Shown in pieces: positions 1 to 61,178 of a stretch of DNA of 61,178 nucleotides; within the stretch, counting starts at the first letter, position 1, and every line of letters starts with the position of its first letter. A model generated the notes under the pieces. The model saw only the letters and a list, made by a program, of their open reading frames with translations. It was not told where the DNA came from and did no database searches. The stretch is from Paludibacteraceae bacterium (GTDB lineage Bacteria; Bacteroidota; Bacteroidia; Bacteroidales; Paludibacteraceae): contig JAILLP010000017.1 in the NCBI GenBank assembly GCA_024693065.1, positions 1-61,178 of the forward strand. Reading direction: 5' to 3'. The position numbers and the translations under genes were made by a program.

Positions 1-2
1 CC

Positions 3-557
3 GCCACCACGCTGGCCACATCTTGTTGCCAGTCCATGTTCGCCTACAGCACCAGTCTGACGCAAGCGCCTGAACTGCTTGCCACCGAGCTGGCGGAGGG
101 TTGCTACACCTTCATGTTCAATGGGTGCGAGAGCCTTTCCCACATCAAGGTCCACTTTACTGAATGGATTCCTTGGGACGTGGTTGACGAAACTGATAAT
201 TGGGTCATTGATGTCGCCCCTGCCGGCACATTCGTTTGCCCGAGGGAATTGGCTGTGAAATATGGTGCCAATAGTATCCCGGAGGGCTGGGAGGTGCAGT
301 TCTTCGAGCCGGAGATAGATCCTAACGAAGAGGTCACCAACGGGGAGGACACCGCTTTCTGTGGCATCTCTGTCTGGACGGAAAACGGAACCATCTGCGT
401 GTGCGGGACGGAGGAGACTATTGAGGTGTTCGGCGCCAAAGGTGAATTGATACGTACCTTGCGAGGAAAAGCCTCGGAGACCGTGCGGTTCGCCATGCCT
501 GCGGGTAGAGTCTATATCCTCAGGATCGGCGCACAGCGTGTGAAGGTGTTATTGTGA
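3..557 (+). CDS. C-terminal part of a secreted protein with a T9SS-like sorting tail (5' truncated by window edge)
   Basis: The reading frame is open from the first complete codon at position 3, so the gene starts before the window. The first in-frame Met at 36 is probably internal. The last ~65 residues have the build of Bacteroidales type IX secretion tails: a strand (TICVCG), then IEVFGAKGELIRTL, then a glycine turn (PAGRVYILRIG) and a basic-hydrophobic end (RVKVLL). In known cargo this fold directs export through the outer membrane. The visible upstream ~110 residues match no domain I recognise. A strong hairpin terminator follows 28 bases after the stop. The sorting-tail call is by pattern only. 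Confidence 0.6.
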   Translation, partial: ATTLATSCCQSMFAYSTSLTQAPELLATELAEGCYTFMFNGCESLSHIKVHFTEWIPWDVVDETDNWVIDVAPAGTFVCPRELAVKYGANSIPEGWEVQFFEPEIDPNEEVTNGEDTAFCGISVWTENGTICVCGTEETIEVFGAKGELIRTLRGKASETVRFAMPAGRVYILRIGAQRVKVLL

Positions 558-584
558 GGCTTGTGGTATTGTAGGACTTAAAGG

Positions 585-617
585 AAAGGCAGACAACATT
601 GCGCGTTGTCTGCCTTT
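585..617. terminator. Bidirectional intrinsic terminator between convergent genes
   Basis: A perfect 13-base-pair stem (585-597 with 605-617, AAAGGCAGACAAC and its complement) encloses a 7-base loop. A-rich bases lie on the left flank and T-rich bases on the right. It sits between the stop of the rightward gene (557) and the stop of the leftward AlkD-like gene (619), so it can serve both. Confidence 0.85.
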
Positions 618-618
618 C

Positions 619-1323
619 TTATTTCTTCAGGTACGCCTTCCGCTCCTCTTCCGGGAATTTCTCGATGGCGTATCTCAGGGTGGTCCTTGGCATTGTCTGG
701 TAGCGGGTGGAGAGGTACTCTTTTAGCTTCCCGGCATCCTTCTTCCCCGCCTCCCGTAGGAGCCAGCCCGTCGCTTTCTGTATGAGGTCGTGCGGGTGGT
801 GGAGCAGTATGTCCGCTATTCGGAAGGTGTCGTTGGTCTCCCCGTTACGGATGAACTTCATGGTGCTGACGATGCCGATGCGTTGCTCCCAGATGGTCTT
901 GCCCTTCTCCGCCAGTTCGTAGAGTAGGGTGCGGTCTTTGTCGAGGAGCCACGTGCCGATGATCTCGTAGCAGGTGAGGTCGACGAGGTCCCAGTTGTTG
1001 ATGTGGGCGGTGTGGTCGAGGTAGAAATCCACGCACCTCTTCCGCATGTCGGGGTCGCCCTTCGCATGGCTGAAGATCTGTATGAGTATCAGCAGCGCCG
1101 CTAGGCGGATTTCGTGGTAGGGGGAGGCGACGCACTCCTCCAACTCGTCGAAGCTGGTGCTCTTCCATTGTTGCTTGACGATCTCCCTGGTCGTGGGCAC
1201 TTTAATCCCTAGGAAGAGGTCTCCCTCCCCGTATTGCCCCGGCCCTGTCTTGAAAAAGCGGGAGAGGTGGCGGGCTTGCGCCTCGTCCTTGTGCGCCATC
1301 AGTATCTTCGCTAACTCGCTCAT
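619..1323 (-). CDS. AlkD-family DNA alkylation repair protein
   Basis: The protein has 234 residues, typical for the AlkD/AlkC family of HEAT-like-repeat DNA glycosylases, which remove positively charged alkylated bases such as 3- or 7-methylpurines without flipping the base. Recognisable family blocks are GIKVPTTREIVKQ near the N-terminus, the helix pair around EIRLAALLILIQIF, the block NNWDLVDLTCYEIIG (the family's Trp-Asp region) and WLLREAGK near the C-terminus. Its start lies 18 bases downstream of the stop of a secreted protein of unknown function on the same strand, so the two are probably cotranscribed. A second, more distant AlkD-like gene lies at 11918. Family assignment is firm; substrate range is not. 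Confidence 0.9.
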   Translation of the reverse strand: MSELAKILMAHKDEAQARHLSRFFKTGPGQYGEGDLFLGIKVPTTREIVKQQWKSTSFDELEECVASPYHEIRLAALLILIQIFSHAKGDPDMRKRCVDFYLDHTAHINNWDLVDLTCYEIIGTWLLDKDRTLLYELAEKGKTIWEQRIGIVSTMKFIRNGETNDTFRIADILLHHPHDLIQKATGWLLREAGKKDAGKLKEYLSTRYQTMPRTTLRYAIEKFPEEERKAYLKK

Positions 1324-1341
1324 ATGCGCTGCGGGTCGTGT

Positions 1342-2451
1342 TTATTGGTTCTCCTTGAAGAATTCCTGCATCTTCTGGCACAGGACGTCCATCTTCCCTT
1401 TATTCCCCTTGGCGTAGTAGATTTTTGTGAACTCCTCGTGGAACTCGATGAACGTCAGCTTGCCGCATTTCTTGTTCTTGCTGTTGTAGCTGCAAAGACG
1501 GTTCTCCAGCTCGATTTGGTAAAGTTCGTTGCCCCCTTTCTCCTTGCAGTAGGCCAAGTATAGGGAGGAGCAGAGGAAGTCCCTGAAACATTCATCCTTC
1601 TTGCCCGATCCTTTCAGGAAATGGTCGATGAAGGGTTGGCAGAGGGATTGGAAGAACGGGTGCTCACATTTGGCGTTCGCGTGGCAGCTCCAGCTGTCGT
1701 ATACCATGCCGCATCCGGTCTGGAATAGCGTGCTCGATTTCTTTTTGTTTTCGTAGGTGCGGATGGTGTGCCGGAAGTCGAATGGAGAGACTTTGGCGGT
1801 GATATACGCATATGGTTTCTTCGTCTTGTTGTTCAGCCAGGTGAATTGCTCGTTGATGACCTGGTCCACCCAAGTGAGGTAGGAGGTGATGAGCGGAGAG
1901 AGTTCCGCTATGTTGTTGTCGTAGCGGATGACGCTGGCGAACTCTTCCAGCATGGGCAAGGCGACTTTCATGAGGGAGTCCCCTTTGTGGCTGACGCCTG
2001 TGTATCGGGGGTCCTTCTCGATGTGCCCTGATTTGTAGCGGTAGAAGTAGGAGGCGGCGCTCAGTTCGCTCAAGTCATCCTCCACCGTGTTCAGCCATTC
2101 CACGAGCTTGTAGCTGGTGTATTTGGCGGTGTTGATGGTGCCGATCGTGGAATTGTATAGGTTGGAGAAGTCCCAAGGGGAGGTGAAGTTCAGTGCGTCG
2201 TTGCTTCCCTTGACGTTCTTCTTTTGGCTCTCGTTTTGGTAGGTGCGGATGGAGTTCGCCAACAGGAGGAATCCGTTCACGTTCGAGAATTCGACGTTGG
2301 AATAGTTGCTTTTGAAGAATTCGTCCTCGCGCCAATATTTGTTCGTCTCGTTCGTTTTGCCTTGCGCCATTATGCCTTGGCATCCGATGACCACTAACGC
2401 CGCAACGAGAAATGCCTTTTTCACCCTTGATGTTTGTTTGACTCTATTCAT
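1342..2451 (-). CDS. Secreted protein of unknown function, cysteine-containing C-terminal half
   Basis: I do not recognise this 369-residue protein. It begins with a basic stretch and a hydrophobic segment (AFLVAALVVIG) ending in a plausible signal peptidase I site around IMAQ-GK, so it is likely periplasmic or outer-membrane associated. The mature part is rich in aromatic and charged residues and looks largely helical. Cysteines cluster in the second half (GCGMVYDSWSC, then several more up to residue ~355), suggesting disulfides or a metal site. It is the first gene of a leftward pair with the AlkD-like gene. Nothing in the sequence links it functionally to DNA repair, so the pairing may be only transcriptional. 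Confidence 0.75.
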   Translation of the reverse strand: MNRVKQTSRVKKAFLVAALVVIGCQGIMAQGKTNETNKYWREDEFFKSNYSNVEFSNVNGFLLLANSIRTYQNESQKKNVKGSNDALNFTSPWDFSNLYNSTIGTINTAKYTSYKLVEWLNTVEDDLSELSAASYFYRYKSGHIEKDPRYTGVSHKGDSLMKVALPMLEEFASVIRYDNNIAELSPLITSYLTWVDQVINEQFTWLNNKTKKPYAYITAKVSPFDFRHTIRTYENKKKSSTLFQTGCGMVYDSWSCHANAKCEHPFFQSLCQPFIDHFLKGSGKKDECFRDFLCSSLYLAYCKEKGGNELYQIELENRLCSYNSKNKKCGKLTFIEFHEEFTKIYYAKGNKGKMDVLCQKMQEFFKENQ

Positions 2452-2632
2452 GATATTGGACTCTTATTTGTTTGTGAAATATACTATACGCTTACTTTCA
2501 AGATGCAATATTCGCTATTTTTATCGATTTTTCCAACTCCATTTGCTTGTTTTGCCATATTGATTGATATTTTTATATGAATCTTAATAAAAATATATTC
2601 CGCGAAAAAATAAAATAAAAAAGGCTTTTCGT

Positions 2633-2663
2633 TTTGTCAAGTGAGAAAACGGACTTATCTTTG
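2633..2663 (+). promoter_or_regulatory. Canonical Bacteroidetes promoter (TTTG-N19-TATCTTTG)
   Basis: TTTG at 2633-2636 and TATCTTTG at 2656-2663 are separated by 19 bases, an exact match to the Bacteroidetes primary sigma consensus. Transcription should begin near 2670. This is about 178 bases before kdsB, and a hairpin plus T-run comes first (see 2706-2745). The promoter therefore seems to serve a short transcript or an attenuated leader. Confidence 0.75.
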
Positions 2664-2669
2664 TGTCGC

Positions 2670-2745
2670 AAACAAAACAGGTAGATTTTTTCATAGTTAA
2701 GGTGGGTGTGCAGAAGTCGGGAGATTTTTGCACACTATTTTTTTT
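2670..2745 (+). ncRNA. Candidate small RNA or attenuated leader
   Basis: A perfect promoter is followed within ~76 bases by an intrinsic terminator, with no credible open frame between them. The predicted transcript would run from about 2670 to the T-run at 2738-2745. It matches no RNA family I recognise; it is too short for SRP RNA, 6S or tmRNA. The alternative is a 5' leader of kdsB whose read-through is regulated, although kdsB has its own better-placed promoter box at 2820. Confidence 0.35.
2706..2745 (+). terminator. Intrinsic terminator upstream of kdsB
   Basis: GTGTGCA (2706-2712) pairs with TGCACAC (2729-2735), leaving a 16-base loop. It is followed by TA and eight T residues (2738-2745). 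It lies downstream of the promoter at 2633-2663 and upstream of the promoter box at 2820. Confidence 0.6.
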
Positions 2746-2819
2746 GCACAGTTGTCTATGAAAACGCCTTCTTTCCCTTTATTTTTTTTCTAATTTTTCT
2801 TACTCTCTATCATTATTGT

Positions 2820-2827
2820 TACCTTTG
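2820..2827 (+). promoter_or_regulatory. Promoter -7 box for kdsB
   Basis: TACCTTTG fits TAnnTTTG exactly. The upstream element is the near match TTTC at 2796-2799, 20 bases away. Initiation would fall near 2834, giving kdsB a short leader of about 14 bases. Confidence 0.5.
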
Positions 2828-2847
2828 CTCATCTTAATGAAGATGTT

Positions 2848-3627
2848 ATGGACAAGTGTGATTTTATAGGGATAATCCCTGCCAGATATGCCTCCACCCG
2901 TTTCCCGGGCAAGCCCTTGGTGGAGATTGGCGGGAAGAGTATGATCCAACGTGTGTATGAGCAGGTCTCCAAGGTGCTGGACTGCGTCTATGTGGCGACG
3001 GACGACACCCGTATCTCCGAGGCGGTCACCGCTTTCGGCGGCAAGGTGATGATGACCTCCGACCAGCACAAGAGCGGTACGGACCGTTGCTTCGAGGCTT
3101 ATGTTAAGTCGGGGACGGGTAGGAGAGTGATCGTGAATATCCAAGGCGATGAACCCTTCATCCAACCGAAGCAGATAGAGCGTCTGTGCGCTTGCTTCGA
3201 TGACCCGGAAACGCAGCTGGCTACGCTCGTCAAGCCCTTCAAGGCGGAGGATGGCGTCGAGGCGCTGTTCAACCCTAACACCCCGAAGGTGGTGCTGAAC
3301 AAGAACAGCGAGGCGATCTATTTCAGCCGCTCGGTCATCCCGTACAAGCGTGGGGCGGAGGAGAAGGAGTGGCTCTCCCGCCATCAGTATTACAAGCATA
3401 TCGGACTCTACGCTTACCGTAACGATGTGTTGGCCGAGATCACGAAGCTGCCTCAGTCTTCGCTGGAGCTGGCGGAGTCGCTGGAGCAGTTGCGCTGGAT
3501 CGAGAACGGCTACAAGATCAAGGTGGGCATCACCGAGATGGAGACCATAGGCATCGACACGCCTGACGATCTGTTGCGCGCGGAGCAGTTCCTCCGTAGC
3601 CGTGAACAACAGGGCGAGTCGTTTTGA
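2848..3627 (+). CDS. kdsB: 3-deoxy-manno-octulosonate cytidylyltransferase
   Basis: The 259-residue protein activates Kdo as CMP-Kdo (CTP + Kdo giving CMP-Kdo + PPi) for attachment to lipid A in LPS inner-core synthesis; it is cytosolic. Family signatures are all present: IIPARYASTRFPGKPL at the nucleotide-binding N-terminus, VYVATDDTRI, MTSDQHKSGTDR, the VNIQGDEPF block with the metal-binding Asp, YFSRSVIPY, YKHIGLYAYR and a C-terminal GIDTPDDL. Length is normal for KdsB. The start is preceded by an A/T-rich leader as usual in Bacteroidetes. It is followed after 74 bases by an M16-like gene on the same strand, probably cotranscribed. Confidence 0.97.
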   Translation: MDKCDFIGIIPARYASTRFPGKPLVEIGGKSMIQRVYEQVSKVLDCVYVATDDTRISEAVTAFGGKVMMTSDQHKSGTDRCFEAYVKSGTGRRVIVNIQGDEPFIQPKQIERLCACFDDPETQLATLVKPFKAEDGVEALFNPNTPKVVLNKNSEAIYFSRSVIPYKRGAEEKEWLSRHQYYKHIGLYAYRNDVLAEITKLPQSSLELAESLEQLRWIENGYKIKVGITEMETIGIDTPDDLLRAEQFLRSREQQGESF

Positions 3628-3701
3628 TTGGTTGTTTTGAATGGATATAAAAAATAGGGTTGAGATGGATTGTTGGAACCCTCATAAATTTGTGAAGGCA
3701 T

Positions 3702-4988
3702 ATGGATCGTAGTGTTTGCCCTGAAATGGGTCGTGTCACGGGTGTTTCTTTCCCCAAGGCCTCGCTTGCCCGCTTGCGGAACGGGGCGAGGTTGCATGAA
3801 CTGCCGTTCGGTGACGGGGATATCGTCCGTGTGGATTGCGTATTCAAGGCGGGCGCGTTCTTCCAGCCTCAGTTGCTGGTGGCGAGTTTCGCGGGACAGA
3901 TGATGCGGGAGGGAACCCGTACCCATTCGTCGTCCGAAATAGCGGAGGCCTTGGACTCGCATGGCGCATCGCTCGCCATCAATGTATCGTACGAGTCGGC
4001 CTGCGTCACGTTGTATGCGTTGACGAGGCATCTGGAGCCTATGTTGAGGCTGTTGACGGAGATCGTCACGGAGCCCGCATATCCCGAGAAGGAGTTCACG
4101 ACATACCTGAACAAGCGCAAACAGCAGTTCCTGATACAGAACGAGCGGGTTTCGACGCTCGCCTCCCGCAACCTGAACGCGGCGCTGTTCGGTCCGAAAA
4201 GCCTTTACGGTTCGGCGGGCGAGTTGGAGGATTTCGACCGCTTGGACGTGGATATGCTCAAGCGTTTCCATCAGGCTAATTATACCTTCGGTGATTGTGA
4301 GGTCATCGTCTCCGGTAAGGTGGACGACAAGGTGCGCGGCCTGATCGACGCAACCCTCGGAACGGTTCCCGAGAACACACATGACAGACCGGCGACCTCC
4401 ATTTACGTGAGTGACGAACTGAATGCCTCCTACCGCTTTGCCGAGAAGGCGGATAGCGTACAGTCCGCTATCCTCATGGGGAGCATCTGCATGTCGGCGA
4501 AAGGCCCTGACTACCATGCGTTCTCGGTCCTCAATACGGTTCTGGGAGGTTATTTCGGCAGTAGGCTGATGTCGAACGTGCGGGAGGAGAAGGGCTTCAC
4601 CTATGGCATCGGTTCGTATGTCTGGTCGCTCCCCGAGATGGGACGATTCACTATCTCCACGCAGACGGCCACCGAGTTTGTGGAGCCTGCGATCGGGGAG
4701 ATCAGGAAAGAGATGAACCGTCTGTGCGAGTCGCTGATACCTGCGGACGAGCTGGATTCGGTCCGCAGTTACATGCTGGGGGAGAACGCCAGGGTTCTGG
4801 ACGGTTCCTTCTCCTTCGTGGACGCCTACCTCTCCTTCTTGTCGCAAGGGGTGGACGGCACTGATTTTTACAGGAAGAGTGAGGAAACCATATTGTCCGT
4901 CACGGCGGACGAACTTATCGGCTTGGCGCGGAAGTACTTCGACATGGAACGCTTCTGCATCTCTGTGGCCGGCCAAAAAACGAAGTGA
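3702..4988 (+). CDS. M16 peptidase-family protein lacking the zinc site
   Basis: The 428-residue protein has the M16B (processing-protease/pitrilysin) two-domain layout: an N-terminal half starting LRNGARLHELP, and a C-terminal half with the conserved block NVREEKGFTYGIGSYVW. The catalytic HxxEH motif should sit around residues 60-70, where active members read HFLEH. Here the aligned stretch is VASFAGQMMREGT, so both zinc histidines and the glutamate are missing. By analogy with non-catalytic M16 subunits it may work as a partner or scaffold, or bind peptides. No active M16 partner is adjacent; the active one at 49036 is a different subtype. Its stop overlaps the start of the AlaX-like gene. 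Confidence 0.85.
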   Translation: MDRSVCPEMGRVTGVSFPKASLARLRNGARLHELPFGDGDIVRVDCVFKAGAFFQPQLLVASFAGQMMREGTRTHSSSEIAEALDSHGASLAINVSYESACVTLYALTRHLEPMLRLLTEIVTEPAYPEKEFTTYLNKRKQQFLIQNERVSTLASRNLNAALFGPKSLYGSAGELEDFDRLDVDMLKRFHQANYTFGDCEVIVSGKVDDKVRGLIDATLGTVPENTHDRPATSIYVSDELNASYRFAEKADSVQSAILMGSICMSAKGPDYHAFSVLNTVLGGYFGSRLMSNVREEKGFTYGIGSYVWSLPEMGRFTISTQTATEFVEPAIGEIRKEMNRLCESLIPADELDSVRSYMLGENARVLDGSFSFVDAYLSFLSQGVDGTDFYRKSEETILSVTADELIGLARKYFDMERFCISVAGQKTK

Positions 4989-5452
4989 TGGAAGCGACGG
5001 AACAGGCAAGTCTGAAATTTAGGGATCAAGGGATTGCGCCTTCGCATACGGCGGAGCATCTGCTCAATCAGACCATGGTGCGGATGTTCGGGTGCGGCAG
5101 GGCGGTCTCCGCTCATGTGGAACGCAAGAAATCGAAGTGCGATTACCTCCTGCCGTCGGACCTGACGGAGCAGCAGGTGGCGGAGCTGGAGCGGCGCATG
5201 AACGAGGTCATCGGCCAGCATCTGCAGGTCTATTGCGAATATATGCCCAAGGAGGAGGCGGAGCGGCAGTTCGATCTCTCCAAGCTCCCGGAGCATGCGG
5301 ACGGTGACCTGCGCATTGTCCGTATAGGCACGTACGATGCGTGTCCGTGCGTGGGCGCCCATGTCGAGAACACAAGCGAATTGGGCCGTTTCAAGGTGCT
5401 TTCCTCTTCGTACGAGGGAGGTGTATGCAGGATCCGTTGGAGGCTGGAATGA
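4988..5452 (+). CDS. AlaX-like tRNA-editing (second additional domain) protein
   Basis: A free-standing editing domain of ~154 residues related to the SAD domain of alanyl/threonyl-tRNA synthetases. Family members hydrolyse mischarged tRNA in trans (for AlaX, Ser-tRNA(Ala) or Gly-tRNA(Ala)). The zinc ligands are visible: HTAEHLL (HxxxH) near the N-terminus and CPCVGAHV (CxxxH) near residue 120. It is short, lacking the glycine-rich N-terminal domain of longer AlaX proteins, so the exact tRNA target is uncertain. I place the start at the ATG overlapping the previous stop as TGATG; a GTG one codon earlier is possible. Translational coupling to the M16-like gene is likely. Confidence 0.85.
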   Translation: MEATEQASLKFRDQGIAPSHTAEHLLNQTMVRMFGCGRAVSAHVERKKSKCDYLLPSDLTEQQVAELERRMNEVIGQHLQVYCEYMPKEEAERQFDLSKLPEHADGDLRIVRIGTYDACPCVGAHVENTSELGRFKVLSSSYEGGVCRIRWRLE

Positions 5453-5493
5453 GCAACCGACGAGGAGGTCCCGAACCATTTCTTCGGATAGTG

Positions 5494-5525
5494 TTTGTGG
5501 TTTCTTGTGAAATATTATATATTCG
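5494..5525 (+). promoter_or_regulatory. Promoter of the RRE/ATP-grasp/decarboxylase/UT-M23 operon
   Basis: TTTG at 5494-5497, a 20-base spacer and TATATTCG at 5518-5525 (one mismatch to TAnnTTTG) give a good Bacteroidetes promoter. Initiation near 5532 leaves a ~72-base leader before the PqqD-like gene. The same TATATTCG variant is used upstream of the ketosynthase operon at 36530. Confidence 0.6.
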
Positions 5526-5603
5526 TTGAAAATAATAGTTCGTTATGCGGCTTTATATATACTTTAGTTTTCATAGTATTCTTTGTAGTATTCTCAGATT
5601 AGT

Positions 5604-5846
5604 ATGAACTTAGTTTCTGGAATGATAGTAAATGATTCTGGGTATGTGTTCAATTCCATGACGGGTGAGAGCTTCTCCATAAACCAGACGGCGAGGTTGG
5701 TTTTAACCTTGCTAGGGGAGGGATGCTCCAAAACGGATATATATAACCGCCTCTTGTCGGAGTATGATGTGGAGGCTTCCTCTTTGGAGGCTGACGTGGA
5801 TGATTTCTTTTATTTGTTGAGGAAATATAGAATCTTAGTGGACTGA
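5604..5846 (+). CDS. PqqD-like protein (RiPP recognition element)
   Basis: The small protein (80 residues) has the PqqD layout: a beta hairpin (GMIVNDSGYVFNSMTGESFSI), the helix NQTARLVLTLLGEG, then winged-helix-like helices (DIYNRLLSEYDV, DVDDFFYLLRKYRI). PqqD-type domains bind leader peptides of ribosomally made natural products and present them to modifying enzymes. No radical SAM enzyme or short precursor gene is nearby; the partners here are an ATP-grasp ligase and a decarboxylase with a leader-like N-terminus. Its stop overlaps the next start as TGATG, so the two are translationally coupled. First gene of a four-gene operon. Confidence 0.85.
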   Translation: MNLVSGMIVNDSGYVFNSMTGESFSINQTARLVLTLLGEGCSKTDIYNRLLSEYDVEASSLEADVDDFFYLLRKYRILVD

Positions 5847-6886
5847 TGAGAAACTTGGTGGTGGCGATAAGTGGAATGAATGCGACGGACAACCCGGGGC
5901 CGGGGGTCGGGGTCGCCAGAAGCCTGAGACAGTCTGGTTTCGCCGATTTCCGTGTCGTGGGCTTTTGCTACGGTTCGTTGGAGCCGGGCGCCTACATGCA
6001 GGACATCACGGACGTGTCGTATCTGCTGCCTTTCCCTAGCGAGGGTATGGTGACATTCCTGGATAGGCTGCGTTACATCCATGAACGGGAACATATAGAC
6101 ATCATCATCCCGAACCTGGACGCCGAACTGTTCATCTACATCAAGATCAAGGATAAACTGGAGGAGATGGGTATCCGCCTCTGCTTGCCCACTATCGAGC
6201 AGTTCGACTCCAGACAGAAATACCGCTTGCCGGACTTCGGGGAGAAGATGGGCTTCAGTGTTCCGAAGAGCTTCCGGTGCAATACGGTGGAGGACCTCCT
6301 CTCGGCGGAGAACGAGTTGCGGTACCCCATCATGATGAAGGGCAACTTCTATGAGGCCTATTATGCGGGTTACAGGGAACAGGCGGTCACCTATTTCTGG
6401 AACCTTTTGGCCAAATGGGGAGCTCCGGTCATCGCCCAACAATACATCTCCGGTGGAGAGTTCAATGTCGTGGGCGTGGGGGACGGAAAGGGCAACCTCA
6501 TCTCTTGCGTGCCGATGCATAAGCAGTTCATCACCGACAAGGGAAAGGCTTGGGCGGGGGTCACCATCAAGGACGACCAGCTGATGGATTCGGCCCGCCG
6601 CTTCGTCGAGACCACCCGTTGGATGGGCGCTTTTGAACTGGAACTATTGAGGGGGGACGATGGTGTCCTCTATCTTATCGAGATAAACCCTAGGATGCCG
6701 GCTTGGGTCTATTTGGCCACTGCGGCAGGGGAGAACATACCGGAACAGATCGTCCAATTGGCTTTGGGGGAGACGCCTAGCCAGTTTGACCATTACGATG
6801 TGGGGAAGATGTTCATCCGTTATTCCTGGGACATGGTGGTTAACCAATCTGAGTTCGGACAGTTCTCAGTGAAAGGAGAGAAGTGA
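5846..6886 (+). CDS. ATP-grasp ligase
   Basis: A 346-residue ATP-grasp enzyme; the family joins a carboxylate, via an acyl-phosphate, to an amine or thiol with ATP hydrolysis. The N-terminal pre-ATP-grasp part contains a glycine-rich stretch (GPGVGVARSLR) and IIPNLDAELFIY. The ATP-binding lysine region is YPIMMKGNFYEAYYAG, followed by PVIAQQYISGGEFNVVG. The metal-binding end is LYLIEINPRMPAW, with the ExN signature. The architecture resembles carbamoyl-phosphate-synthase-like ATP-grasps. Substrates cannot be read from sequence. It sits between the PqqD-like gene (1-base overlap) and the decarboxylase (1-base gap), which argues for one pathway. Confidence 0.9.
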   Translation: MRNLVVAISGMNATDNPGPGVGVARSLRQSGFADFRVVGFCYGSLEPGAYMQDITDVSYLLPFPSEGMVTFLDRLRYIHEREHIDIIIPNLDAELFIYIKIKDKLEEMGIRLCLPTIEQFDSRQKYRLPDFGEKMGFSVPKSFRCNTVEDLLSAENELRYPIMMKGNFYEAYYAGYREQAVTYFWNLLAKWGAPVIAQQYISGGEFNVVGVGDGKGNLISCVPMHKQFITDKGKAWAGVTIKDDQLMDSARRFVETTRWMGAFELELLRGDDGVLYLIEINPRMPAWVYLATAAGENIPEQIVQLALGETPSQFDHYDVGKMFIRYSWDMVVNQSEFGQFSVKGEK

Positions 6887-6887
6887 T

Positions 6888-8231
6888 ATGGAAAAGAAGA
6901 AATACGAAAGACCGATGTTGAAACGGATCGTTCCGACGATGCCGGGCAAGACGGGCCAGAACGTGGCGGTGGTCGCTCAGACCGAGATTGACGGTGTGGG
7001 CTTGGTCTGCCTGCGTAGCCGGTTCGGCTCTCCTCTGTTCGTCTTTTCCGAGCGGACGCTGCGGAAGAACATGCGCGAGGCCGTGAGGGCTTTCTCCACA
7101 CGCTATCCCGAGGTGCGTTTCGCATGGTCCTACAAGACGAATTACCTGAACACGATCTGCCGCATCTTCCACGAGGAGGGTGCCATGGCGGAGGTGGTCT
7201 CCGGCTTCGAATACGACAAGGCCCTCGCAAACGGGGTGCCTTCCAACCTTATCATCTTCAACGGTCCCGCTAAGAGCGAACAGGACTTGCTCAGGGCCAT
7301 CGAGGGGGATAGCCTGATCCATATCGACAACACGGAGGAACTTCGCATATTGACCAATCTCTCCATAGAGAAAAACATAAAACCGAGGGTGGCCCTCCGT
7401 GTGAACATGGACGTGGGAATCTATCCTCCGTGGAACCGCTTCGGCTTCAACCTGGAGTCGGGGCAGGCATGGGACGCTCTGGAGAAAATCGCTTCGGAGG
7501 GTAAACTGAACTGCGTGGGCTTGCATTGCCACATCGGCACGTTCATCCAGACGGCCGACGCCTACCGCATCGAGGCGGAGAAACTGGCCCTCTTGGCGAA
7601 GGATTCGATGGAAAAACTGGGCTTGCCAATCTCCTATGTGGACATGGGTGGCGGCTTTGCCTCCAAGAATACGTTGAAGTCGTCTTACCTGACGGGCGAG
7701 GACCTCTGCCCGACGTTCGACGACTATGCGGAGACCATCACCAGCGTCTTCCGTACCATGAAATTCCCTGACGGTAAACGGCTGCGCATCGTGCTGGAGA
7801 CGGGACGGGCGTTGGTCGATAACGCAGGTTTTCTGCTCACCTCCGTCATCACGAACAAACGCATGGCGGACGGTCGCCTGAACACGGTGATCGACGCGGG
7901 CGTGAACTTGCTCTTCACCTCCTTCTGGTACAACCATAAGGTGACCGCTACCTATGAGAGCACCTCGCAGGTCGAGCCTACGATGTTGTGCGGACCGTTG
8001 TGCATGAACATAGACGTGATCCGCGACAATGTGATGCTCCCTCCGTTGAAGAGGAATGACCTGCTGCTGATCCATAACGTGGGCGCCTATAACGTGACGC
8101 AGTGGATGCAGTTCATCACCATGCGGCCTAAGGTGGTGATGGTGAAGGAGAACGGTGAAGTCATCTTGTTGCGTGACGCTGAATGCTTGAACGATGTCAA
8201 TGGAGTGGAGGATAGATGCACGGTGAACTGA
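6888..8231 (+). CDS. PLP-dependent decarboxylase (DapDC/ornithine DC fold III) with leader-like N-terminus
   Basis: The 447-residue protein is related to diaminopimelate/ornithine/arginine decarboxylases. Catalytic features are intact: PLP lysine in WSYKTNYLNT (K83), the SGFEYDKAL block, HCHIG, the phosphate-binding VDMGGGF, ETGRAL, and the C-terminal active-site cysteine in CGPLCMNID followed by VGAYN. It is unlikely to be lysA because it lies in a peptide-modification-like operon and carries an extra N-terminus. Residues 1-22 read KKYERPML near the start, giving Y6-x-x-P9-x-L11. That is the YxxPxL pattern through which lasso-peptide leaders bind their recognition element. Its 3' end overlaps the transporter gene by 16 bases. 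Confidence 0.92.
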   Translation: MEKKKYERPMLKRIVPTMPGKTGQNVAVVAQTEIDGVGLVCLRSRFGSPLFVFSERTLRKNMREAVRAFSTRYPEVRFAWSYKTNYLNTICRIFHEEGAMAEVVSGFEYDKALANGVPSNLIIFNGPAKSEQDLLRAIEGDSLIHIDNTEELRILTNLSIEKNIKPRVALRVNMDVGIYPPWNRFGFNLESGQAWDALEKIASEGKLNCVGLHCHIGTFIQTADAYRIEAEKLALLAKDSMEKLGLPISYVDMGGGFASKNTLKSSYLTGEDLCPTFDDYAETITSVFRTMKFPDGKRLRIVLETGRALVDNAGFLLTSVITNKRMADGRLNTVIDAGVNLLFTSFWYNHKVTATYESTSQVEPTMLCGPLCMNIDVIRDNVMLPPLKRNDLLLIHNVGAYNVTQWMQFITMRPKVVMVKENGEVILLRDAECLNDVNGVEDRCTVN

Positions 8232-10363
8232 AGACATTCCTCAGAAGTGTGCGGAACAGCTACTCCGCATTGGTCTTCTCCCGCGATTCGTGGGTGGGGA
8301 TCGCCTTGCTGTTGGTGACGTTCCTCTATCCGATGTCTGGCCTGTGCGGTTTGCTTTGCTGCTTGCTCGTGAATGGGCTCGCTATGCTCTTGTCCCTCAA
8401 TCGATTCAAGATGGTGAACGGCCTTTATGGCTTCAATGCGGTCATCGTGGGTGTTGCGGTCGGAACGCTTTATCCGTGCGGTGTCTCGTTGTTCGTCATG
8501 CTCTTCGCCCTTTCGATCATGGTGCTCCTGCTCATAGCGGGTTTGGACGGTATCCTGGAGAAATATCACCTGCCTTATTTGGTCTTCCCTTTCCTCTTCT
8601 GCCTATGGACGGTTCTACTGTTGACGCAGCAAATGGACGGGGAGATCGTCTTCGATTGTGTCTTTGGCGAGCATGACAGTATGCTCTCGCTGGGGGGCTT
8701 CTCGTTGTCGACCCTTTCCGACCACCTCGTTTGGGTCTCCCTTCCGAAGTGGCTGACCAGCTATTTCTTAGGCTTGAGCTGCATCCTTTTCCGCCAGGAT
8801 GTCATGGTGGGTTTCCTCTTGGCGGTGATCTTGTTGTGCTATTCCAGAATAGCCTTCCTCTATACCTCCGTCAGCCATCTCCTTGCCTATTTCCTCTATG
8901 TTTCCATGGGCGGGGAGCTCTTCCATATCCCTTATGTGTGCTTCGGCTTCAATTTCATCCTGACGTCGCTCGCCTTGGGTTGTAGTTATTTGGTGCCTTC
9001 CAAGAGTTCCTTCTTGTGGTCTTTGCTGTTGGTGCCGGTGCAGTTCATCGTGGTGTATGCCTCTACCAGGCTGTTGACGTATCTCTATTTGCCTACATTC
9101 TCCCTCTCCTTCTGTTTGGTGAGCCTTCTTTTCCTCACCCTGCTGAAGATGCGTGGAACTATTTCATCCCCTACGCTCTCTTATTTCCTGGAACGTACGC
9201 CGGAGGAGAACCTGTACCAACATCGTACGGGTGTGAATCGCTTCAAATGGTATGGCTATCAAGCCTTTGACTTGCCTTTCTGCGGGGTATGGAGCGTCTC
9301 GCAGGGCCCTCACGGGGCCTATACCCACAAGGATCAATGGGCGGATGCCTGGGACTTTGTCGTGGAGGTGGAGGGTCGCCAGTTCCGTGGGGATGGTACC
9401 CGCTTGGAGGATTACTACTGTTATGGCAAACCTGTGATGTCGCCTGGCGAGGGTGTTGTGGTCGCTGTCGAGAACAGTGTCGATGACAATTCTGTGGGGG
9501 TGAGCAACGAGGTGCAGAATTGGGGCAATTATGTGATTATCAAGCATGGTGAGGATCTCTATTCCTTGCTGGCCCACTTGAAGCGGGATTCGTTCCGGTG
9601 TGTGGTGGGGCAGCAGGTCGCTAAGGGGGAGGAGTTGGCGCTGTGTGGCAACACGGGTCTCTCTCCATATCCGCACCTGCATTTCCAGTTCCAGGCTTTG
9701 CCGTATGCGGGTGCGCCTACGCTCTCGTATCCTTTGGTCAATTACATGGAGATGGGGGCGGACGGTTCCCGTCTGTGCTCTTGCGGAATGCCTGGCGAGG
9801 GTAGTTCTCTCTTCAACCTGAATGGTAAGAATGCGCGGCCTTTCGGATTCCTCTTCGTGAAGGGGGCGCGGTTCGTCTCTTCGTCCGATAGATTTGGCGA
9901 GGCGGAGTGGGTCGTTTGCGAGGAGTATGGCTATTCTTTCTTCTATGACGAGCGGAATGATTCCAAGGCATGGTTCTCCTGCAAGGAGGGTGTGTTCGAA
10001 TTTCAACGATATGAGGGCGACCGTAAGTGTGCGCTCTACTATTTCTTCCTCTCTCATTTCAAGACGGTTGTGGGGGATGTGGAGCATTGGAAGCTGACGG
10101 ACGAGATTCCTCTCTCCATCCGAAGGGCTGGGTTTATGGGCTATCTGCAGGATCTGGTCGCACCATTCTTCTCTTTCGTGGAAAACTCCTTCCAAGCTGA
10201 TGGGAACTTAGCCGGTGGCGGGATGCGCTCGTCGGTCTCCACCTCCGTGAAGGGTAGGGTGGTTAGCTCGTTGAACTTCCATACGGTATGCAAACCGGGC
10301 AATTCGCTGGAGATAGCGGTGGAGGGCGCTGAACCGTTTAGGGTGACGGTGAAGGGCAGATGA
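8216..10363 (+). CDS. Urea-transporter-family membrane protein fused to an M23 (LytM) peptidase domain
   Basis: The 715-residue protein has two parts. Residues ~15-325 form a multi-pass membrane region with urea-transporter features (LLVNGLAMLLSL, GLYGFNAVIVGVAVGTLYP). Residues ~340-510 form an M23 metallopeptidase domain with zinc ligands intact: H371 and D380 in THKDQWADAWDF, and H487/H489 in PHLHFQF. The last ~200 residues are not recognised. M23 domains cleave peptidoglycan cross-links or related peptides. Urea transporters are channel-like and pass small neutral solutes. The start overlaps the decarboxylase end by 16 bases, so it probably moves or acts on the pathway product. Membrane placement is inferred from hydrophobicity. 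Confidence 0.88.
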   Translation: MHGELKTFLRSVRNSYSALVFSRDSWVGIALLLVTFLYPMSGLCGLLCCLLVNGLAMLLSLNRFKMVNGLYGFNAVIVGVAVGTLYPCGVSLFVMLFALSIMVLLLIAGLDGILEKYHLPYLVFPFLFCLWTVLLLTQQMDGEIVFDCVFGEHDSMLSLGGFSLSTLSDHLVWVSLPKWLTSYFLGLSCILFRQDVMVGFLLAVILLCYSRIAFLYTSVSHLLAYFLYVSMGGELFHIPYVCFGFNFILTSLALGCSYLVPSKSSFLWSLLLVPVQFIVVYASTRLLTYLYLPTFSLSFCLVSLLFLTLLKMRGTISSPTLSYFLERTPEENLYQHRTGVNRFKWYGYQAFDLPFCGVWSVSQGPHGAYTHKDQWADAWDFVVEVEGRQFRGDGTRLEDYYCYGKPVMSPGEGVVVAVENSVDDNSVGVSNEVQNWGNYVIIKHGEDLYSLLAHLKRDSFRCVVGQQVAKGEELALCGNTGLSPYPHLHFQFQALPYAGAPTLSYPLVNYMEMGADGSRLCSCGMPGEGSSLFNLNGKNARPFGFLFVKGARFVSSSDRFGEAEWVVCEEYGYSFFYDERNDSKAWFSCKEGVFEFQRYEGDRKCALYYFFLSHFKTVVGDVEHWKLTDEIPLSIRRAGFMGYLQDLVAPFFSFVENSFQADGNLAGGGMRSSVSTSVKGRVVSSLNFHTVCKPGNSLEIAVEGAEPFRVTVKGR

Positions 10364-10417
10364 GGTGTTTGGATTGGTAACTTGTTTTGCGTTTGTCCTC
10401 TTTTTTATTTTCAAAGA

Positions 10418-10449
10418 TTTGGTGGTTTGTGGGGCATGATTTAAATTTG
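10418..10449 (+). promoter_or_regulatory. Promoter of the MntA-HepT operon
   Basis: TTTG at 10418-10421, a 20-base gap and TAAATTTG at 10442-10449 match the Bacteroidetes consensus exactly. Initiation near 10456 leaves a ~22-base leader before the nucleotidyltransferase gene. Confidence 0.7.
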
Positions 10450-10477
10450 TGCAAGTGCGAACTTAGTCGACAGACCT

Positions 10478-10771
10478 ATGAATGCGAATGTTAGAAATAT
10501 TATCGTCAACTATTTCAAGAACCAACCGGTGGAAAAGGCTTGGCTCTTTGGCTCCTATTCCCGTGGGGAAGAGACGGAAGATAGTGATGTTGATATACTG
10601 GTCACATTCAAAAGTGGGGAAAGAATAGGATTGAAGTATGCCGCTATGATTTGTGATTTGGAAGACCTTTTGCATAAGAAAGTGGATATGGTCGTGGAAG
10701 GGACGCTACTGCCATTTGCTCAAAAAAGTGCGGATTCCGATAAAGTGTTGATATATGAAAGAGGAATGTAG
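10478..10771 (+). CDS. mntA: MntA-type antitoxin, minimal nucleotidyltransferase
   Basis: A 97-residue minimal nucleotidyltransferase with the full GSx10DxD signature (GSYSRGEETEDSDVDILV) that binds metal and ATP. In characterised MntA-HepT (type VII) systems, MntA neutralises its HEPN toxin by adding AMP groups to a tyrosine near the toxin's RNase site. The third carboxylate is likely the Asp of KKVDMVV. Its 3' end overlaps the HEPN gene by 17 bases, the usual antitoxin-toxin arrangement. The function is inferred from the family; the toxin's target tyrosine is present. Confidence 0.9.
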   Translation: MNANVRNIIVNYFKNQPVEKAWLFGSYSRGEETEDSDVDILVTFKSGERIGLKYAAMICDLEDLLHKKVDMVVEGTLLPFAQKSADSDKVLIYERGM

Positions 10772-11108
10772 GGACAAAGGAAGGTTGGAGCATATGATGA
10801 AATCCATTGAGAAAGTGTATGATTACACTAATGGATTGGAATATGAATCTTTTTCTGCGGATTCCTTACGTCTGCATGCAACGATGTATAATGTCCAAAT
10901 CATAGGTGAGGCTGTTTGCAAACTGACCAACGAGTTTAAGGCAAATCACCCGAATACGAATTGGCGTGTCATTGAAAAAATGAGACATATCCTAGTCCAT
11001 GATTATTATCAGATTGACACTGCGATCCTTTGGGATGTCATCAAAGTGGATTTGCCTGAGTTGGAAAGACAATTAAATGAATATATTAGCGAATATCCCA
11101 CCAAATGA
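10755..11108 (+). CDS. hepT: HepT-type toxin, HEPN (DUF86) RNase
   Basis: A 117-residue all-helical HEPN protein. The motif Rx4HxY is exact in MRHILVHDYYQID: R and H form the RNase active site and the tyrosine two residues after the His is the AMPylation site used by MntA in studied pairs. The start at 10755 lies inside the antitoxin gene; an ATG at 10794 (MMKSIEKVY) is a possible alternative. HepT family members cleave tRNA or mRNA when not modified. The pair has its own promoter and ends ~110 bases before the four-helix-bundle gene. Confidence 0.9.
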   Translation: MKEECRDKGRLEHMMKSIEKVYDYTNGLEYESFSADSLRLHATMYNVQIIGEAVCKLTNEFKANHPNTNWRVIEKMRHILVHDYYQIDTAILWDVIKVDLPELERQLNEYISEYPTK

Positions 11109-11220
11109 TATTATTTTTGTAGCCGATGCCGGGCGGAAGATTTAGGCTCGGTGTGATTGGACGTGGATGTTACTGCGCCTGTTTTTTATGAATAAATTCT
11201 AAATGTTTTTGTTATAATCG

Positions 11221-11766
11221 ATGAAGGAAGAATTGATACCTCACAGAGGTAATTACAAGAAATTGCTCTCGTATCAAAAGACGGATGTGATTTACTGCCT
11301 GACTTACTACTTCGTGGAGCACTATTTGCGGCGTAACGACCGTACTTGCGACCAGATGATTCAGGCTGCCCGATCCGGCAAACAGAACATCATTGAGGGA
11401 TGTGCTGCCAGTAGCACAAGTGCCAAGACGGAGATCAAATTGGTAAATGTGGCGAAAGCTAGTCTGCAGGAATTGCTCGAGGATTACGAGGATTACCTAA
11501 AGACTCGTGGCCATAGGCAATGGGAAGAGGATTCTGTGGAATTGCTGAAAATGCGTGAACTGGGCACCCGACACAACGACACTGCCTTTTTTATGAATAT
11601 TGCCCAAACACGCCCTCCTGAGACAATCGCCAACATGTGCATCGTGCTGATAAAACAGGCTGACTACCTGCTTTTCAGACAGTTGAAACGCCTGGAACGG
11701 GATTTCTTGGCTAATGGTGGTTTTAACGAAAGGATGTACCGCCTACGCTCAAAGCGAAGGGAATAG
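11221..11766 (+). CDS. Four-helix-bundle (S23/IVS-related) protein with suffix domain
   Basis: A 181-residue protein of the Bacteroidetes four-helix-bundle group, related to the proteins encoded in 23S rRNA intervening sequences. Typical stretches are LSYQKTDVIYCLTYYFVEHYL, then the family hallmark MIQAARSGKQNIIEG and KASLQELLEDYEDYL. A C-terminal extension (MCIVLIKQADYLLFRQLKRLERDF) fits the four-helix-bundle suffix type. The molecular role of the family is unknown. It is directly followed by an eight-unit 9-base tandem array (11783-11855), a neighbour I believe is common for this group, but I cannot check that here. Confidence 0.8.
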   Translation: MKEELIPHRGNYKKLLSYQKTDVIYCLTYYFVEHYLRRNDRTCDQMIQAARSGKQNIIEGCAASSTSAKTEIKLVNVAKASLQELLEDYEDYLKTRGHRQWEEDSVELLKMRELGTRHNDTAFFMNIAQTRPPETIANMCIVLIKQADYLLFRQLKRLERDFLANGGFNERMYRLRSKRRE

Positions 11767-11782
11767 CCCCCTATTCCCTTCC

Positions 11783-11855
11783 TTACTGTCCTTATAGCCC
11801 TTAATCGTCCTTACTGACTTTACTGACTTTACCGTCTTTACTGACTTTATTGTCC
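11783..11855 (+). repeat. 9-base tandem repeat array, consensus TTACTGACT
   Basis: Eight consecutive units follow the four-helix-bundle stop codon: TTACTGTCC, TTATAGCCC, one 10-base unit, then TTACTGACT twice, TTACCGTCT, TTACTGACT and TTATTGTCC. The TTA at each unit start is nearly invariant while the last four bases vary. The period of nine keeps a reading frame open on both strands, but neither shows a credible gene. Confidence 0.85.
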
Positions 11856-11889
11856 TTCCTTCCTCCCTCCCCCTTTCCAAATAATTTAT

Positions 11890-11897
11890 TACCTTTG
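11890..11897 (+). promoter_or_regulatory. Promoter -7 box before the second AlkD-like gene
   Basis: TACCTTTG matches TAnnTTTG. The upstream TTTC at 11874-11877 is a weak partner, 12 bases away, so only the -7 box is convincing. Initiation near 11903 leaves a ~15-base leader. Confidence 0.4.
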
Positions 11898-11917
11898 TAT
11901 GCCCAAGAACATAAATT

Positions 11918-12589
11918 ATGGACGAATTTTTCATGTATGACGAGAAAATGGAGCAGCAGGTGAATCAAGTGAAACGCATGCTTCATCTCTCGATGAACGG
12001 TGTGGTCTCCGAGTGTATGGCTGCTGCTGGCTTGGACTACAAGACGATTTATGGCGTGCAATTGCCTCGCCTCAAGGAGATGGCGGCTGGCCTGGAGAAG
12101 AATAAACCTTTGGCTCGACGGCTATGGGTGTCGAACTGCAGGGAGATGATGCTGCTGGCCACGATGCTCTGTCCCGCCGATTCCTTCAGTTCCGAGGAGG
12201 CGGTGAAATGGCTCTCCGAATGTCATAACCTGGAGTTGGTGGAGCAGCTCTGCTTGAACCTCCTGCGTGAGATGGAGGGGGCTGACGCACTGATCCCTTC
12301 TTTGTTGGAAATGCAGGGGAAATACATGAAGGCGGGCGCCTATGTGCTGGCCTCTTTCTTGTTCTTGCGTGGCACGCTGACCGGCGAGGCGGAGGATGCT
12401 TGCAAGAGGGCGCTGAAGAGGGACCTCTCCGCTGATGATTATGCGGTATATGCCTCTGTCGCCCGCTTCCTGCGTGTGCTCTCCGATAGGGAGCGCAAGT
12501 ACGTGGAGGACCTTGTCGGCGAACTGGAGGATGCTACCGGTAAGGGCGCTTCCTTCGTGCGGGAGAATGTGCGTATGATGTTAATGTGA
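11918..12589 (+). CDS. Divergent AlkD-like DNA alkylation repair family protein
   Basis: The 223-residue all-helical protein matches the Bacteroidetes branch of the DNA alkylation repair family. Features are GLDYKTIYGVQLPRLKEMA near residue 40 (equivalent to the G-V-P-x-R block of AlkD), helices rich in Leu/Ala, and WLSECHNLELVEQLC at the position of the AlkD Trp-Asp block. The catalytic Asp of AlkD is not obvious, so activity is uncertain; it could be a DNA-binding HEAT protein. An alternative ATG is five codons in (MYDEKMEQQ). It is followed after 14 bases by the hemolysin III gene. Confidence 0.65.
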   Translation: MDEFFMYDEKMEQQVNQVKRMLHLSMNGVVSECMAAAGLDYKTIYGVQLPRLKEMAAGLEKNKPLARRLWVSNCREMMLLATMLCPADSFSSEEAVKWLSECHNLELVEQLCLNLLREMEGADALIPSLLEMQGKYMKAGAYVLASFLFLRGTLTGEAEDACKRALKRDLSADDYAVYASVARFLRVLSDRERKYVEDLVGELEDATGKGASFVRENVRMMLM

Positions 12590-12603
12590 TGATGTGGTAA
12601 TAT

Positions 12604-13230
12604 ATGTTTGATAAAGAGAAAGCTGAATTTGCGAATACGTGGACGCATGCTGTTGCCTTGCTCCTTTTTTGTCTGATGGCGATTCCCCTTTTGATGAGGG
12701 CCTTCAGCCATGGCTCCGCAGCGTTGGATTTGGGTATGATTCTTTTTGTGGTGGGTGAGGTGATGATGTTCGGCTCCTCCACGCTGTACCATTGGTTCAG
12801 GGATCCCGAAAAGAAACGCATGATGCGTTACTTCGACCATAGTGCGATCTATGTTTCCATCGCGGGCTCCTATTCCCCTATATTGTTGCATGCGATCGGT
12901 GGCACGTTGGGCAACGTCTGCTTCTTCGTCATTTGGAGCCTGACGCTGTTGGGCATTGTCTATAAGATATTCTTCTTAGGCAAATATCCTAAGTTCTCCT
13001 TGGGCCTCTATCTGGTGATGGGCTGGCTGATCATCATCCTTATCAAACCTGTATTCGAGACTTTCCCTGCCAGCAGCCTGTGGATGTTGTTGGGCGAGGG
13101 GATCGCTTTCACGCTGGGCACCTATTTCTTCTGGAAGGACGACACCCGCACCTACTACCATTCCATTTGGCACGTGTTCGTCTTCGTGGGATGTCTCTTC
13201 CACTGCCTACTCCTCTGGTTCCTCCTCTAG
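12604..13230 (+). CDS. Hemolysin III family (PAQR) membrane protein
   Basis: A 208-residue seven-helix membrane protein of the HlyIII/PAQR superfamily. Conserved metal-site and family motifs are all present: NTWTHAVALLL in helix 1, SSTLYHWF, YFDHSAIYVSIAGSYSP, and YHSIWHVFVFVG with the HxxxH pair near the C-terminus. PAQR bacterial members have been linked to lipid metabolism or membrane homeostasis; the hemolysin name is historical. Its last 24 bases overlap the convergent DUF4924 gene, so terminator sequence must lie inside coding DNA or be absent. Confidence 0.92.
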   Translation: MFDKEKAEFANTWTHAVALLLFCLMAIPLLMRAFSHGSAALDLGMILFVVGEVMMFGSSTLYHWFRDPEKKRMMRYFDHSAIYVSIAGSYSPILLHAIGGTLGNVCFFVIWSLTLLGIVYKIFFLGKYPKFSLGLYLVMGWLIIILIKPVFETFPASSLWMLLGEGIAFTLGTYFFWKDDTRTYYHSIWHVFVFVGCLFHCLLLWFLL

Positions 13231-13752
13231 CCAAGTCTTGTATTTCTGCGCGAGTACGGCCAGCAATTGGCTGATCTGCTTCACGGCGGTCATCGTCTCT
13301 GCCGTAATCTCCCTTTTCTGTAGCTTTAGCATTAGAACACCATACAATGCTTGTAGCGAGAGCTCCACGTCGTTGGTCTCTTCTCCCGCCTTCGCTTTCC
13401 CCCTGAATTCGATGAGGAAGGGTAAGGTATTGAAGAACAAGGCGTTGTACTGAATCTCCTTAGGCTTCTGCAACAACTCCATGTGCAGGTCGTTGAGGTC
13501 CTCCACCGTGTTCTTGATGAATTGCAGGTGTCCCTTCTCCTCCACATGTTCCAGTTTCATCATTTGGATGAGGTTCTCGTACCACTCCCTCATCTCCTTC
13601 TTGGTGGCTTCGTCCACCGGGTAGGGGTCGATGATGAGCTTCTGTATCCTCTCGATGTCCAGCTGGTTTGCCCTTAGCAAATCCTCCAGCTGCCACATGT
13701 AGATGATATATTCGGCGATGTTCTCTTTCTTCTTTTGCCTTGCTATTAGCAT
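13207..13752 (-). CDS. DUF4924 family protein
   Basis: A 181-residue cytosolic, helical and highly charged protein. It starts MLIARQKKKENIAEYIIYMWQ, a hallmark of the Bacteroidetes DUF4924 family, followed by LEDLLRANQLDIERI and a long helical body. Function unknown. It is the last gene of a leftward run that includes mutL and the Mla-like ABC genes, 16 bases after the WG-repeat gene. Its 3' end overlaps the convergent hemolysin III gene by 24 bases. Confidence 0.8.
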   Translation of the reverse strand: MLIARQKKKENIAEYIIYMWQLEDLLRANQLDIERIQKLIIDPYPVDEATKKEMREWYENLIQMMKLEHVEEKGHLQFIKNTVEDLNDLHMELLQKPKEIQYNALFFNTLPFLIEFRGKAKAGEETNDVELSLQALYGVLMLKLQKREITAETMTAVKQISQLLAVLAQKYKTWLEEEPEE

Positions 13753-13768
13753 GATTTTCTCCTAATGG

Positions 13769-14275
13769 TTATTTCTTTTTCGTGGTTGGTATGAGTTTGC
13801 CCTTCTTGGTGAACTCGAAGCCTTTCGTGCCGTTGTGGTAGATGTAGGTCTTTTTGCTCTCATCCCATACCTTGTTGTATCCGCATGGCATGACAACTTT
13901 CCCTTTCTTGTCGATGACGCCCCATAGTCCGCCTTGTGCGTTGCCGTCCGCACCATCTGTCTGTGCGCCTTTGTTGACGAGGCAGTTGTTGCCGGCGAAT
14001 TGCTCCGCCAGATCGTATTGCGGAACGATCACGATGATGCCATCCTTGTTGATGAAACCGATCTTGCCATCCTTCACGATGCGTTGCAGACCGCTGACGA
14101 ACTTATCCGGTGTGTCGTCGACCATGTAGACGGAGCAGTAATCTTCCCCATCCTCTGTCTGGTAAGTGTAGACGTAGGTCTTGCCTACTTTCTCCTTGTG
14201 GAGTTGCAGGTTTTGTGCGTTGGCCATTCCGATGAATGCGAACGCTAGCATGAGTGTGAACGCTATTTTTTTCAT
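13769..14275 (-). CDS. Secreted WG-repeat protein
   Basis: The 168-residue protein has a clean signal peptide (MKKIAFTLMLAFAFIGMANA-Q). The mature part holds two WG (KWG) beta repeats: GKIGFINKDGIIVIVPQYD and GLWGVIDKKGKVVMPCGYN. Such repeats form surface-exposed beta structures with unknown partners. The tail is lysine-rich. It lies 19 bases after the S4-domain gene; that gap has a T-run but no clear hairpin, so cotranscription is plausible. Confidence 0.8.
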   Translation of the reverse strand: MKKIAFTLMLAFAFIGMANAQNLQLHKEKVGKTYVYTYQTEDGEDYCSVYMVDDTPDKFVSGLQRIVKDGKIGFINKDGIIVIVPQYDLAEQFAGNNCLVNKGAQTDGADGNAQGGLWGVIDKKGKVVMPCGYNKVWDESKKTYIYHNGTKGFEFTKKGKLIPTTKKK

Positions 14276-14294
14276 AATCTTATTGTTTTTTTAG

Positions 14295-14744
14295 TTATTC
14301 ATTATCGTCATCATCATCGGAGAAGTCGAAGAGGAAGTCGTCGTCCAATCCGTAGCTTGGCTCGATGTACTCCTCCAGGTCGCGGCGTTCCTTCTTGGTA
14401 GGTCTGCCGGTTCCTCGGTCTCGCCTTCCGCTGATGTTGTATTTGCTTAACTCTAGTATCTGAAGCTGTTCCGGACTGGTCACGTTCTCCATGAATTCGG
14501 GCACGAGCTTGGCGCCCATCCTGTTTTCGCTCAGTCCGATCACCTTGAAGGAGTATACGACGGGTGGTCGCTTGATCTGTATCACATCGTTGATCCGGAT
14601 CATCTTGGAGGCCTTCACGTTGGTGCCACCCATCATGACCCTCCCTTTCTTGCAGGCGTCCGCCGCGATGGTGCGGGTCTTGAACAGACGTACCGCCCAC
14701 ATCCACTTGTCTATGCGTACTTCTTCTTTCTCTTCTTTCGCCAT
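14295..14744 (-). CDS. S4-domain RNA-binding protein (HslR/Hsp15-like)
   Basis: The 149-residue protein begins with an S4 domain (VRIDKWMWAVRLFKTRT, then CKKGRVMMGGTNVKAS and INDVIQIKR), as in Hsp15/HslR, which recycles stalled 50S subunits carrying nascent chains. The C-terminal part has a basic linker (GRRDRGTGRPTKKERRD) and ends in a run of Asp, which is longer and more acidic than in Hsp15. Its ATG overlaps the mutL stop by one base (TAATG), so translation is coupled. Role in this organism is inferred. Confidence 0.88.
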   Translation of the reverse strand: MAKEEKEEVRIDKWMWAVRLFKTRTIAADACKKGRVMMGGTNVKASKMIRINDVIQIKRPPVVYSFKVIGLSENRMGAKLVPEFMENVTSPEQLQILELSKYNISGRRDRGTGRPTKKERRDLEEYIEPSYGLDDDFLFDFSDDDDDNE

Positions 14745-16630
14745 TATTTGAATCCTTTCTCTATATCGTCGGTTGGCAAAACCTTCAGGATTGCCTTGTT
14801 ATCGGGTGTGAAGTTGGGCTCCGGAAGTCTGAGGAGGTTATTGACCAACGACATCATCTCCTTGTCGCTGAGTTCCCTTCCGTAAGGTGTGGCGGATAGT
14901 TTCGCCATGGAGAGCGCCACCTGCTCCGCGATCTGTGTCTTGAAGTCGATGCGTGACTCCTTGAGGGATGCGATGATGTTGGTGATGTATTCTTTGGCCG
15001 AACCATTCTCCATGTTGGCGGGTGTGCCGTTGATGCTGTAGGTGTTCTTGCCTAGCGGGGAGAGGTCGAACCCGATGTACTGCAGGTCTTCCAAGGCATC
15101 TCCCAGGATCATGTTCTCCGACTCTGTCAGTTCGATGATTTCAGGGAATAACATCTGCTGGGAGGCGTTCTGTTTGCGGGAGATCAGGCTCATGTACTGG
15201 TCGTACAGGATCCTCACATGCGCCCTATGTTGGTCGATGCACATCAGCCCGGACTTGACGGGTGTGATGATGTATTTGTTTTTGAACTGCATGTACTCCA
15301 CGTGCGACTCTTCTGTGTCGGCTTGCATGTCCGTCTCTCTTTGCGGGTCTTCTTCGACCGTCTCCATGTTGTCGTATAGACTGTTCTCTGTCTCGTCTGG
15401 AGTGTAGTTCTGTGCGTCGGAGGGGGTCCATTTGCTGGATTCGAACCCTTCGTAGAGGTTCTCCCAACCTATTGTGCTCTTGCGGTTGTAGGAGCTATGG
15501 CTCTGTTCCCGCTCGAATGGGTTGTAGTTCGGGTCGATCGTCACCTCCGGCGCATTGACGGACGAGTTGCTCCTGTGCGAAAAGGCGGGTAGCTCCGATG
15601 CCCCTTCTGAGTCGAAGTCGATGCTTGGGGCGATGTTGAACTTGCCCAATCCCTCCCTGACGCCTGACATGACGAGCGGCCAGATGGCGCTTTCGTTCTC
15701 GAACTTGATCTCGGTCTTGGTAGGGTGGATGTTCACGTCGATGCTCTCGGGGTCTATCTCGAAGTAGATGAAATAGTCGGGCGACGTGCCTGGTTGCAGC
15801 ATCGTGCCGTAGGCTTGCACCACCGCGCTATGGAAATAGCTGTGTTTCATGAACCTGCCGTTCACGAAGAAGAATTGCCTGTCGTTCTTCTTCTTTGCGG
15901 TCTCCGGCTTCCCCACGTAGCCGTGGATGCGTGCCAGCGTGGAGTCCACATGAATGGTGAATAGTTGTGCGGTGATACCTTTGACGCTCTTGAAGACGTT
16001 GCCGATGCGCTCCTTGTGGTTGCCCTTTTTCAGGGAGGCGCACATCTGGTCGTTGTGGATGAGCTGGAACTCTATCTGAGGGTATACCAACGCTATGCGG
16101 TTGAATTCCCGCTCTATCTGGGAGAATTCGTATGCGTTCGATTTGAGGAATTTACGGCGGGCTGGCACGTTGTAGAAGATGTTCTTCACGGCGAAATTGG
16201 TGCCCACGGGACATGAGACGGAGGTCTGGTTCTTCACCTTGCACCCTGCCACCTCGATAAGGGTGCCCACTTCGTCCTCCGGCCTTCTGGTACGGAGCTC
16301 CACCTGCGCGATGGAGGCGATGGAGGCCAACGCTTCACCACGGAAACCCATGGTGTGCAGGGAGAAGAGGTCCTCTGCCGATTGTATCTTGGAGGTGGCG
16401 TGCCGCTCGAAGGCGATGCGCGCGTCTGTCTCGCTCATGCCCTTGCCGTTGTCGATTACTTGTATGAGGGTTCGTCCGGCGTCCTTGATCACGACCTGTA
16501 TGCTGTCCGCTCCCGCGTCGATGGAGTTCTCCACCAATTCTTTGATGACGGAGGCGGGGCGTTGGATCACCTCCCCGGCCGCTATTTGGTTCGCTACGGA
16601 ATCAGGTAGTACGTGTATGATGTCACTCAT
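14744..16630 (-). CDS. mutL: DNA mismatch repair protein MutL
   Basis: A 628-residue MutL. The N-terminal GHKL ATPase motifs are intact: ELVENSIDAGA, VIDNGKGM, ATSKI and GFRGEALASIASI, followed by the transducer domain (FVNGRFMK). It couples MutS mismatch recognition to strand removal. The C-terminal dimerisation domain starts near residue 450. The endonuclease motif of nicking MutLs, DQHAxxExxxxE, appears as DQHRAHVRILYD (both Glu changed), and the later Cys-Pro-His-Gly region reads TPDNKA, so this MutL looks nuclease-deficient. It lies 7 bases after a small membrane protein gene. Confidence 0.97.
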   Translation of the reverse strand: MSDIIHVLPDSVANQIAAGEVIQRPASVIKELVENSIDAGADSIQVVIKDAGRTLIQVIDNGKGMSETDARIAFERHATSKIQSAEDLFSLHTMGFRGEALASIASIAQVELRTRRPEDEVGTLIEVAGCKVKNQTSVSCPVGTNFAVKNIFYNVPARRKFLKSNAYEFSQIEREFNRIALVYPQIEFQLIHNDQMCASLKKGNHKERIGNVFKSVKGITAQLFTIHVDSTLARIHGYVGKPETAKKKNDRQFFFVNGRFMKHSYFHSAVVQAYGTMLQPGTSPDYFIYFEIDPESIDVNIHPTKTEIKFENESAIWPLVMSGVREGLGKFNIAPSIDFDSEGASELPAFSHRSNSSVNAPEVTIDPNYNPFEREQSHSSYNRKSTIGWENLYEGFESSKWTPSDAQNYTPDETENSLYDNMETVEEDPQRETDMQADTEESHVEYMQFKNKYIITPVKSGLMCIDQHRAHVRILYDQYMSLISRKQNASQQMLFPEIIELTESENMILGDALEDLQYIGFDLSPLGKNTYSINGTPANMENGSAKEYITNIIASLKESRIDFKTQIAEQVALSMAKLSATPYGRELSDKEMMSLVNNLLRLPEPNFTPDNKAILKVLPTDDIEKGFK

Positions 16631-16637
16631 CGCTCTT

Positions 16638-16910
16638 TTATTTAAGCCAATATACTAAGGCGACAATAACGATCGCCGTGATGATGTAACGCACATTGTT
16701 GCTTTTCATCTTCTGGTTCCTTTCTTCCCGGTGTGAACTGTATGCGCTCTTGATGTTATCCGCATAGAGTCCGCCTTTTTCTTTCGCCTGTATTTTCTTT
16801 TGAACACGCTTGATGCGTTCCTCACGCGCCTCTTTTTGTGGATCGTAATAGATATATTCGTGGTGATATTGCCTGATCTTAGGCGCTTTTAAGAAATCGA
16901 ATATTGCCAT
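16638..16910 (-). CDS. Small tail-anchored membrane protein of unknown function
   Basis: A 90-residue protein beginning MAIFDFLKAPKIRQYHHEY, then a long basic helix likely to be a coiled coil (residues 25-50) and a single C-terminal membrane segment (YIITAIVIVALVYWL) with a terminal Lys. The topology suggests a cytosolic helical domain anchored to the inner membrane. I recognise it as a small protein conserved among Bacteroidetes but know no function. It sits between mlaF-like (13-base gap) and mutL (7-base gap). Confidence 0.75.
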   Translation of the reverse strand: MAIFDFLKAPKIRQYHHEYIYYDPQKEAREERIKRVQKKIQAKEKGGLYADNIKSAYSSHREERNQKMKSNNVRYIITAIVIVALVYWLK

Positions 16911-16923
16911 GCCTTTCCCTCCT

Positions 16924-17715
16924 TCATTTTTGTTTCGTGGATGATTCCTTGTCTTGGAAAAATTTGTGGGCCTTCTTGATCTCCTTGTATAGGTTGGATG
17001 CGAAGATGAATTCCTCCAAAGGCTCGCAACCTGTGTCGAATATCTCGTCCTTCGTGCCTTGCCAAGCCTTCTCGCCCTTGCTGATGAAGACGATGTTCTC
17101 GCCGATCTCCATCACGGAGTTCATGTCGTGCGTGTTGACGATGGTGGTGATGTTGAACTCATGGGTGATGTCCTGGATCAATTGGTCGATCAGCAACGAG
17201 GTCTTCGGGTCTAGTCCGGAGTTCGGCTCGTCGCAGAATAGGTATTTGGGATTCAGTACGATAGCCCTGGCGATGGCGGCTCTCTTCTGCATACCTCCAC
17301 TGATCTCCGCTGGGGATAAGTCCAGTGCATGGGATAGTTCCACACGCTCCAAACAGAATTTGGCCCGATCGATTTTCTCCTCTTCGGTCATCTCCGTGAA
17401 CATGTCCAGCGGGAACTTCACGTTCTCCAGCACGCTCATGGAATCGAAGAGCGCGGAGCCTTGGAAGAGCATGCCGATCTCACGCCTAAGCGCATTGAGC
17501 TCTTTCCGCTTCATGGAGGTGATGTTTCGTCCGTCGTACAATATCTCGCCCGAGTCGATTCTGTGGATGCCCACGACGCTCTTCATCAGCACGGTCTTTC
17601 CCGAACCACTCTGTCCGATGATGAGGTTGGTCTTCCCCGTCTCGAAAATGGTGGATACATCCTTGAGGACGGTGTTCCCGTCGAACGATTTTATGGCGTG
17701 TTTTACTTCGATCAT
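16924..17715 (-). CDS. mlaF: MlaF-like ABC transporter ATPase
   Basis: A 263-residue ABC ATPase of the Mla type, which powers phospholipid transport between the membranes to maintain outer-membrane asymmetry. Walker A is GQSGSGKT, the signature is LSPAEISGGMQKRA (the Mla-typical ISGGM) and Walker B is YLFCDEPNSGLDP. The downstream loop includes TIVNTHDMNSVMEIG with the switch His. It overlaps the permease gene by 4 bases. The usual substrate-binding MlaD/MCE gene is not adjacent in this window. Confidence 0.9.
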   Translation of the reverse strand: MIEVKHAIKSFDGNTVLKDVSTIFETGKTNLIIGQSGSGKTVLMKSVVGIHRIDSGEILYDGRNITSMKRKELNALRREIGMLFQGSALFDSMSVLENVKFPLDMFTEMTEEEKIDRAKFCLERVELSHALDLSPAEISGGMQKRAAIARAIVLNPKYLFCDEPNSGLDPKTSLLIDQLIQDITHEFNITTIVNTHDMNSVMEIGENIVFISKGEKAWQGTKDEIFDTGCEPLEEFIFASNLYKEIKKAHKFFQDKESSTKQK

Positions 17716-18458
17716 AGCAGTAGCTTGGTTAACATGATGTCGAACAAGAGGATGAGCACGCTACTGTTCACCACGGCGTCCGTGCTGGCCTTTCCCACTT
17801 CCAATGCGCCTCCCTTGACGGTGTAGCCGTAGAAGGAGGATACCGAGGTGATGATGAAGGCGAAGATGACGCTCTTGATGATGGAGTAGGTGATGTAGTA
17901 GGGGGTGAATGCGAATTGGATGCCCGCCTCGTAGGATTTCACTGTGATCATGTCGGTGAAGATGGCCACACCGTAACCTCCGATGATGCCGACGAACATA
18001 CTCGTCAGTACAAGGAATGGCATGATGGTCACGAAGGCGGCGATCTTAGGCATTATCAGGAAATTGGATGAGTTGACGCCCATGATGTCGAGTGCGTCTA
18101 TCTGCTCGGTGATGCGCATGGTGCCTATCTCGGAGGCGATGTTCGATCCTACCTTGCCCGCCAATATGAGGCAGAGAATGGCCGAGGAGAACTCCAGCAG
18201 CAATATGTCGCGCGTCGCCAATCCGATGAGGGTGCTGGGCAGTAACGGGTTCTCCATGTTCTTGATCATCTGGATGGTGATCACCGCTCCGATGAAGATG
18301 GATATGATCACGACGATGGCCAAGGAGTCGATGCCTTGTTTCTTCAACTCCTCCTTGTATTGCCGGAAAAACATGCTCCATTTGTCCGGCTTGGCGAAAA
18401 CCCTGTACATCAACTGCGTGTACGCACCGACTTTCTCTATTTCCTTGATGGCAAACAT
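17712..18458 (-). CDS. mlaE: MlaE-like ABC transporter permease
   Basis: A 248-residue inner-membrane permease of the MlaE family with about five membrane segments. Family blocks are present: FIGAVITIQMIKNMENP, GKVGSNIASEIGTMRITEQIDALDIMG (the conserved ExGxMR..EQIDAL loop), and the C-terminal GYTVKGGALEVGKASTDAVVNS. It pairs with the MlaF ATPase (4-base overlap) in phospholipid transport. The gene follows the DUF1846 gene after only 4 bases. Confidence 0.92.
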   Translation of the reverse strand: MFAIKEIEKVGAYTQLMYRVFAKPDKWSMFFRQYKEELKKQGIDSLAIVVIISIFIGAVITIQMIKNMENPLLPSTLIGLATRDILLLEFSSAILCLILAGKVGSNIASEIGTMRITEQIDALDIMGVNSSNFLIMPKIAAFVTIMPFLVLTSMFVGIIGGYGVAIFTDMITVKSYEAGIQFAFTPYYITYSIIKSVIFAFIITSVSSFYGYTVKGGALEVGKASTDAVVNSSVLILLFDIMLTKLLL

Positions 18459-18462
18459 TTTT

Positions 18463-19926
18463 TTATCTCTTCTTGATTGGTTCGCAGGTGACGTCCACCC
18501 CTAACTTCTTGAATATCTTCCTATCCACCTCACTGATCATTACGGTCGTATGTACTTGACATCCTTCCAGTTGCGGCAATTGGTCCATCGCTTTCTCGCA
18601 GTTCGGATCGACCTTGCTGAGGATGGCCAATGCGACCAGCACCTCGTCAGTGTGCAGACGTGGGTTCTTCCCTTTCAGGAAGGAGACCTTCATGGTCTGT
18701 ATCGGCTCGATCATGTCCGCAGGAATCAGTTTCACCTTGTGGTCGATGCCCGCCAGATGCTTCGTCGCGTTGAGAAGCAGTGCGGCGCATGTGCCTAACA
18801 GGGCGGTCGTCTCGGAGGTGATGATGGTGCCGTCCGCTAATTCGATGGCGGCTGTCGGTACCTTGGACTTCTCTCCTCTGGCCTTGGCGGCGACGGTCAC
18901 CTTGCGGTCGTCTGTCGTCACCTTCACTTGCTGCATGAGGAGCGCGATTTTGTTTACTTCGCTTTCGTCGCATTTCCCTTCCGCTAAGTTGCCTAATGCG
19001 GTGTAGTAGCGGCGGATGATCTCCTGCTTGGAGGCCTCCTGACAGATTTCGTCGTTGACGATGCAGTTGCCCGCCATGTTCACGCCCATGTCGGTAGGCG
19101 ACTTGTATGGATTCTCCTTGTAGATGCCTTCGAAGATAGCGTTCAATACAGGGAATATCTCGATGTCACGGTTGTAGTTGACCGTGGTCTTGCCGTATGC
19201 CTCCAAGTGGAACGGGTCTATCATGTTCACATCGTTCAGGTCGGCTGTGGCCGCCTCGTAGGCGATGTTCACAGGGTGCTTGAGCGGCAGGTTCCAGATC
19301 GGGAAGGTCTCGAACTTGGCGTATCCTGCCTTGATGCCCCGCTTGTTCTCTTGGTAGAGCTGGCTCAGACATACCGCCATCTTGCCGCTTCCAGGGCCTG
19401 GGGCGGTCACGACGACCAACGGACGGGTGGTCTCCACGTAATCGTTCTTGCCGAATCCTTCGTCGGAGTCGATCAACGCCACGTTGGATGGATATCCCTC
19501 TATGGTGTAATGATAGTAGCTTTTTATGTTGAGCCTTTTGAGCTTCTTGCTGAAGGCCTTGGCGCTCTCTTGTCCCTTGTAGTGGGTGATGACCACGGAA
19601 CCGACCATTAATCCGCGGTTCACGAATTCGTCACGGAGGCGCAACACGTCCATGTCGTAGGTGATGCCAAGGTCGTTGCGCACTTTGTTCTTCTCGATGT
19701 CCACCGCACTGATGACGATGATGATCTCCGCGCAGTCGCTCAGTTGCATCAACATCTTCAGCTTGCTGTCTGGCTGGAATCCAGGTAATACCCTGCTTGC
19801 ATGATAATCGTCGAATAACTTTCCGCCAAACTCCAAATATAGTTTGTCACCAAATCTGCCGATCCTCTCCTTGATGTGCTCGGATTGAATCTTGAGGTAT
19901 TTATCGTTATCGAATCCGTAGTCCAT
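18463..19926 (-). CDS. DUF1846 family protein
   Basis: A 487-residue cytosolic protein of the DUF1846 family. Near residue 175 it carries VVVTAPGPGSGKMAVCLSQ, a glycine-rich loop resembling but not matching a P-loop (Met instead of Ser/Thr after Lys). Other conserved stretches are FETFPIWNLPLKHPVN and GVNMAGNCIVNDEICQEAS. Structures of the family are known but I know of no established function; nucleotide binding is a reasonable guess. It is the first gene of a leftward run continuing with mlaE. A TACCTTTG promoter box lies upstream at 19965-19972. Confidence 0.85.
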   Translation of the reverse strand: MDYGFDNDKYLKIQSEHIKERIGRFGDKLYLEFGGKLFDDYHASRVLPGFQPDSKLKMLMQLSDCAEIIIVISAVDIEKNKVRNDLGITYDMDVLRLRDEFVNRGLMVGSVVITHYKGQESAKAFSKKLKRLNIKSYYHYTIEGYPSNVALIDSDEGFGKNDYVETTRPLVVVTAPGPGSGKMAVCLSQLYQENKRGIKAGYAKFETFPIWNLPLKHPVNIAYEAATADLNDVNMIDPFHLEAYGKTTVNYNRDIEIFPVLNAIFEGIYKENPYKSPTDMGVNMAGNCIVNDEICQEASKQEIIRRYYTALGNLAEGKCDESEVNKIALLMQQVKVTTDDRKVTVAAKARGEKSKVPTAAIELADGTIITSETTALLGTCAALLLNATKHLAGIDHKVKLIPADMIEPIQTMKVSFLKGKNPRLHTDEVLVALAILSKVDPNCEKAMDQLPQLEGCQVHTTVMISEVDRKIFKKLGVDVTCEPIKKR

Positions 19927-19964
19927 ATTAGTGTATCAATTGCATATGTCTTTTTTTAAAGATA

Positions 19965-19972
19965 CAAAGGTA
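19965..19972 (-). promoter_or_regulatory. Promoter -7 box for the DUF1846-mla-mutL run
   Basis: On the minus strand the box reads TACCTTTG, an exact TAnnTTTG match, about 39 bases before the DUF1846 start. No convincing TTTG lies at the proper distance upstream. Confidence 0.45.
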
Positions 19973-20008
19973 TGAAAAATTCACTAAAATTGGGGGAATT
20001 TTCTTCGG

Positions 20009-20734
20009 TTATTTGAATGTTATTTTACACTTGCAAGCCATTTTCTCGCTTCCTTTCGAGAGTGCGACGACATATTCGTCTGGTGTGGGTTGCGTCCAAT
20101 ATGTGTCGATGCGTTCCTCGTAGTGGCACTCTTCGATGTACTCGATTTCGAAGCGGAAGGGGCTTTCCCTCTCCATCACTTCGATGGGCAGGGCGTCGAT
20201 GATATGCTCCACGTACTTGGCGCTGTTCAGGTGCTTGTTGATGTCCAAATCACTGTATGCGACGACGAAGGAGGATTGGGCGGATTGCTCGGGAATGATG
20301 ATCTTCCCTGGCTTCTCTATGGGACAATCCTTTTGGTGAATGTACTCCTCTATACCTTGCCCGATGAGGCTCACCGGATGCCGGGTGGCGGTGTCGATCA
20401 TCGCCCAGATGCTTCTGGCGTAACCGATCACTTCTCCTTCTCCTGTCTCGAACTGGAAGTTACGTAGGGTGAAGCTCCTCATCACGTTTTCTATCCACGT
20501 GCGGATCCTCAGGGTCTCGTCGCACTTCGGACGGTTTTTCAGCTCCATCGCCAAGCGGGAGAGTACCCATGTGTGGTTCTCTTTGTTGAGCCGTTGGATG
20601 CCGAATCCTCTTTCGTTGGCGTGGATGCCTGCCGTGTTCAACAGGTGGTTGACGATGAGGGGCAGGGTGATCCTGTTCTTGAAATCCACTTCGAACGGGT
20701 GGATGTTTACGGTATGTGTTCCGACGATTTCCAT
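20009..20734 (-). CDS. Acyl-ACP thioesterase
   Basis: A 241-residue double-hotdog thioesterase of the FatA/FatB-like bacterial family, which releases fatty acids from acyl-ACP. Landmarks: FEVDFKNRITLPLIVNHLLN, TWVLSRLAMELKNRP, and the second hotdog with the catalytic-region motif SDLDINKHLNSAKYVEHIID (DxNxHxNxxxY). It follows ilvN after 5 bases. To my knowledge a thioesterase at this place is usual in Bacteroides-type ilv operons, normally followed by ilvC, which is absent here. A link to branched-chain acyl groups is speculative. Confidence 0.88.
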   Translation of the reverse strand: MEIVGTHTVNIHPFEVDFKNRITLPLIVNHLLNTAGIHANERGFGIQRLNKENHTWVLSRLAMELKNRPKCDETLRIRTWIENVMRSFTLRNFQFETGEGEVIGYARSIWAMIDTATRHPVSLIGQGIEEYIHQKDCPIEKPGKIIIPEQSAQSSFVVAYSDLDINKHLNSAKYVEHIIDALPIEVMERESPFRFEIEYIEECHYEERIDTYWTQPTPDEYVVALSKGSEKMACKCKITFK

Positions 20735-20739
20735 CTCTC

Positions 20740-21288
20740 TTATTGTTGATGTTCTTTGTTTAGTTTGGCAAGCATGTCCGATAACCGTTCTATCTTAGAT
20801 TTGTTGATGGCGATTCGTCCTGAACGGATGAATTGCAGGATGGTGAGTTTCTCGCTCAACTCCTCGAAGAGTCCCTGCGTCTCGTCGTAATGTCCTGTCT
20901 TTTCGAGCACTACGCAGTTGGTGGTCATCTCGAGGATGCGTATGTTGTATTTGCGTATCAACTCTTCGATGGAGCCTAAGGCGAGGAATTGGTCGGTCGC
21001 CACCTTGTAGAGGGCGATCTCCTGGTAGACAAGCTCCTCGTCCGTGTTGTAGAACGATTTGATGATATCCACCCTCTTGTCGATTTGTTTCACGACCTTC
21101 TCTATGGTGTCCAGGTCGGAGAAACTGGTGACGGTGAACTTGTGTATGCCTTCGATGGCGGAGGGTGACACGGAGAGTGTCTCGATGTTCAACCCCCTGC
21201 GCGTGAAGATGTTACTGATCTGATTCAACAATCCCACGTGGTTCTCCGAGAAGATTGTCACGGTATATAGTTTCTTGTTCTCCATCAT
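20740..21288 (-). CDS. ilvN: Acetolactate synthase small (regulatory) subunit
   Basis: A 182-residue regulatory subunit of acetohydroxyacid synthase. The N-terminal ACT domain is clear (YTVTIFSENHVGLLNQISNIF, then RRGLNIETLSVSPS); ACT domains bind valine for feedback inhibition. The C-terminal half matches the ALS small-subunit C domain (VVLEKTGHYDETQGLFEEL). The length is in the larger IlvN/IlvH range. Its start overlaps the ilvB stop by 4 bases, giving coupled translation of the two subunits. Confidence 0.95.
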   Translation of the reverse strand: MMENKKLYTVTIFSENHVGLLNQISNIFTRRGLNIETLSVSPSAIEGIHKFTVTSFSDLDTIEKVVKQIDKRVDIIKSFYNTDEELVYQEIALYKVATDQFLALGSIEELIRKYNIRILEMTTNCVVLEKTGHYDETQGLFEELSEKLTILQFIRSGRIAINKSKIERLSDMLAKLNKEHQQ

Positions 21289-22982
21289 GCTTTCGGTGTT
21301 AAAATGTTGGTGACTGTTTCGCCTGCGGGGATCATCGGATAGATGAGCCCGTTCTCTTCCACATCCACGACGAGCAGGTATGCTTGGTCATCCTTCAGCA
21401 TATCTGCCATGGCTTCGTCTATCTCGTCCCTCTTGGTGACGTGCCGGTTGGCGATGTGGTAGGCGTTGGCGATTAGGTTGAAGTCCGGGTTGGCCATCGC
21501 GGTGGAGGAGTATCGCTTGTGGAAGAAGAGTTCTTGCCACTGACGCACCATGCCTAAGTAGTTGTTGTTCAACAATATCATCTTCACACCTATGTTGCTT
21601 TGCATGATGGTGCCTAGCTCCTCGATGGTCATCTGGAATCCTCCGTCTCCCACGAAGAGGCAAACGGTCCGTTCCGGGGCGCCTACTTTGGCTCCGATGG
21701 CGGCTGGTATGCCGAAGCCCATGGTGCCTAATCCGCCGGATGTCACGATGCTCCTGGTCTGCTTGTATTGGAAGTAGCGCGCGGAGGCCATCTGGTTCTG
21801 TCCCACGTCGGTGACGAGGACGGCCTCTCTTTGTGTGGCGTCGGATACTTTCCGTACGATCTCGCTCATGGTGATGCGCTCGCCTTCGTGGTGCAACTCC
21901 TTCTCGATGACGGTCTCCTGTTCCTTCTGCTCGTATGGTTCGAAGGATTGGATCCAAGCCTCGTGGCGGGCTGGGTTGATGGCTTGGGTGAGGGCGGCCA
22001 GGGTCTCTTTCGCATCGCCCAGCACCTTGGCTGTTGTCTTGACGTTCTTGTCTATTTCCGCAGGGTCTATGTCCACATGGATGATCTTGGCTTGCTGCGC
22101 ATAGGTGTTCGGGTTACCCGTCACACGGTCGTCGAAACGCATGCCGATCGCGATCAGTACGTCGCACTCGTTGGTCTTCATGTTGGGCGCTATGTTGCCA
22201 TGCATGCCGACGAATCCTTTGTTCAGCCTGAAGTCCGTAGGCATGGCGGAAAGACCCAACAACGTGGATGCCGCAGGGATGTCTGCCTTCTCCAGGAACT
22301 GCAGGAGCTCATTCTCCGCATTGCCGAGCACCACGCCCTGACCTACTATGGCGAGTGGTTTCTGCGCCTCGTTGATCAGTCTTGCCGCCTCCTTGATCTG
22401 CTCGGGACAGACGTGCGGGGCGGGGATGTAGCTTCGGTAGTAGGTGCATCGTTCGTAGTGGAAGTTCGCCAGCTCGTTCTGTGCGTTCTTCGTGAAGTCC
22501 AGCACGACTGGTCCTGGACGTCCCGTGGTCGATATGTAGAAGGCCTTGGCGACAGCGTCCGCCACCTCGTTGGCACTGCGTATCTGGCAGGCCCATTTGG
22601 TGATAGGCTGCGTGATGCCCACCATGTCTATCTCTTGGAAGGCGTCCGTTCCTAACGAGGAGGTTCCCACCTGACCTGTGATGACGATGATCGGGGTGCT
22701 GTCCATCATGGCGTCACCGATGCCTGTGATGGTGTTGGTGGCTCCCGGACCTGAGGTGACGATGCACACGCCTGGTTTCCCTGATACTCTTGCGTATCCT
22801 TCCGCCGCATGGACGGCGCCTTGTTCGTGGCGCATGAGTAGGTAATTGAACTTGTCCATGTAGTCGTACAGTGCGTCGAATACGGGGATGATGCTTCCTC
22901 CCGGGTATCCGAATATGGTGTCAACCCCCTCTCTCAGAAGGGATTCCATCAGGATGTATGATCCTTTGATTGGGTCTGACAT
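21285..22982 (-). CDS. ilvB: Acetolactate synthase large (catalytic) subunit
   Basis: The 565-residue catalytic subunit condenses two pyruvates, or pyruvate with 2-oxobutyrate, for Val/Leu and Ile synthesis; it needs ThDP, Mg and FAD. Conserved stretches: FGYPGGSIIPVFDALY, LMRHEQGAVHAAEGYAR with the catalytic Glu, SGPGATNTITG, the FAD-region IGMRFDDRVTGN, and the ThDP/Mg motif GDGGFQMTIEEL...NNNYLGMVRQWQ. Second structural gene of the ilv operon, 18 bases after ilvD. Confidence 0.97.
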   Translation of the reverse strand: MSDPIKGSYILMESLLREGVDTIFGYPGGSIIPVFDALYDYMDKFNYLLMRHEQGAVHAAEGYARVSGKPGVCIVTSGPGATNTITGIGDAMMDSTPIIVITGQVGTSSLGTDAFQEIDMVGITQPITKWACQIRSANEVADAVAKAFYISTTGRPGPVVLDFTKNAQNELANFHYERCTYYRSYIPAPHVCPEQIKEAARLINEAQKPLAIVGQGVVLGNAENELLQFLEKADIPAASTLLGLSAMPTDFRLNKGFVGMHGNIAPNMKTNECDVLIAIGMRFDDRVTGNPNTYAQQAKIIHVDIDPAEIDKNVKTTAKVLGDAKETLAALTQAINPARHEAWIQSFEPYEQKEQETVIEKELHHEGERITMSEIVRKVSDATQREAVLVTDVGQNQMASARYFQYKQTRSIVTSGGLGTMGFGIPAAIGAKVGAPERTVCLFVGDGGFQMTIEELGTIMQSNIGVKMILLNNNYLGMVRQWQELFFHKRYSSTAMANPDFNLIANAYHIANRHVTKRDEIDEAMADMLKDDQAYLLVVDVEENGLIYPMIPAGETVTNILTPKA

Positions 22983-23000
22983 GTTGTTTTTTATTTGTTT

Positions 23001-24830
23001 TTATTCTATGATTCTGATACCTCCCTTGTCTGCGGAGGCCACTGTGCTGGCGTATGCTTTTAGGGCTTTGGAGACCACTCTGTCTCGCTTCGGCTTCCAG
23101 GCATCTTTGCCTTTCGCGGTCTCTTCCGCTCTACGTTTCGACAACTCCTCGTCGCTTAGACGTACGTTGATGGTACGGTTAGGGATGTCTATGTCGATGA
23201 TGTCTCCGTCACGCACGAGACCGATGTTTCCGCCCGATGCGGCTTCGGGTGAGATGTGTCCGATGGAGAGTCCCGACGTGCCGCCCGAGAAGCGTCCGTC
23301 TGTGATCAGGGCGCACTCCTTGCCCAAGTGCATGGACTTGATGTAGGAGGTAGGGTAGAGCATCTCCTGCATGCCTGGGCCTCCCTTAGGTCCTTCGTAG
23401 GTGATGACGACCACGTCGCCCGATACCACCTTGCCGCCGAGGATGCCCTCGCAGGCGTCTTCCTGGGATTGGAAGACTTTCGCAGGACCGCTGAATTTCC
23501 AGATGCTCTCGTCCACACCGGCTGTCTTGATCACGCATCCGTCCAGGGCGATGTTGCCTTTGAGCACGCCCAATCCACCGTCTTTGGTGTAGGCGTGGTT
23601 GAGGTCGCGGATGCACCCGTTGGCGCGGTCCGTGTCCAAGGTGTCGAAATAGCACTCTTGGGAGCCCATCACGAGGTTGAACTGGCGGGCGGGAGCGCTC
23701 TTGTATTTGTTGATCGCCTTGTCTGTGACATTCGGTGAGGTGATGCCATATTGGTCGATGGCTTCGCCTAAGGTGAGACCGTCCACCCGTTTCACGCTCG
23801 TGTTGACCAATCCTCCTTTGGCGAGTTCGGACATGATGGAGATGACGCCGCCGGCACGGTTGACGTCCTCGATGTGGTATTTCTGCGTGTTAGGCGCCAC
23901 CTTGCATAGGCATGGTGTCTTTCGGGATAGTTGGTCGATATCATCCATGTGGAACTGTACTCCCGCCTCGTGGGCGACGGCCAGGAGATGGAGCACCGTG
24001 TTGGTGGAGCCTCCCATGGCGATGTCGAGCGTCATGGCGTTGAGGAAGGCCTCGCGTGTGGCGATGGAGAGCGGCAGGACGCTTTCGTCTCCGTCCCTAT
24101 AGTATTTGTAAGTGTTCTCCACGATGATCTTGGCCGCGTCCACGAAGAGGTTCTCCCTGTTCTTGTGGGTCGCCACGATGCTCCCGTTGCCGGGCAGGGC
24201 GAAGCCGATGGCCTCGTTGAGGCAGTTCATGGAGTTGGCGGTGAACATTCCCGAGCAGGAGCCGCAAGTAGGGCAGGAGCAGTGCTCGATCTCCTGCAGG
24301 TCTTTGTCGGATATGGTGGTGTCCGCCGCTTTGACCATGGCGTCGATCAGGTCCAGGTGCTGGTCTTTCCAGACACCCGCCTCCATCGGACCGCCCGATA
24401 CGAAGATGGTAGGGATGTTCAAACGCATGGTGGCGAGCAGCATGCCAGGAGTGATCTTGTCGCAGTTGCTGATGCAGACGAGCGCATCCGCTTTGTGTGC
24501 GTTGACCATGTACTCCACACTGTCCGCGATGAGGTCCCTGGAAGGCAGGGAGTAGAGCATACCGTCGTGCCCCATGGCGATTCCGTCGTCGATGGCGATC
24601 GTGTTGAACTCAGCGGCGAAGCAACCTAGCTTCTCAATCTCCGCTTTGATTTTCTGTCCAATCTCATGAAGGTGGACATGTCCTGGTACAAATTGCGTGA
24701 AGGAATTCGCGATGGCGATGATAGGCTTTCCTATCTGATCCTCCTTCATTCCGTTCGCCCGCCATAAGGCTCTCGCTCCTGCCATTCTCCTGCCGAGGGT
24801 GCAGACTGTGCTTCTTAACTCGTGTTCCAT
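23001..24830 (-). CDS. ilvD: Dihydroxy-acid dehydratase
   Basis: A 609-residue iron-sulfur dehydratase forming the 2-oxo acids that lead to Val, Leu and Ile. Cluster and active-site features: [13 protein letters not shown] and [18 protein letters not shown] (cysteine ligands), [16 protein letters not shown], and the C-terminal [21 protein letters not shown] chose the ATG at 24830 ([15 protein letters not shown]), the normal family start. A longer frame would run into the upstream terminator hairpin. First structural gene of the attenuator-controlled ilv operon. Confidence 0.97.
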
Positions 24831-24849
24831 TATCGTTACTATATAAAAC

Positions 24850-24877
24850 AAAAAAACTCTTTCCGTTGAGAAAGAGT
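24850..24877 (-). terminator. ilv operon attenuator terminator
   Basis: On the minus strand ACTCTTTC (24877-24870) pairs perfectly with GAAAGAGT (24863-24856) around a 6-base loop, followed by a run of seven T. It sits 20 bases before the ilvD start, after the leader peptide. A competing element, GAGAAAG on the minus strand (24908-24902), is complementary to the 5' part of this stem (24874-24868, CTTTCTC). Alternative folding would prevent termination. Confidence 0.85.
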
Positions 24878-24911
24878 GTCAGATTTTCGCGCTTAACATG
24901 TCTTTCTCCTG

Positions 24912-24977
24912 CTAACATCGGCACACGACCAACGCCAGAATAGAGATAATAATATTAATGCGAATCGTTCTCATCAT
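24912..24977 (-). CDS. ilvL: ilv operon leader peptide
   Basis: A 21-codon open frame in the leader of ilvDBN, too short for usual gene callers. It begins MMRTIRINIIIS and ends with an Ile-Leu-Ala-Leu-Val-Val stretch and CRC before a TAG stop. Ten of 21 residues are Ile (6), Leu (2) or Val (2), the end products of the operon. It is followed by an antiterminator-competent segment and a perfect intrinsic terminator before ilvD. Stalling at Ile/Leu/Val codons under starvation should free the antiterminator and let transcription enter ilvD. Two tandem ATG codons are possible starts; the promoter box lies only 9 bases upstream, so translation may be nearly leaderless. Confidence 0.85.
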   Translation of the reverse strand: MMRTIRINIIISILALVVCRC

Positions 24978-24985
24978 TTTTTTTG

Positions 24986-24993
24986 CAAAGTTA
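24986..24993 (-). promoter_or_regulatory. ilv operon promoter -7 box
   Basis: The minus strand reads TAACTTTG, an exact TAnnTTTG match, immediately upstream of the leader peptide. Initiation would be near 24980. A perfect TTTG at -33 is not seen. Confidence 0.55.
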
Positions 24994-25037
24994 TAAAACT
25001 TTTTCGATAAGAAAAGCAACTCTTTGCGAATAAAGAT

Positions 25038-25045
25038 TATATTTG
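25038..25045 (+). promoter_or_regulatory. Promoter -7 box for the RRM protein gene
   Basis: TATATTTG matches the -7 consensus and lies 113 bases before the RRM start, implying an AT-rich leader of about 107 bases. No well-spaced TTTG was found, so this is a moderate call. It is divergent from the ilv promoter 45 bases away. Confidence 0.4.
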
Positions 25046-25158
25046 TATTGGATTTTGGCCGTTAGAATGTCAAATGTGGGTTTGGCTTATTTTTCAAACT
25101 TAGTTTATCATCTCTTCCCCATTATCGGAACGTATTTATTTATTTTAAAAATTTTTTA

Positions 25159-25467
25159 ATGAACATTTTTGTTTCAAATTTGAGTTACGCTGTTACGGAT
25201 GCGGACTTGTGTGAATTGTTTAAGGAGTATGGGGAAGTCTCTTCTGCCAAGGTCATCTTGGACAGGGAAACGCAAAAATCGAGAGGTTTCGGATTTGTGG
25301 AGATGCCGGACGACGAAGCTGCCAGAAAAGCCATATCAGAGCTGGAGGGTGGTGAATTCGACGGACGGACCATTCATATCAAGGAGGCTCAGCCTCGTGA
25401 GGAGAGACGCCCGGGTGGTGGTCCGCGCGGTAATTTCCGTGGACCTCGCAGGCAGTCCTTCCAGTAG
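25159..25467 (+). CDS. RRM-type RNA-binding protein
   Basis: A 102-residue protein with one RNA recognition motif: RNP2 is IFVSNLSY and RNP1 is SRGFGFVEM, with the classical beta-alpha-beta order over residues 1-78. A glycine/arginine-rich tail follows (RPGGGPRGNFRGPRR). Such short RRM proteins are abundant in Bacteroidetes and probably act as global RNA-binding regulators or chaperones. The long AT-rich leader suggests post-transcriptional control. The gene stands alone, ending at a strong terminator. Confidence 0.95.
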   Translation: MNIFVSNLSYAVTDADLCELFKEYGEVSSAKVILDRETQKSRGFGFVEMPDDEAARKAISELEGGEFDGRTIHIKEAQPREERRPGGGPRGNFRGPRRQSFQ

Positions 25468-25476
25468 GATTACAGA

Positions 25477-25508
25477 GGGGCGATGTTTTATGCATCGCCC
25501 CTTTTTTT
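25477..25508 (+). terminator. Intrinsic terminator of the RRM gene
   Basis: GGGGCGATG (25477-25485) pairs with CATCGCCCC (25493-25501), followed by seven T. It begins 10 bases after the RRM stop. Confidence 0.9.
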
Positions 25509-25607
25509 GTGGCGCACGATATTGCGATAAATTTAGCCTGTAATACGTTTCTCATGTCGTGGAAATGGTTTGTCTTCCTGTTTTTTTCATGCCAAATTTC
25601 CCAAAAA

Positions 25608-25638
25608 TTTGTCTTGTCGGTTTGTTTTGTTATTTTTG
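25608..25638 (+). promoter_or_regulatory. Promoter of the envelope gene trio
   Basis: TTTG at 25608-25611, a 19-base gap and TATTTTTG at 25631-25638 match the consensus exactly. Initiation near 25645 leaves only ~9 bases before the start at 25654. Confidence 0.7.
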
Positions 25639-25653
25639 TGAACGACAAAATTT

Positions 25654-27450
25654 ATGGCAAGGAACAATTTTTTCATAGGGTTACTGGTTTACATCTTGGC
25701 TATGCCTATGCTTGCATGGGGTGAAGATTGTTTCGGTCCGATGGATGAAAGGTACAATGACTTTCTCTCGGAGCGGGCGATGGGTGTTTCCTTGTATGAT
25801 CGAGGCAAGTATATGGAGGCGATCCCTCATTTCGAGAAGGCGTACGAGATGTGCCCGATGGATTCTGTCCTCAATGAATATCTCTATTTCTCCTACAAGA
25901 ATTCTCTCCGTTCCATGGATGCCAATCGCATGTTTTATGGCGTGCCTGCCCGTTCTGTGGCTTTGTACGGATTGAAGCGCAGCAAACCTATCTCTTCCAT
26001 CTATGCGGAGGGGGGCGCTCTCTTCGCGGACAGCAAGACGGCTTGGGACGATTCCTACATCTACTTTGAACGCTATCTTGTCGGCAATGGTGGCTTCGCT
26101 TCCGTGGACGTGGACAATGAGTTGGGCTCCGTATGTGAACTGAACCATCATGTGGGCATCACTTCCAGGAACAATCCTGTAGAGATGAAGGGCTCCAATT
26201 CGTCGTATTTCAACTTGAGATCCAAATATGTGGGGGTCGAATATGAGGTTTCCGCGAAATTCAACGTCTCTTCCCGCTGGAAGGTGATGCCGTACGCTCG
26301 TGTCAGTCATGAGTCGTACGATGAGGTACGCTTCTTCTTGGATACGGTCGACGCCGCCTCTTCCGGTGGAAATTCGTTCGGGGCATGGAACTTCCCATGG
26401 AACCTGACCCCTGAAATCACACAAAGGGAGGATGACCCGAATAACTCTTCTTCTGACGGAATAGCCCGGGATGAGAAGGGCCAAAACCAGGTGGAAGGGG
26501 ATCCGGCGAATGGCGGTGCGGGAAATGATGGAGGAGAAAACCCTGGTGGCAATAATAATAACAATAACAATAACAACTACAATAACTACAACAACTACAA
26601 TAACTACAACAACTACAACAACAATTATTGGCAGAATGGCTCAGAATGGCAGGGCTTCGATTCCGCTGGTGACAAAAATGCCAATACCAATGGGGATGAG
26701 TCGCAGGGCGGACAAAACTACAACTATGATTATAATGGCTTCTATAATAATTATAGCAACTATGTGGGGTGGTACAATCCGTGGTGGTCTTATCTCTATA
26801 ACCCTTACGGACAATATTACGGGAACTACACTTTCCCTCAGTTTACACCGCAGTTCTGGCAGACCCTCTCCAACTCCACGTACAGGTATAGACATTCTTC
26901 CACGAGACATAGCCGTATGGACTTCCTGGTGGGTTGCTTGGTCTCCTACACCTACGGTAAACACGTTGGGGAGTTCAGTGCCTCTTTCTTCAGAGGTGAG
27001 ACTCTGAAGACAATTCAGACCAACCTTTCCTATTGTTTTTATCCGTTTGGAAACCTGAACTTCTATATTTCGCCGAAAGTTTCGTATATTTGGCGTGGTA
27101 ATGATTACTATCCGATGGGGGAGCTGCCGGGAAACTGGATCGGTGAGGCCGAAGTTGGTGGCAAGTTGATGAACCGTCTGTGGGGAAGTGTTTCCTACCT
27201 TCATGGCAATCTTTGCGATTCCCATGAACGGGTGAGCCATACGTTCTATTCCTTGTCCTGTGAGACAAAGTTCAGGTGCTCCGCACGCTTCATTTACTTG
27301 CTGAATGCCCATTGCGAACTGATGTTGACCTATAAGTACCTGAGGAAGGAGTCCAATCTTTTCCTTGTGGATGTGGATGGAAATGCTGGATTGAATGTGT
27401 TTAGACAGAATGATAATGTGATTGCTGGAGGTATCCAATGGAATTTTTAG
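25654..27450 (+). CDS. Putative outer-membrane barrel protein with TPR-like N-terminus and Asn/Tyr-rich insert
   Basis: A 598-residue protein with a signal peptide (LLVYILAMPMLAWG). Residues ~35-75 look like one TPR (MGVSLYDRGKYMEAIPHFEKAYEM). Residues ~100-260 and ~405-598 are rich in alternating aromatic strands and the chain ends in Phe (GIQWNF), as outer-membrane barrels do. Between them lie ~140 residues of low complexity: a Gly/Asn stretch, a run of nine Asn followed by NNY repeats (about residues 300-325, encoded by an AAC/AAT/TAC microsatellite at 26551-26622), then a Tyr/Asn/Trp-rich segment. The composition is prion-like. I do not know the family; the barrel is inferred. Cotranscribed with the next TPR gene (13-base overlap). 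Confidence 0.7.
   Translation: MARNNFFIGLLVYILAMPMLAWGEDCFGPMDERYNDFLSERAMGVSLYDRGKYMEAIPHFEKAYEMCPMDSVLNEYLYFSYKNSLRSMDANRMFYGVPARSVALYGLKRSKPISSIYAEGGALFADSKTAWDDSYIYFERYLVGNGGFASVDVDNELGSVCELNHHVGITSRNNPVEMKGSNSSYFNLRSKYVGVEYEVSAKFNVSSRWKVMPYARVSHESYDEVRFFLDTVDAASSGGNSFGAWNFPWNLTPEITQREDDPNNSSSDGIARDEKGQNQVEGDPANGGAGNDGGENPGGNNNNNNNNNYNNYNNYNNYNNYNNNYWQNGSEWQGFDSAGDKNANTNGDESQGGQNYNYDYNGFYNNYSNYVGWYNPWWSYLYNPYGQYYGNYTFPQFTPQFWQTLSNSTYRYRHSSTRHSRMDFLVGCLVSYTYGKHVGEFSASFFRGETLKTIQTNLSYCFYPFGNLNFYISPKVSYIWRGNDYYPMGELPGNWIGEAEVGGKLMNRLWGSVSYLHGNLCDSHERVSHTFYSLSCETKFRCSARFIYLLNAHCELMLTYKYLRKESNLFLVDVDGNAGLNVFRQNDNVIAGGIQWNF
26551..26622 (+). repeat. Trinucleotide-based microsatellite encoding Asn/Tyr repeats
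   Basis: A run of AAT/AAC codons passes into repeated AAC-TAC-AAT/AAC units inside the envelope gene. Because units are multiples of three, expansion or loss would change protein length without breaking the frame. Confidence 0.85.
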
Positions 27451-28073
27451 GAGGAAAAATAAATAGGTTGTTGTCATCCCTCTTCGTGGTGGGATGCCTG
27501 TTTTTCGCATCCTCCTCTTCCGCGGCGGAACCTACCCGAAGTTCCATCTTCGCGAAAAGTTACGAGTATGAATCCAACAAGCAATACGACCAGGCCATTG
27601 AGGTGCTGAAGGAGGTGAAGGCGGATATCTATGCGGTGAATCTTCGTCTAGGATGGCTCTACTACTGCAAAGGAAACTATCGGGTCTCCATCATGTATTA
27701 TTCCAAGGCGATCCAACTGAGGCCTACTTCCATTGAGGCGCGTTTCGGTTATGTGTTGCCAGCCGCTAAGATGAAGGACTGGATCAAGGTGGGGAAGCAG
27801 TATGACGCTATCCTGAAATTGGACCCTAACAACACGAAGGCGAATTATTACCGTGGACTGATGTATTTCAACGTGGGGGAATATGGCAAGGCTGAGCCTT
27901 ATTTCGATAAGGTTGAACATCTTTATCCGTTTGATTATGATATTGTTATACTTTCCGCATGGAATTCCTATTACCTGAAAAACAAGGAGAAAGCCAAGCT
28001 CCTTTTCAATCAGGCGTTGCTGATTCAGCCTAATAGCGCTTCTGCTGCGGAGGGACTCTCATTGACTAAATAA
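27438..28073 (+). CDS. Secreted TPR-repeat protein
   Basis: A 211-residue protein with a signal peptide (LLSSLFVVGCLFFASSSSAA). It has about four TPR units: residues ~40-60 (SYEYESNKQYDQAIEVLKEV), YCKGNYRVSIMYYSKAIQLRP, WIKVGKQYDAILKLDP and YFNVGEYGKAEPYFDKVEHLYP, with a further helix pair at the end. TPRs mediate protein contacts, so this is likely a periplasmic partner of the barrel protein encoded just upstream, whose end it overlaps by 13 bases. Confidence 0.85.
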   Translation: MEFLGGKINRLLSSLFVVGCLFFASSSSAAEPTRSSIFAKSYEYESNKQYDQAIEVLKEVKADIYAVNLRLGWLYYCKGNYRVSIMYYSKAIQLRPTSIEARFGYVLPAAKMKDWIKVGKQYDAILKLDPNNTKANYYRGLMYFNVGEYGKAEPYFDKVEHLYPFDYDIVILSAWNSYYLKNKEKAKLLFNQALLIQPNSASAAEGLSLTK

Positions 28074-28139
28074 ATCCGGCCCATACCTTTTTCCGTGCCG
28101 GTTTGATGTGTTTTTATGTTTAATTAATGTGTATAGGAA

Positions 28140-28898
28140 ATGAATCGTTTCGCAATTTTTACATTTATTTTAGCAATGCTGGTTGTGCCTTGCTCCTGTG
28201 GCGATGATGATAGTGAAAATGAGTCGGAAAACCGCCGTGAGGTGGAAAATGACAATTCAAAGGGTGGAGGTGAAACAGATCACCAAGGGGATAAGGATAA
28301 AAAGGATCAGCAGAAATCGGATGTGTATGAGTGCGTGATCAAACCGTTGAGCAGGACCTTGTATTTTGCGGGAGAGGATGAATTATATGTTTACATGCAA
28401 TCCAATCGCTCCTTGGGGAGCTTGACGCTTTTTGTGGAGGACGCGGAGGGAAAAAAGATCGAAGTGCAGCGAGAATCATTCCATGATTTTGTTCGTGTAC
28501 ATACGCCGGATGTGGTCGGTGATCTCAAATTGATCGTGGCGGATTCGGATGGCTCTAATCCTCAAGAAATCGCTTTCCGCAATTTGGATGGGGATAATTG
28601 CAAGATGATGCGTGTTGATATAGATAGCCCTTTCATTGACCTGCTGAACGGAAAGTCTTTTCCGAGGGAAGATGCCCAGTCAGGATCGGCTTGGCTGATG
28701 TTGGATGAGGAGAAGGGACTTGTCGGGGCGAATGGGTTCAGTGTTAGGTTCGATAATGCGGAAACCAGTTTCTCCCAAGCTGGTGAAACTAGACAGTTCT
28801 CTGTCTCTAATGGTTACGAAGGCTTGATTATACTTGTTAAGGCGAATTCCGTGGATCATAAGAAACATGACTTCTCGTTCGCATATTGCCTGAAATGA
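28140..28898 (+). CDS. Lipoprotein, probably surface-exposed
   Basis: The 252-residue protein has a lipoprotein-type signal (FILAMLVVPCSC). The likely lipidated Cys is followed by GDDDSENESE, an acidic stretch like the export signal that sends Bacteroidetes lipoproteins to the cell surface. A hydrophilic Asp/Lys/Gln spacer (to residue ~60) precedes a beta-rich domain without recognisable family. It lies 66 bases after the TPR gene on the same strand and may belong to the same unit. Two cysteines precede the acidic run, so the exact lipidation site is uncertain. Confidence 0.7.
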   Translation: MNRFAIFTFILAMLVVPCSCGDDDSENESENRREVENDNSKGGGETDHQGDKDKKDQQKSDVYECVIKPLSRTLYFAGEDELYVYMQSNRSLGSLTLFVEDAEGKKIEVQRESFHDFVRVHTPDVVGDLKLIVADSDGSNPQEIAFRNLDGDNCKMMRVDIDSPFIDLLNGKSFPREDAQSGSAWLMLDEEKGLVGANGFSVRFDNAETSFSQAGETRQFSVSNGYEGLIILVKANSVDHKKHDFSFAYCLK

Positions 28899-28986
28899 AA
28901 AGTCTATTCCATGGGTGGTGAGGAACTTCACCCGTGGAATGTTGCTCTCTTCGAAGATATAATTTGCTCGTTTCTTTGTCGTGGCC

Positions 28987-29024
28987 AAAAAAAACATCCA
29001 TCTATGCTCTCGCACTGATGGATG
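28987..29024 (-). terminator. Terminator of the ketosynthase/MMPL operon
   Basis: On the minus strand CATCCATC (29024-29017) pairs with GATGGATG (29002-28995), followed by eight T (28994-28987). It lies ~150 bases after the oxidoreductase stop and is the first T-tailed hairpin there. Confidence 0.7.
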
Positions 29025-29176
29025 CAACATGAATTACTCAATAAACGAATTGAAATTTATTCTAATGGTATGTCTTTTTTGTTGTACACTATAAATAGTA
29101 CAAAAAACATGCCAAAATGCAATATATTCACACTTGTTAACAAAATACGTTAGAATTTAACAGATTTTTATAGAAT

Positions 29177-30658
29177 TTATCTGAGTTTTAACAAATCTTT
29201 AATCTTTACCATGCCTAATAATTCGGCACAAGTAAAAAATGAGGTCATGGAAACACCCAAGACACCATGTAGATTCAGGTTTTGTCCAGTCAACAACAGG
29301 TTAGGCAGCGGAGTGCGGGGCGTCAACATGGTGAACACCAATTTCTGGTAGTCCTTTTTGATGCCATAGGCGCTTCCTTCGTATGTGGAAGTATAATCAG
29401 CGTAAGACAAAGGCGTGCTGGTATAGACATCCTCCACGCAATCCTCCAACCCCTTAATATGCTTGGAAACGAGCGAAATACACTGTTGCAGCTTCTGCTT
29501 CTTGAAGGTTTCGTATTCTTCTCCGCGACGTAGTACCTTCGTGCCGGCCCATTGCTCCACATCCCTCCAATTCATAGGGGTGAGGATGTCTATGTTCGAG
29601 GCGTATGGCGTATCGCCTGTTGGCACTTGATAGCTTACCAATGCGGCGTCCGTCCGATGGCACGTGTCGAAGGAGGCGTAGTCCCATATGTTGTTCGTCT
29701 CGTAGATGAATTGGTTGCGGTTCAGGTATGGAACGCCCTCTTTCAACTTGATGTTGGCGGTGAACATGCCAAAGGTGTTCGGAATGCCGGCGATCCGTTT
29801 CCGGTATATCTTTTTCAACACCTGGCTCTCTTTCACCAATTCCAACGTGGCGACCGGATGGGCGTTGGAGATGAACGTGTCGGCCTCTATATGCTCCTCT
29901 CCGTTCACGACCGCATAGGAGAGTTTGCCATCCTTCTCCACCAACTCCGTCACCTTAGCCTTGGTGCGCACAGTGCCACCCATCTTGCGAATGCTGTCCG
30001 CCAGACAGTCGGCGATTTGCTGTCCTCCCCCTTCGATTCTCCATGCGCTTTGTATGAAGGAGTCGTTGATTTGCGCATACACGTAGAGGGGTAGATTCGC
30101 ATGGAGCTCCATCTTCAGCGAGGTGCCCGCCAAGACATTGCGGAGCTTCTCGTCCGTAATCGTCTCATTCAGAAAATTATATGCGGAATTGATGAATGCG
30201 GGTTTTTGGTAGAAATCCACCGCATCTGCCGTATCAAAGCTTTTGAATATGTTGTCGCCCACATCGGACAATGTGGACATGTATTTTCTCAGGTTATCTT
30301 TCTGCTTTGGGAAACGGGAGGCCAACTCTTTCTCGAAATCCGCTCTGCCTGACACGAACTTGAACTGTTCACCGTTTAGGATAATCTCGTCGAAACATTC
30401 CTTGTCGAGTCTATGCCAAGGCAGCCCCATTAACTGGAAGAAATCGAACAAGCGCCAAAGCGACTGTCCTTCGTCCAACGCCCCCACGTAATGGAAACCG
30501 GTATCGAATTCTGTCCCTTTTCTTTTGAATGTCTGTAGGCAACCTCCTAGGACGATTCCTTGCTCAAGCACACAGACGTTCATCCCGCATTTGGAAAGGG
30601 TGTATCCGCATTCCAAACCTCCTAATCCACCTCCTATGATGACTACATCATACTTCAT
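29177..30658 (-). CDS. FAD-dependent phytoene-desaturase-like oxidoreductase
   Basis: A 493-residue flavoprotein of the CrtI/retinol-saturase type. The N-terminal dinucleotide-binding motif is exact (DVVIIGGGLGGLECGYTLSKCGMNVCVLEQ), followed by GGCLQTFKRKGTEFDTGFHYVG. The C-terminal FAD block is present (PLPNLLLTGQNLNLHGVLGV). Such enzymes add or remove double bonds in polyene chains. As the last gene of the ketosynthase-ACP-hotdog-MMPL operon, 6 bases after the MMPL gene, it may set unsaturation of the product. The substrate is unknown. Confidence 0.88.
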   Translation of the reverse strand: MKYDVVIIGGGLGGLECGYTLSKCGMNVCVLEQGIVLGGCLQTFKRKGTEFDTGFHYVGALDEGQSLWRLFDFFQLMGLPWHRLDKECFDEIILNGEQFKFVSGRADFEKELASRFPKQKDNLRKYMSTLSDVGDNIFKSFDTADAVDFYQKPAFINSAYNFLNETITDEKLRNVLAGTSLKMELHANLPLYVYAQINDSFIQSAWRIEGGGQQIADCLADSIRKMGGTVRTKAKVTELVEKDGKLSYAVVNGEEHIEADTFISNAHPVATLELVKESQVLKKIYRKRIAGIPNTFGMFTANIKLKEGVPYLNRNQFIYETNNIWDYASFDTCHRTDAALVSYQVPTGDTPYASNIDILTPMNWRDVEQWAGTKVLRRGEEYETFKKQKLQQCISLVSKHIKGLEDCVEDVYTSTPLSYADYTSTYEGSAYGIKKDYQKLVFTMLTPRTPLPNLLLTGQNLNLHGVLGVSMTSFFTCAELLGMVKIKDLLKLR

Positions 30659-30664
30659 CTCGGA

Positions 30665-33600
30665 TTACTTGTAAAACCTCTTGGCTCTGTACAACGTGTA
30701 AAGCTCATCTTCATCTTCTTTGATGAAATCGGACTTGAGAATACTGCTCTCACAATCCTTGAATGTGATCAGATAACGAGTCTTGGCGAGTGCTGGCTCA
30801 ATGTCCTCTAACTTCCATCCTTTGTTGACGATAACTATCTCGTATGCGTTTTGAAGCACGTCTGCGCAACTGGAGAAGTTGATTCTTTCGTTGCTCAGAT
30901 AGCAATGCTGGGCGAGCAACAGCTTATCCTCGTCCTTGTCGTACCCGACCACCTCGCAATGCTTGTTGTTGAGGCCGATCCAATAGGACTTGAATCCGTA
31001 GCCGCATCCGTATTCCAGAACATTGCCTTCTATCGGGAAGATGCAGTTGAATAGGTTGTAGTTGCGTGTGATCTCCAACTCCTCGTTCAGCTGTTTCTCC
31101 ACCTGATATCCTTTGTACTCGTAGTTGTTGCGTAATTGCTGCTTGAGCGACATGTGGTCTTTCCCTCGCTTGAAGTAGATGTCTCCGTGCAAGATGTTGA
31201 AAATCGTGACAGGGGCTTTCTTCTTGGCGATCGGACGCTTGATGAGCCAATAGAACAAGAATGGTTCCAGCGAATAGGAGATGATCACAGCGGTGGTCAT
31301 GCCTATCAGCGTGGAAACACCTATGGACCTCACCGCAGGGTGCGTGGCGAACATCAGGGACGCTACACTGACGATCAGTACGAAAGCGGAGAAGAGAATA
31401 GCGGTCTTGTGGAATATAAGCACATTCTTCCTAATCCTGAATTCGGAGAGCAGTCCGTCCATGACGAATATACTATAATCGACACCTATACCGAAAATGA
31501 AGGTGGTGATGACGATATTGATCAGATTGAATTGCATGTTGAAGATGCTCATGACGCCTAAAACGATGTACCAGCTCAGTGCCATCGGCAGGAAGGCGAT
31601 CAAGGCAAGAATGACGCTCTTGTAGCTCAATAACAGCACGATAAGCACGAAGAGGGAGGACATTAGCAGTGTCGTGGAGAAATCATCATGGATGAGCTTC
31701 ACCATGTTGTTTGTGTAGTAATAAGGGTCTATCACGACGAGGTGAGGTATCTGGGTCACTTCGTCGCACACCTCCCTCTTGTCGCTGAGCTTCATGTTCA
31801 CCGGTGTGAATACCATGTATTTTCCGTCTGTGTACTCGATCATGTTGCTCTTAAGGGAAGAAGGCAATATGTCGGAATCCGCCAAAACCAAGGTGGAGCG
31901 CTCTTCTTCGACCATGTTCTGGAACTCCATGAAGACGGTAGGGTCCAAACCATACTTGAGGGCGGATTCGTTCAGGTTGGCGAACACCTTTTCTTTTTTC
32001 TCTTCTGTCCAGAAGGAGTACCAACGGTCGAGCCTTCTCTCCTGTTCGTCCAACGGTATGAAAATCATGCTATTGGACGTACCGAAAGACCTGACCTTCC
32101 CGTAGTTGTCTTTCAAATTACCTAATACGCTCTCCAACTTCTTGGAGTAGCACAACGCACTATCCAAGTTCTCGGAGACAGCGGCGAAGTAGACGGTCCT
32201 GCAATCCTTCGTCGTGTGTTGGGCCAAAATCTCCTGCGATTTCAACACCTTATCATCGTAGTAGGAGATGTGGGTCAGGTCGGAATCGAACTTCACCCAT
32301 TTGGACCCGATGAAGCAGATGAGACTGATGACCACAATGGCGCCGATGAGGTATGTTTTCCGCTCGAATGGGTAGGAGTTAATCTTCTCTAATAGTACGA
32401 ATGCCTTTTCGTAACGCTTGTTCTTCTCCTCGTTGAAGAACTGAGGCAAGAAGAGCAGGCAGAAAGCCGTGGTTCCGACCAGCGCCAGGGAAGCGAAGAG
32501 GCCAAAGTCCTTCAGCAACTCGGCATCGGTGAACATGAGGCTTGAGAATGCGCCTATTGTGGTGAGGCAGCCCAAGAAAACTGGGGTGGTTTGCTCCTCC
32601 AATACTTTGATCGGGTTACCCACATACTTGTAATGCGTGATGACGTGTAGACAGTAGCTGACCGCGACACCCAAGACGATCGCACCGATTCCCAAGGCGA
32701 GCAAAGACAACTGCCCTTTGATGAAGTAGATGACGCAAAGGGCGAAGAAGAAGCCATACACAATCGGTATCGCCATCTGCAGCAGGGTGGATTTGTTGCG
32801 GTAGCATATGCCAATTACAAGCAGTGCGAAAAGAAGGGAAACGGAGAGTGTCATGACCAAGTCGTGCTTGATCTGTCTGGAGTTGTAGACACTTTGTGGC
32901 GCGGCGCCATGGTAATAGACCTCCACATTAGGAAATGCTTTGGCGAGTTCCTCAAGGTCTTCGTCGATCACATCGATTAACTTCGCGCTCTGCTTGGAAT
33001 CCACCGTCTTGAAGTTCGGCGAGATGAAAGCCAATGCGATGGCGGAGTCCGGCGAGAAGAAATGTTGGCTAATCAGTGTGTAATTAGACCCTAGTCCATC
33101 CCTCAATGCGTCCTTCTTGCTCACGAAGATTTCCCGTAGGGCGAGCGGGTCTTGCGCGATCACCTGTCCCAACATCGCACCCATAGGGGAATAGAGCGTC
33201 ATGAGGTTTTTCTGCATCTGCATGTCGATGTGCTCCTTGGTGGTCAGGGAATCCATCATGATGTAGTCTGTACTGTCCAGGAAGACAGGTAGATAGTTGT
33301 ATAGGGAAGCCACCCCCGACTGGATGAGGTCGGCATCCACTTTGTAAAGTATGTCTGTGATCATCCCTTGGGCGACCTCAGACTCCATCAGTTTTCCGCA
33401 GAAAGAATCGCAGGCTGATTTCAGGGATTGGACGTCCTTGCTGTCGTCCTTCATCTTAAACACGACGAAGAGTTTATCCTTCACCTTCAGGTTGGCGAAG
33501 ACCATCTCTTTGGAGTTGTCCCCTTCCTTATCAGAAGGAAGAAGTTTGGTGATATCCTCTTCGTAGACCATCTTCTGGCCAAAGAAGGCGAAGAAGGCGA

Positions 33601-33679
33601 AACTAAGCAACATGACCGCATAGAATACGATTTTATGTTGCTTGAAGTAGTTGTAAATAGCTATTGTGAATTTAGCCAT
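30665..33679 (-). CDS. MMPL/RND-type exporter fused to a SAM methyltransferase domain
   Basis: The 1004-residue protein has residues ~1-790 with an MMPL layout: an N-terminal helix, a large periplasmic loop, a block of about five membrane helices (MTLSVSLLFALLVIGICY onward), a second loop and a second helix block (SLFVLIVLLLSYKSVIL, VITTFIFGIGVDYSIFVMDG). Residues ~835-1004 form a class I methyltransferase domain with the SAM motif VLEYGCGYGFKSYWIG followed by VVGYDKDEDKL. As I recall, longer homologues carry an acyltransferase between the two; only a ~40-residue linker is present here. Probably exports the polyketide-like lipid made by this operon and methylates it or a precursor. Confidence 0.88.
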   Translation of the reverse strand: MAKFTIAIYNYFKQHKIVFYAVMLLSFAFFAFFGQKMVYEEDITKLLPSDKEGDNSKEMVFANLKVKDKLFVVFKMKDDSKDVQSLKSACDSFCGKLMESEVAQGMITDILYKVDADLIQSGVASLYNYLPVFLDSTDYIMMDSLTTKEHIDMQMQKNLMTLYSPMGAMLGQVIAQDPLALREIFVSKKDALRDGLGSNYTLISQHFFSPDSAIALAFISPNFKTVDSKQSAKLIDVIDEDLEELAKAFPNVEVYYHGAAPQSVYNSRQIKHDLVMTLSVSLLFALLVIGICYRNKSTLLQMAIPIVYGFFFALCVIYFIKGQLSLLALGIGAIVLGVAVSYCLHVITHYKYVGNPIKVLEEQTTPVFLGCLTTIGAFSSLMFTDAELLKDFGLFASLALVGTTAFCLLFLPQFFNEEKNKRYEKAFVLLEKINSYPFERKTYLIGAIVVISLICFIGSKWVKFDSDLTHISYYDDKVLKSQEILAQHTTKDCRTVYFAAVSENLDSALCYSKKLESVLGNLKDNYGKVRSFGTSNSMIFIPLDEQERRLDRWYSFWTEEKKEKVFANLNESALKYGLDPTVFMEFQNMVEEERSTLVLADSDILPSSLKSNMIEYTDGKYMVFTPVNMKLSDKREVCDEVTQIPHLVVIDPYYYTNNMVKLIHDDFSTTLLMSSLFVLIVLLLSYKSVILALIAFLPMALSWYIVLGVMSIFNMQFNLINIVITTFIFGIGVDYSIFVMDGLLSEFRIRKNVLIFHKTAILFSAFVLIVSVASLMFATHPAVRSIGVSTLIGMTTAVIISYSLEPFLFYWLIKRPIAKKKAPVTIFNILHGDIYFKRGKDHMSLKQQLRNNYEYKGYQVEKQLNEELEITRNYNLFNCIFPIEGNVLEYGCGYGFKSYWIGLNNKHCEVVGYDKDEDKLLLAQHCYLSNERINFSSCADVLQNAYEIVIVNKGWKLEDIEPALAKTRYLITFKDCESSILKSDFIKEDEDELYTLYRAKRFYK

Positions 33680-33697
33680 GATATTACGTCTTTAGCA

Positions 33698-34075
33698 TTA
33701 CAGGGAATAGTCCCCTTTATACTCCAAGAAAGATGTTTGCGCGTTGTCGGACAACAGGGATGCGATCACGCCGACCGTTCCGTCCCCTTTGTCGTTGAGT
33801 GCCAATCTCAACAGCAGATCCTTGTTTTTCGTGGGGGTCAGCAACTCCGAGAACCGGCATTGTGAGATCGATCCGATGGTGAGTTTTCTCCCAAAAGAGA
33901 CCTCCGCGCATTCGCGTATCATCTGGATGTTGCACACGCCCGGACAGATCGGGTCTCCCGGGAAGTGCCCCTGGTATACCTGATGGTCAGGGTTCAAGGC
34001 GATGAGGAATTCGGAACCAGATTCGTTCTTCCTCTCCTCTTTGATTGTAAAGTATCTATCTTGAAGCATATACAT
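33698..34075 (-). CDS. FabZ/ApeI-like hotdog dehydratase
   Basis: A 125-residue single hotdog domain with the FabZ active-site segment HFPGDPICPGVCNIQMIRE, retaining the catalytic His. In aryl-polyene-type clusters the equivalent enzyme (ApeI) dehydrates 3-hydroxyacyl-ACP during chain extension. It lies between the thioesterase (11-base gap) and the MMPL gene (18-base gap). An alternative start two codons later (MLQDRYF) is equally possible. Confidence 0.85.
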   Translation of the reverse strand: MYMLQDRYFTIKEERKNESGSEFLIALNPDHQVYQGHFPGDPICPGVCNIQMIRECAEVSFGRKLTIGSISQCRFSELLTPTKNKDLLLRLALNDKGDGTVGVIASLLSDNAQTSFLEYKGDYSL

Positions 34076-34086
34076 AAATTGCTAAA

Positions 34087-34548
34087 TCATTCGACGCCCC
34101 AACGCTTTTTCCACGCCTCGTAAAAAGGCGGGTTGTTGAGTTCTAATGTGCCTTCGGACTTGCTCATGAATACCTGAGTCGTTGTGGCGGTTAACAGCAA
34201 AGCATTGTCGCTTTTCCTGAAAATGCTGTACTCGAATATAATTTTCGCGGACTTTGTCGGCACATAGCGAGTCTCCACGATAACAGTGTCGCCCACTGTG
34301 GCGCTTTGCATATAACGCAGGTTCATGTCCACCATGGGAGCCGTGTATCCGTTGTTGAAGATGGTCATGTACTCGAGTCCGTACTTCTCTCCGAAATCCT
34401 CACGTCCGTCCTCCATGTACTTGACGTAGCTACCGTGCCAAACGACACGGATGGAGTCCACTTCAGAAAAACGAACCTTCACTTCGATGCGGCTCATCAG
34501 CGGTTCGCCGGAATAATCCACGCTCAGTCGTGAGGAATTTCTCTTCAT
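34087..34548 (-). CDS. 4-hydroxybenzoyl-CoA-type acyl thioesterase
   Basis: A 153-residue hotdog thioesterase. The family motif is clear: EVKVRFSEVDSIRVVWHGSYVKYMEDGREDFG, equivalent to the D-x-x-G-x-V-x-N-x-x-Y region of 4HBT enzymes. It likely releases or transfers acyl chains from the cluster's carrier protein. A second start at 34497 (MSRIEVKV) would give the usual N-terminus; the longer start lies 5 bases from the preceding gene. Confidence 0.85.
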   Translation of the reverse strand: MKRNSSRLSVDYSGEPLMSRIEVKVRFSEVDSIRVVWHGSYVKYMEDGREDFGEKYGLEYMTIFNNGYTAPMVDMNLRYMQSATVGDTVIVETRYVPTKSAKIIFEYSIFRKSDNALLLTATTTQVFMSKSEGTLELNNPPFYEAWKKRWGVE

Positions 34549-34553
34549 GCCCG

Positions 34554-34988
34554 TTATTCCTTGATGAATATCTTCATTTGGCAGGAAGCGACCACTTCTC
34601 CGTCTACTTTCGTCTCCGCCTTGATCAGGGAGACGTTCTGCACCTCCGAAACGACATGTATGGAAGTGAGGAGTTTAGCGCCCGCTTTAGGCTTGGCGAC
34701 CAATTTGAACTTCTTCACCTCTCCGATGTACCCGACAGGTGTAGGCTCGTTCTTCAGTTTCGCCTTCACCCCCGCGTGGGCGGATGCGGATTGGGCGATG
34801 TGCTCGATCAGTCCTGGCTCGATGAACTCACCCTCCACGCAAAACATGTTGTTTGGCTCGATCGTCAGCCCCGTCAGGCAGTCGCACTCGTCCGCCTCGT
34901 ACAACGTGTCCACCATCATGATGGGGAAACGCTGCGGTATCAATTCCTTGATTTGTTCGCCTTGGTATAATGGTTTGTCCAAACTCAT
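34554..34988 (-). CDS. ApeP-like hotdog protein (FabA/FabZ relative)
   Basis: The 144-residue hotdog protein starts ELIPQRFPIMMVDTLYEADE and contains FIEPGLIEHIAQSASAHAG, typical of the ApeP/3-hydroxyacyl-ACP dehydratase group in aryl polyene clusters. The His of the usual PHR(Y/F)P motif is Gln here (PQRFP), while the acidic residue region of the central helix is kept. Activity may therefore differ from FabZ; I believe this change is shared by Bacteroidetes homologues. Its start overlaps the ACP stop by 4 bases. Confidence 0.82.
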   Translation of the reverse strand: MSLDKPLYQGEQIKELIPQRFPIMMVDTLYEADECDCLTGLTIEPNNMFCVEGEFIEPGLIEHIAQSASAHAGVKAKLKNEPTPVGYIGEVKKFKLVAKPKAGAKLLTSIHVVSEVQNVSLIKAETKVDGEVVASCQMKIFIKE

Positions 34989-35239
34989 CCCTTTTGAATC
35001 TTTTCGTAAATGTAATCGTAGAGTTGGGAGAATGTTTTTAGTTCCTTCAACTCCTGCCCCGGTATCTTGACCCCGAAATCGTTCTCAATGACGGCGATCA
35101 GGTCGACGAAGCTGAGGCTGTCCATCGCCAAAGTGATTTTAATTGTAGCTTCCGGGCGGATGGTCTGAATGTCCACCTCGAACTCTTCGGCAAGCAATTC
35201 GTTCAATTTTTCGATAAACGTATCTTTATCCATCGACAC
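34985..35239 (-). CDS. Acyl carrier protein
   Basis: An 84-residue acidic four-helix carrier protein. The phosphopantetheine site is the Ser of AMDSLSFVDLIAVIE (DSL motif). It is the dedicated carrier of this cluster rather than the housekeeping ACP, judged by its position 2 bases after the ketosynthase and overlapping the ApeP-like gene by 4 bases. A divergent feature is the segment PEATIKITLAMDSL, in place of the usual LGADSLD context. Confidence 0.92.
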   Translation of the reverse strand: MSMDKDTFIEKLNELLAEEFEVDIQTIRPEATIKITLAMDSLSFVDLIAVIENDFGVKIPGQELKELKTFSQLYDYIYEKIQKG

Positions 35240-35241
35240 AA

Positions 35242-36468
35242 TTATTTCGTGAATCTTTTAACTATCAATGTGGAGTTCGTTCCTCCGAATCCGAATGAGT
35301 TGGACAAGAACATGTCGAAATGAGTGTCAAGACGTTTCGCAGGGATGTTCAATCTTGCGGAGTCTTCGTCCGGATTCTCGAAGTTGATGTTCGGAGCGAT
35401 GAAGTCGTTCTGCATCATCAGCATGGAGTAAACGATTTCGCTGGATCCAGCCATCCACATTTCGTGTCCTGTCATCGCTTTTGTGGAAGCTACGACCGGT
35501 TTGTAACCCTCGAACACGTTAGCGATCGCCTTCGCCTCGTTCTTGTCTCCCACAGGTGTGGATGTCGCGTGCGCGTTGATGTAGGCGATATCTTTCTTGT
35601 CCACGTGCGCCTCGCGGAGACACATCTCCAAGGAGCGGCTTGGTCCGTCCACGTTAGGAACAGACATGTGGTCTCCGTTTGAGGAGAATCCGTAGCCGAT
35701 AACCTCCGCCAAGATCGGTGCGCCACGTTTAACAGCTGATTCGTAGCTCTCGATGATGACCGTAGCGGCACCACCACCAGGAACCAATCCGTCACGGTCA
35801 CGGTCGAACGGACGGGAAGCCTTGGTAGGGTCGCTCTCCCTTGTGGAGAATGCGTTGATACCATCGAAGCTGCCGATTGAATATGGGTTCACCTCTTGTG
35901 CGCCACCGCAAACGATGCAGTCCTGCAAGCCCCATTTGATGAGGAGTGAGCCCAAACCGATTGCGTGGGAACCGCTGGCACATGCGCCGGAAACGGTCAG
36001 GTTGATACCTTTCAGTCTGAAAAGGCAACCCAAGTTCATGGTGACGGTGGAGTTCATGGATTGGAAAATAGCACCGGAACCGACTAGCGTGGTGTCTTTC
36101 TTCTCACGCATGGTGTCGACACTCTTCACGACCGCATCAGCCGTACTATCGTTTCCGTACAGCAAACCAATCTCGTGGCTGTCAATATAATCTTGATCAA
36201 GACGAGCGTTACGCAGCGCCTCCGTAGTGGCAACGTATGCGTATTTTGCTTGCTCTGGCATGTATACTCGTTGGTTCCTGCTGACTTGTCCTTTCAAATC
36301 AGGGATTTCCAAATGAGCGGTAAGCGCAGACCTGAAACCCATTTCCTTGCGCACAGGGTCGAAAATGATACCAGACTTACCATTGTAAAGTGATTCTCTG
36401 ACTTCTTCAAGGTTCTTGCCCAAGCAAGAGTAAACACCCATTCCTGTTATAACAACTCGCCTTTCCAT
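35242..36468 (-). CDS. Beta-ketoacyl-ACP synthase (KAS II type)
   Basis: The 408-residue condensing enzyme extends acyl chains with malonyl-ACP. The catalytic Cys-His-His triad is complete: VSGACASGSHAIG (Cys), NAHATSTPVGD (His) and TKAMTGHEMWMAGS (His), with the C-terminal SNSFGFGGTNSTLIV. First gene of the seven-gene operon and transcribed from the promoter at 36530-36560. No chain-length-factor-like second ketosynthase and no ketoreductase are present in the operon, so those steps must be supplied from elsewhere. Confidence 0.95.
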   Translation of the reverse strand: MERRVVITGMGVYSCLGKNLEEVRESLYNGKSGIIFDPVRKEMGFRSALTAHLEIPDLKGQVSRNQRVYMPEQAKYAYVATTEALRNARLDQDYIDSHEIGLLYGNDSTADAVVKSVDTMREKKDTTLVGSGAIFQSMNSTVTMNLGCLFRLKGINLTVSGACASGSHAIGLGSLLIKWGLQDCIVCGGAQEVNPYSIGSFDGINAFSTRESDPTKASRPFDRDRDGLVPGGGAATVIIESYESAVKRGAPILAEVIGYGFSSNGDHMSVPNVDGPSRSLEMCLREAHVDKKDIAYINAHATSTPVGDKNEAKAIANVFEGYKPVVASTKAMTGHEMWMAGSSEIVYSMLMMQNDFIAPNINFENPDEDSARLNIPAKRLDTHFDMFLSNSFGFGGTNSTLIVKRFTK

Positions 36469-36529
36469 TTAATGTCGCTGTAATAGTATATTAATAATCT
36501 TAAAAAATCTAAAAAACTATTTCGAACCG

Positions 36530-36560
36530 CGAATATAGTAAAAAAACAATCAATGACAAA
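36530..36560 (-). promoter_or_regulatory. Promoter of the ketosynthase/MMPL operon
   Basis: On the minus strand TTTG (36560-36557), a 19-base gap and TATATTCG (36537-36530) form a near-consensus promoter, 62 bases before the ketosynthase start. The -7 variant equals that of the PqqD-like operon. The rest of the gap up to 36781 holds only a + strand TATATTTG box (36762-36769) before the decayed gene. Confidence 0.6.
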
Positions 36561-36781
36561 CCAAAAAAAATCAAACGCATTTGAGATTCCTCTCTGATTT
36601 TCAGGTATACATTCGTGGAGTGGGGGAATGTGCGGAGATTGATGGCGCTAGTTTTGGATGAAAGAGCGGGGATGTGCCCTATAATTTATAGAAACTTCAC
36701 CTTGCCGAATTTATTATATTATCTGACAGAAAAGTACATAGCTTAGAGATGTAACTTGTTCTATATTTGTGATACTTAAAC

Positions 36782-37893
36782 ATTGTATGCCATGAAAAAG
36801 AACGAACTAATGTCATCTCAACGGCCTATGTCATCTCTTCTGATGGATGTGAGTCCGCGGGCGACCAATATCACTTCTCTGTGAAGGGTTATAAGGAATT
36901 GGGTAAGAGGTATGCGGAAAAGATGCTGGAGCTGTTGGGCGACAATCCGTTGCAGGCAACGGGTATTTCTTTGTCCGCTATGCTTTTGAAAGACTCTAAC
37001 CGGGTAGCGTACAGATCAATGTCAATCCGGATGAGGAAATCATCACTAGATTCGAGATCTATGCGGATGGCGAGGTGATCGCCAACGACGTGACTGAATT
37101 CTTGTGGGAGGATGTCGCTCGTGGCACCCACTCCGTGTGGGCGGTCGGCTATGATGCGGAAGGTAAGGAATATACTACCTCAAAGGTGAAGCTCAGTTTG
37201 TTCGAGCCTCAGCTTCCTTTTAATGGTACGCCTGCTCTAATCCCTGGTGTGATCGAGGCGGAGGAGTTCGATTATGGTGGTGAGGGAAACGCCTATCATG
37301 ATAACGATGAACAGAACAGAAACAAGGGCGACCGTGATGAGGGCGTGGACATGAGCAATACGGCTGTCGGTTACACCCAAACGGGCGAATGGATCGAGTA
37401 TACTGTGGATGTGCAGAAATCAGGTACCTACGAGGTGGTGGCAACTGTCGCTTCTGGCTCGAACGGATCTGCTTTCACCCTCTATATGGACAATACCTTC
37501 ATTATCCCTGGTGCGGACGGAACGCCAGGTGGTTTCATCGATGTGCCTAATACGGGTAGTTGGGATGATTTTACAACTGTGAAGGCTTCATTAAACAAAT
37601 TGACCAAGGGTGTTCATGTCTTGAAGGTGGAAATCACGGGCGATTGGGTCGACTTGGATAAGTTGGAGTTCAATTTGCTTGAGGCGGATCCTGACGACAC
37701 CAATGAGGTGATGGATGTGGCGGCTGATTCGAAGATCATTCCTGATGGCGTCTACAATGCATACGATGCAAATGGTAAGTTCATCCGTTCGGTGAATGTG
37801 AGGAACGCATACAGTAATCAATTGAAGTCTGGCTATTACTTCTTTATGAATACGTCAGGTAAGGTTTATCCTTTGTATATTAACAATAAGTAA
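36782..37893 (+). pseudogene. Decayed secreted acetylesterase with Ig-like and CBM6 modules
   Basis: In frame 2, 36782-36990 encodes the end of an SGNH/SASA-type acetylesterase: TAYVISSDGCESAGDQYHFS then KGYKELGKRYAEKMLEL, where DxxHF is the usual catalytic Asp-His segment. The bulk of that domain is missing upstream. After a stop and frame change near 36990-37010, frame 1 continues with an Ig-like module (FEIYADGEVIANDVTEFLW) and a carbohydrate-binding module family 6 (VIEAEEFDYGGEGNAY, GYTQTGEWIEYTVDV, GDWVDLDKLEF), ending PLYINNK. A promoter box and an ATG with MKKNE at 36792 may be the original 5' end, joined by an internal deletion. Likely a dead polysaccharide-degradation gene, though the CBM6 part (from GTG 37075) could still be translated. 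Confidence 0.75.
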
Positions 37894-37937
37894 TAATATA
37901 TATGGCCAGGTTTGCCTGCTTTTGTGTGGCAAATGAG

Positions 37938-37977
37938 AAGGCGGAACGTTCATGGAACAGTTCCGCCTTTTGTTTGT
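37938..37977 (+). terminator. Intrinsic terminator after the decayed CBM6 gene
   Basis: AAGGCGGAAC (37938-37947) pairs with GTTCCGCCTT (37960-37969), followed by TTGTTTGTT. The 10-base-pair stem is well conserved, although the gene before it is broken. Confidence 0.75.
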
Positions 37978-38005
37978 TATGTGTCGTATGATTGTGGATT
38001 GAGGA

Positions 38006-41000
38006 TTACCTCAACACTGTGACGTGTCCCACGAATATGTTGTCTTGGTAGCTGTTGTTGATGAGGTACCAATAGTCGGAGGATGGTACATCATTGCCGT
38101 TCTCGTCCTTTCCGTCCCATCCAGTCTCGTTCTCGTATATCTCGTAGAGTCTGACGATTCTTCCATACCTGTCGTAGATTTTAACTGTGGACGGACGCTT
38201 TTCTATGTTCTCAATATGCCAATAGTCTCTTACGCCATCGCCGTTAGGCGTGAAATATGCGTCTGGAATAATCTGGAAGGTGTCCATGGCCCATGACAAT
38301 TGAAGCGTGACGATACTGTCACATCCATGCTCGTTTTTGAGAGAGATCGTATATGTGCCAGGCTTTTCGATAAGTATGTCGCCGAACGCATAGGTGTCGT
38401 CGCTCATTGAATCGAATATCGTCACTTTGTCTTTGGTGTAGACTTCCACATGGGTCGATAGGGTATCTATGTTTTTCCCCACGATGGACACCACCAATTG
38501 GTACGTTCCGCTGTCTCTTACGGAGACATTTCCTATTGTCACGACCGGATCATTGGAAATGATGCCATTAGGTCCTATCCATTCTACTTGCACCTTGTTA
38601 GGGACGTCCTGTGCGGAAAGTGTCAGCGCCTCGCCTTCGCAGATTGGTCCGTTGTCGCTGATGCTGATGTTTATATCCTCTGTTTGGAGGGTGAGATGAA
38701 CGGTACTATCACATCCGTGTGTGGATGTAAATGTCTCAGTGTATGTCCCTTCTGCGGTCAGTTGGTTGGAACCGAAGGTGTAGGACTCTCCTGTCAATAT
38801 GGTGACGGTTGTGTCGATTCCTATTTTGCTGTATACTTCCACATTTGTGCGCGCAATTTCTTTCAACTCGCCTGTCTCTCCTTGGAACATATCGGTCTTG
38901 ACGATGTATTCGCCTGCGTCACTGGCCTTGGCTCCTGGAATGGTGATTCCGAATCCTCCCTCTTGGGTGAAGTTGTTTGGACCGAACCAGTGCAGGCTAT
39001 TCTCCGGGAAATGCCTGGTGGTGACGGTTATGGATAATGCTTCATCTTCGCAGATTGGTCCGTTGTCGCTGATGGAGGCTTCAGGTGTCTCTTCGAGGAG
39101 CGTGAGGCGCACAATGCTGTCGCAACCTTGTGCGGAAAGGTATGTCTCCGTGTATGTTCCTGCTGACGTCAACTGGTTGTTCCCGAAGGTATAGGATAGG
39201 CCTGTCAAAATGGTGACGGTTGTGTCGACCTCGATTTTGTTGTGTACTTCCACACTTGTGCGTGCGATTTCCTTTAACTCGCCTGTCTCTCCTTGGAATA
39301 TATCTGTTTTGACGATGTATTCGCCTGCGTCACTGGCCTTGGCACCTGGAATGGTGATTCCGAATCCTCCCTCTTGGGTGAAGTTGTTCGGACCGGACCA
39401 GTGCAGGCTATTCTCCGGGTAATGTCTGGTGGTGATGGTTATGGATAACGCTTCATCTTCGCAGATCGGTCCGTTGTTGCTGATGGAGGCTTCAGGAGTC
39501 TCTTCGAGGAGCGTGAGGTGCACAGTACTGTCGCAACCTTGTGCGGAAGGGAATGTTTCCGTGTATGTCCCTGCTGACGTCAACCGGTTGTTCCCGAAGG
39601 TATAGGATAGACCAGTTAGAATGGTGACGGTTGTGTCGACCTCGATTTTGTTGTGTACTTCCACACTTGTGCGTGCGATTTCCTTTAACTCGCCTGTCTC
39701 TCCTTGGAATATATCAGTCTTGACGATGTATTCACCTGCGTCACTGGACTTGGCACCTGGAATGGTGATTCCGAATCCTCCCTCTTGGGTGAAGTTGTTC
39801 GGACCGGACCAGTGCAGGCTATTCTCCGGGTAATGTCTGGTGGTGACGGTTATGGATAATGCTTCATCTTCACAGATCGGTCCGTTGTCGCTGATGGAGG
39901 CTTCAGGCGTCTCTTCGAGGAGCGTGAGGTGCACAATGCTGTCGCAACCTTGTGCGGAAGGGAAAGTATCCGTGTATGTCCCTGCTGACGTCAACTGGTT
40001 GTTCCCGAAGGTATAGGATAGGCCTGTCAAAATGGTGACGGTTGTGTCGACCTCGATTTTGTTGTGTACTATGATACTTGTACGTGCGACTTCTTTCAAT
40101 TCGCCTGTCTGTCCTTGGAATATATCTGTCTTGACGATGTACTCGCCTGCGTTATTAGCCTTGACGTCCTTAATGGTTAGTTCAAGTCCCCCGTCCTGAC
40201 TGAAGTTGTTCGGACCGGACCAATGAAGACTGTTGCTCGGGGCATTGCAGGAGGTGAGGGATATGATCAGTGTGTCGCCTTCACATAGGGGACCGTTGTC
40301 GCTTATGGTGGCTTCTGGGGTTCCCACATGGAGGGTGAGATGGACTGTGCTGTCGCATCCGTTGGAGGATGTGAAAGTCTCGGTGTAGGTCCCTTCTGTG
40401 GTCAGTTGGTTGGAGCCGAATGTATAAGACAATCCGGCAGGTATAATGACGGTGGTGTCTATGTCGTATTTGTTGTATATTTCAACCGGTATGCGGAAGT
40501 ATTCGATCATTTCGCCTGTCGTTCCCATGAACACGTCCGATTTCACCACATATTCTCCGGAGCCGCTTGGTTTGACGTCTGTGATGGTGACCTCTAATCC
40601 TCCATCTTGGGTGAAGTTATTCGGACCGAACCAATGGAGGCTGTTCTCAGGATAGTAGTCGGATACTGTTATTGTCAAGGTTCCTCCTTCGCAGAGAGGA
40701 GTATTGCTGTAAATGTTTTTTTTCGCATCGGAGACGGTGAGTGTAACGATCGAATCACAATCATTTCCTCTGTGGAATGTCTCCGTATATGTGCCCGCCG
40801 CATTAATGTTCTGTGTGCCGAAGACGATGGTTTCCCCACCATGGAGAGTCGTGTCCTTCGTTGTGGTAAGGTGCGAGTGTACCTCGACGGTAATGTGTCC
40901 GGCATTTTCAACATTGCCGTTGATGTCCATTGTTAGCGTATATTGCCCACCATCGTTTACTGTCATGTTTGGGATAGATATGTTTTTCCCGGTCAACACA

Positions 41001-42367
41001 TCTCCGTTGGGTGTGATCCAACTGAATGTGGCGCCAGGTATGTTTTCTTCCGCATTTAGGACAAGTGTTTCTCCTTCGCACAATGGGCTATTGGATGACA
41101 TGTCAATTTTCCTGACATTCAGGTGGAGCGTAACGAGGCTGTCACACCCTGTCTTCGAGGTCAGGTTGTAGGAATATGTGCCTTCGTCCGTGAGTATATC
41201 GTCACCAATGGCAAAGGCCTCTCCATCCTTGATGTCCACGGTTGTGTCTGTTTGATAAGTAGGGTTGACCACCACGTCCAAATAGACAACGGGAGAGTAG
41301 ATTCCGTTGGCGCACATTTGGACAGAATATGTTCCCTCATGGTCTTTATCTGCGTGTTGTATGATCGGGTTCTTATCCGTGGAGTAAAAACCATTGGGAC
41401 CTGTCCATACGAAGGTTGCGGAAGGGGGGGCATTGTTGACGTGGAAGTTGATGTCGCCGTCTTTGCATACGTCGTTTACGCTTGCATCAATGATGATGTC
41501 ACAGTTTGTCTGAACCGATGGACCATATTTGTCGAAGCTGATAGTCCCTGGTTCTTGGGAGTAATTGGTCACAAGCAATATGTACCATTCTCCCGCTTTC
41601 GCATTTTCGATGTGGCATATCTCCTTCGCATTCTCGCTGTAACTACAGTCGACGATGTGTCCGTTGGGGAATTCGTCCAACTTGCTTCGGAAACAATTGG
41701 ATGAGATGTCGTAGTATAGGGGATTCATCGCCTTGTATGGCTGAAGTAAGGAATCGTATTCGAAATATAGATTGTTAAGGGTATAAACCGAGTCAAGATA
41801 TTCCTCGTCGGTTATTAGGCCAAGGGAAACTAGGGATTCCATCGTATTGAAATCTCGGATCACTTGATCCCTTAGATTCTTGTATTTCTCTAATGAGTCA
41901 TTTATCTCCGTGAATTCGGGTGAGTATGTACACCCTTCTTCCGGAAGGGTTAATGGTCCTGTGGATATCGGCGTCTCGAGTTGTAAATACTCTTCAGATG
42001 ATTCACATACCTTCTTGAGCATGTCGGTTTTCGAGGAGCCTTCGAAAGGTCCGAAGCATACAAAGTCAATGTCTTGCTGTTCGGAGTGGGATATCAAGAT
42101 GTACATCTGGCCATCTTCCTCAATCTGCATGACAAACCACGCTGGGGATGGTGTGCTACCTAAACATCCGATGTATTTGTTACCCCAAAAATCCACATTT
42201 TCACTCGTTGTGTCAGCGGAATATGTGATGCCATATTCGTTCTCTTGCGTACAGAACGGAATCACCTCGTCAAAATCAGGAAGCGGACATTGCGCCCAAC
42301 TCACGCTGCCCGTTGTTAGCAAGGAAAGAACGGTTGCGACGATTAATAATAATTTTCTTTTACCCAT
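38006..42367 (-). CDS. Giant T9SS type B secreted protein with Ig/PKD-like repeats
   Basis: The 1453-residue protein starts with a clear signal peptide (KLLLIVATVLSLLTTGSVSWA) at 42367; an upstream in-frame ATG at 42442 would bury it. The N-terminal ~330 residues are a unique beta domain. Then come about seven repeats, each built as NGPICEDEALSIT, an SLHWSGPNNFTQEGG core, SDAGEYIVKTD, and the closing TVTILTGLSYTFGNNQLTSAG with GCDS(I/T)V(H/R)LTL. The last ~90 residues form the gliding-motility-associated C-terminal domain (YFTPNGDGVRDYW, VKIYDRYGRIV, GWDGKDENGNDVPSSDYWY), a T9SS type B signal. Probably a surface adhesin. The inner repeats are nearly identical at DNA level. Confidence 0.92.
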   Translation of the reverse strand: MGKRKLLLIVATVLSLLTTGSVSWAQCPLPDFDEVIPFCTQENEYGITYSADTTSENVDFWGNKYIGCLGSTPSPAWFVMQIEEDGQMYILISHSEQQDIDFVCFGPFEGSSKTDMLKKVCESSEEYLQLETPISTGPLTLPEEGCTYSPEFTEINDSLEKYKNLRDQVIRDFNTMESLVSLGLITDEEYLDSVYTLNNLYFEYDSLLQPYKAMNPLYYDISSNCFRSKLDEFPNGHIVDCSYSENAKEICHIENAKAGEWYILLVTNYSQEPGTISFDKYGPSVQTNCDIIIDASVNDVCKDGDINFHVNNAPPSATFVWTGPNGFYSTDKNPIIQHADKDHEGTYSVQMCANGIYSPVVYLDVVVNPTYQTDTTVDIKDGEAFAIGDDILTDEGTYSYNLTSKTGCDSLVTLHLNVRKIDMSSNSPLCEGETLVLNAEENIPGATFSWITPNGDVLTGKNISIPNMTVNDGGQYTLTMDINGNVENAGHITVEVHSHLTTTKDTTLHGGETIVFGTQNINAAGTYTETFHRGNDCDSIVTLTVSDAKKNIYSNTPLCEGGTLTITVSDYYPENSLHWFGPNNFTQDGGLEVTITDVKPSGSGEYVVKSDVFMGTTGEMIEYFRIPVEIYNKYDIDTTVIIPAGLSYTFGSNQLTTEGTYTETFTSSNGCDSTVHLTLHVGTPEATISDNGPLCEGDTLIISLTSCNAPSNSLHWSGPNNFSQDGGLELTIKDVKANNAGEYIVKTDIFQGQTGELKEVARTSIIVHNKIEVDTTVTILTGLSYTFGNNQLTSAGTYTDTFPSAQGCDSIVHLTLLEETPEASISDNGPICEDEALSITVTTRHYPENSLHWSGPNNFTQEGGFGITIPGAKSSDAGEYIVKTDIFQGETGELKEIARTSVEVHNKIEVDTTVTILTGLSYTFGNNRLTSAGTYTETFPSAQGCDSTVHLTLLEETPEASISNNGPICEDEALSITITTRHYPENSLHWSGPNNFTQEGGFGITIPGAKASDAGEYIVKTDIFQGETGELKEIARTSVEVHNKIEVDTTVTILTGLSYTFGNNQLTSAGTYTETYLSAQGCDSIVRLTLLEETPEASISDNGPICEDEALSITVTTRHFPENSLHWFGPNNFTQEGGFGITIPGAKASDAGEYIVKTDMFQGETGELKEIARTNVEVYSKIGIDTTVTILTGESYTFGSNQLTAEGTYTETFTSTHGCDSTVHLTLQTEDINISISDNGPICEGEALTLSAQDVPNKVQVEWIGPNGIISNDPVVTIGNVSVRDSGTYQLVVSIVGKNIDTLSTHVEVYTKDKVTIFDSMSDDTYAFGDILIEKPGTYTISLKNEHGCDSIVTLQLSWAMDTFQIIPDAYFTPNGDGVRDYWHIENIEKRPSTVKIYDRYGRIVRLYEIYENETGWDGKDENGNDVPSSDYWYLINNSYQDNIFVGHVTVLR
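38799..40443 (-). repeat. 411-base near-identical tandem repeats inside the T9SS type B gene
   Basis: Equivalent points recur at 38799, 39210, 39621 and 40032, an exact 411-base (137-codon) period. The central copies differ by only scattered substitutions, many silent, while outer copies are more diverged. This indicates recent unequal recombination or gene conversion. Confidence 0.9.
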
Positions 42368-42538
42368 TTTAATCTTAATATAACAAGATACCCTTTTATT
42401 ACCCTTGATATAAGCTATATATTGCTCTATATTCAAATTCATCTTCTGCCGTGGTTCCTAAGAAAAACCTTTTCAAACTACAGGGTTTTGTACTTGTTGA
42501 AAAAAAACAATATGTTTTAGGTCCCACTTTTATCATCG

Positions 42539-42546
42539 CAAATATA
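42539..42546 (-). promoter_or_regulatory. Promoter -7 box of the T9SS type B gene
   Basis: On the minus strand TATATTTG matches TAnnTTTG. Initiation near 42532 would give a leader of ~165 bases before the chosen start. It lies back-to-back with the transporter promoter at 42589. Confidence 0.45.
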
Positions 42547-42588
42547 ATATATTATTTCTCAAAATAATGCTTTTTCAATAGAATAATG

Positions 42589-42596
42589 TATCTTTG
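42589..42596 (+). promoter_or_regulatory. Promoter -7 box of the amino acid permease operon
   Basis: TATCTTTG matches the consensus. Initiation near 42603 gives a leader of ~90 bases before the start at 42692. No good TTTG at -33. Confidence 0.45.
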
Positions 42597-42691
42597 TTCA
42601 TTATTTGGACGGGTCCGCGAATTGATTTAATGTCCTATAGTCTTGTGTTTTGAGGGATCCGCCAAACATTAACTCGCATAACGTTCAGTGT

Positions 42692-44011
42692 ATGTCAAGT
42701 GCTAAGATAGGTTTTAGAACGACGGTGGCGTTTGTTGTCGCTAACATGGTGGGTGTGGGCGTCTTCACCTCTTTGGGATTCCAGTTGGTCGGGCTGTCCA
42801 ATCCTATCACAATTGCGTTAATATGGATCATAGGCGGGTTGACCGCTTTCTGTGGGGCTATCGCCTATAGTGAATTGGGGGCCTCCATGCCTCGCTCCGG
42901 TGGAGAATATAATTATCTGTCTGTCGTTTACCATCCTGCGCTAGGTTTCGTTTCCGGTTGGGCCTCTTTGGTGGTGGGCTTCTCCGCACCTGTGGCATTG
43001 ACTTGTATGGCCATGAGCTCTTACTTGGGAAATATATTTCCTCAACTGAATGCGAAATTGTTCGCCATGGTTGTGTTGACACTCATCACACTGATTCATG
43101 CGTTCGATGTGCGTGTCGGTACTCGCCTCCAGCGCTTTTTTACCTTGCTGAAGATTTTCATCATTGTTGTATTCATTGTGGCAGGTTTTGTAGCTGAGCC
43201 TGCTGGCTCGTCCAATTTCATCGGTTGGGGTGATTTCTCTTTGCGTGAGGTGTTTTCGCCAGCCTTTGCCATTTCCCTTGTTTGGGTCTACTATGCTTAT
43301 TCGGGGTGGAATGCGGCGGCCTATATATCTGGGGATGTGGAGAATCCTCAGCGGACGGTCCCCCGTGCACTTCTTTGTGGCACCGCCTTCGTGGCGGTTT
43401 TGTACCTCTTCCTGAATATGGTTTTCCTGCGCACTGCTCCCGTGTCGGAACTGACAGGGCAGATTGAGATAGGATTGATTTGCGCCAAACATATCTTCGG
43501 TGAGAATGGAGGGGAAATCATGGGCCTCTTAATTACCTTGATGCTTGTGTCTAGCATCAGTTCCATGGTTTTCGTTGGACCCCGTGTGGGCGCCGCGATG
43601 GGGGAGGACCATCGGATTTTCCGTTTTTTGACCAAAAAAAACAGACAGGGTTGCCCTTATGTTTCTGTGTGGGTGCAGTGGCTAGTTAGCGCAGTCATGC
43701 TTCTTTCCGGATCCTTCCGTGCCATTACGCAGTATACGGGTGTGGTCCTTTCGATATGTGCCTTGCTGTCGGTCGTTGGAGTGATTGTCCACCGTCATAG
43801 GTTTCCTGATGCGCCACGACCTTACCGTACTTGGGCATACCCTTGGCCTATCGTGTTTTTCGCGGCGATCATCCTATGGTCGGTCACCTATATGCTCTAT
43901 GTGGATTTCACTGATGATGATAATGTGCCGTGGACGACTATACTGAGTTTCGCCACCATTTTTTCGGGTTTGATATTATATTGGATTAACAAAAAGATAT
44001 GCGACAAATGA
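42692..44011 (+). CDS. APC-family amino acid permease
   Basis: An inner-membrane transporter (439 residues from the chosen ATG) with about 12 hydrophobic segments. The APC signature at helix 1 is visible (VVANMVGVGVFTSLGF, the unwound GxG substrate-binding stretch), then SGGEYNYLSVVYHPALGFVSGW and the helix 6 region (SLVWVYYAYSGWNAAAYISGDVENPQRTVPRALL). Substrate cannot be assigned; the closest flavour is the LAT/neutral amino acid exchanger-like group. A TTG 42 bases upstream is an alternative start without better context. It overlaps the lipoprotein gene by 4 bases (ATGA). Confidence 0.9.
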   Translation: MSSAKIGFRTTVAFVVANMVGVGVFTSLGFQLVGLSNPITIALIWIIGGLTAFCGAIAYSELGASMPRSGGEYNYLSVVYHPALGFVSGWASLVVGFSAPVALTCMAMSSYLGNIFPQLNAKLFAMVVLTLITLIHAFDVRVGTRLQRFFTLLKIFIIVVFIVAGFVAEPAGSSNFIGWGDFSLREVFSPAFAISLVWVYYAYSGWNAAAYISGDVENPQRTVPRALLCGTAFVAVLYLFLNMVFLRTAPVSELTGQIEIGLICAKHIFGENGGEIMGLLITLMLVSSISSMVFVGPRVGAAMGEDHRIFRFLTKKNRQGCPYVSVWVQWLVSAVMLLSGSFRAITQYTGVVLSICALLSVVGVIVHRHRFPDAPRPYRTWAYPWPIVFFAAIILWSVTYMLYVDFTDDDNVPWTTILSFATIFSGLILYWINKKICDK

Positions 44012-45174
44012 AAAGGAACAGTAGTGTGATGTGTTTGGCCTGCTTGTGCATGGCCCTGTTGTTGGGCTGTGTGGAGGGCAACAAAGGGAAAACTTCTCGG
44101 CGGCAGAAGGACACTGTTTCTGTGGAGGCCGTGCAGGACTCTTTGCAGGAACCCGTCTTGAAGGATCTGGTCGAGGATTCGGCGGTGAACAAGGCGGCTC
44201 GCTTTTATGCGGGTATCGAATGCGACAGCTCAAGTCTGACAGAGAAACAACTGGACATGTGGAAGTCCTATTCGAAGAAAATCGGTGGCCTGATTAAGAT
44301 CAGTTCCTCCACCTTGCGGAAGGCGGATACCTTGATGGCTAGGGACATGGCGGATTTGCGCGACTCGTGCGACTTCGTCTTCTATCCTTTCAGCGGTCCC
44401 GATTTCCTCTATCCGATCACCTTATTCCCTGATGCGGACTATTATTTCCTGGCCGGACTGGAGCCTACGGGTACGATTGACACCACGATGAATGCGGAGG
44501 AGAATTATTTTAGAAAATATACCTCTTCGCTGAATGTCTATCTGCAATGTAGCTTCTTCCGCACTCTTTCCATGCACAATGATTTTGACAGTGAGGAGAT
44601 CGATGGCATATTGCCGGTCATCTCTATGCTGATGGCCCATAGCGACTGTAAAATCATTTCGTCCCGTTTCTTGGACATCGCTGAGGATGGCACGTTGGTT
44701 GACACTGTGGGAGGGAAAAAGCCTTTCTTGGCGGAGATTAAGTTCTTTCAACCCAAGTCTCCGTACCATGAGCAGACGCTCTATTACATGTCGGCTAATT
44801 TGCATGACCGTAGCTACAAGGAGTCTTTTTCCGCTTTCCTGGACGCCACCTTGCCTAACCACCATGTCGTCACTTACCTGAAGGCCGCTTCATATCTGAT
44901 GCATAAGCCTTATTTCTCCAAGGTCAGGGATGCGATCTTAGGTCATTCCATGGCCATCCTCGAGGACGATTCAGGCATTCCTTACAAGTTCCTGAAGGAT
45001 TGGAATGTCTCTCTGTATGGCACGTACATGAAACCGCTTAAGCTTTTTGGCAAATATGTTTACCAAACTGACTTGATGGAACGTTATGAGACGGATTCCG
45101 TACGTCCTCTGAACTTCCGTATTGGTTATAATAATCCTTCCAATTGGCTATGCGCCAGGAAGATAAATAAATGA
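44008..45174 (+). CDS. Lipoprotein of unknown function
   Basis: The 388-residue protein starts at the ATG that overlaps the permease stop (ATGA); another ATG lies three codons upstream. The signal MKRNSSVMCLACLCMALLLGC ends in a canonical lipobox (LLGC). A short Lys/Arg/Thr linker precedes a mixed alpha/beta domain with no motif I recognise; FVFYPFSGPDFLYPITLFP near residue 115 is its most distinctive stretch. Sandwiched between a permease and a secreted hydrolase, it may belong to a nutrient-acquisition unit, but this is only context. Confidence 0.8.
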   Translation: MKRNSSVMCLACLCMALLLGCVEGNKGKTSRRQKDTVSVEAVQDSLQEPVLKDLVEDSAVNKAARFYAGIECDSSSLTEKQLDMWKSYSKKIGGLIKISSSTLRKADTLMARDMADLRDSCDFVFYPFSGPDFLYPITLFPDADYYFLAGLEPTGTIDTTMNAEENYFRKYTSSLNVYLQCSFFRTLSMHNDFDSEEIDGILPVISMLMAHSDCKIISSRFLDIAEDGTLVDTVGGKKPFLAEIKFFQPKSPYHEQTLYYMSANLHDRSYKESFSAFLDATLPNHHVVTYLKAASYLMHKPYFSKVRDAILGHSMAILEDDSGIPYKFLKDWNVSLYGTYMKPLKLFGKYVYQTDLMERYETDSVRPLNFRIGYNNPSNWLCARKINK

Positions 45175-45181
45175 TGGGACA

Positions 45182-46060
45182 ATGAATCGCTGGCTTGCTA
45201 TTATCTGTTTATCCCTCCTTCCTCTTTCCGCGAATGCGGAGATCGGGAATATCTCTGTGGGGGAAAATCAAAAGATTTACTACGAGGAGTATGGTCAGGG
45301 GGAGCCTGTCATCTTGTTGCATGGGCACACCTTGGACAGACGCATGTGGAATGCTCAGGTGGAGTTGCTGCGGGATAGTTTCCGGGTAATCGTTCCTGAC
45401 CTTCGAGGCTATGGCTTGTCCTCCGATCCGTTCCCTTACCAGCAGTTCACCTACACGGATGATGTGATTGCGCTGATGGATTCTTTGTCCATCAGGAAGG
45501 CGCATGTCGTCGGACTCTCCATGGGGGCTTACGTGGCGGGTGAGTTGCTTGCGATGCATCCCGACAGGCTGCTGTCCTGCATGATGGTGGCGGGTGAGAT
45601 TTGCGGCCGACCTGGACCTTCGACTCCGAAGACGAAGGAGGAGAGGGAGCGTCAGCGGATTGGCAATGCGAAGATCCAGCAACAGGGCTTGGATAAGTAC
45701 AAGCGGGATAGGGTGGAGGACCTGATCCGGCGTGCTGGATCCCGTGGCGAGGAGATGCGCATTGCCTTGACGGAGATGATCATGGAGTGGGGGGCATGGC
45801 AGGTAACGCACGTCACCGCACGCATTTACTATGGCCAGGAGGCTTTCCAAAGCTTGAAAAGAAACAAACCTGACGTACGCACGTTGATTGTTTATGGAGA
45901 ACTGGAGGGGAAAAAGCCTAGCCGAATGTTGAATTACCTTTCTAATGCAGAACAAATTACGATTCCGGATTGTGGACATATGGTCAATATGGAGCAACCG
46001 GAACGATTCAATTCTTTGATACTAAACTGGTTGCGCGGATTGCCCGTGGAAGGTGAATGA
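45182..46060 (+). CDS. Secreted alpha/beta-hydrolase
   Basis: A 292-residue hydrolase with a signal peptide (MNRWLAIICLSLLPLSANA). The fold markers are VILLHGHTLDRRMW (oxyanion HG), VIVPDLRGYGLSSD, the nucleophile elbow GLSMGAY (Ser) and the C-terminal GHMVNMEQPERF (His). A likely acid is in the YGELEGKKP region, Glu or the missing Asp, so the triad acid is uncertain. Periplasmic esterase or peptidase activity is expected; substrate unknown. 7 bases after the lipoprotein gene. Confidence 0.88.
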   Translation: MNRWLAIICLSLLPLSANAEIGNISVGENQKIYYEEYGQGEPVILLHGHTLDRRMWNAQVELLRDSFRVIVPDLRGYGLSSDPFPYQQFTYTDDVIALMDSLSIRKAHVVGLSMGAYVAGELLAMHPDRLLSCMMVAGEICGRPGPSTPKTKEERERQRIGNAKIQQQGLDKYKRDRVEDLIRRAGSRGEEMRIALTEMIMEWGAWQVTHVTARIYYGQEAFQSLKRNKPDVRTLIVYGELEGKKPSRMLNYLSNAEQITIPDCGHMVNMEQPERFNSLILNWLRGLPVEGE

Positions 46061-46099
46061 TGCTCTGTGAACTAATTGCAGATTGGGAGGATTATCGTG

Positions 46100-48646
46100 T
46101 CATCGTTTGATGATTTTATACGCTCTCTTTTCTTCCACTGCTCCAGACACGGCGTGTAGGAAGTATATGCCTGGTCGTAATCCGCTCATGTTCATGGTGT
46201 GATTGTCGCTGATGGCATTCTCGGAGAGGACGATGCGCCCTGTGACGTCCGTGAGTTCCAAGTGGCATGCACCAATCATGTCGAATTGGATGTATAGCTT
46301 ATCTTTGACCGGATTGGGAAAGTAGGAGATGATGCGATTGGCGGATTGGATCGTAGAATCCTCGTTAATGTCCCTGTAAATGGCGGTGAAAGAATATGAT
46401 TTTTTTTGTCCTGTCTTTATGGTTAACTTGTTGTCATATAGGTGTTTGGTGTCAACTGTATTCCCCTTATCCGTGCAGAGAACTAACCACTCTTCGAATT
46501 TTTGGCCATCCACCAGTGGTGAGGCCTCGATGGTGATGGAATCATCCTGGAACCATTTCCCGTCAAATCTGTCACGGTATAGCCGTTCTCCGCAAAGGAA
46601 CAAATTCCCTTTTTTCCCCTCGCCCTTTAATGTGGATTTAATGGTGAGCGGAATCGTCTTCCCTAAGGAATAGTATTTAGATAACATTCCGTAAAGGATA
46701 TCGTTCCTGTTTTCAATCCATTCTGGCATTAGAGCGAAGCAGGTGCTCCATGTGGTTAGTGGTAAATTCCATCTGCTTTTATGGTAGGGGATTTCATCCG
46801 CTATGATGGATGTCATTGAATCTATGACATGGTATAGTTCGGATTTGTGGAAGATGTCTCCCAATTGGATGGCAATCCGTTCTATGTACTTCCTTTGTAC
46901 GATGGGGTCGGACAATATTCGTTCCAGCACCCAGGTCGCCCATTCCATGTTCCCATGCTCATAATAAGGCTCCGTCCTTGAAAGGAAATTGAATGGATTG
47001 ATATTCACCCCGATAATATCCTTGTTAGGGTCGGTGTTTGGCCAATATTCGAATCCGCCATCCAGGTCCTTCACCAACCATCTCCACTTTCCGTTGTCCC
47101 TATTCCTCCAAATGACGTAATTGTTATTAGGCCAGTCGTAGTTCCCGACGAAAGCCTGAAGCGACATGTAGTTGACGAATTCGTTCACATCCACAAGGGA
47201 GCATAGCTTCTCATGGGAGAAGTCGGGATGACTGAGGAATTCACATAGATCATCGTATGCGTCACGGGTACCTTCCTTGAGTTCATGGTTTTTGAACAGG
47301 TCAATGTCCTCAATTCTGTAGTTGGATGAGAAATAATCATCATTGTCCGGTTCCCTCATGTTTTCTATTCCCCAATATTGCCCGTTTAGGTAGACGATGA
47401 CGGGTTGGCAAGTTTGGTAATCGACATCGACCTTGCCTCCTGAGAGCTTCTGCAAAAATGCGTCTTTTATAATAGTCAATTGAGCGTCGTTCCCACCGTT
47501 CCTTAGGTAGATGCATCTATATCCCTCTTCTTCCATGGACTCTTTCTCGGAAAAGAATTTGTAGGAGAAATAATTGTTGCCGTACCTTTTTTTCGCATAT
47601 ATTTTCAGACCTTTTATCTTTTCAAAACGTGGCCATCCTCCTGCGATTCTCGCTTCACACAGCTGGTTGACCACCTTTTCCCCTTCGACGAAATATTCCA
47701 TGTTGAGCGGGCGCCTCCTATTGGTCCTGTAATTGCATGGTTCCCCGAACCCCTCTCTATAGTAAACACCTGTTTTCCCCTCCACGTATATTCCCAACGT
47801 GTCGTCCCACAGATACTCAGGATTCAATGAAAGCGAAATGATCGGAAGTTGCATCTCCCTATCGGTTATGATGTATGTGTTGACATTGGAAGGCTTGCTC
47901 AGTATCTCTTCCTTGATGATTTTTGCTTTTATGACCGTGGAGCTGTCGATGGTGATCGGTTGGCTGTAAAGCGGGGATTGTTCCGTGGGTTCGCTTCCGT
48001 CCAGCGTGTAGCGGATGTTCTGCCCGTATGGATCCGGTGCGGAGAGTTTTACGGTCAATGAACCGTGGTATATTCCTCCTTGAACACTATATTCGACATC
48101 AGGGGCGGACTCCCTTTCCGTGCAATCGTCCGAATTGGACCGCAATGGTGTGGCGTGCTCGAACCATACCCAACTTGACGTGTCGGACGGGCATCTGCCG
48201 TAACTGTGGTTGATGGGGGCATCCGTATATCTCGGAGTTTCGTCTTCGACCTCCCCGTCGGCACGGGTGAGATAGAGGCATCCGTTGGTGTTGCCCATGT
48301 TGATGTTGGCATGTATGTGCTCGGGAACCGACGTGTCTATCTTGTCCGTGTAGATGATCTTATATCCGTGGGAAGGAATAACACACTGAACAGGTATTTC
48401 CCATTGGGAGAGGTTGGTCCGTTTGTCGGATAAATACCAACCCTGGATGTCTATGTCGCGGTCTGTCGTGTTGTGCAGTTCTACCCAGCCTTCCGGGAAT
48501 TTATAGTCCTCGTCGATTACTGTGTTCACATTGTTGGGCATAATTTCATTGATGATTATTCCCTTGCTGGCGCTATATGCGAAGCATACTGTTCCAAATG
48601 TGAGGTACACAAGGATGGTGAGCGTATGTGGTATGTTATTCCTCAT
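46100..48646 (-). CDS. T9SS type A secreted CotH-kinase-family protein
   Basis: The 848-residue protein has a signal peptide, then a lamin-tail-like domain (residues ~28-150: IIINEIMPNNVNT, EGWVELHNTTDRDIDIQGWY), a chitobiase-type Ig module (~190-260: IRYTLDGSEPTEQSPLYSQP), a CotH domain (~270-680: RRRPLNMEYFVEGEK, YLNGQYWGIENMREPDNDDY, WRWLVKDLDGGFEYW, where the Asp-Asp-Gly is the spore-kinase-like metal site) and a T9SS type A tail (ISYFPNPVKDKLYIQF, LRPGIYFLHAVSG). CotH proteins are atypical protein kinases in spores; in Bacteroidetes their surface role is unknown. Confidence 0.92.
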   Translation of the reverse strand: MRNNIPHTLTILVYLTFGTVCFAYSASKGIIINEIMPNNVNTVIDEDYKFPEGWVELHNTTDRDIDIQGWYLSDKRTNLSQWEIPVQCVIPSHGYKIIYTDKIDTSVPEHIHANINMGNTNGCLYLTRADGEVEDETPRYTDAPINHSYGRCPSDTSSWVWFEHATPLRSNSDDCTERESAPDVEYSVQGGIYHGSLTVKLSAPDPYGQNIRYTLDGSEPTEQSPLYSQPITIDSSTVIKAKIIKEEILSKPSNVNTYIITDREMQLPIISLSLNPEYLWDDTLGIYVEGKTGVYYREGFGEPCNYRTNRRRPLNMEYFVEGEKVVNQLCEARIAGGWPRFEKIKGLKIYAKKRYGNNYFSYKFFSEKESMEEEGYRCIYLRNGGNDAQLTIIKDAFLQKLSGGKVDVDYQTCQPVIVYLNGQYWGIENMREPDNDDYFSSNYRIEDIDLFKNHELKEGTRDAYDDLCEFLSHPDFSHEKLCSLVDVNEFVNYMSLQAFVGNYDWPNNNYVIWRNRDNGKWRWLVKDLDGGFEYWPNTDPNKDIIGVNINPFNFLSRTEPYYEHGNMEWATWVLERILSDPIVQRKYIERIAIQLGDIFHKSELYHVIDSMTSIIADEIPYHKSRWNLPLTTWSTCFALMPEWIENRNDILYGMLSKYYSLGKTIPLTIKSTLKGEGKKGNLFLCGERLYRDRFDGKWFQDDSITIEASPLVDGQKFEEWLVLCTDKGNTVDTKHLYDNKLTIKTGQKKSYSFTAIYRDINEDSTIQSANRIISYFPNPVKDKLYIQFDMIGACHLELTDVTGRIVLSENAISDNHTMNMSGLRPGIYFLHAVSGAVEEKRAYKIIKR

Positions 48647-48940
48647 CTTTATTTGTAATCGGTTGAAAACGAATTTATTAAAAACGTTTTTCGACTCCTT
48701 CCGACGTTTCCCCGCTTTTTGGGGTCAAATCCTAGATTTGTGAAATGTTACAAAACGGAGGGTTACTCGGCAAAAATAATAAATTTGCTGGAAAAAAGAG
48801 ATGGAAATTGTGTGCTCGCTTAATGATGCGTTTTGTTTTAGGATTGTTATAGCCTCAAATCTGATGTGTGGATTCATTCTTGATGGAACTTATTTGTGCT
48901 CCACGTTAATATTCTTTCCGTAGATATGAATGTATTTATG

Positions 48941-48948
48941 TATATTTG
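48941..48948 (+). promoter_or_regulatory. Promoter -7 box of the active M16 peptidase gene
   Basis: TATATTTG matches the consensus. Initiation near 48955 leaves an ~80-base leader before the chosen start at 49036. Several weaker boxes (e.g. TAGATTTG at 48733-48740) occur in the same 389-base gap, which otherwise holds nothing I recognise. Confidence 0.45.
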
Positions 48949-49035
48949 CAAAAGGAATATGGGTGTCGCAATGACATCCTTTCCCTTCGTTCGTTTTTCA
49001 CGGTGGAGTCGTCGGACTCCCTAATTTTTGATGAC

Positions 49036-51861
49036 ATGAAAAAAATCATTTGTGCGGTCTCCGCACTTCTATGCACGACGGCCCTGATGGCCCAGACACC
49101 AGTCAACATCGGTGATTTAGACCCTATACCTATGGATTCGGCCATCCGTTACGGTAAGCTGGACAATGGATTGACCTACTACATCCGGCACAATGACGTG
49201 GTTCCCGAAAGAGCGGATTTCTACATCGCCCAAAATGTGGGGGCAATCTTAGAGGAGGACAATCAAAACGGGCTGGCGCATTTCCTCGAACACATGGCTT
49301 TCAATGGCACGAAGAACTTCCCGGACAAGGGTATCATCAACTACTTGGAAACCATCGGTGTGCAGTTCGGTAACAACGTCAATGCCTACACTTCGTTGGA
49401 CGAGACCGTCTATAACTTGAAGTCCGTGCCTACCATGAGGACGAGCATCGTGGACACTGCCTTGCTCATCCTGCATGATTGGTCTGGATTCATCTCCCTC
49501 AAGTCGGAGGAGATAGACAAGGAGCGCGGCGTGATTCGCGAGGAGTGGAGAAGCCGCCAAAACGCAAAACGCAGGCTGTGGAAGGCTTCCCTCCCTATTC
49601 TCTACAAGAACTCGCAGTATGCGAAACGTGACATCATCGGAGACACGGCTATCATCGCCAACTTCGCATACGATACCTTGCGTGCCTACTATCATAGATG
49701 GTACAGGCCTGATTTGCAGTCTATTGTAATTGTGGGTGATGTGAATGTGGACAGTGTTGAGAATACCATCAAACGGATGTGGAACGATATCCCTAAGCGG
49801 GTGAACCCGGACAAACGTGTGGTTTACCAACTGGATCGTGTCACCGAACCTGTTGTGGCGATTCTGACGGACAAGGAGGCGAAGACTTCCTCCATCCGTA
49901 TCGACTACCGTATGGATAAATTGTCCGATCAGGTGGTCGGCTGCAAGGCAGGTTACAAAATATCCATCGTGAGGGATTTGATCGAGTCTATGATAAGTGA
50001 CCGTCTCGACGAGATATCGCAGAAAGCGGACGCTCCGTTCGCGGGGGCTTCCGTCGGATATGGTGAAATCGTCCGTTCCAAGGATGCCTTCATCCTCTTG
50101 GCGGTTCCTGTCGAGGGACTGGAGGAGCAGAGTTTCGCCGCACTCTTGGCGGAAGGCGAGCGGATGAAGCGTTTCGGCTTCACGCAGGCTGAATTGGACA
50201 GGGCGAAGGAGAGCCTCCTCAGTGGCATGGAGAAGAGCTTCAACGAGAGGGGTAAGACGAAGAATGGTTCGTATGTGCAAGAATATATCCGCAATTTCCT
50301 AGACAAGGAACCTGTCCCAGGCATCGAGTGGGAATATAAAGCTGTTCGGGAGATGTTGCCGACCATTACGTTGGAGATGATTAACAGACATGCGAAGGCG
50401 GCTGTGTCTTCGAAGGAAATTACTGTCCTCATGACAGGTCCGGAGAAGGAGTCTGTCCGTTTCCCTAACAGGGAGAGGGTGCTTGCCATGCTTCAGGAGG
50501 CTTCCTCGATGTCGCTGGAATCCTATACGGAAAATGACCTGCAGGCGCCGCTTGTCGGCAAAACGCCTAAGCAGGGGAAAGTGAAGAAGGAACGGAAGGT
50601 GAATGAGTTGGAGAATGTGACGGAGTGGATTCTCAGCAATGGCATGCGTGTAGTCATCCGCCCGACGCAACTCAAGGAGGACGAAATCATCCTTTACGGT
50701 TACAGTGAGGGCGGTTTGTCCATGATCGACAACGTGTCGGATATGCCTTCCGCCAACCTCTGCGTCTCAGTTGCGCAGAACAATGGTAAAGGCAGTTTCA
50801 ACGCCATCGACCTCAGCAAGAAACTGGCGGGCAAGGTGGTGCGACTGAGTCCTTCCGTGGGCGCCTACAATGAGTCTTTCTCTGGCTCTTCCTCCGTCAA
50901 GGACTTCGAGACGCTTGCGCAGCTGGTTTATCTTCTGTTCACGGGTACCCGTACGGACGACGAGAGTTACCAGGCGCTGATTAACCAATACCACACTGTC
51001 TTGGTGAATGCTGACAAGGATCCTAGCCGAACCTTCAGCGACTCCGTGCAGGTGACGGTGAACGGTCATCACGAACGGACCACACCATTCGGTCTGAAAC
51101 AATTGGAGCAGGTGAACCAGAAGACTTCCCTGGACATCTTCACCCGTAGGTTCATGGACCCGAAAGATTTCACCGTCTTCATCGTCGGCAATGTGGACTT
51201 GGCGAAGATCAAGGCGCCTATCACACGATACCTTGGTGGCATCCCTGCCCAGAAGAAGATGAAGGAGGAGCAATGGATCGACCGTCAGATACGTAGGCCA
51301 AAGGGAGTCGTCAACAACATATTCTCCAGGGAGTTGGAGATCAAGAAGACATCCAGTTTTGTTGTTTACGGGGCTGAAATGCAATATACGTTGAAGAACA
51401 GGTTGATGATGCAGCTCATCGGGGATATCTTGGACATCCGCTACTTCGAGTCGATGCGTGAGAACGAGGGCGGCACTTACGGTGTCTCCGTGCGTGGATC
51501 GCTCTCCAAGAAACCGGTCGAGTACGCTTCCCTGCAGATGCGCTACGATACCGATCCTGAGATGTTCGAGAAGCTCCAGAAGATTGTCTATTCGGAGGTG
51601 GATTCCTTCATCACCGACGGTCCGAAGGAGGCCGACTTCAACAAGGCGGTGCTGAACCTGAAGAACAAGTTCACCGAGAACCAGAAGGAGAACAATTGGC
51701 AGTTGAGTGCGATGGTCGCTTACTACAACGACCATGAGGACCTCGCCAAGGATTACCTTAGCACGTTGGAGTCCATTACACGTGACGAACTGCGCGACAT
51801 GCTCAAGTGGTTGCGTGAGCAAAACAATAGGATTGAAGTGGTTATGAAACCGCAGGAATGA
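49036..51861 (+). CDS. Secreted M16 zinc metallopeptidase (pitrilysin-like, double unit)
   Basis: A 941-residue peptidase with signal peptide MKKIICAVSALLCTTALMA; I start at 49036 because the longer frame hides this signal. The first M16 half holds the active site HFLEHMAFNGTKNFP (HxxEH) and the downstream Glu in NVNAYTSLDETVYNLKSVP. The second half (from ~residue 520, TEWILSNGMRVVIRPTQL) is the non-catalytic M16 half with MRENEGGTYGVSVRGS. Likely periplasmic degradation of peptides. It is complete, unlike the zinc-less homologue at 3702. Confidence 0.95.
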   Translation: MKKIICAVSALLCTTALMAQTPVNIGDLDPIPMDSAIRYGKLDNGLTYYIRHNDVVPERADFYIAQNVGAILEEDNQNGLAHFLEHMAFNGTKNFPDKGIINYLETIGVQFGNNVNAYTSLDETVYNLKSVPTMRTSIVDTALLILHDWSGFISLKSEEIDKERGVIREEWRSRQNAKRRLWKASLPILYKNSQYAKRDIIGDTAIIANFAYDTLRAYYHRWYRPDLQSIVIVGDVNVDSVENTIKRMWNDIPKRVNPDKRVVYQLDRVTEPVVAILTDKEAKTSSIRIDYRMDKLSDQVVGCKAGYKISIVRDLIESMISDRLDEISQKADAPFAGASVGYGEIVRSKDAFILLAVPVEGLEEQSFAALLAEGERMKRFGFTQAELDRAKESLLSGMEKSFNERGKTKNGSYVQEYIRNFLDKEPVPGIEWEYKAVREMLPTITLEMINRHAKAAVSSKEITVLMTGPEKESVRFPNRERVLAMLQEASSMSLESYTENDLQAPLVGKTPKQGKVKKERKVNELENVTEWILSNGMRVVIRPTQLKEDEIILYGYSEGGLSMIDNVSDMPSANLCVSVAQNNGKGSFNAIDLSKKLAGKVVRLSPSVGAYNESFSGSSSVKDFETLAQLVYLLFTGTRTDDESYQALINQYHTVLVNADKDPSRTFSDSVQVTVNGHHERTTPFGLKQLEQVNQKTSLDIFTRRFMDPKDFTVFIVGNVDLAKIKAPITRYLGGIPAQKKMKEEQWIDRQIRRPKGVVNNIFSRELEIKKTSSFVVYGAEMQYTLKNRLMMQLIGDILDIRYFESMRENEGGTYGVSVRGSLSKKPVEYASLQMRYDTDPEMFEKLQKIVYSEVDSFITDGPKEADFNKAVLNLKNKFTENQKENNWQLSAMVAYYNDHEDLAKDYLSTLESITRDELRDMLKWLREQNNRIEVVMKPQE

Positions 51862-52006
51862 TGCGTGATGGCTAGCGGTATAAGGTGGAGTTGAAGGGTG
51901 GAAAAAAATGTTGCGGATGAAACGGAATGGACATCAAATATTTGTACGTTATTTTTCCTCCATTTTTATTAACTTCGCGTCATAGAAGAATGCTGAAATT
52001 TGAAAG

Positions 52007-52540
52007 ATGATGAAGGTTAAGGATAAAAATTTTGTCGAGATGCTTTCCAAGGAGGATATCTCCAGCATCGTGGATCGTCTGGCGGCTGCCCTGAATGCTG
52101 ATATGGCGGGGAAGAATCCCTATTTCCTTGTGATGATGAACGGGGCTGTGTTCTTTGCGACGGACCTTCTGAGGCGGATCACTATACCTTGTGGTTTGGC
52201 TTTCGTGAAATACACCTCATACGAGGGCATGCGCTCTACGGGTAAGGTGACGGCTGTCCTTCCTGTTCCGGCGGACGTGAAGGGACGGAATGTGGTGGTC
52301 GTGGAGGATATCGTCGACACGGGCGAGACCATGAAGGCATTCTTGTCCGAGATGCAGCGTTACGCTCCGGAGTCGGTCCGCATCGTCTCTTTCCTGGCGA
52401 AGCCGGCTGCGATGAAGCACCCGCTCCTGATCGATTATGTGGGGAAGGAGATCGGAAACGAGTTCGTCCTGGGCTATGGCCTCGATTACGACGGATTGGG
52501 CAGGAATATCCCTGAACTGTTGGTCTATGACGGAAAATAA
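52007..52540 (+). CDS. hpt: Hypoxanthine phosphoribosyltransferase
   Basis: The 177-residue purine salvage enzyme converts hypoxanthine or guanine plus PRPP to IMP or GMP. The PRPP-binding motif is VVVVEDIVDTGETM; the substrate loop region KYTSYEGMRSTGKV and the C-terminal LGYGLDYDGLGRNIPEL fit the HPRT family. It precedes adk by 28 bases on the same strand, a common pairing of purine salvage and nucleotide kinase in Bacteroidetes. Confidence 0.95.
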   Translation: MMKVKDKNFVEMLSKEDISSIVDRLAAALNADMAGKNPYFLVMMNGAVFFATDLLRRITIPCGLAFVKYTSYEGMRSTGKVTAVLPVPADVKGRNVVVVEDIVDTGETMKAFLSEMQRYAPESVRIVSFLAKPAAMKHPLLIDYVGKEIGNEFVLGYGLDYDGLGRNIPELLVYDGK

Positions 52541-52568
52541 ATGTGTAACTGATTTAAATAATAGAATA

Positions 52569-53147
52569 ATGAAAAACGTAGTTATTTTTGGTGCCCCAGG
52601 TTCTGGAAAGGGTACTCAGAGTGAGAACATTATCAAGAAGTATGGTTATGCGCATTTCTCCACGGGTGATATCCTGAGGAAGCAGATCGCCGATCAGACT
52701 GAGTTGGGCAAGATCGCCAAGACCTTCATCGATGAGGGTAAGTTGGTCACTGACGAGTTGATCATCAATATGCTCGACGCTGAGTTGGATTCCGCAAAGG
52801 ACGCTAAGGGTGTCATCTTCGACGGTTTCCCACGTACCTATGCGCAGGCTGAGGCTTTGAAGAAGATGTTGAACAAGAGGGGCACGGATGTGGCTGTGAT
52901 GTTGAACATCCACGTTGATGAGGCTGAATTGATCAAGCGTCTTCTCGAGAGGGGCAAGACTTCCGGCCGTTCCGACGACAACTTGGAGACCATCACCAAG
53001 AGAATCAAGACTTACAACGAGCAGACTACTCCTGTGATCGACTTCTACAAGAAGGAAGGCACTTGCGTGGATATCCAGGGCGTTGGCTCTATCGATGATA
53101 TCTTCGCTTCTATCTCAAAGGCGATTGATGCTGCAAAGGATTTATAA
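52569..53147 (+). CDS. adk: Adenylate kinase
   Basis: The 192-residue kinase interconverts AMP + ATP and 2 ADP. P-loop GAPGSGKGTQ, then STGDILR (AMP site), GFPRTYAQAEAL and ERGKTSGRSDDN (the short LID of eukaryote-like AK1 enzymes; the zinc LID of longer bacterial Adk is absent, as usual in this phylum). I start at 52569 after a short gap from hpt, the normal family start. A terminator follows 19 bases after the stop. Confidence 0.97.
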   Translation: MKNVVIFGAPGSGKGTQSENIIKKYGYAHFSTGDILRKQIADQTELGKIAKTFIDEGKLVTDELIINMLDAELDSAKDAKGVIFDGFPRTYAQAEALKKMLNKRGTDVAVMLNIHVDEAELIKRLLERGKTSGRSDDNLETITKRIKTYNEQTTPVIDFYKKEGTCVDIQGVGSIDDIFASISKAIDAAKDL

Positions 53148-53166
53148 TCAAATCTCATATAAGGGA

Positions 53167-53200
53167 AAACAGGAGGGGCTGGGCTTCTCCTGTTTTTTTT
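53167..53200 (+). terminator. Intrinsic terminator of hpt-adk
   Basis: AAACAGGAG (53167-53175) pairs with CTCCTGTTT (53187-53195), continuing into a T-run to 53200. Confidence 0.88.
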
Positions 53201-53312
53201 ATGCTCTGTCGGCTGAATTTCGGGGCATAACATTGCGTCAAGGCAAACAAAACCACGCTCTTCCCTTGCGCTTTCCGTAGGATATTTGGGTTATTGTGAA
53301 ATAGATCCTCAG

Positions 53313-53351
53313 AAAAATCGAAGAGGATATGCTCCATTGAACATATCCTCT
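53313..53351 (-). terminator. Terminator of the 219-base-repeat surface protein
   Basis: On the minus strand AGAGGATATG (53351-53342) pairs with its complement (53331-53322), then a short T-run (53317-53313). Located 28 bases after the stop codon. Confidence 0.7.
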
Positions 53352-53378
53352 CCTGAAAAAAGTCTACTTGGCTTTGAA

Positions 53379-55943
53379 TTAGTTCTTAATCAAAATCTTA
53401 CGTCCATTGGTGACGTAGACTCCTATAGGTAATCCGTCTATGCTTTCATGCTTGCAACGGACTTTCACACCCATTAGCGTGTAGATGTCTCCTGGAGCTT
53501 TTCCGTCACTCCTAATCGTCAGGACGCCTGCTGGTGTGGTGATCGATAGATGACCTGCCACATAGGTGAAGCTGTAGTTCTCTGCCTCGGCTCCGTCAAC
53601 CGTGATCTCATAGGTGCCTTTCGGTGATTCTTGTGTGGCCTCTGTCTTGCATGCCGGCTGTACGCTGAAGACTTCTTCTGCGCTTTCTCCGTTTTTCAAG
53701 CCGGACACTTGCCAGGTCAGCTTCGGTATTGTGTCACCCTCAAATATTTCCGCATCGTCTGCCGTGATGGTCAACTCTGCTTTGTTGATGGTGAGGGTTC
53801 CGTCCGTCACTGTCAGGATCGTGTTGCTGATACTGCTTTCGTCAAGAGAGATGGTGTATTCTCCGACACTAGAGGTGATGGTCGCTTCTGTCTTGCCGAC
53901 TGGTGTGCCCACTAAGAGGTCTGGACGGCTGGTCACGTAGGTGAAGTCCGGATCCTCTTCTCCGTACAGGCGTTCTTGGTTCTCGAAGGTTAGTTCAACT
54001 GGTACGGTCACCCTGATGGTGTCTTCCAGACCCTCTTCCGCCGCACTGTATGCCAACGCATAGATGGTGTCGCTTGGCGCTGTGATGGTCAGCACTGTTT
54101 CTTCGTCAACGAAATCCACCTCCGCGGTCAGCTCGTTGCCTTCCTTGTCGTAGAAATCGATCCGCTGGCTTCCTACCTGCATGAACCAATAGACTTTATC
54201 CCCCGGCTGGCAACTGAACTGATAGCCTTGCAGCTTGCACCCTGTCGGGGAGGCCGCCCTGCTTTCTTGCTCGAGTTGGAGCGTGGTGAATGGCACGTCT
54301 ATGACGCTGTTGTAGTCCTTGAGGGTATCCATGACCGCCGATGTGCCTACGCCCGCCCGGTTGAAGGCTTGCATGCCGAAGATTACATCGTGCGTGTAGA
54401 TGACTTGCTTGCTCTTCACGTCGAATCGATAGTCCGCCAGCACACTGTCTGGTTCCGCTCCTTCGACGTCGATGTCCGCATCGAAGGTCACCGTATTGGC
54501 TGCTTCTACCTCCACACGCTTGCGTGGCTGTTTGTTGAACCAATACTCGAAGGCGATGATCTCGTCAGGAATGATCTCCTCCGGCACGATGAAGTATTTC
54601 GTCAACGCTGGACTATAATGCCCCATCTTATCCTTCGCTTGGTAAGTGATGCTATGCAGGCCTGGCGCGAGCGTGGAGAGGTCCACGTCTATGTCGATGA
54701 CGCCTCCCTCCGCGAATGGTACGGAGACTCGCTCTGCTTCGTTCTTGTCGATCCAATACTCGTAGGTCTCAATAGCGTTCTCCTGCATGGATTCCGCCTG
54801 CGGAATGATGAAGTGCTTCAGCACGACTGCGCTGGCGTGCCCGTTCTTGTCGAGGGCACGGAAGGCGATGCTGTGCAGACCAGGGGCAAGGCTGGAGAAG
54901 TCTATGTCCATGTCTACAATGCCTCTTTCATCGAATGGCCCGGACACTCGTCCCGCGAAGTCCTTGTCGATCCAGTACTCGTACTTGTCGAGTGTGTTCT
55001 CCTGCACGGACTCCGCCTGCGGGATGAGGAAGTGCTTCAGCACGACTGCGCTGGCGTGCCCGTTCTTGTCGAGTGCGCGGAAGGCGATGCTGTGCAGGCC
55101 AGGGGCAAGGCTGGAGAAGTCTATGTCCATGTCCACAATGCCTCGTTCATCGAATGGTCCGGACACACGTCCAGCGAAGTCCTTGTCAATCCAGTACTCA
55201 TACTTGTCGAGCGTGTTCTCCTGCACGGATTCCGCCTGCGGGATGAGGAAGTGCTTCAGCACGACTGCGCTGGCGTGCCCGTTCTTGTCGAGGGCACGGA
55301 AGGCGATGCTGTGCAGGCCAGGGGCAAGGCTGGAGAAGTCTATGTCCATGTCTACAATGCCTTGTTCATCGAATGCCCCGGACACCCGTCCCGCGAAGTC
55401 CTTATCGATCCAGTACTCGTACTTGTCGAGCGTGTTCTCCTGCACGGATTCCGCCTGCGGGATGAGGAAGTGCTTCAGCACGACTGCGCTGGCGTGTCCG
55501 TTCTTGTCGAGGGCGCGGAAGGCGATGCTGTGCAGGCCAGGGGCAAGGCTGGAGAAGTCTATGTCCATGTCTACAATGCCTCCTTCGCCGAATGTTCCGG
55601 AGACACGTCCCGCGAAGTCCTTGTCGATCCAGTACTCGTACTTGTCGAGCGTGTTCTCCTGTACGGATTCCGCCTGTGGGATGAGGAAGTGCTTCAGCAC
55701 AACAGCGCTCCATTGCCCGTCGTCTGTGCCGGCGCGTATCGCCAGACGGTGTAGGCCAGGCGAAAGGCTGGACAGATCCAACTGGGCGTCCCAAGAACCC
55801 TCCGTCAGGTCTGTTATGGTTTGTCGACTGTCAAACCGCTGGTCAAGCCAGTATTCATACTTTGTGACGGGCTCACTCGCCGTCGCAAGGATGCAACAGA
55901 GCAATGCCAGCAAGGACAGTCCTATGTGTTTCGATCTGTTCAT
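53379..55943 (-). CDS. Secreted surface protein with near-identical 73-residue repeats and MBG-like domains
   Basis: The 854-residue protein starts with a signal peptide (LSLLALLCCILATA). It then has about six repeats of 73 residues, each reading LDKYEYWIDKDFAGRVSG, DMDIDFSSLAPGLHSIAFRA, LDKNGHASAVVLKHF. The first and last copies are diverged, the middle four nearly identical. Residues ~480-650 are unassigned beta structure. Residues ~650-800 resemble two MBG beta-grasp domains (TLTINKAELTITADDAEI boundary). The C-terminus (DIYTLMGVKVRCKHESIDG then LPIGVYVTNGRKILIK) is a T9SS-like sorting tail. Probably cell-surface. 20 bases upstream of its start lies the beta-helix gene on the same strand. 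Confidence 0.85.
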   Translation of the reverse strand: MNRSKHIGLSLLALLCCILATASEPVTKYEYWLDQRFDSRQTITDLTEGSWDAQLDLSSLSPGLHRLAIRAGTDDGQWSAVVLKHFLIPQAESVQENTLDKYEYWIDKDFAGRVSGTFGEGGIVDMDIDFSSLAPGLHSIAFRALDKNGHASAVVLKHFLIPQAESVQENTLDKYEYWIDKDFAGRVSGAFDEQGIVDMDIDFSSLAPGLHSIAFRALDKNGHASAVVLKHFLIPQAESVQENTLDKYEYWIDKDFAGRVSGPFDERGIVDMDIDFSSLAPGLHSIAFRALDKNGHASAVVLKHFLIPQAESVQENTLDKYEYWIDKDFAGRVSGPFDERGIVDMDIDFSSLAPGLHSIAFRALDKNGHASAVVLKHFIIPQAESMQENAIETYEYWIDKNEAERVSVPFAEGGVIDIDVDLSTLAPGLHSITYQAKDKMGHYSPALTKYFIVPEEIIPDEIIAFEYWFNKQPRKRVEVEAANTVTFDADIDVEGAEPDSVLADYRFDVKSKQVIYTHDVIFGMQAFNRAGVGTSAVMDTLKDYNSVIDVPFTTLQLEQESRAASPTGCKLQGYQFSCQPGDKVYWFMQVGSQRIDFYDKEGNELTAEVDFVDEETVLTITAPSDTIYALAYSAAEEGLEDTIRVTVPVELTFENQERLYGEEDPDFTYVTSRPDLLVGTPVGKTEATITSSVGEYTISLDESSISNTILTVTDGTLTINKAELTITADDAEIFEGDTIPKLTWQVSGLKNGESAEEVFSVQPACKTEATQESPKGTYEITVDGAEAENYSFTYVAGHLSITTPAGVLTIRSDGKAPGDIYTLMGVKVRCKHESIDGLPIGVYVTNGRKILIKN
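54840..55710 (-). repeat. 219-base tandem repeats in a surface-protein gene
   Basis: Corresponding points fall at 54841, 55060, 55279 and 55498, an exact 219-base period (73 codons). Copies are almost identical, with differences concentrated in one short segment following the RVSG turn. Confidence 0.9.
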
Positions 55944-55963
55944 TGTCTGTCTCTGTTAAGTGG

Positions 55964-57007
55964 TTACTCGGTTACTGGTCTCGCTTCAGCCTTGACTGTC
56001 ACGTGCAGCTTGCCGCCGACTGTCTTGTTGGCGATCTTGCTGCTGATGATGCGTGGCGTGGAAGGAATCTTGTCCCAAGGGTAGCTTCCTCCTGCAGGTC
56101 CCACTGCGGTGCTGTCATCTGCCATGAATGTTTCTGGGTCGGCAATCTCCCATCTTCTTGGTATTGAGGTGCCGTCTAGTGTGTAGTTGAGATTCTTTTG
56201 CCCATCGGTGAAGATGCTGCCTAAATAGTCGCCCCAATTGGAATATTCGGTGTAACAGTGAACTAATGTGTTTTGGCTGTTATTGGAAATCCTACGATGA
56301 TCGCCCACACAATTGACCGCAGTGGCTCCTAAATCTAAACTCCAAAAGATGAAAGAGTTTTTATACAAATATGGTCCATGAGAATAATCGGTTGGCAAGA
56401 TACAATGGTCGATCAAAACCGCACTTTTGGTGTCAAACCACTGTACTCGATTTGCTATATAACAATTTTGGGCAATAAAACCTGTCGCTACGGCGTTGTT
56501 CCCGTGAATGTGTCCGTTTATGAAGCATTGACGGAGAATGGTCGCATCCGAGTTGCTCTTCATGTTGAACGTTCCCATTTGGCATTTGACGAATTTGGTG
56601 CCTTGGATAAGCGTGTCGGTCTCCAATTTGTTGATGTTTATATCTCCATTGATCCAAACTCCCTCCATATAGAAGTAGTCAGGGTGTTGTCCATCCAAAC
56701 CATCCATTGTGAGTCCTCCCGCTAAGAAGGTGCGGGCAACTCCTGTCAGCGTGTCATCCTCATAGCCTGCTCCGTAGATTTTGACGGACTTGTTGAAGTT
56801 GGCCGGTGTGCTGAATGTTCCTGAGGAGAGGGTGATGATGTTCCCATCTTCGGCATTCTCCAGCGCCTGTTTCAAGGCATCCGTGCCGTAATAGACTGTG
56901 GTGGACTCTCCTCTTTGAAGCGTGGCGGATATCGCCTCACTTACTACCTGTGCAAAACTTGTTGCAGTCATGAACAATGCGACTGCCATTGAGAATAAAT
57001 GTTTCAT
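55964..57007 (-). CDS. Secreted right-handed beta-helix (pectate-lyase-like) protein
   Basis: The 347-residue protein has a signal peptide (MKHLFSMAVALFMTATSFA). Residues ~45-250 have short repeating rungs typical of a parallel beta-helix: VKIYGAGYEDDTL, GVWINGDININKLETDTLIQG, KFVKCQMGTFNMKSNSDATIL, INGHIHGNNAVATGFIAQNCYI, FDTKSAVLIDHCILP. This fold serves polysaccharide lyases and adhesins; no catalytic motif is obvious. It has no clear sorting tail. Likely cotranscribed with the repeat protein downstream (20-base gap). Confidence 0.78.
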   Translation of the reverse strand: MKHLFSMAVALFMTATSFAQVVSEAISATLQRGESTTVYYGTDALKQALENAEDGNIITLSSGTFSTPANFNKSVKIYGAGYEDDTLTGVARTFLAGGLTMDGLDGQHPDYFYMEGVWINGDININKLETDTLIQGTKFVKCQMGTFNMKSNSDATILRQCFINGHIHGNNAVATGFIAQNCYIANRVQWFDTKSAVLIDHCILPTDYSHGPYLYKNSFIFWSLDLGATAVNCVGDHRRISNNSQNTLVHCYTEYSNWGDYLGSIFTDGQKNLNYTLDGTSIPRRWEIADPETFMADDSTAVGPAGGSYPWDKIPSTPRIISSKIANKTVGGKLHVTVKAEARPVTE

Positions 57008-57086
57008 GGTCGTAGAATTTAGGTTAATATATTTGTTTCTTAATTCACTAACATTTTAATATGGCTACTCCTGGATTTTCTTATGA

Positions 57087-57131
57087 CATACCGTACACAT
57101 CATACACTCCATACATACCATACACACCATC
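57087..57131. repeat. 9-base tandem array, consensus CAYACCATA, in a 418-base intergenic region
   Basis: Five units of nine bases (CATACCGTA, CACATCATA, CACTCCATA, CATACCATA, CACACCATC) lie upstream of the leftward beta-helix gene. An open frame of 26 codons from ATG 57061 crosses it, giving a Tyr/Pro/Thr peptide, but nothing supports translation. The rest of 57008-57425 shows only the hairpin at 57379. Confidence 0.75.
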
Positions 57132-57378
57132 ACATAATTGACATACTTCTTTTCGTTTAGTTCCTTTCATCTAATGATCAGCCTATTAACACTGCTCTTC
57201 TCTGCTGGTAGAACTATTTGCAAACGAATTCATTCCGTATCACCCCGAAGGGTTATATTACAAGTATAATGATTTATTTTTGAAAACGCAAGGGAATGGC
57301 TCTTTATTATATTGATGAATGTTAAGCATGGATTCTTGGTCAGGTTTTATGCGATCATTTTTCTTTTAATTAAGGTGT

Positions 57379-57419
57379 AATGTTCAGGTGCGGATCATCC
57401 CGACCCGCACCTAAACATT
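57379..57419. terminator. Long hairpin after the leftward secreted-protein gene
   Basis: A 15-base arm at 57379-57393 (AATGTTCAGGTGCGG) pairs with 57405-57419 with one mismatch that can wobble in RNA, around an 11-base loop. T-rich DNA follows on the + side, A-rich on the other. It starts 7 bases beyond the stop at 57426 and likely ends that transcript. Confidence 0.65.
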
Positions 57420-57425
57420 GGAATT

Positions 57426-58226
57426 TTATTTTTTGACACATGTGTTCAAATAATCTTCGAACGCTTTGTTGCGCGCCTCGTCTTTGTTTTCCTGATTGAC
57501 TTTGGCCGCAAGTTTCGCCAACTTGTTCAACTTGCTTCCCTGCTTGCTGGAAACGTTCGTGTATTTGTCGTTTTTCCAGTTCTCGACAATCTGTGGGCAA
57601 CGTTGCGCATAAAATTCTTCCGGCTTTTGGTCTTCGATAAGAATCACTTTGTCTGTTTGTGGATTGTATATCGCATAGTGCGACCGGGTGAATGGTTGCA
57701 ACTCTTCTACGGTCGGAGAGCCTGACACGTTCGCCTTGAATGGGAAATAGTATTCGCAAGCATATTCTCCGTTGGGAAGCTCTTGGTTAAACTTCACGAA
57801 GGAGTCTCCATTGTAGGTGAAATTGCCGCACTTGACGTATTTGGTCCTGAAGATAAGGTTCTGGCCCGTGTAGTCGTAGATGTATCCTTTTATGTCTTTC
57901 GGCGTATATTTCTTGAACATGGAGTGCTTGATCTTCTCTGAATTGAAGTCCGCCTCGCTGATGAACTTGATCTTACATCCCCATTCCGTCTCTGGGACTA
58001 CAATGGTTAAGATCGCAGGTTGCTCCGGATTATAGCCTAAGTCGCGGAGGGTAGGGGTGTGCATCGCCCTTAGGAATCCTAACAACGTGTCTCCCTCTTT
58101 GGTGATGATCTTGGATGGAACAACGTTCTCTCTCTGAATCTTCTTTAATTGCTCTTCTGTGAACTGTTGCGCATATATTGTTGAGGTGAAAAATAATGCG
58201 CTTAAAAAGAATAATACTTTCTTCAT
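57426..58226 (-). CDS. Secreted protein of unknown function
   Basis: A 266-residue protein with a signal peptide (MKKVLFFLSALFFTSTIYA-QQ). The mature N-terminus contains a stretch found in many Bacteroidetes secreted proteins (GDTLLGFLRAM, a beta-strand region usually reading KGDTIKG). A beta-rich middle and a Lys/Asn-rich helical C-terminus (SKLNKLAKLAAKVNQENKDE) follow. I recognise no family. It stands alone between the hairpin at 57379 and the ribD terminator. Confidence 0.75.
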   Translation of the reverse strand: MKKVLFFLSALFFTSTIYAQQFTEEQLKKIQRENVVPSKIITKEGDTLLGFLRAMHTPTLRDLGYNPEQPAILTIVVPETEWGCKIKFISEADFNSEKIKHSMFKKYTPKDIKGYIYDYTGQNLIFRTKYVKCGNFTYNGDSFVKFNQELPNGEYACEYYFPFKANVSGSPTVEELQPFTRSHYAIYNPQTDKVILIEDQKPEEFYAQRCPQIVENWKNDKYTNVSSKQGSKLNKLAKLAAKVNQENKDEARNKAFEDYLNTCVKK

Positions 58227-58354
58227 TTTTTTCTGATAGGTTCTGGTGTTATGTGTTTCTCATGTGGACCGGCAGAACCAGTTAACCGGTTGCTACGAGT
58301 TTGATGTTGTTTGATACAAATATAATAAAAAGGTTGATTTCCCATCTTTTCGGG

Positions 58355-58398
58355 AAAAAAGAAATCGATGGATTCCTCGGTCAACGAATCCATCGATT
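58355..58398 (-). terminator. Intrinsic terminator of ribD
   Basis: A perfect 13-base-pair stem (58386-58398 with 58363-58375, AATCGATGGATTC) with a 10-base loop is followed on the minus strand by a T-rich run (58364-58355). It lies 55 bases after the ribD stop. Confidence 0.88.
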
Positions 58399-58453
58399 GT
58401 GCGTATGAGGGTTCCCCCCTCAGATTTTGTTCCTAGTTATTCCTCTTGCCGTT

Positions 58454-59500
58454 CTACTCCTTTCTGTAACGGTAGACGATATTCTTCCCTTCGCCCACCT
58501 GCTCGAAGAGTTTGCCGGTGCGTTCTGGGGCAGCGGTCCCTTCCTTGAGTTGGAGACCCGCTACAACCTCCACGTGCATTTCGTCCCATTGCCCGCTTTC
58601 GATGAACGATCGCAGGGTGGCGCTACCTCCTTCGACGATGAGGGATTGCAGATTCCTCTTGTATAATTCGTGCAGTAGGGTAGGGACGGATAGTTTGCCT
58701 CCCTCAAATGGTGTGTTGACGAATTCCGTGTTCGGTGCGCTGAAGGCAGGCTTCGTTTCCGTGAAGACGAGGGTCGGTGCTTCTCCATCGTATAGGTGGT
58801 AGTGGCTTGGCACGCTTAATCTTCTGTCTATGAGTATGCGGGTCGGGTTGTTGCCAATGACGTGGCGAACCGTCAGTGAGGGGTTGTCCAGCAGTGCGGT
58901 GCGTGTCCCTACAAGGATGGCGGCCTCGTTCGCCCTCAGTTGATGCGAGATCCGTTGCGTCGTTTCGTTGGAGAAGCGGTAGGCGACTTGTCCGTTTCCT
59001 CTGGGTTGGTCCATGAAGCCGTCCTCGCTCTGCGCCCATTTCAGGATGACGAACGGACGTTTCTGCTCGTGGAAGGTGAAGAAGCGGCGGTTGACGAGCC
59101 ATCCTTCCTCTTCCAACAGACCTGTGCGTACTTTCACGCCTCCCTCTTGCAGCATCCGTATCCCTCTGCCGCTCACTTCCGGAAAGGGGTCCTTGTTCGA
59201 TACAACAACTTCCGGTATGCCTTTCTCAAGGATGAGTTTGGCGCATGGAGGCGTCTTCCCGTAGTGGGAACAAGGCTCCAGGCTTACGTAGATGGTGGAT
59301 TCTTTCAGAAGAGTGGGGTCTTGTACCGATGCGATCGCATTCACTTCCGCATGCGGACCGCCCCATTTCATGTGATATCCCTCTCCGATGATCTTTCCTC
59401 GGTGGACGATGACTGCCCCCACCATCGGGTTGGGTGCCACGTTTCCGATGCCTTTCTGTGCCAGTTCGAAGCACCTGCGCATATATAGTTCGTCTTCCAT
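58454..59500 (-). CDS. ribD: Bifunctional riboflavin biosynthesis deaminase/reductase
   Basis: A 348-residue two-domain enzyme. The N-terminal cytidine-deaminase-like zinc domain is intact (GGPHAEVNAI with the catalytic HAE, and LEPCSHYGKTPPCA with the PCx8C ligands). The C-terminal reductase part (from ~residue 145, FVILKWAQSEDGFM, NPTRILIDRRLSVPS, LIVEGGSATLRSFIESG) binds NADPH. It performs two successive steps from the GTP-cyclohydrolase II product toward lumazine. No other rib genes are nearby, so it is an isolated gene. Confidence 0.96.
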   Translation of the reverse strand: MEDELYMRRCFELAQKGIGNVAPNPMVGAVIVHRGKIIGEGYHMKWGGPHAEVNAIASVQDPTLLKESTIYVSLEPCSHYGKTPPCAKLILEKGIPEVVVSNKDPFPEVSGRGIRMLQEGGVKVRTGLLEEEGWLVNRRFFTFHEQKRPFVILKWAQSEDGFMDQPRGNGQVAYRFSNETTQRISHQLRANEAAILVGTRTALLDNPSLTVRHVIGNNPTRILIDRRLSVPSHYHLYDGEAPTLVFTETKPAFSAPNTEFVNTPFEGGKLSVPTLLHELYKRNLQSLIVEGGSATLRSFIESGQWDEMHVEVVAGLQLKEGTAAPERTGKLFEQVGEGKNIVYRYRKE

Positions 59501-59549
59501 GCTCTAATTTTTTTGTAAAGATACTTCTTTTTAAAACTATATCTATGGG

Positions 59550-59640
59550 AAATAAATAGTAAATAGCAAATCACCAAATCGTAAATAGCTAAATAGTAAA
59601 TGTCTAAATAGTAAATCGTAAATAGCTAAATAGTAAATAT
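59550..59640. repeat. AT-rich 7/8-base degenerate repeats between ribD and the ADP-ribosylglycohydrolase gene
   Basis: The spacer consists of ~12 units starting AAAT, most often AAATAGT or AAATAGCT. Within it a 23-base direct repeat occurs at 59579-59601 and again at 59616-59638, 37 bases apart. It separates two divergent genes and contains no open frame. Confidence 0.85.
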
Positions 59641-59669
59641 TATAGTTTTTTTATTAATGATATTTTGTG

Positions 59670-59677
59670 TATTTTTG
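59670..59677 (+). promoter_or_regulatory. Promoter -7 box before the ADP-ribosylglycohydrolase gene
   Basis: TATTTTTG matches the consensus and lies 20 bases before the ATG at 59697, so the mRNA would have a very short leader. No TTTG at the right distance; the AT-rich array lies immediately upstream. Confidence 0.45.
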
Positions 59678-59696
59678 TCATAAACATTCGGCAGGT

Positions 59697-60470
59697 ATGA
59701 TAGGAGCGATTATAGGGGATATCGTAGGCAGTGTCTATGAGTTCCAAAACACAAGGGATTATAATTTTGAGATGTTTCCGAAGGGGGCATCTTATACGGA
59801 CGACTCCATTTGCACGATAGCTGTCGCTGACGCTATCCTTAGGGGCGTTCCGTATCGTGATAGTCTGGTGGAATGGTGCAGGAAGTACCCTCATCCGAAA
59901 GGTGCGTATGGAGGATCTTTCGTGAAGTGGATTCATTCCGAGGACCCCCAGCCGTATGGTTCTTACGGCAATGGCTCGGCGATGCGTGTCGCTGCGGTGG
60001 GGTGGGCCTTCGACGAATCCTCCCTTGTGATGGAGGAGGCGAAGCGGTCCGCTGAGTGTAGCCATTCGCACGAGGAGGGCATCAAGGGAGCGCAGGCGAT
60101 TGCTCTGGCGATTCACCATCTTGCTCATCTTCAGGGAGGGAAGGATGATGTGTTGGCTATTTGCAGACGGTTTTATGGTGAGGATTATGAGGCTCGATTG
60201 CCGAAGGCGGGGCAGTGGAATGAGACTTGTCAGGGGTGCGTGCCACTTGCGTTGCACCTTTTCCTTCAGTCGGACAGTTTCGAGGATGCGCTGAGAAGAG
60301 CGGTGTCGTACGGGGGAGACTCAGACACGATGGGTGCGATCGTAGGCTCCGTGGCGGAAGCTTATTATGGGGTTCCTCAGGATATGTTGGATGTCGCCCT
60401 CTCGTATCTTCCTCAGGATCTGCTCGGTGTGGTACGACGCTTTGTGGATTTATACGTGCGCAAGGGGTAG
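59697..60470 (+). CDS. ADP-ribosylglycohydrolase family protein
   Basis: A 257-residue DraG/ARH-type hydrolase. Metal-binding motifs are MIGAIIGDIVGSVYEF at the start, YTDDSICTIAVADAI (the T-D-D-S/T motif), GNGSAMRVAAVGWAF and the C-terminal GGDSDTMGAIVGSVAEAYYG. Such enzymes remove ADP-ribose from proteins or nucleic acids, or hydrolyse ADP-ribose derivatives. I start at 59697, which gives the exact family N-terminus; a GTG at 59667 would add ten unrelated residues. Single gene facing the rRNA operon. Confidence 0.94.
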   Translation: MIGAIIGDIVGSVYEFQNTRDYNFEMFPKGASYTDDSICTIAVADAILRGVPYRDSLVEWCRKYPHPKGAYGGSFVKWIHSEDPQPYGSYGNGSAMRVAAVGWAFDESSLVMEEAKRSAECSHSHEEGIKGAQAIALAIHHLAHLQGGKDDVLAICRRFYGEDYEARLPKAGQWNETCQGCVPLALHLFLQSDSFEDALRRAVSYGGDSDTMGAIVGSVAEAYYGVPQDMLDVALSYLPQDLLGVVRRFVDLYVRKG

Positions 60471-60754
60471 GTGATATTTTTCTGTACGCAGGGGAAAATG
60501 AGACGAGTAACCTTCCTTCAAGATGAATCGAGGACATATTTTTGTCACTTTTTTGCCTGAAATTTCTATTTTCGTGCATATTTCTGCAAATAAATGATAA
60601 AAATTGCGGCTGTTTTACTTTAGGGGGAAGTCCGATAGGATGGTTTTCCCTCTCGAAATGCCCTTGTTATGCAAATTATAGATAAATTTTTCATTCTGAT
60701 TTTCAGTTAATTGTGAAATTTTCTTCCTTTTCTTTGAAAAAAATCGCAAAAATA

Positions 60755-60786
60755 TTTGGTTCGTATTCTTTTGGGTGGTACTTTTG
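60755..60786 (+). promoter_or_regulatory. rRNA operon promoter, upstream
   Basis: TTTG at 60755-60758, a 20-base gap and TACTTTTG at 60779-60786 match the consensus. Initiation near 60793. It lies ~260 bases before the 16S start. Confidence 0.65.
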
Positions 60787-60859
60787 CACCCGCTTTCGAG
60801 AAACAACGATGGCAAACAAAAAAAAAGCCAAGAGGGCTTGAAAAAAATATGTTAAAAGT

Positions 60860-60892
60860 TTTGGAGGATAAAAAGAAAATGTTTTACCTTTG
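60860..60892 (+). promoter_or_regulatory. rRNA operon promoter, downstream
   Basis: TTTG at 60860-60863, a 21-base gap and TACCTTTG at 60885-60892. Initiation near 60899. It forms a tandem pair with the promoter 106 bases upstream, as is common for rRNA operons. The remaining spacer 60471-60750 is AT-rich without recognisable features. Confidence 0.7.
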
Positions 60893-61049
60893 CATCCGCA
60901 AAACAAAAAACGACCCACTGAAGTGATGGGGAACTATAAGAGAGATCTTTGAGGAAATGGCGATAGACGAAAAGGAAAGACAGGAAAAGCATTACAAGTA
61001 AGTCAATTTCAACCTACGGATGTCCTAGAGCTAAATAAAAACAATTCAT

Positions 61050-61178
<129 letters not shown>

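Follow-up and report, generated by a model that had tools for sequence, protein, structure and literature searches.

The window, i.e., the whole 61,178-nucleotide stretch of contig JAILLP010000017.1 from a Paludibacteraceae bacterium that was analysed here, carries four consecutive plus-strand genes whose gaps are a single base or overlaps (Table 1). They encode a PqqD-like RRE, an ATP-grasp ligase, a decarboxylase and a protein in which a urea-transporter-like membrane domain is joined to an M23 metallopeptidase domain (hereafter UT-M23). Most relatives have the identical order, and among relatives the operon is often followed by a protein of ca. 450 aa and a TPR protein of ca. 205 aa. Related downstream ORFs form one cluster, including the 598-aa and TPR genes of the window, in 53 loci (the decarboxylase is found in 63). 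In the window the homologues of both downstream genes lie together at 25654-28073, 15 kb beyond the operon, and gene order in relatives suggests that the 598-aa protein belongs to the system. This protein also has an Asn/Tyr-rich low-complexity stretch. UT-M23 is absent from the available downstream sequence of nine loci (L012, L016, L019, L020, L027, L043, L068, L092 and L103), some of which end shortly past the decarboxylase. The system thus defined, of four to six genes, occurs in Bacteroidota, Ignavibacteria and Chlorobi and in one locus each from assemblies of Myxococcales, Pseudomonadales and Mariprofundaceae, and the window's decarboxylase is 100% identical in four Paludibacteraceae MAG loci (yak omasum, yak rumen, buffalo rumen and sheep rumen).

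Table 1 Features of the operon, of the leader-like tag and of the downstream genes in the window
Feature	Position	Strand	Basis or remark
PqqD-like RRE, 80 aa	5604-5846	+	Pfam PqqD 44.2 bits (cut-off 23.4)
RRE N27, predicted Pro-/Tyr-binding residue	5682-5684	+	
RRE D64, predicted Pro-/Tyr-binding residue	5793-5795	+	
RRE F68, predicted Pro-/Tyr-binding residue	5805-5807	+	
ATP-grasp ligase, 346 aa, carbamoyl-phosphate-synthase-like	5846-6886	+	Family search; between PqqD-like and decarboxylase genes
Fold-III (alanine-racemase fold) PLP decarboxylase, 447 aa	6888-8231	+	Pfam Orn_Arg_deC_N / Orn_DAP_Arg_deC
Leader-like tag, decarboxylase residues 1-23	6888-6956	+	Conservation, predicted disorder, lasso register
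Y6	6903-6905	+	Lasso position -17
P9	6912-6914	+	Lasso position -14
L11	6918-6920	+	Lasso position -12
K21	6948-6950	+	Lasso position -2
G23	6954-6956	+	Lasso position +1
Linker, decarboxylase residues 24-33	6957-6986	+	Variable sequence, fixed length
UT-M23, 715 aa: urea-transporter-like membrane domain (residues 10-309), M23 metallopeptidase domain (403-493)	8216-10363	+	
Predicted secreted protein, 598 aa	25654-27450	+	In relatives a homologue follows the UT-M23 gene
TPR protein, 211 aa	27438-28073	+	In relatives comes after the homologue of the 598-aa secreted protein

Directly after the operon (10478-11108) lies a nucleotidyltransferase and HepT-like pair, likely a toxin-antitoxin module, and the ORF at 11221-11766 has a weak match (28.3 bits, cut-off 33.8) to the 23S rRNA intervening-sequence protein family. 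A scan for regulatory sites gave 3 promoter-like sites (3.4 expected) and 11 terminator-like sites (5.4 expected).

The decarboxylase ORF begins MEKKKYERPMLKRIVPTMPGKTGQN. The initial annotation had read YxxPxL at Y6, P9 and L11 and a PqqD-like gene two genes upstream, and both are borne out, the latter by its Pfam match and by the ATP-grasp gene in between. It had limited the tag to the first 22 residues (6888-6953); the tag is real, except that the conserved unit runs one codon further, to residue 23 (nt 6956). Conservation was assessed in 111 loci, which provided 102 usable decarboxylase starts, 92 of them distinct and 56 less than 80% identical. Across these 56 decarboxylases residues 3-60 are free of gaps, and P9, K21, G23, [YFW] at position 6 and [ILV] at position 11 are each present in 56/56 (E7 in 52/56 and R8 in 51/56). 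A further set of 81 homologues (< 88% identical, both genes present) was taken, after near-copy removal, from the 115 loci among L001-L138 in which decarboxylase and RRE genes were both recognised; here P and K are found in 81/81, G in 80/81, and [YFW] and [ILV] in 81/81 each. Next to PqqD and ATP-grasp genes, Y, P and L are hence conserved, as had been anticipated, with Tyr replaced by Phe or Trp in 19/81 and Leu mostly by Ile, and K21 and G23, absent from the initial annotation, are conserved as strongly as P9. Beyond the tag the sequence varies at constant length, i.e., columns 23-34 of the 56-row alignment have a mean entropy of 2.48 bits without gaps, and K21 is separated from the GSPLF block by 26 residues in 79/80 measurable rows. 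Of the 428 ORFs in the longer loci that have 100 aa or more and lack the full tag, 3 contain a loose motif, [YFW]xxPx[ILV] starting at residues 2-10, and judged by these counts the tag is not a product of chance. A whole-protein search of 200 genomes produced 51 matches with E < 1e-100, including the window's own, of which 50 align from query residue 1-5 and the remaining one (G191) starts at residue 132 and covers just 304 residues; the same picture comes from a peptide probe search, which is biased in that MEKKKYER was among its six probes.

The AlphaFold model of the decarboxylase, a monomer built from 38 sequences of which some start a few residues late, has a mean pLDDT of 87.1, and residues 7-25 fall under 50. 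All 49 sequences listed for solved relatives match from residue 28 or later, and the recognisable enzyme starts at about residue 33. A tail that is conserved yet predicted to be disordered resembles a docking motif. Its constant length without indels would also suit an ordinary structural or oligomerisation element, whose lasso-leader likeness would then be coincidental, and a monomer model could miss order that exists in a dimer. We consider this highly improbable, given that the low pLDDT falls exactly over the conserved residues, that the solved sequences begin to match only beyond them, and that the tag has a distribution of its own. It was found in none of 26 control decarboxylases (20 weaker matches of the whole-protein search, the genome's own second copy and 5 Bacillus-type loci, with several near-copies and none family-typed), and tag-profile matches in the control loci had E-values of 0.067 or worse, none at a decarboxylase start. 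Moreover, the tag (E <= 1e-5) and the lasso-type RRE subfamily (E <= 1e-15) occur in the identical 27 of 296 Bacteroidota genomes, at cuts chosen after the lists had been viewed; beyond these cuts there are 10 more genomes with the tag (E up to 0.05) and 6 more with the RRE (E up to 1e-8), without overlap. The decarboxylase and the ATP-grasp gene are present in 27/27 tag loci, and the RRE was recovered by BLAST in 21, by profile in 5 more (two being locus-edge fragments) and 3 kb away in the last. A tag that forms part of the enzyme fold was rejected on the predicted disorder and on its absence in solved relatives and in the 26 controls. Distant, untagged decarboxylases of Bacillus and Siminovitchia (L108, L110 and L111; 30-32% identical) are followed by an ATP-grasp match (21-22% identical) in loci that gave no match to the RRE, and going by gene content they are possibly an RRE-free relative of the system.

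In the lasso leaders aligned in PMC10368454 YxxPxL occupies positions -17 to -12, with -2 for the penultimate residue, usually Thr, and +1 for the start of the core, a register with which the humidimycin leader printed in PMC7168211 agrees. Counted from Y6, positions -2 and +1 are precisely where the other two invariant residues, K21 and G23, land; the tag would then correspond to a whole lasso-type leader with Lys for Thr, and not to YxxPxL alone. The -2 residue is Thr in earlier lasso leaders and Ile in those of PMC10368454 itself. A divergent tag in L135 (YTKPVL...NKFA) keeps the Lys and has Ala at +1. With G23 on the lasso core +1 position in 80/81 homologues, a peptidase might cut between residues 22 and 23, as in lasso leaders, and thereby mature, activate or release the decarboxylase, the more so as the same operon encodes an M23-type domain with five His/Asp residues conserved in 39/39. 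Such processing appears improbable to us: the -2 residue is Lys and not Thr, the M23 domain is attached to a membrane domain without a clear predicted orientation, and Transglut_core3 (PF13471), which we take to be B2, the lasso-type leader peptidase, has no match anywhere in the window's genome (2/14 control genomes were positive in this search). In addition, the hydrophobic patch tied to lasso cleavage, made up of leader Phe-6 and TfuB1 Tyr33 (PMC6784204), is missing on the leader side, where position -6 is Gly in 63/81 and Phe is not among the commonest residues. On the RRE side, profile alignment places the counterpart of Tyr33 probably at residue 23, and if this is correct (6jx3 numbering assumed) it is Ser or Thr in 48/50.

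The five invariant residues of the UT-M23 protein (H371, D380, H454, H487 and H489, each in 39/39 full-length homologues) depart from the usual M23 zinc-site spacing, HxxxD, in that H371 lies nine residues ahead of D380. Hydropathy and charge counts give no clear membrane orientation for the protein. Just ahead of its M23 domain there is also a conserved Cys402 (38/39).

A profile search of solved structures placed TbiB1 (3e-13) and TfuB1 (1e-8), each with a solved lasso-leader complex, at the top for the RRE. Its model has a pLDDT of 91, and of 160 Foldseek matches the 6 with E <= 0.001 are all lasso B1 proteins in complex with a leader (TM 0.85-0.90); by sequence and predicted fold the PqqD-like protein is a lasso-B1-type RRE, one that scores below the cut-offs of the NCBIfam lasso PqqD models (39 of 70 bits and 18.7 of 80 bits). 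The family tables of the 56 loci hold the RRE in 50, ATP-grasp in 52 and UT-M23 in 39, frames being missing or short in the others. In LppB, the leader Tyr receives a hydrogen bond from D70, N33 holds the leader's kink at Pro in place, and F74 flanks Pro and the second pocket; binding is almost lost in N33A and weakened in D70A (PMC13381572). The RRE residues N27, D64 and F68 correspond to these by equal spacings (37 and 4), a mapping made by spacing and not by structural overlay; N27 is found in 50/50 and F68 in 49/50 loci (115/115 and 113/115 in the larger set). Position 64 is of particular interest, since among 1748 column pairs in 50 loci the pair formed with tag position 6, a pairing seen by eye and then tested, has the top shuffle z-score (18.9, the next being 10.4). 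The combinations of tag residue 6 and RRE residue 64 in the 115 loci are Y/D in 89, F/Y in 20, Y/N in 2, W/D in 2 and F/H in 1, with D at RRE64 in L135, whose tag falls outside the search pattern, and with zero cases of Tyr with Tyr or Phe with Asp. Two loci in which Tyr appears among the Phe-type rows (L078 and L084) have Asn at RRE64. This pattern is what would be expected on losing a Tyr-Asp hydrogen bond. A tree of 81 of the 115 loci has 2 changes at tag6 and 3 at RRE64, and the independent-pairs test has 1-2 pairs and cannot reach significance, so shared ancestry alone could give the covariation; the second-ranked pair, tag20-RRE64, looks like a lineage signal.

No separate precursor had been seen in the initial annotation, and wider searches agree. 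The tag profile revealed no credible stand-alone tagged peptide in 296 Bacteroidota genomes, its 28 strong matches (in 27 genomes) all lying on frames of 450-496 aa and the matches in ten further genomes (E 0.0018-0.05) being partial. Around the operon, 811 small ORFs from 50 loci contained no credible precursor (best E 0.093) and no conserved small ORF, as small-ORF clusters span at most 2 loci. An Asn-synthetase-type cyclase (PF00733) is absent from the window's contig (C10), with 4 matched stretches on contigs C36 and C3; relatives were checked through their recurrent neighbours only. The locus combines a discrete B1-type RRE and a leader with YxxPxL at -17 to -12, both found in lasso systems, with the lack of Thr (rarely Ile/Val) at -2, of a short precursor with a core, of Transglut_core3 and of PF00733 in the cluster. 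A lasso peptide cluster was ruled out on Lys(-2) in 81/81, no short precursor, no peptidase family and no cyclase on the contig. Away from the operon, contig C3 carries two neighbouring frames (352 aa and 486 aa, at 117913-119590) with matches to the asparagine-synthetase family.

The decarboxylase itself retains K83 (SYKTN), HIGT 215-218, GGG 254-256, E304xGR307, GPLCMNID 369-376 and Y401, all conserved in at least 95% of sequences and presumably catalytic. Its best solved relative is the N-citrylornithine decarboxylase 7kh2 (FslC/FigC, E 3.3e-58). Among NCBIfam models the window enzyme scores just higher with lysA (224.4 bits, TIGR01048 cut-off 297.9) than with FslC (220.6 bits, NF041039 cut-off 500), and the L040 enzyme has the reverse order (FslC 237.6 bits), all scores being under the cut-offs. 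A diaminopimelate decarboxylase (LysA) was rejected on its score and on the presence of CM, as in FslC, where the only DAP decarboxylase aligned (2p3e) has CE, and FslC N-citrylornithine decarboxylase on both scores. The genome's other decarboxylase match, 29% identical, is likely its LysA, judging by sequence. BtrK, FigC, SbnH, AcsE and MccE share one clade, also with DAP decarboxylases, and within it BtrK decarboxylates glutamyl-BtrI and MccE acts on a microcin C intermediate (PMC7857480). A recurrent gene for a separate BtrI-like carrier was not found beside the operon in the loci compared.

Given the conservation, the register, the predicted disorder, the RRE family and the co-occurrence, we consider that the RRE very probably docks on the decarboxylase by binding its tail, which supports the initial annotation's suggestion that the enzyme itself is the RRE's partner. 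Our overall reading, to which we assign a probability of roughly 0.72, is that the tag is a lasso-type leader fused to an enzyme and docked by a cognate RRE, which would tether the decarboxylase and place K21-x-G23 before the active site of a partner. The flexible tail would add a beta strand to the small RRE, encoded two genes upstream, with the aromatic residue 6 and Pro9 seated in hydrophobic pockets and with N27, D64 and F68 as predicted contacts. Such docking would tether the decarboxylase to the operon machinery and bring leader positions -2 to +1 before the partner's active site, much as lasso RREs help to bring the cleavage site before their peptidase. The ATP-grasp ligase would be the most likely partner, and that the RRE presents K21 to it is a tentative proposal.

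All of the docking evidence (conservation, RRE family and fold, covariation) is shared by a simpler scheme, in which the RRE acts as an adaptor between decarboxylase and ATP-grasp ligase and keeps the two close enough for an intermediate made by the ligase to reach the decarboxylase, the tail being neither modified nor cut and K21 and G23 being contacts with the RRE or the ATP-grasp protein. In lasso systems the RRE reportedly contributes to the pocket that receives the -2 residue (PMC10368454), and a residue could thus be invariant at -2 without taking part in a reaction. However, it is not obvious why a pure dock, besides its Y/P/L pockets, should require Lys (81/81) and Gly (80/81), or a linker of fixed length (26 residues in 79/80), and we would put recruitment alone at somewhat below even odds. 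Of the two purposes raised in the initial annotation, recruitment to the ATP-grasp protein and marking of the N-terminal segment for modification, the invariant K21 and near-invariant G23 favour an event at that site over recruitment alone; since lasso RREs have a part in holding the -2 residue as well, we give an event at Lys21 and plain recruitment about equal weight.

As to what the event could be, the ATP-grasp ligase would most plausibly attach an amino acid to Lys21 by acylation of its side chain, the decarboxylase would decarboxylate this group while it is tethered, in the manner of BtrK with its carrier BtrI, and UT-M23 may release the product and pass it on. We infer this sequence of loading, tethered decarboxylation and release, and acylation of Lys21 followed by decarboxylation of the tethered group seems to us unlikely. 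Counting against Lys21 as the acceptor is that the argument for it consists of invariance and position, and that a Lys amide would need a hydrolase for its release. M23 domains of this type in other proteins hydrolyse such bonds in peptidoglycan, where the amide is formed with the side chain of DAP or Lys. In its fullest form the proposal would make the decarboxylase its own carrier, i.e., the RRE would show Lys21 to the ATP-grasp ligase, the tail would swing the amino acid into the active site and the M23 domain would free an amine or amide product beside a urea-channel-like pore, which we regard as quite unlikely.

RREs guide RiPP mining via nearby precursor peptides, and as the partner here is a full-size enzyme, this RRE would look like an orphan. 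The operon suggests that docking by RREs is also suited to whole enzymes. If the binding is true, leader-RRE recognition has been co-opted to recruit or modify enzymes, and if the enzyme is indeed its own carrier, a ribosomal leader turns it into a swinging-arm carrier instead of making a peptide. Neither this operon nor a decarboxylase with an RRE leader was found described in the open-access literature, which misses most subscription-journal papers, and the available parts of PMC10352776, PMC7470986 and PMC12710340 do not mention the system.

Among known systems, FslC/FigC (7kh2) shares with the decarboxylase the GPxCM motif where 2p3e has CE, and its match starts at query residue 41, with nothing aligned to the tag. 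The butirosin pathway offers a parallel in gene content, BtrJ being, we presume, an ATP-grasp ligase. In BtrJ/BtrK/BtrI, as here, an ATP-grasp-type ligase accompanies a fold-III PLP decarboxylase, and the amino acid on which BtrK acts is bound to a carrier. This carrier, BtrI, is a separate protein of 87 residues (PMC7857480), whereas here the sole carrier candidate found is the enzyme's own tail, and an RRE is present. The TglA-type scaffold of 3-thiaglutamate synthesis also uses a ribosomal peptide as amino-acid carrier; it relies on aminoacyl-tRNA and the peptide C-terminus (PMC9016710), and a ligase of that kind has no match among the four operon genes. The RRE LppB of the linear polyphosphorylated peptides (LPP), which recognises a YxxP leader, has Asn, Asp and Phe at the same spacings, and LPP precursors, unlike the decarboxylase, are Bacillota proteins of 35-200 aa with a conserved N-terminus and variable C-termini (PMC13381572). 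The closest likeness in the docking parts is to lasso B1 RREs with their leaders (TfuB1/FusE 6jx3; TbiB1 5v1u and 5v1v), with which the RRE shares fold, sequence family and predicted pocket residues, and the tag an aromatic residue at -17, P at -14, [LIV] at -12 and G at +1. In contrast to lasso systems, the leader here sits on a 447-residue enzyme, Thr(-2) has become Lys and Phe(-6) mostly Gly, in a genome without a lasso-type peptidase family and on a contig without an Asn-synthetase-type cyclase.
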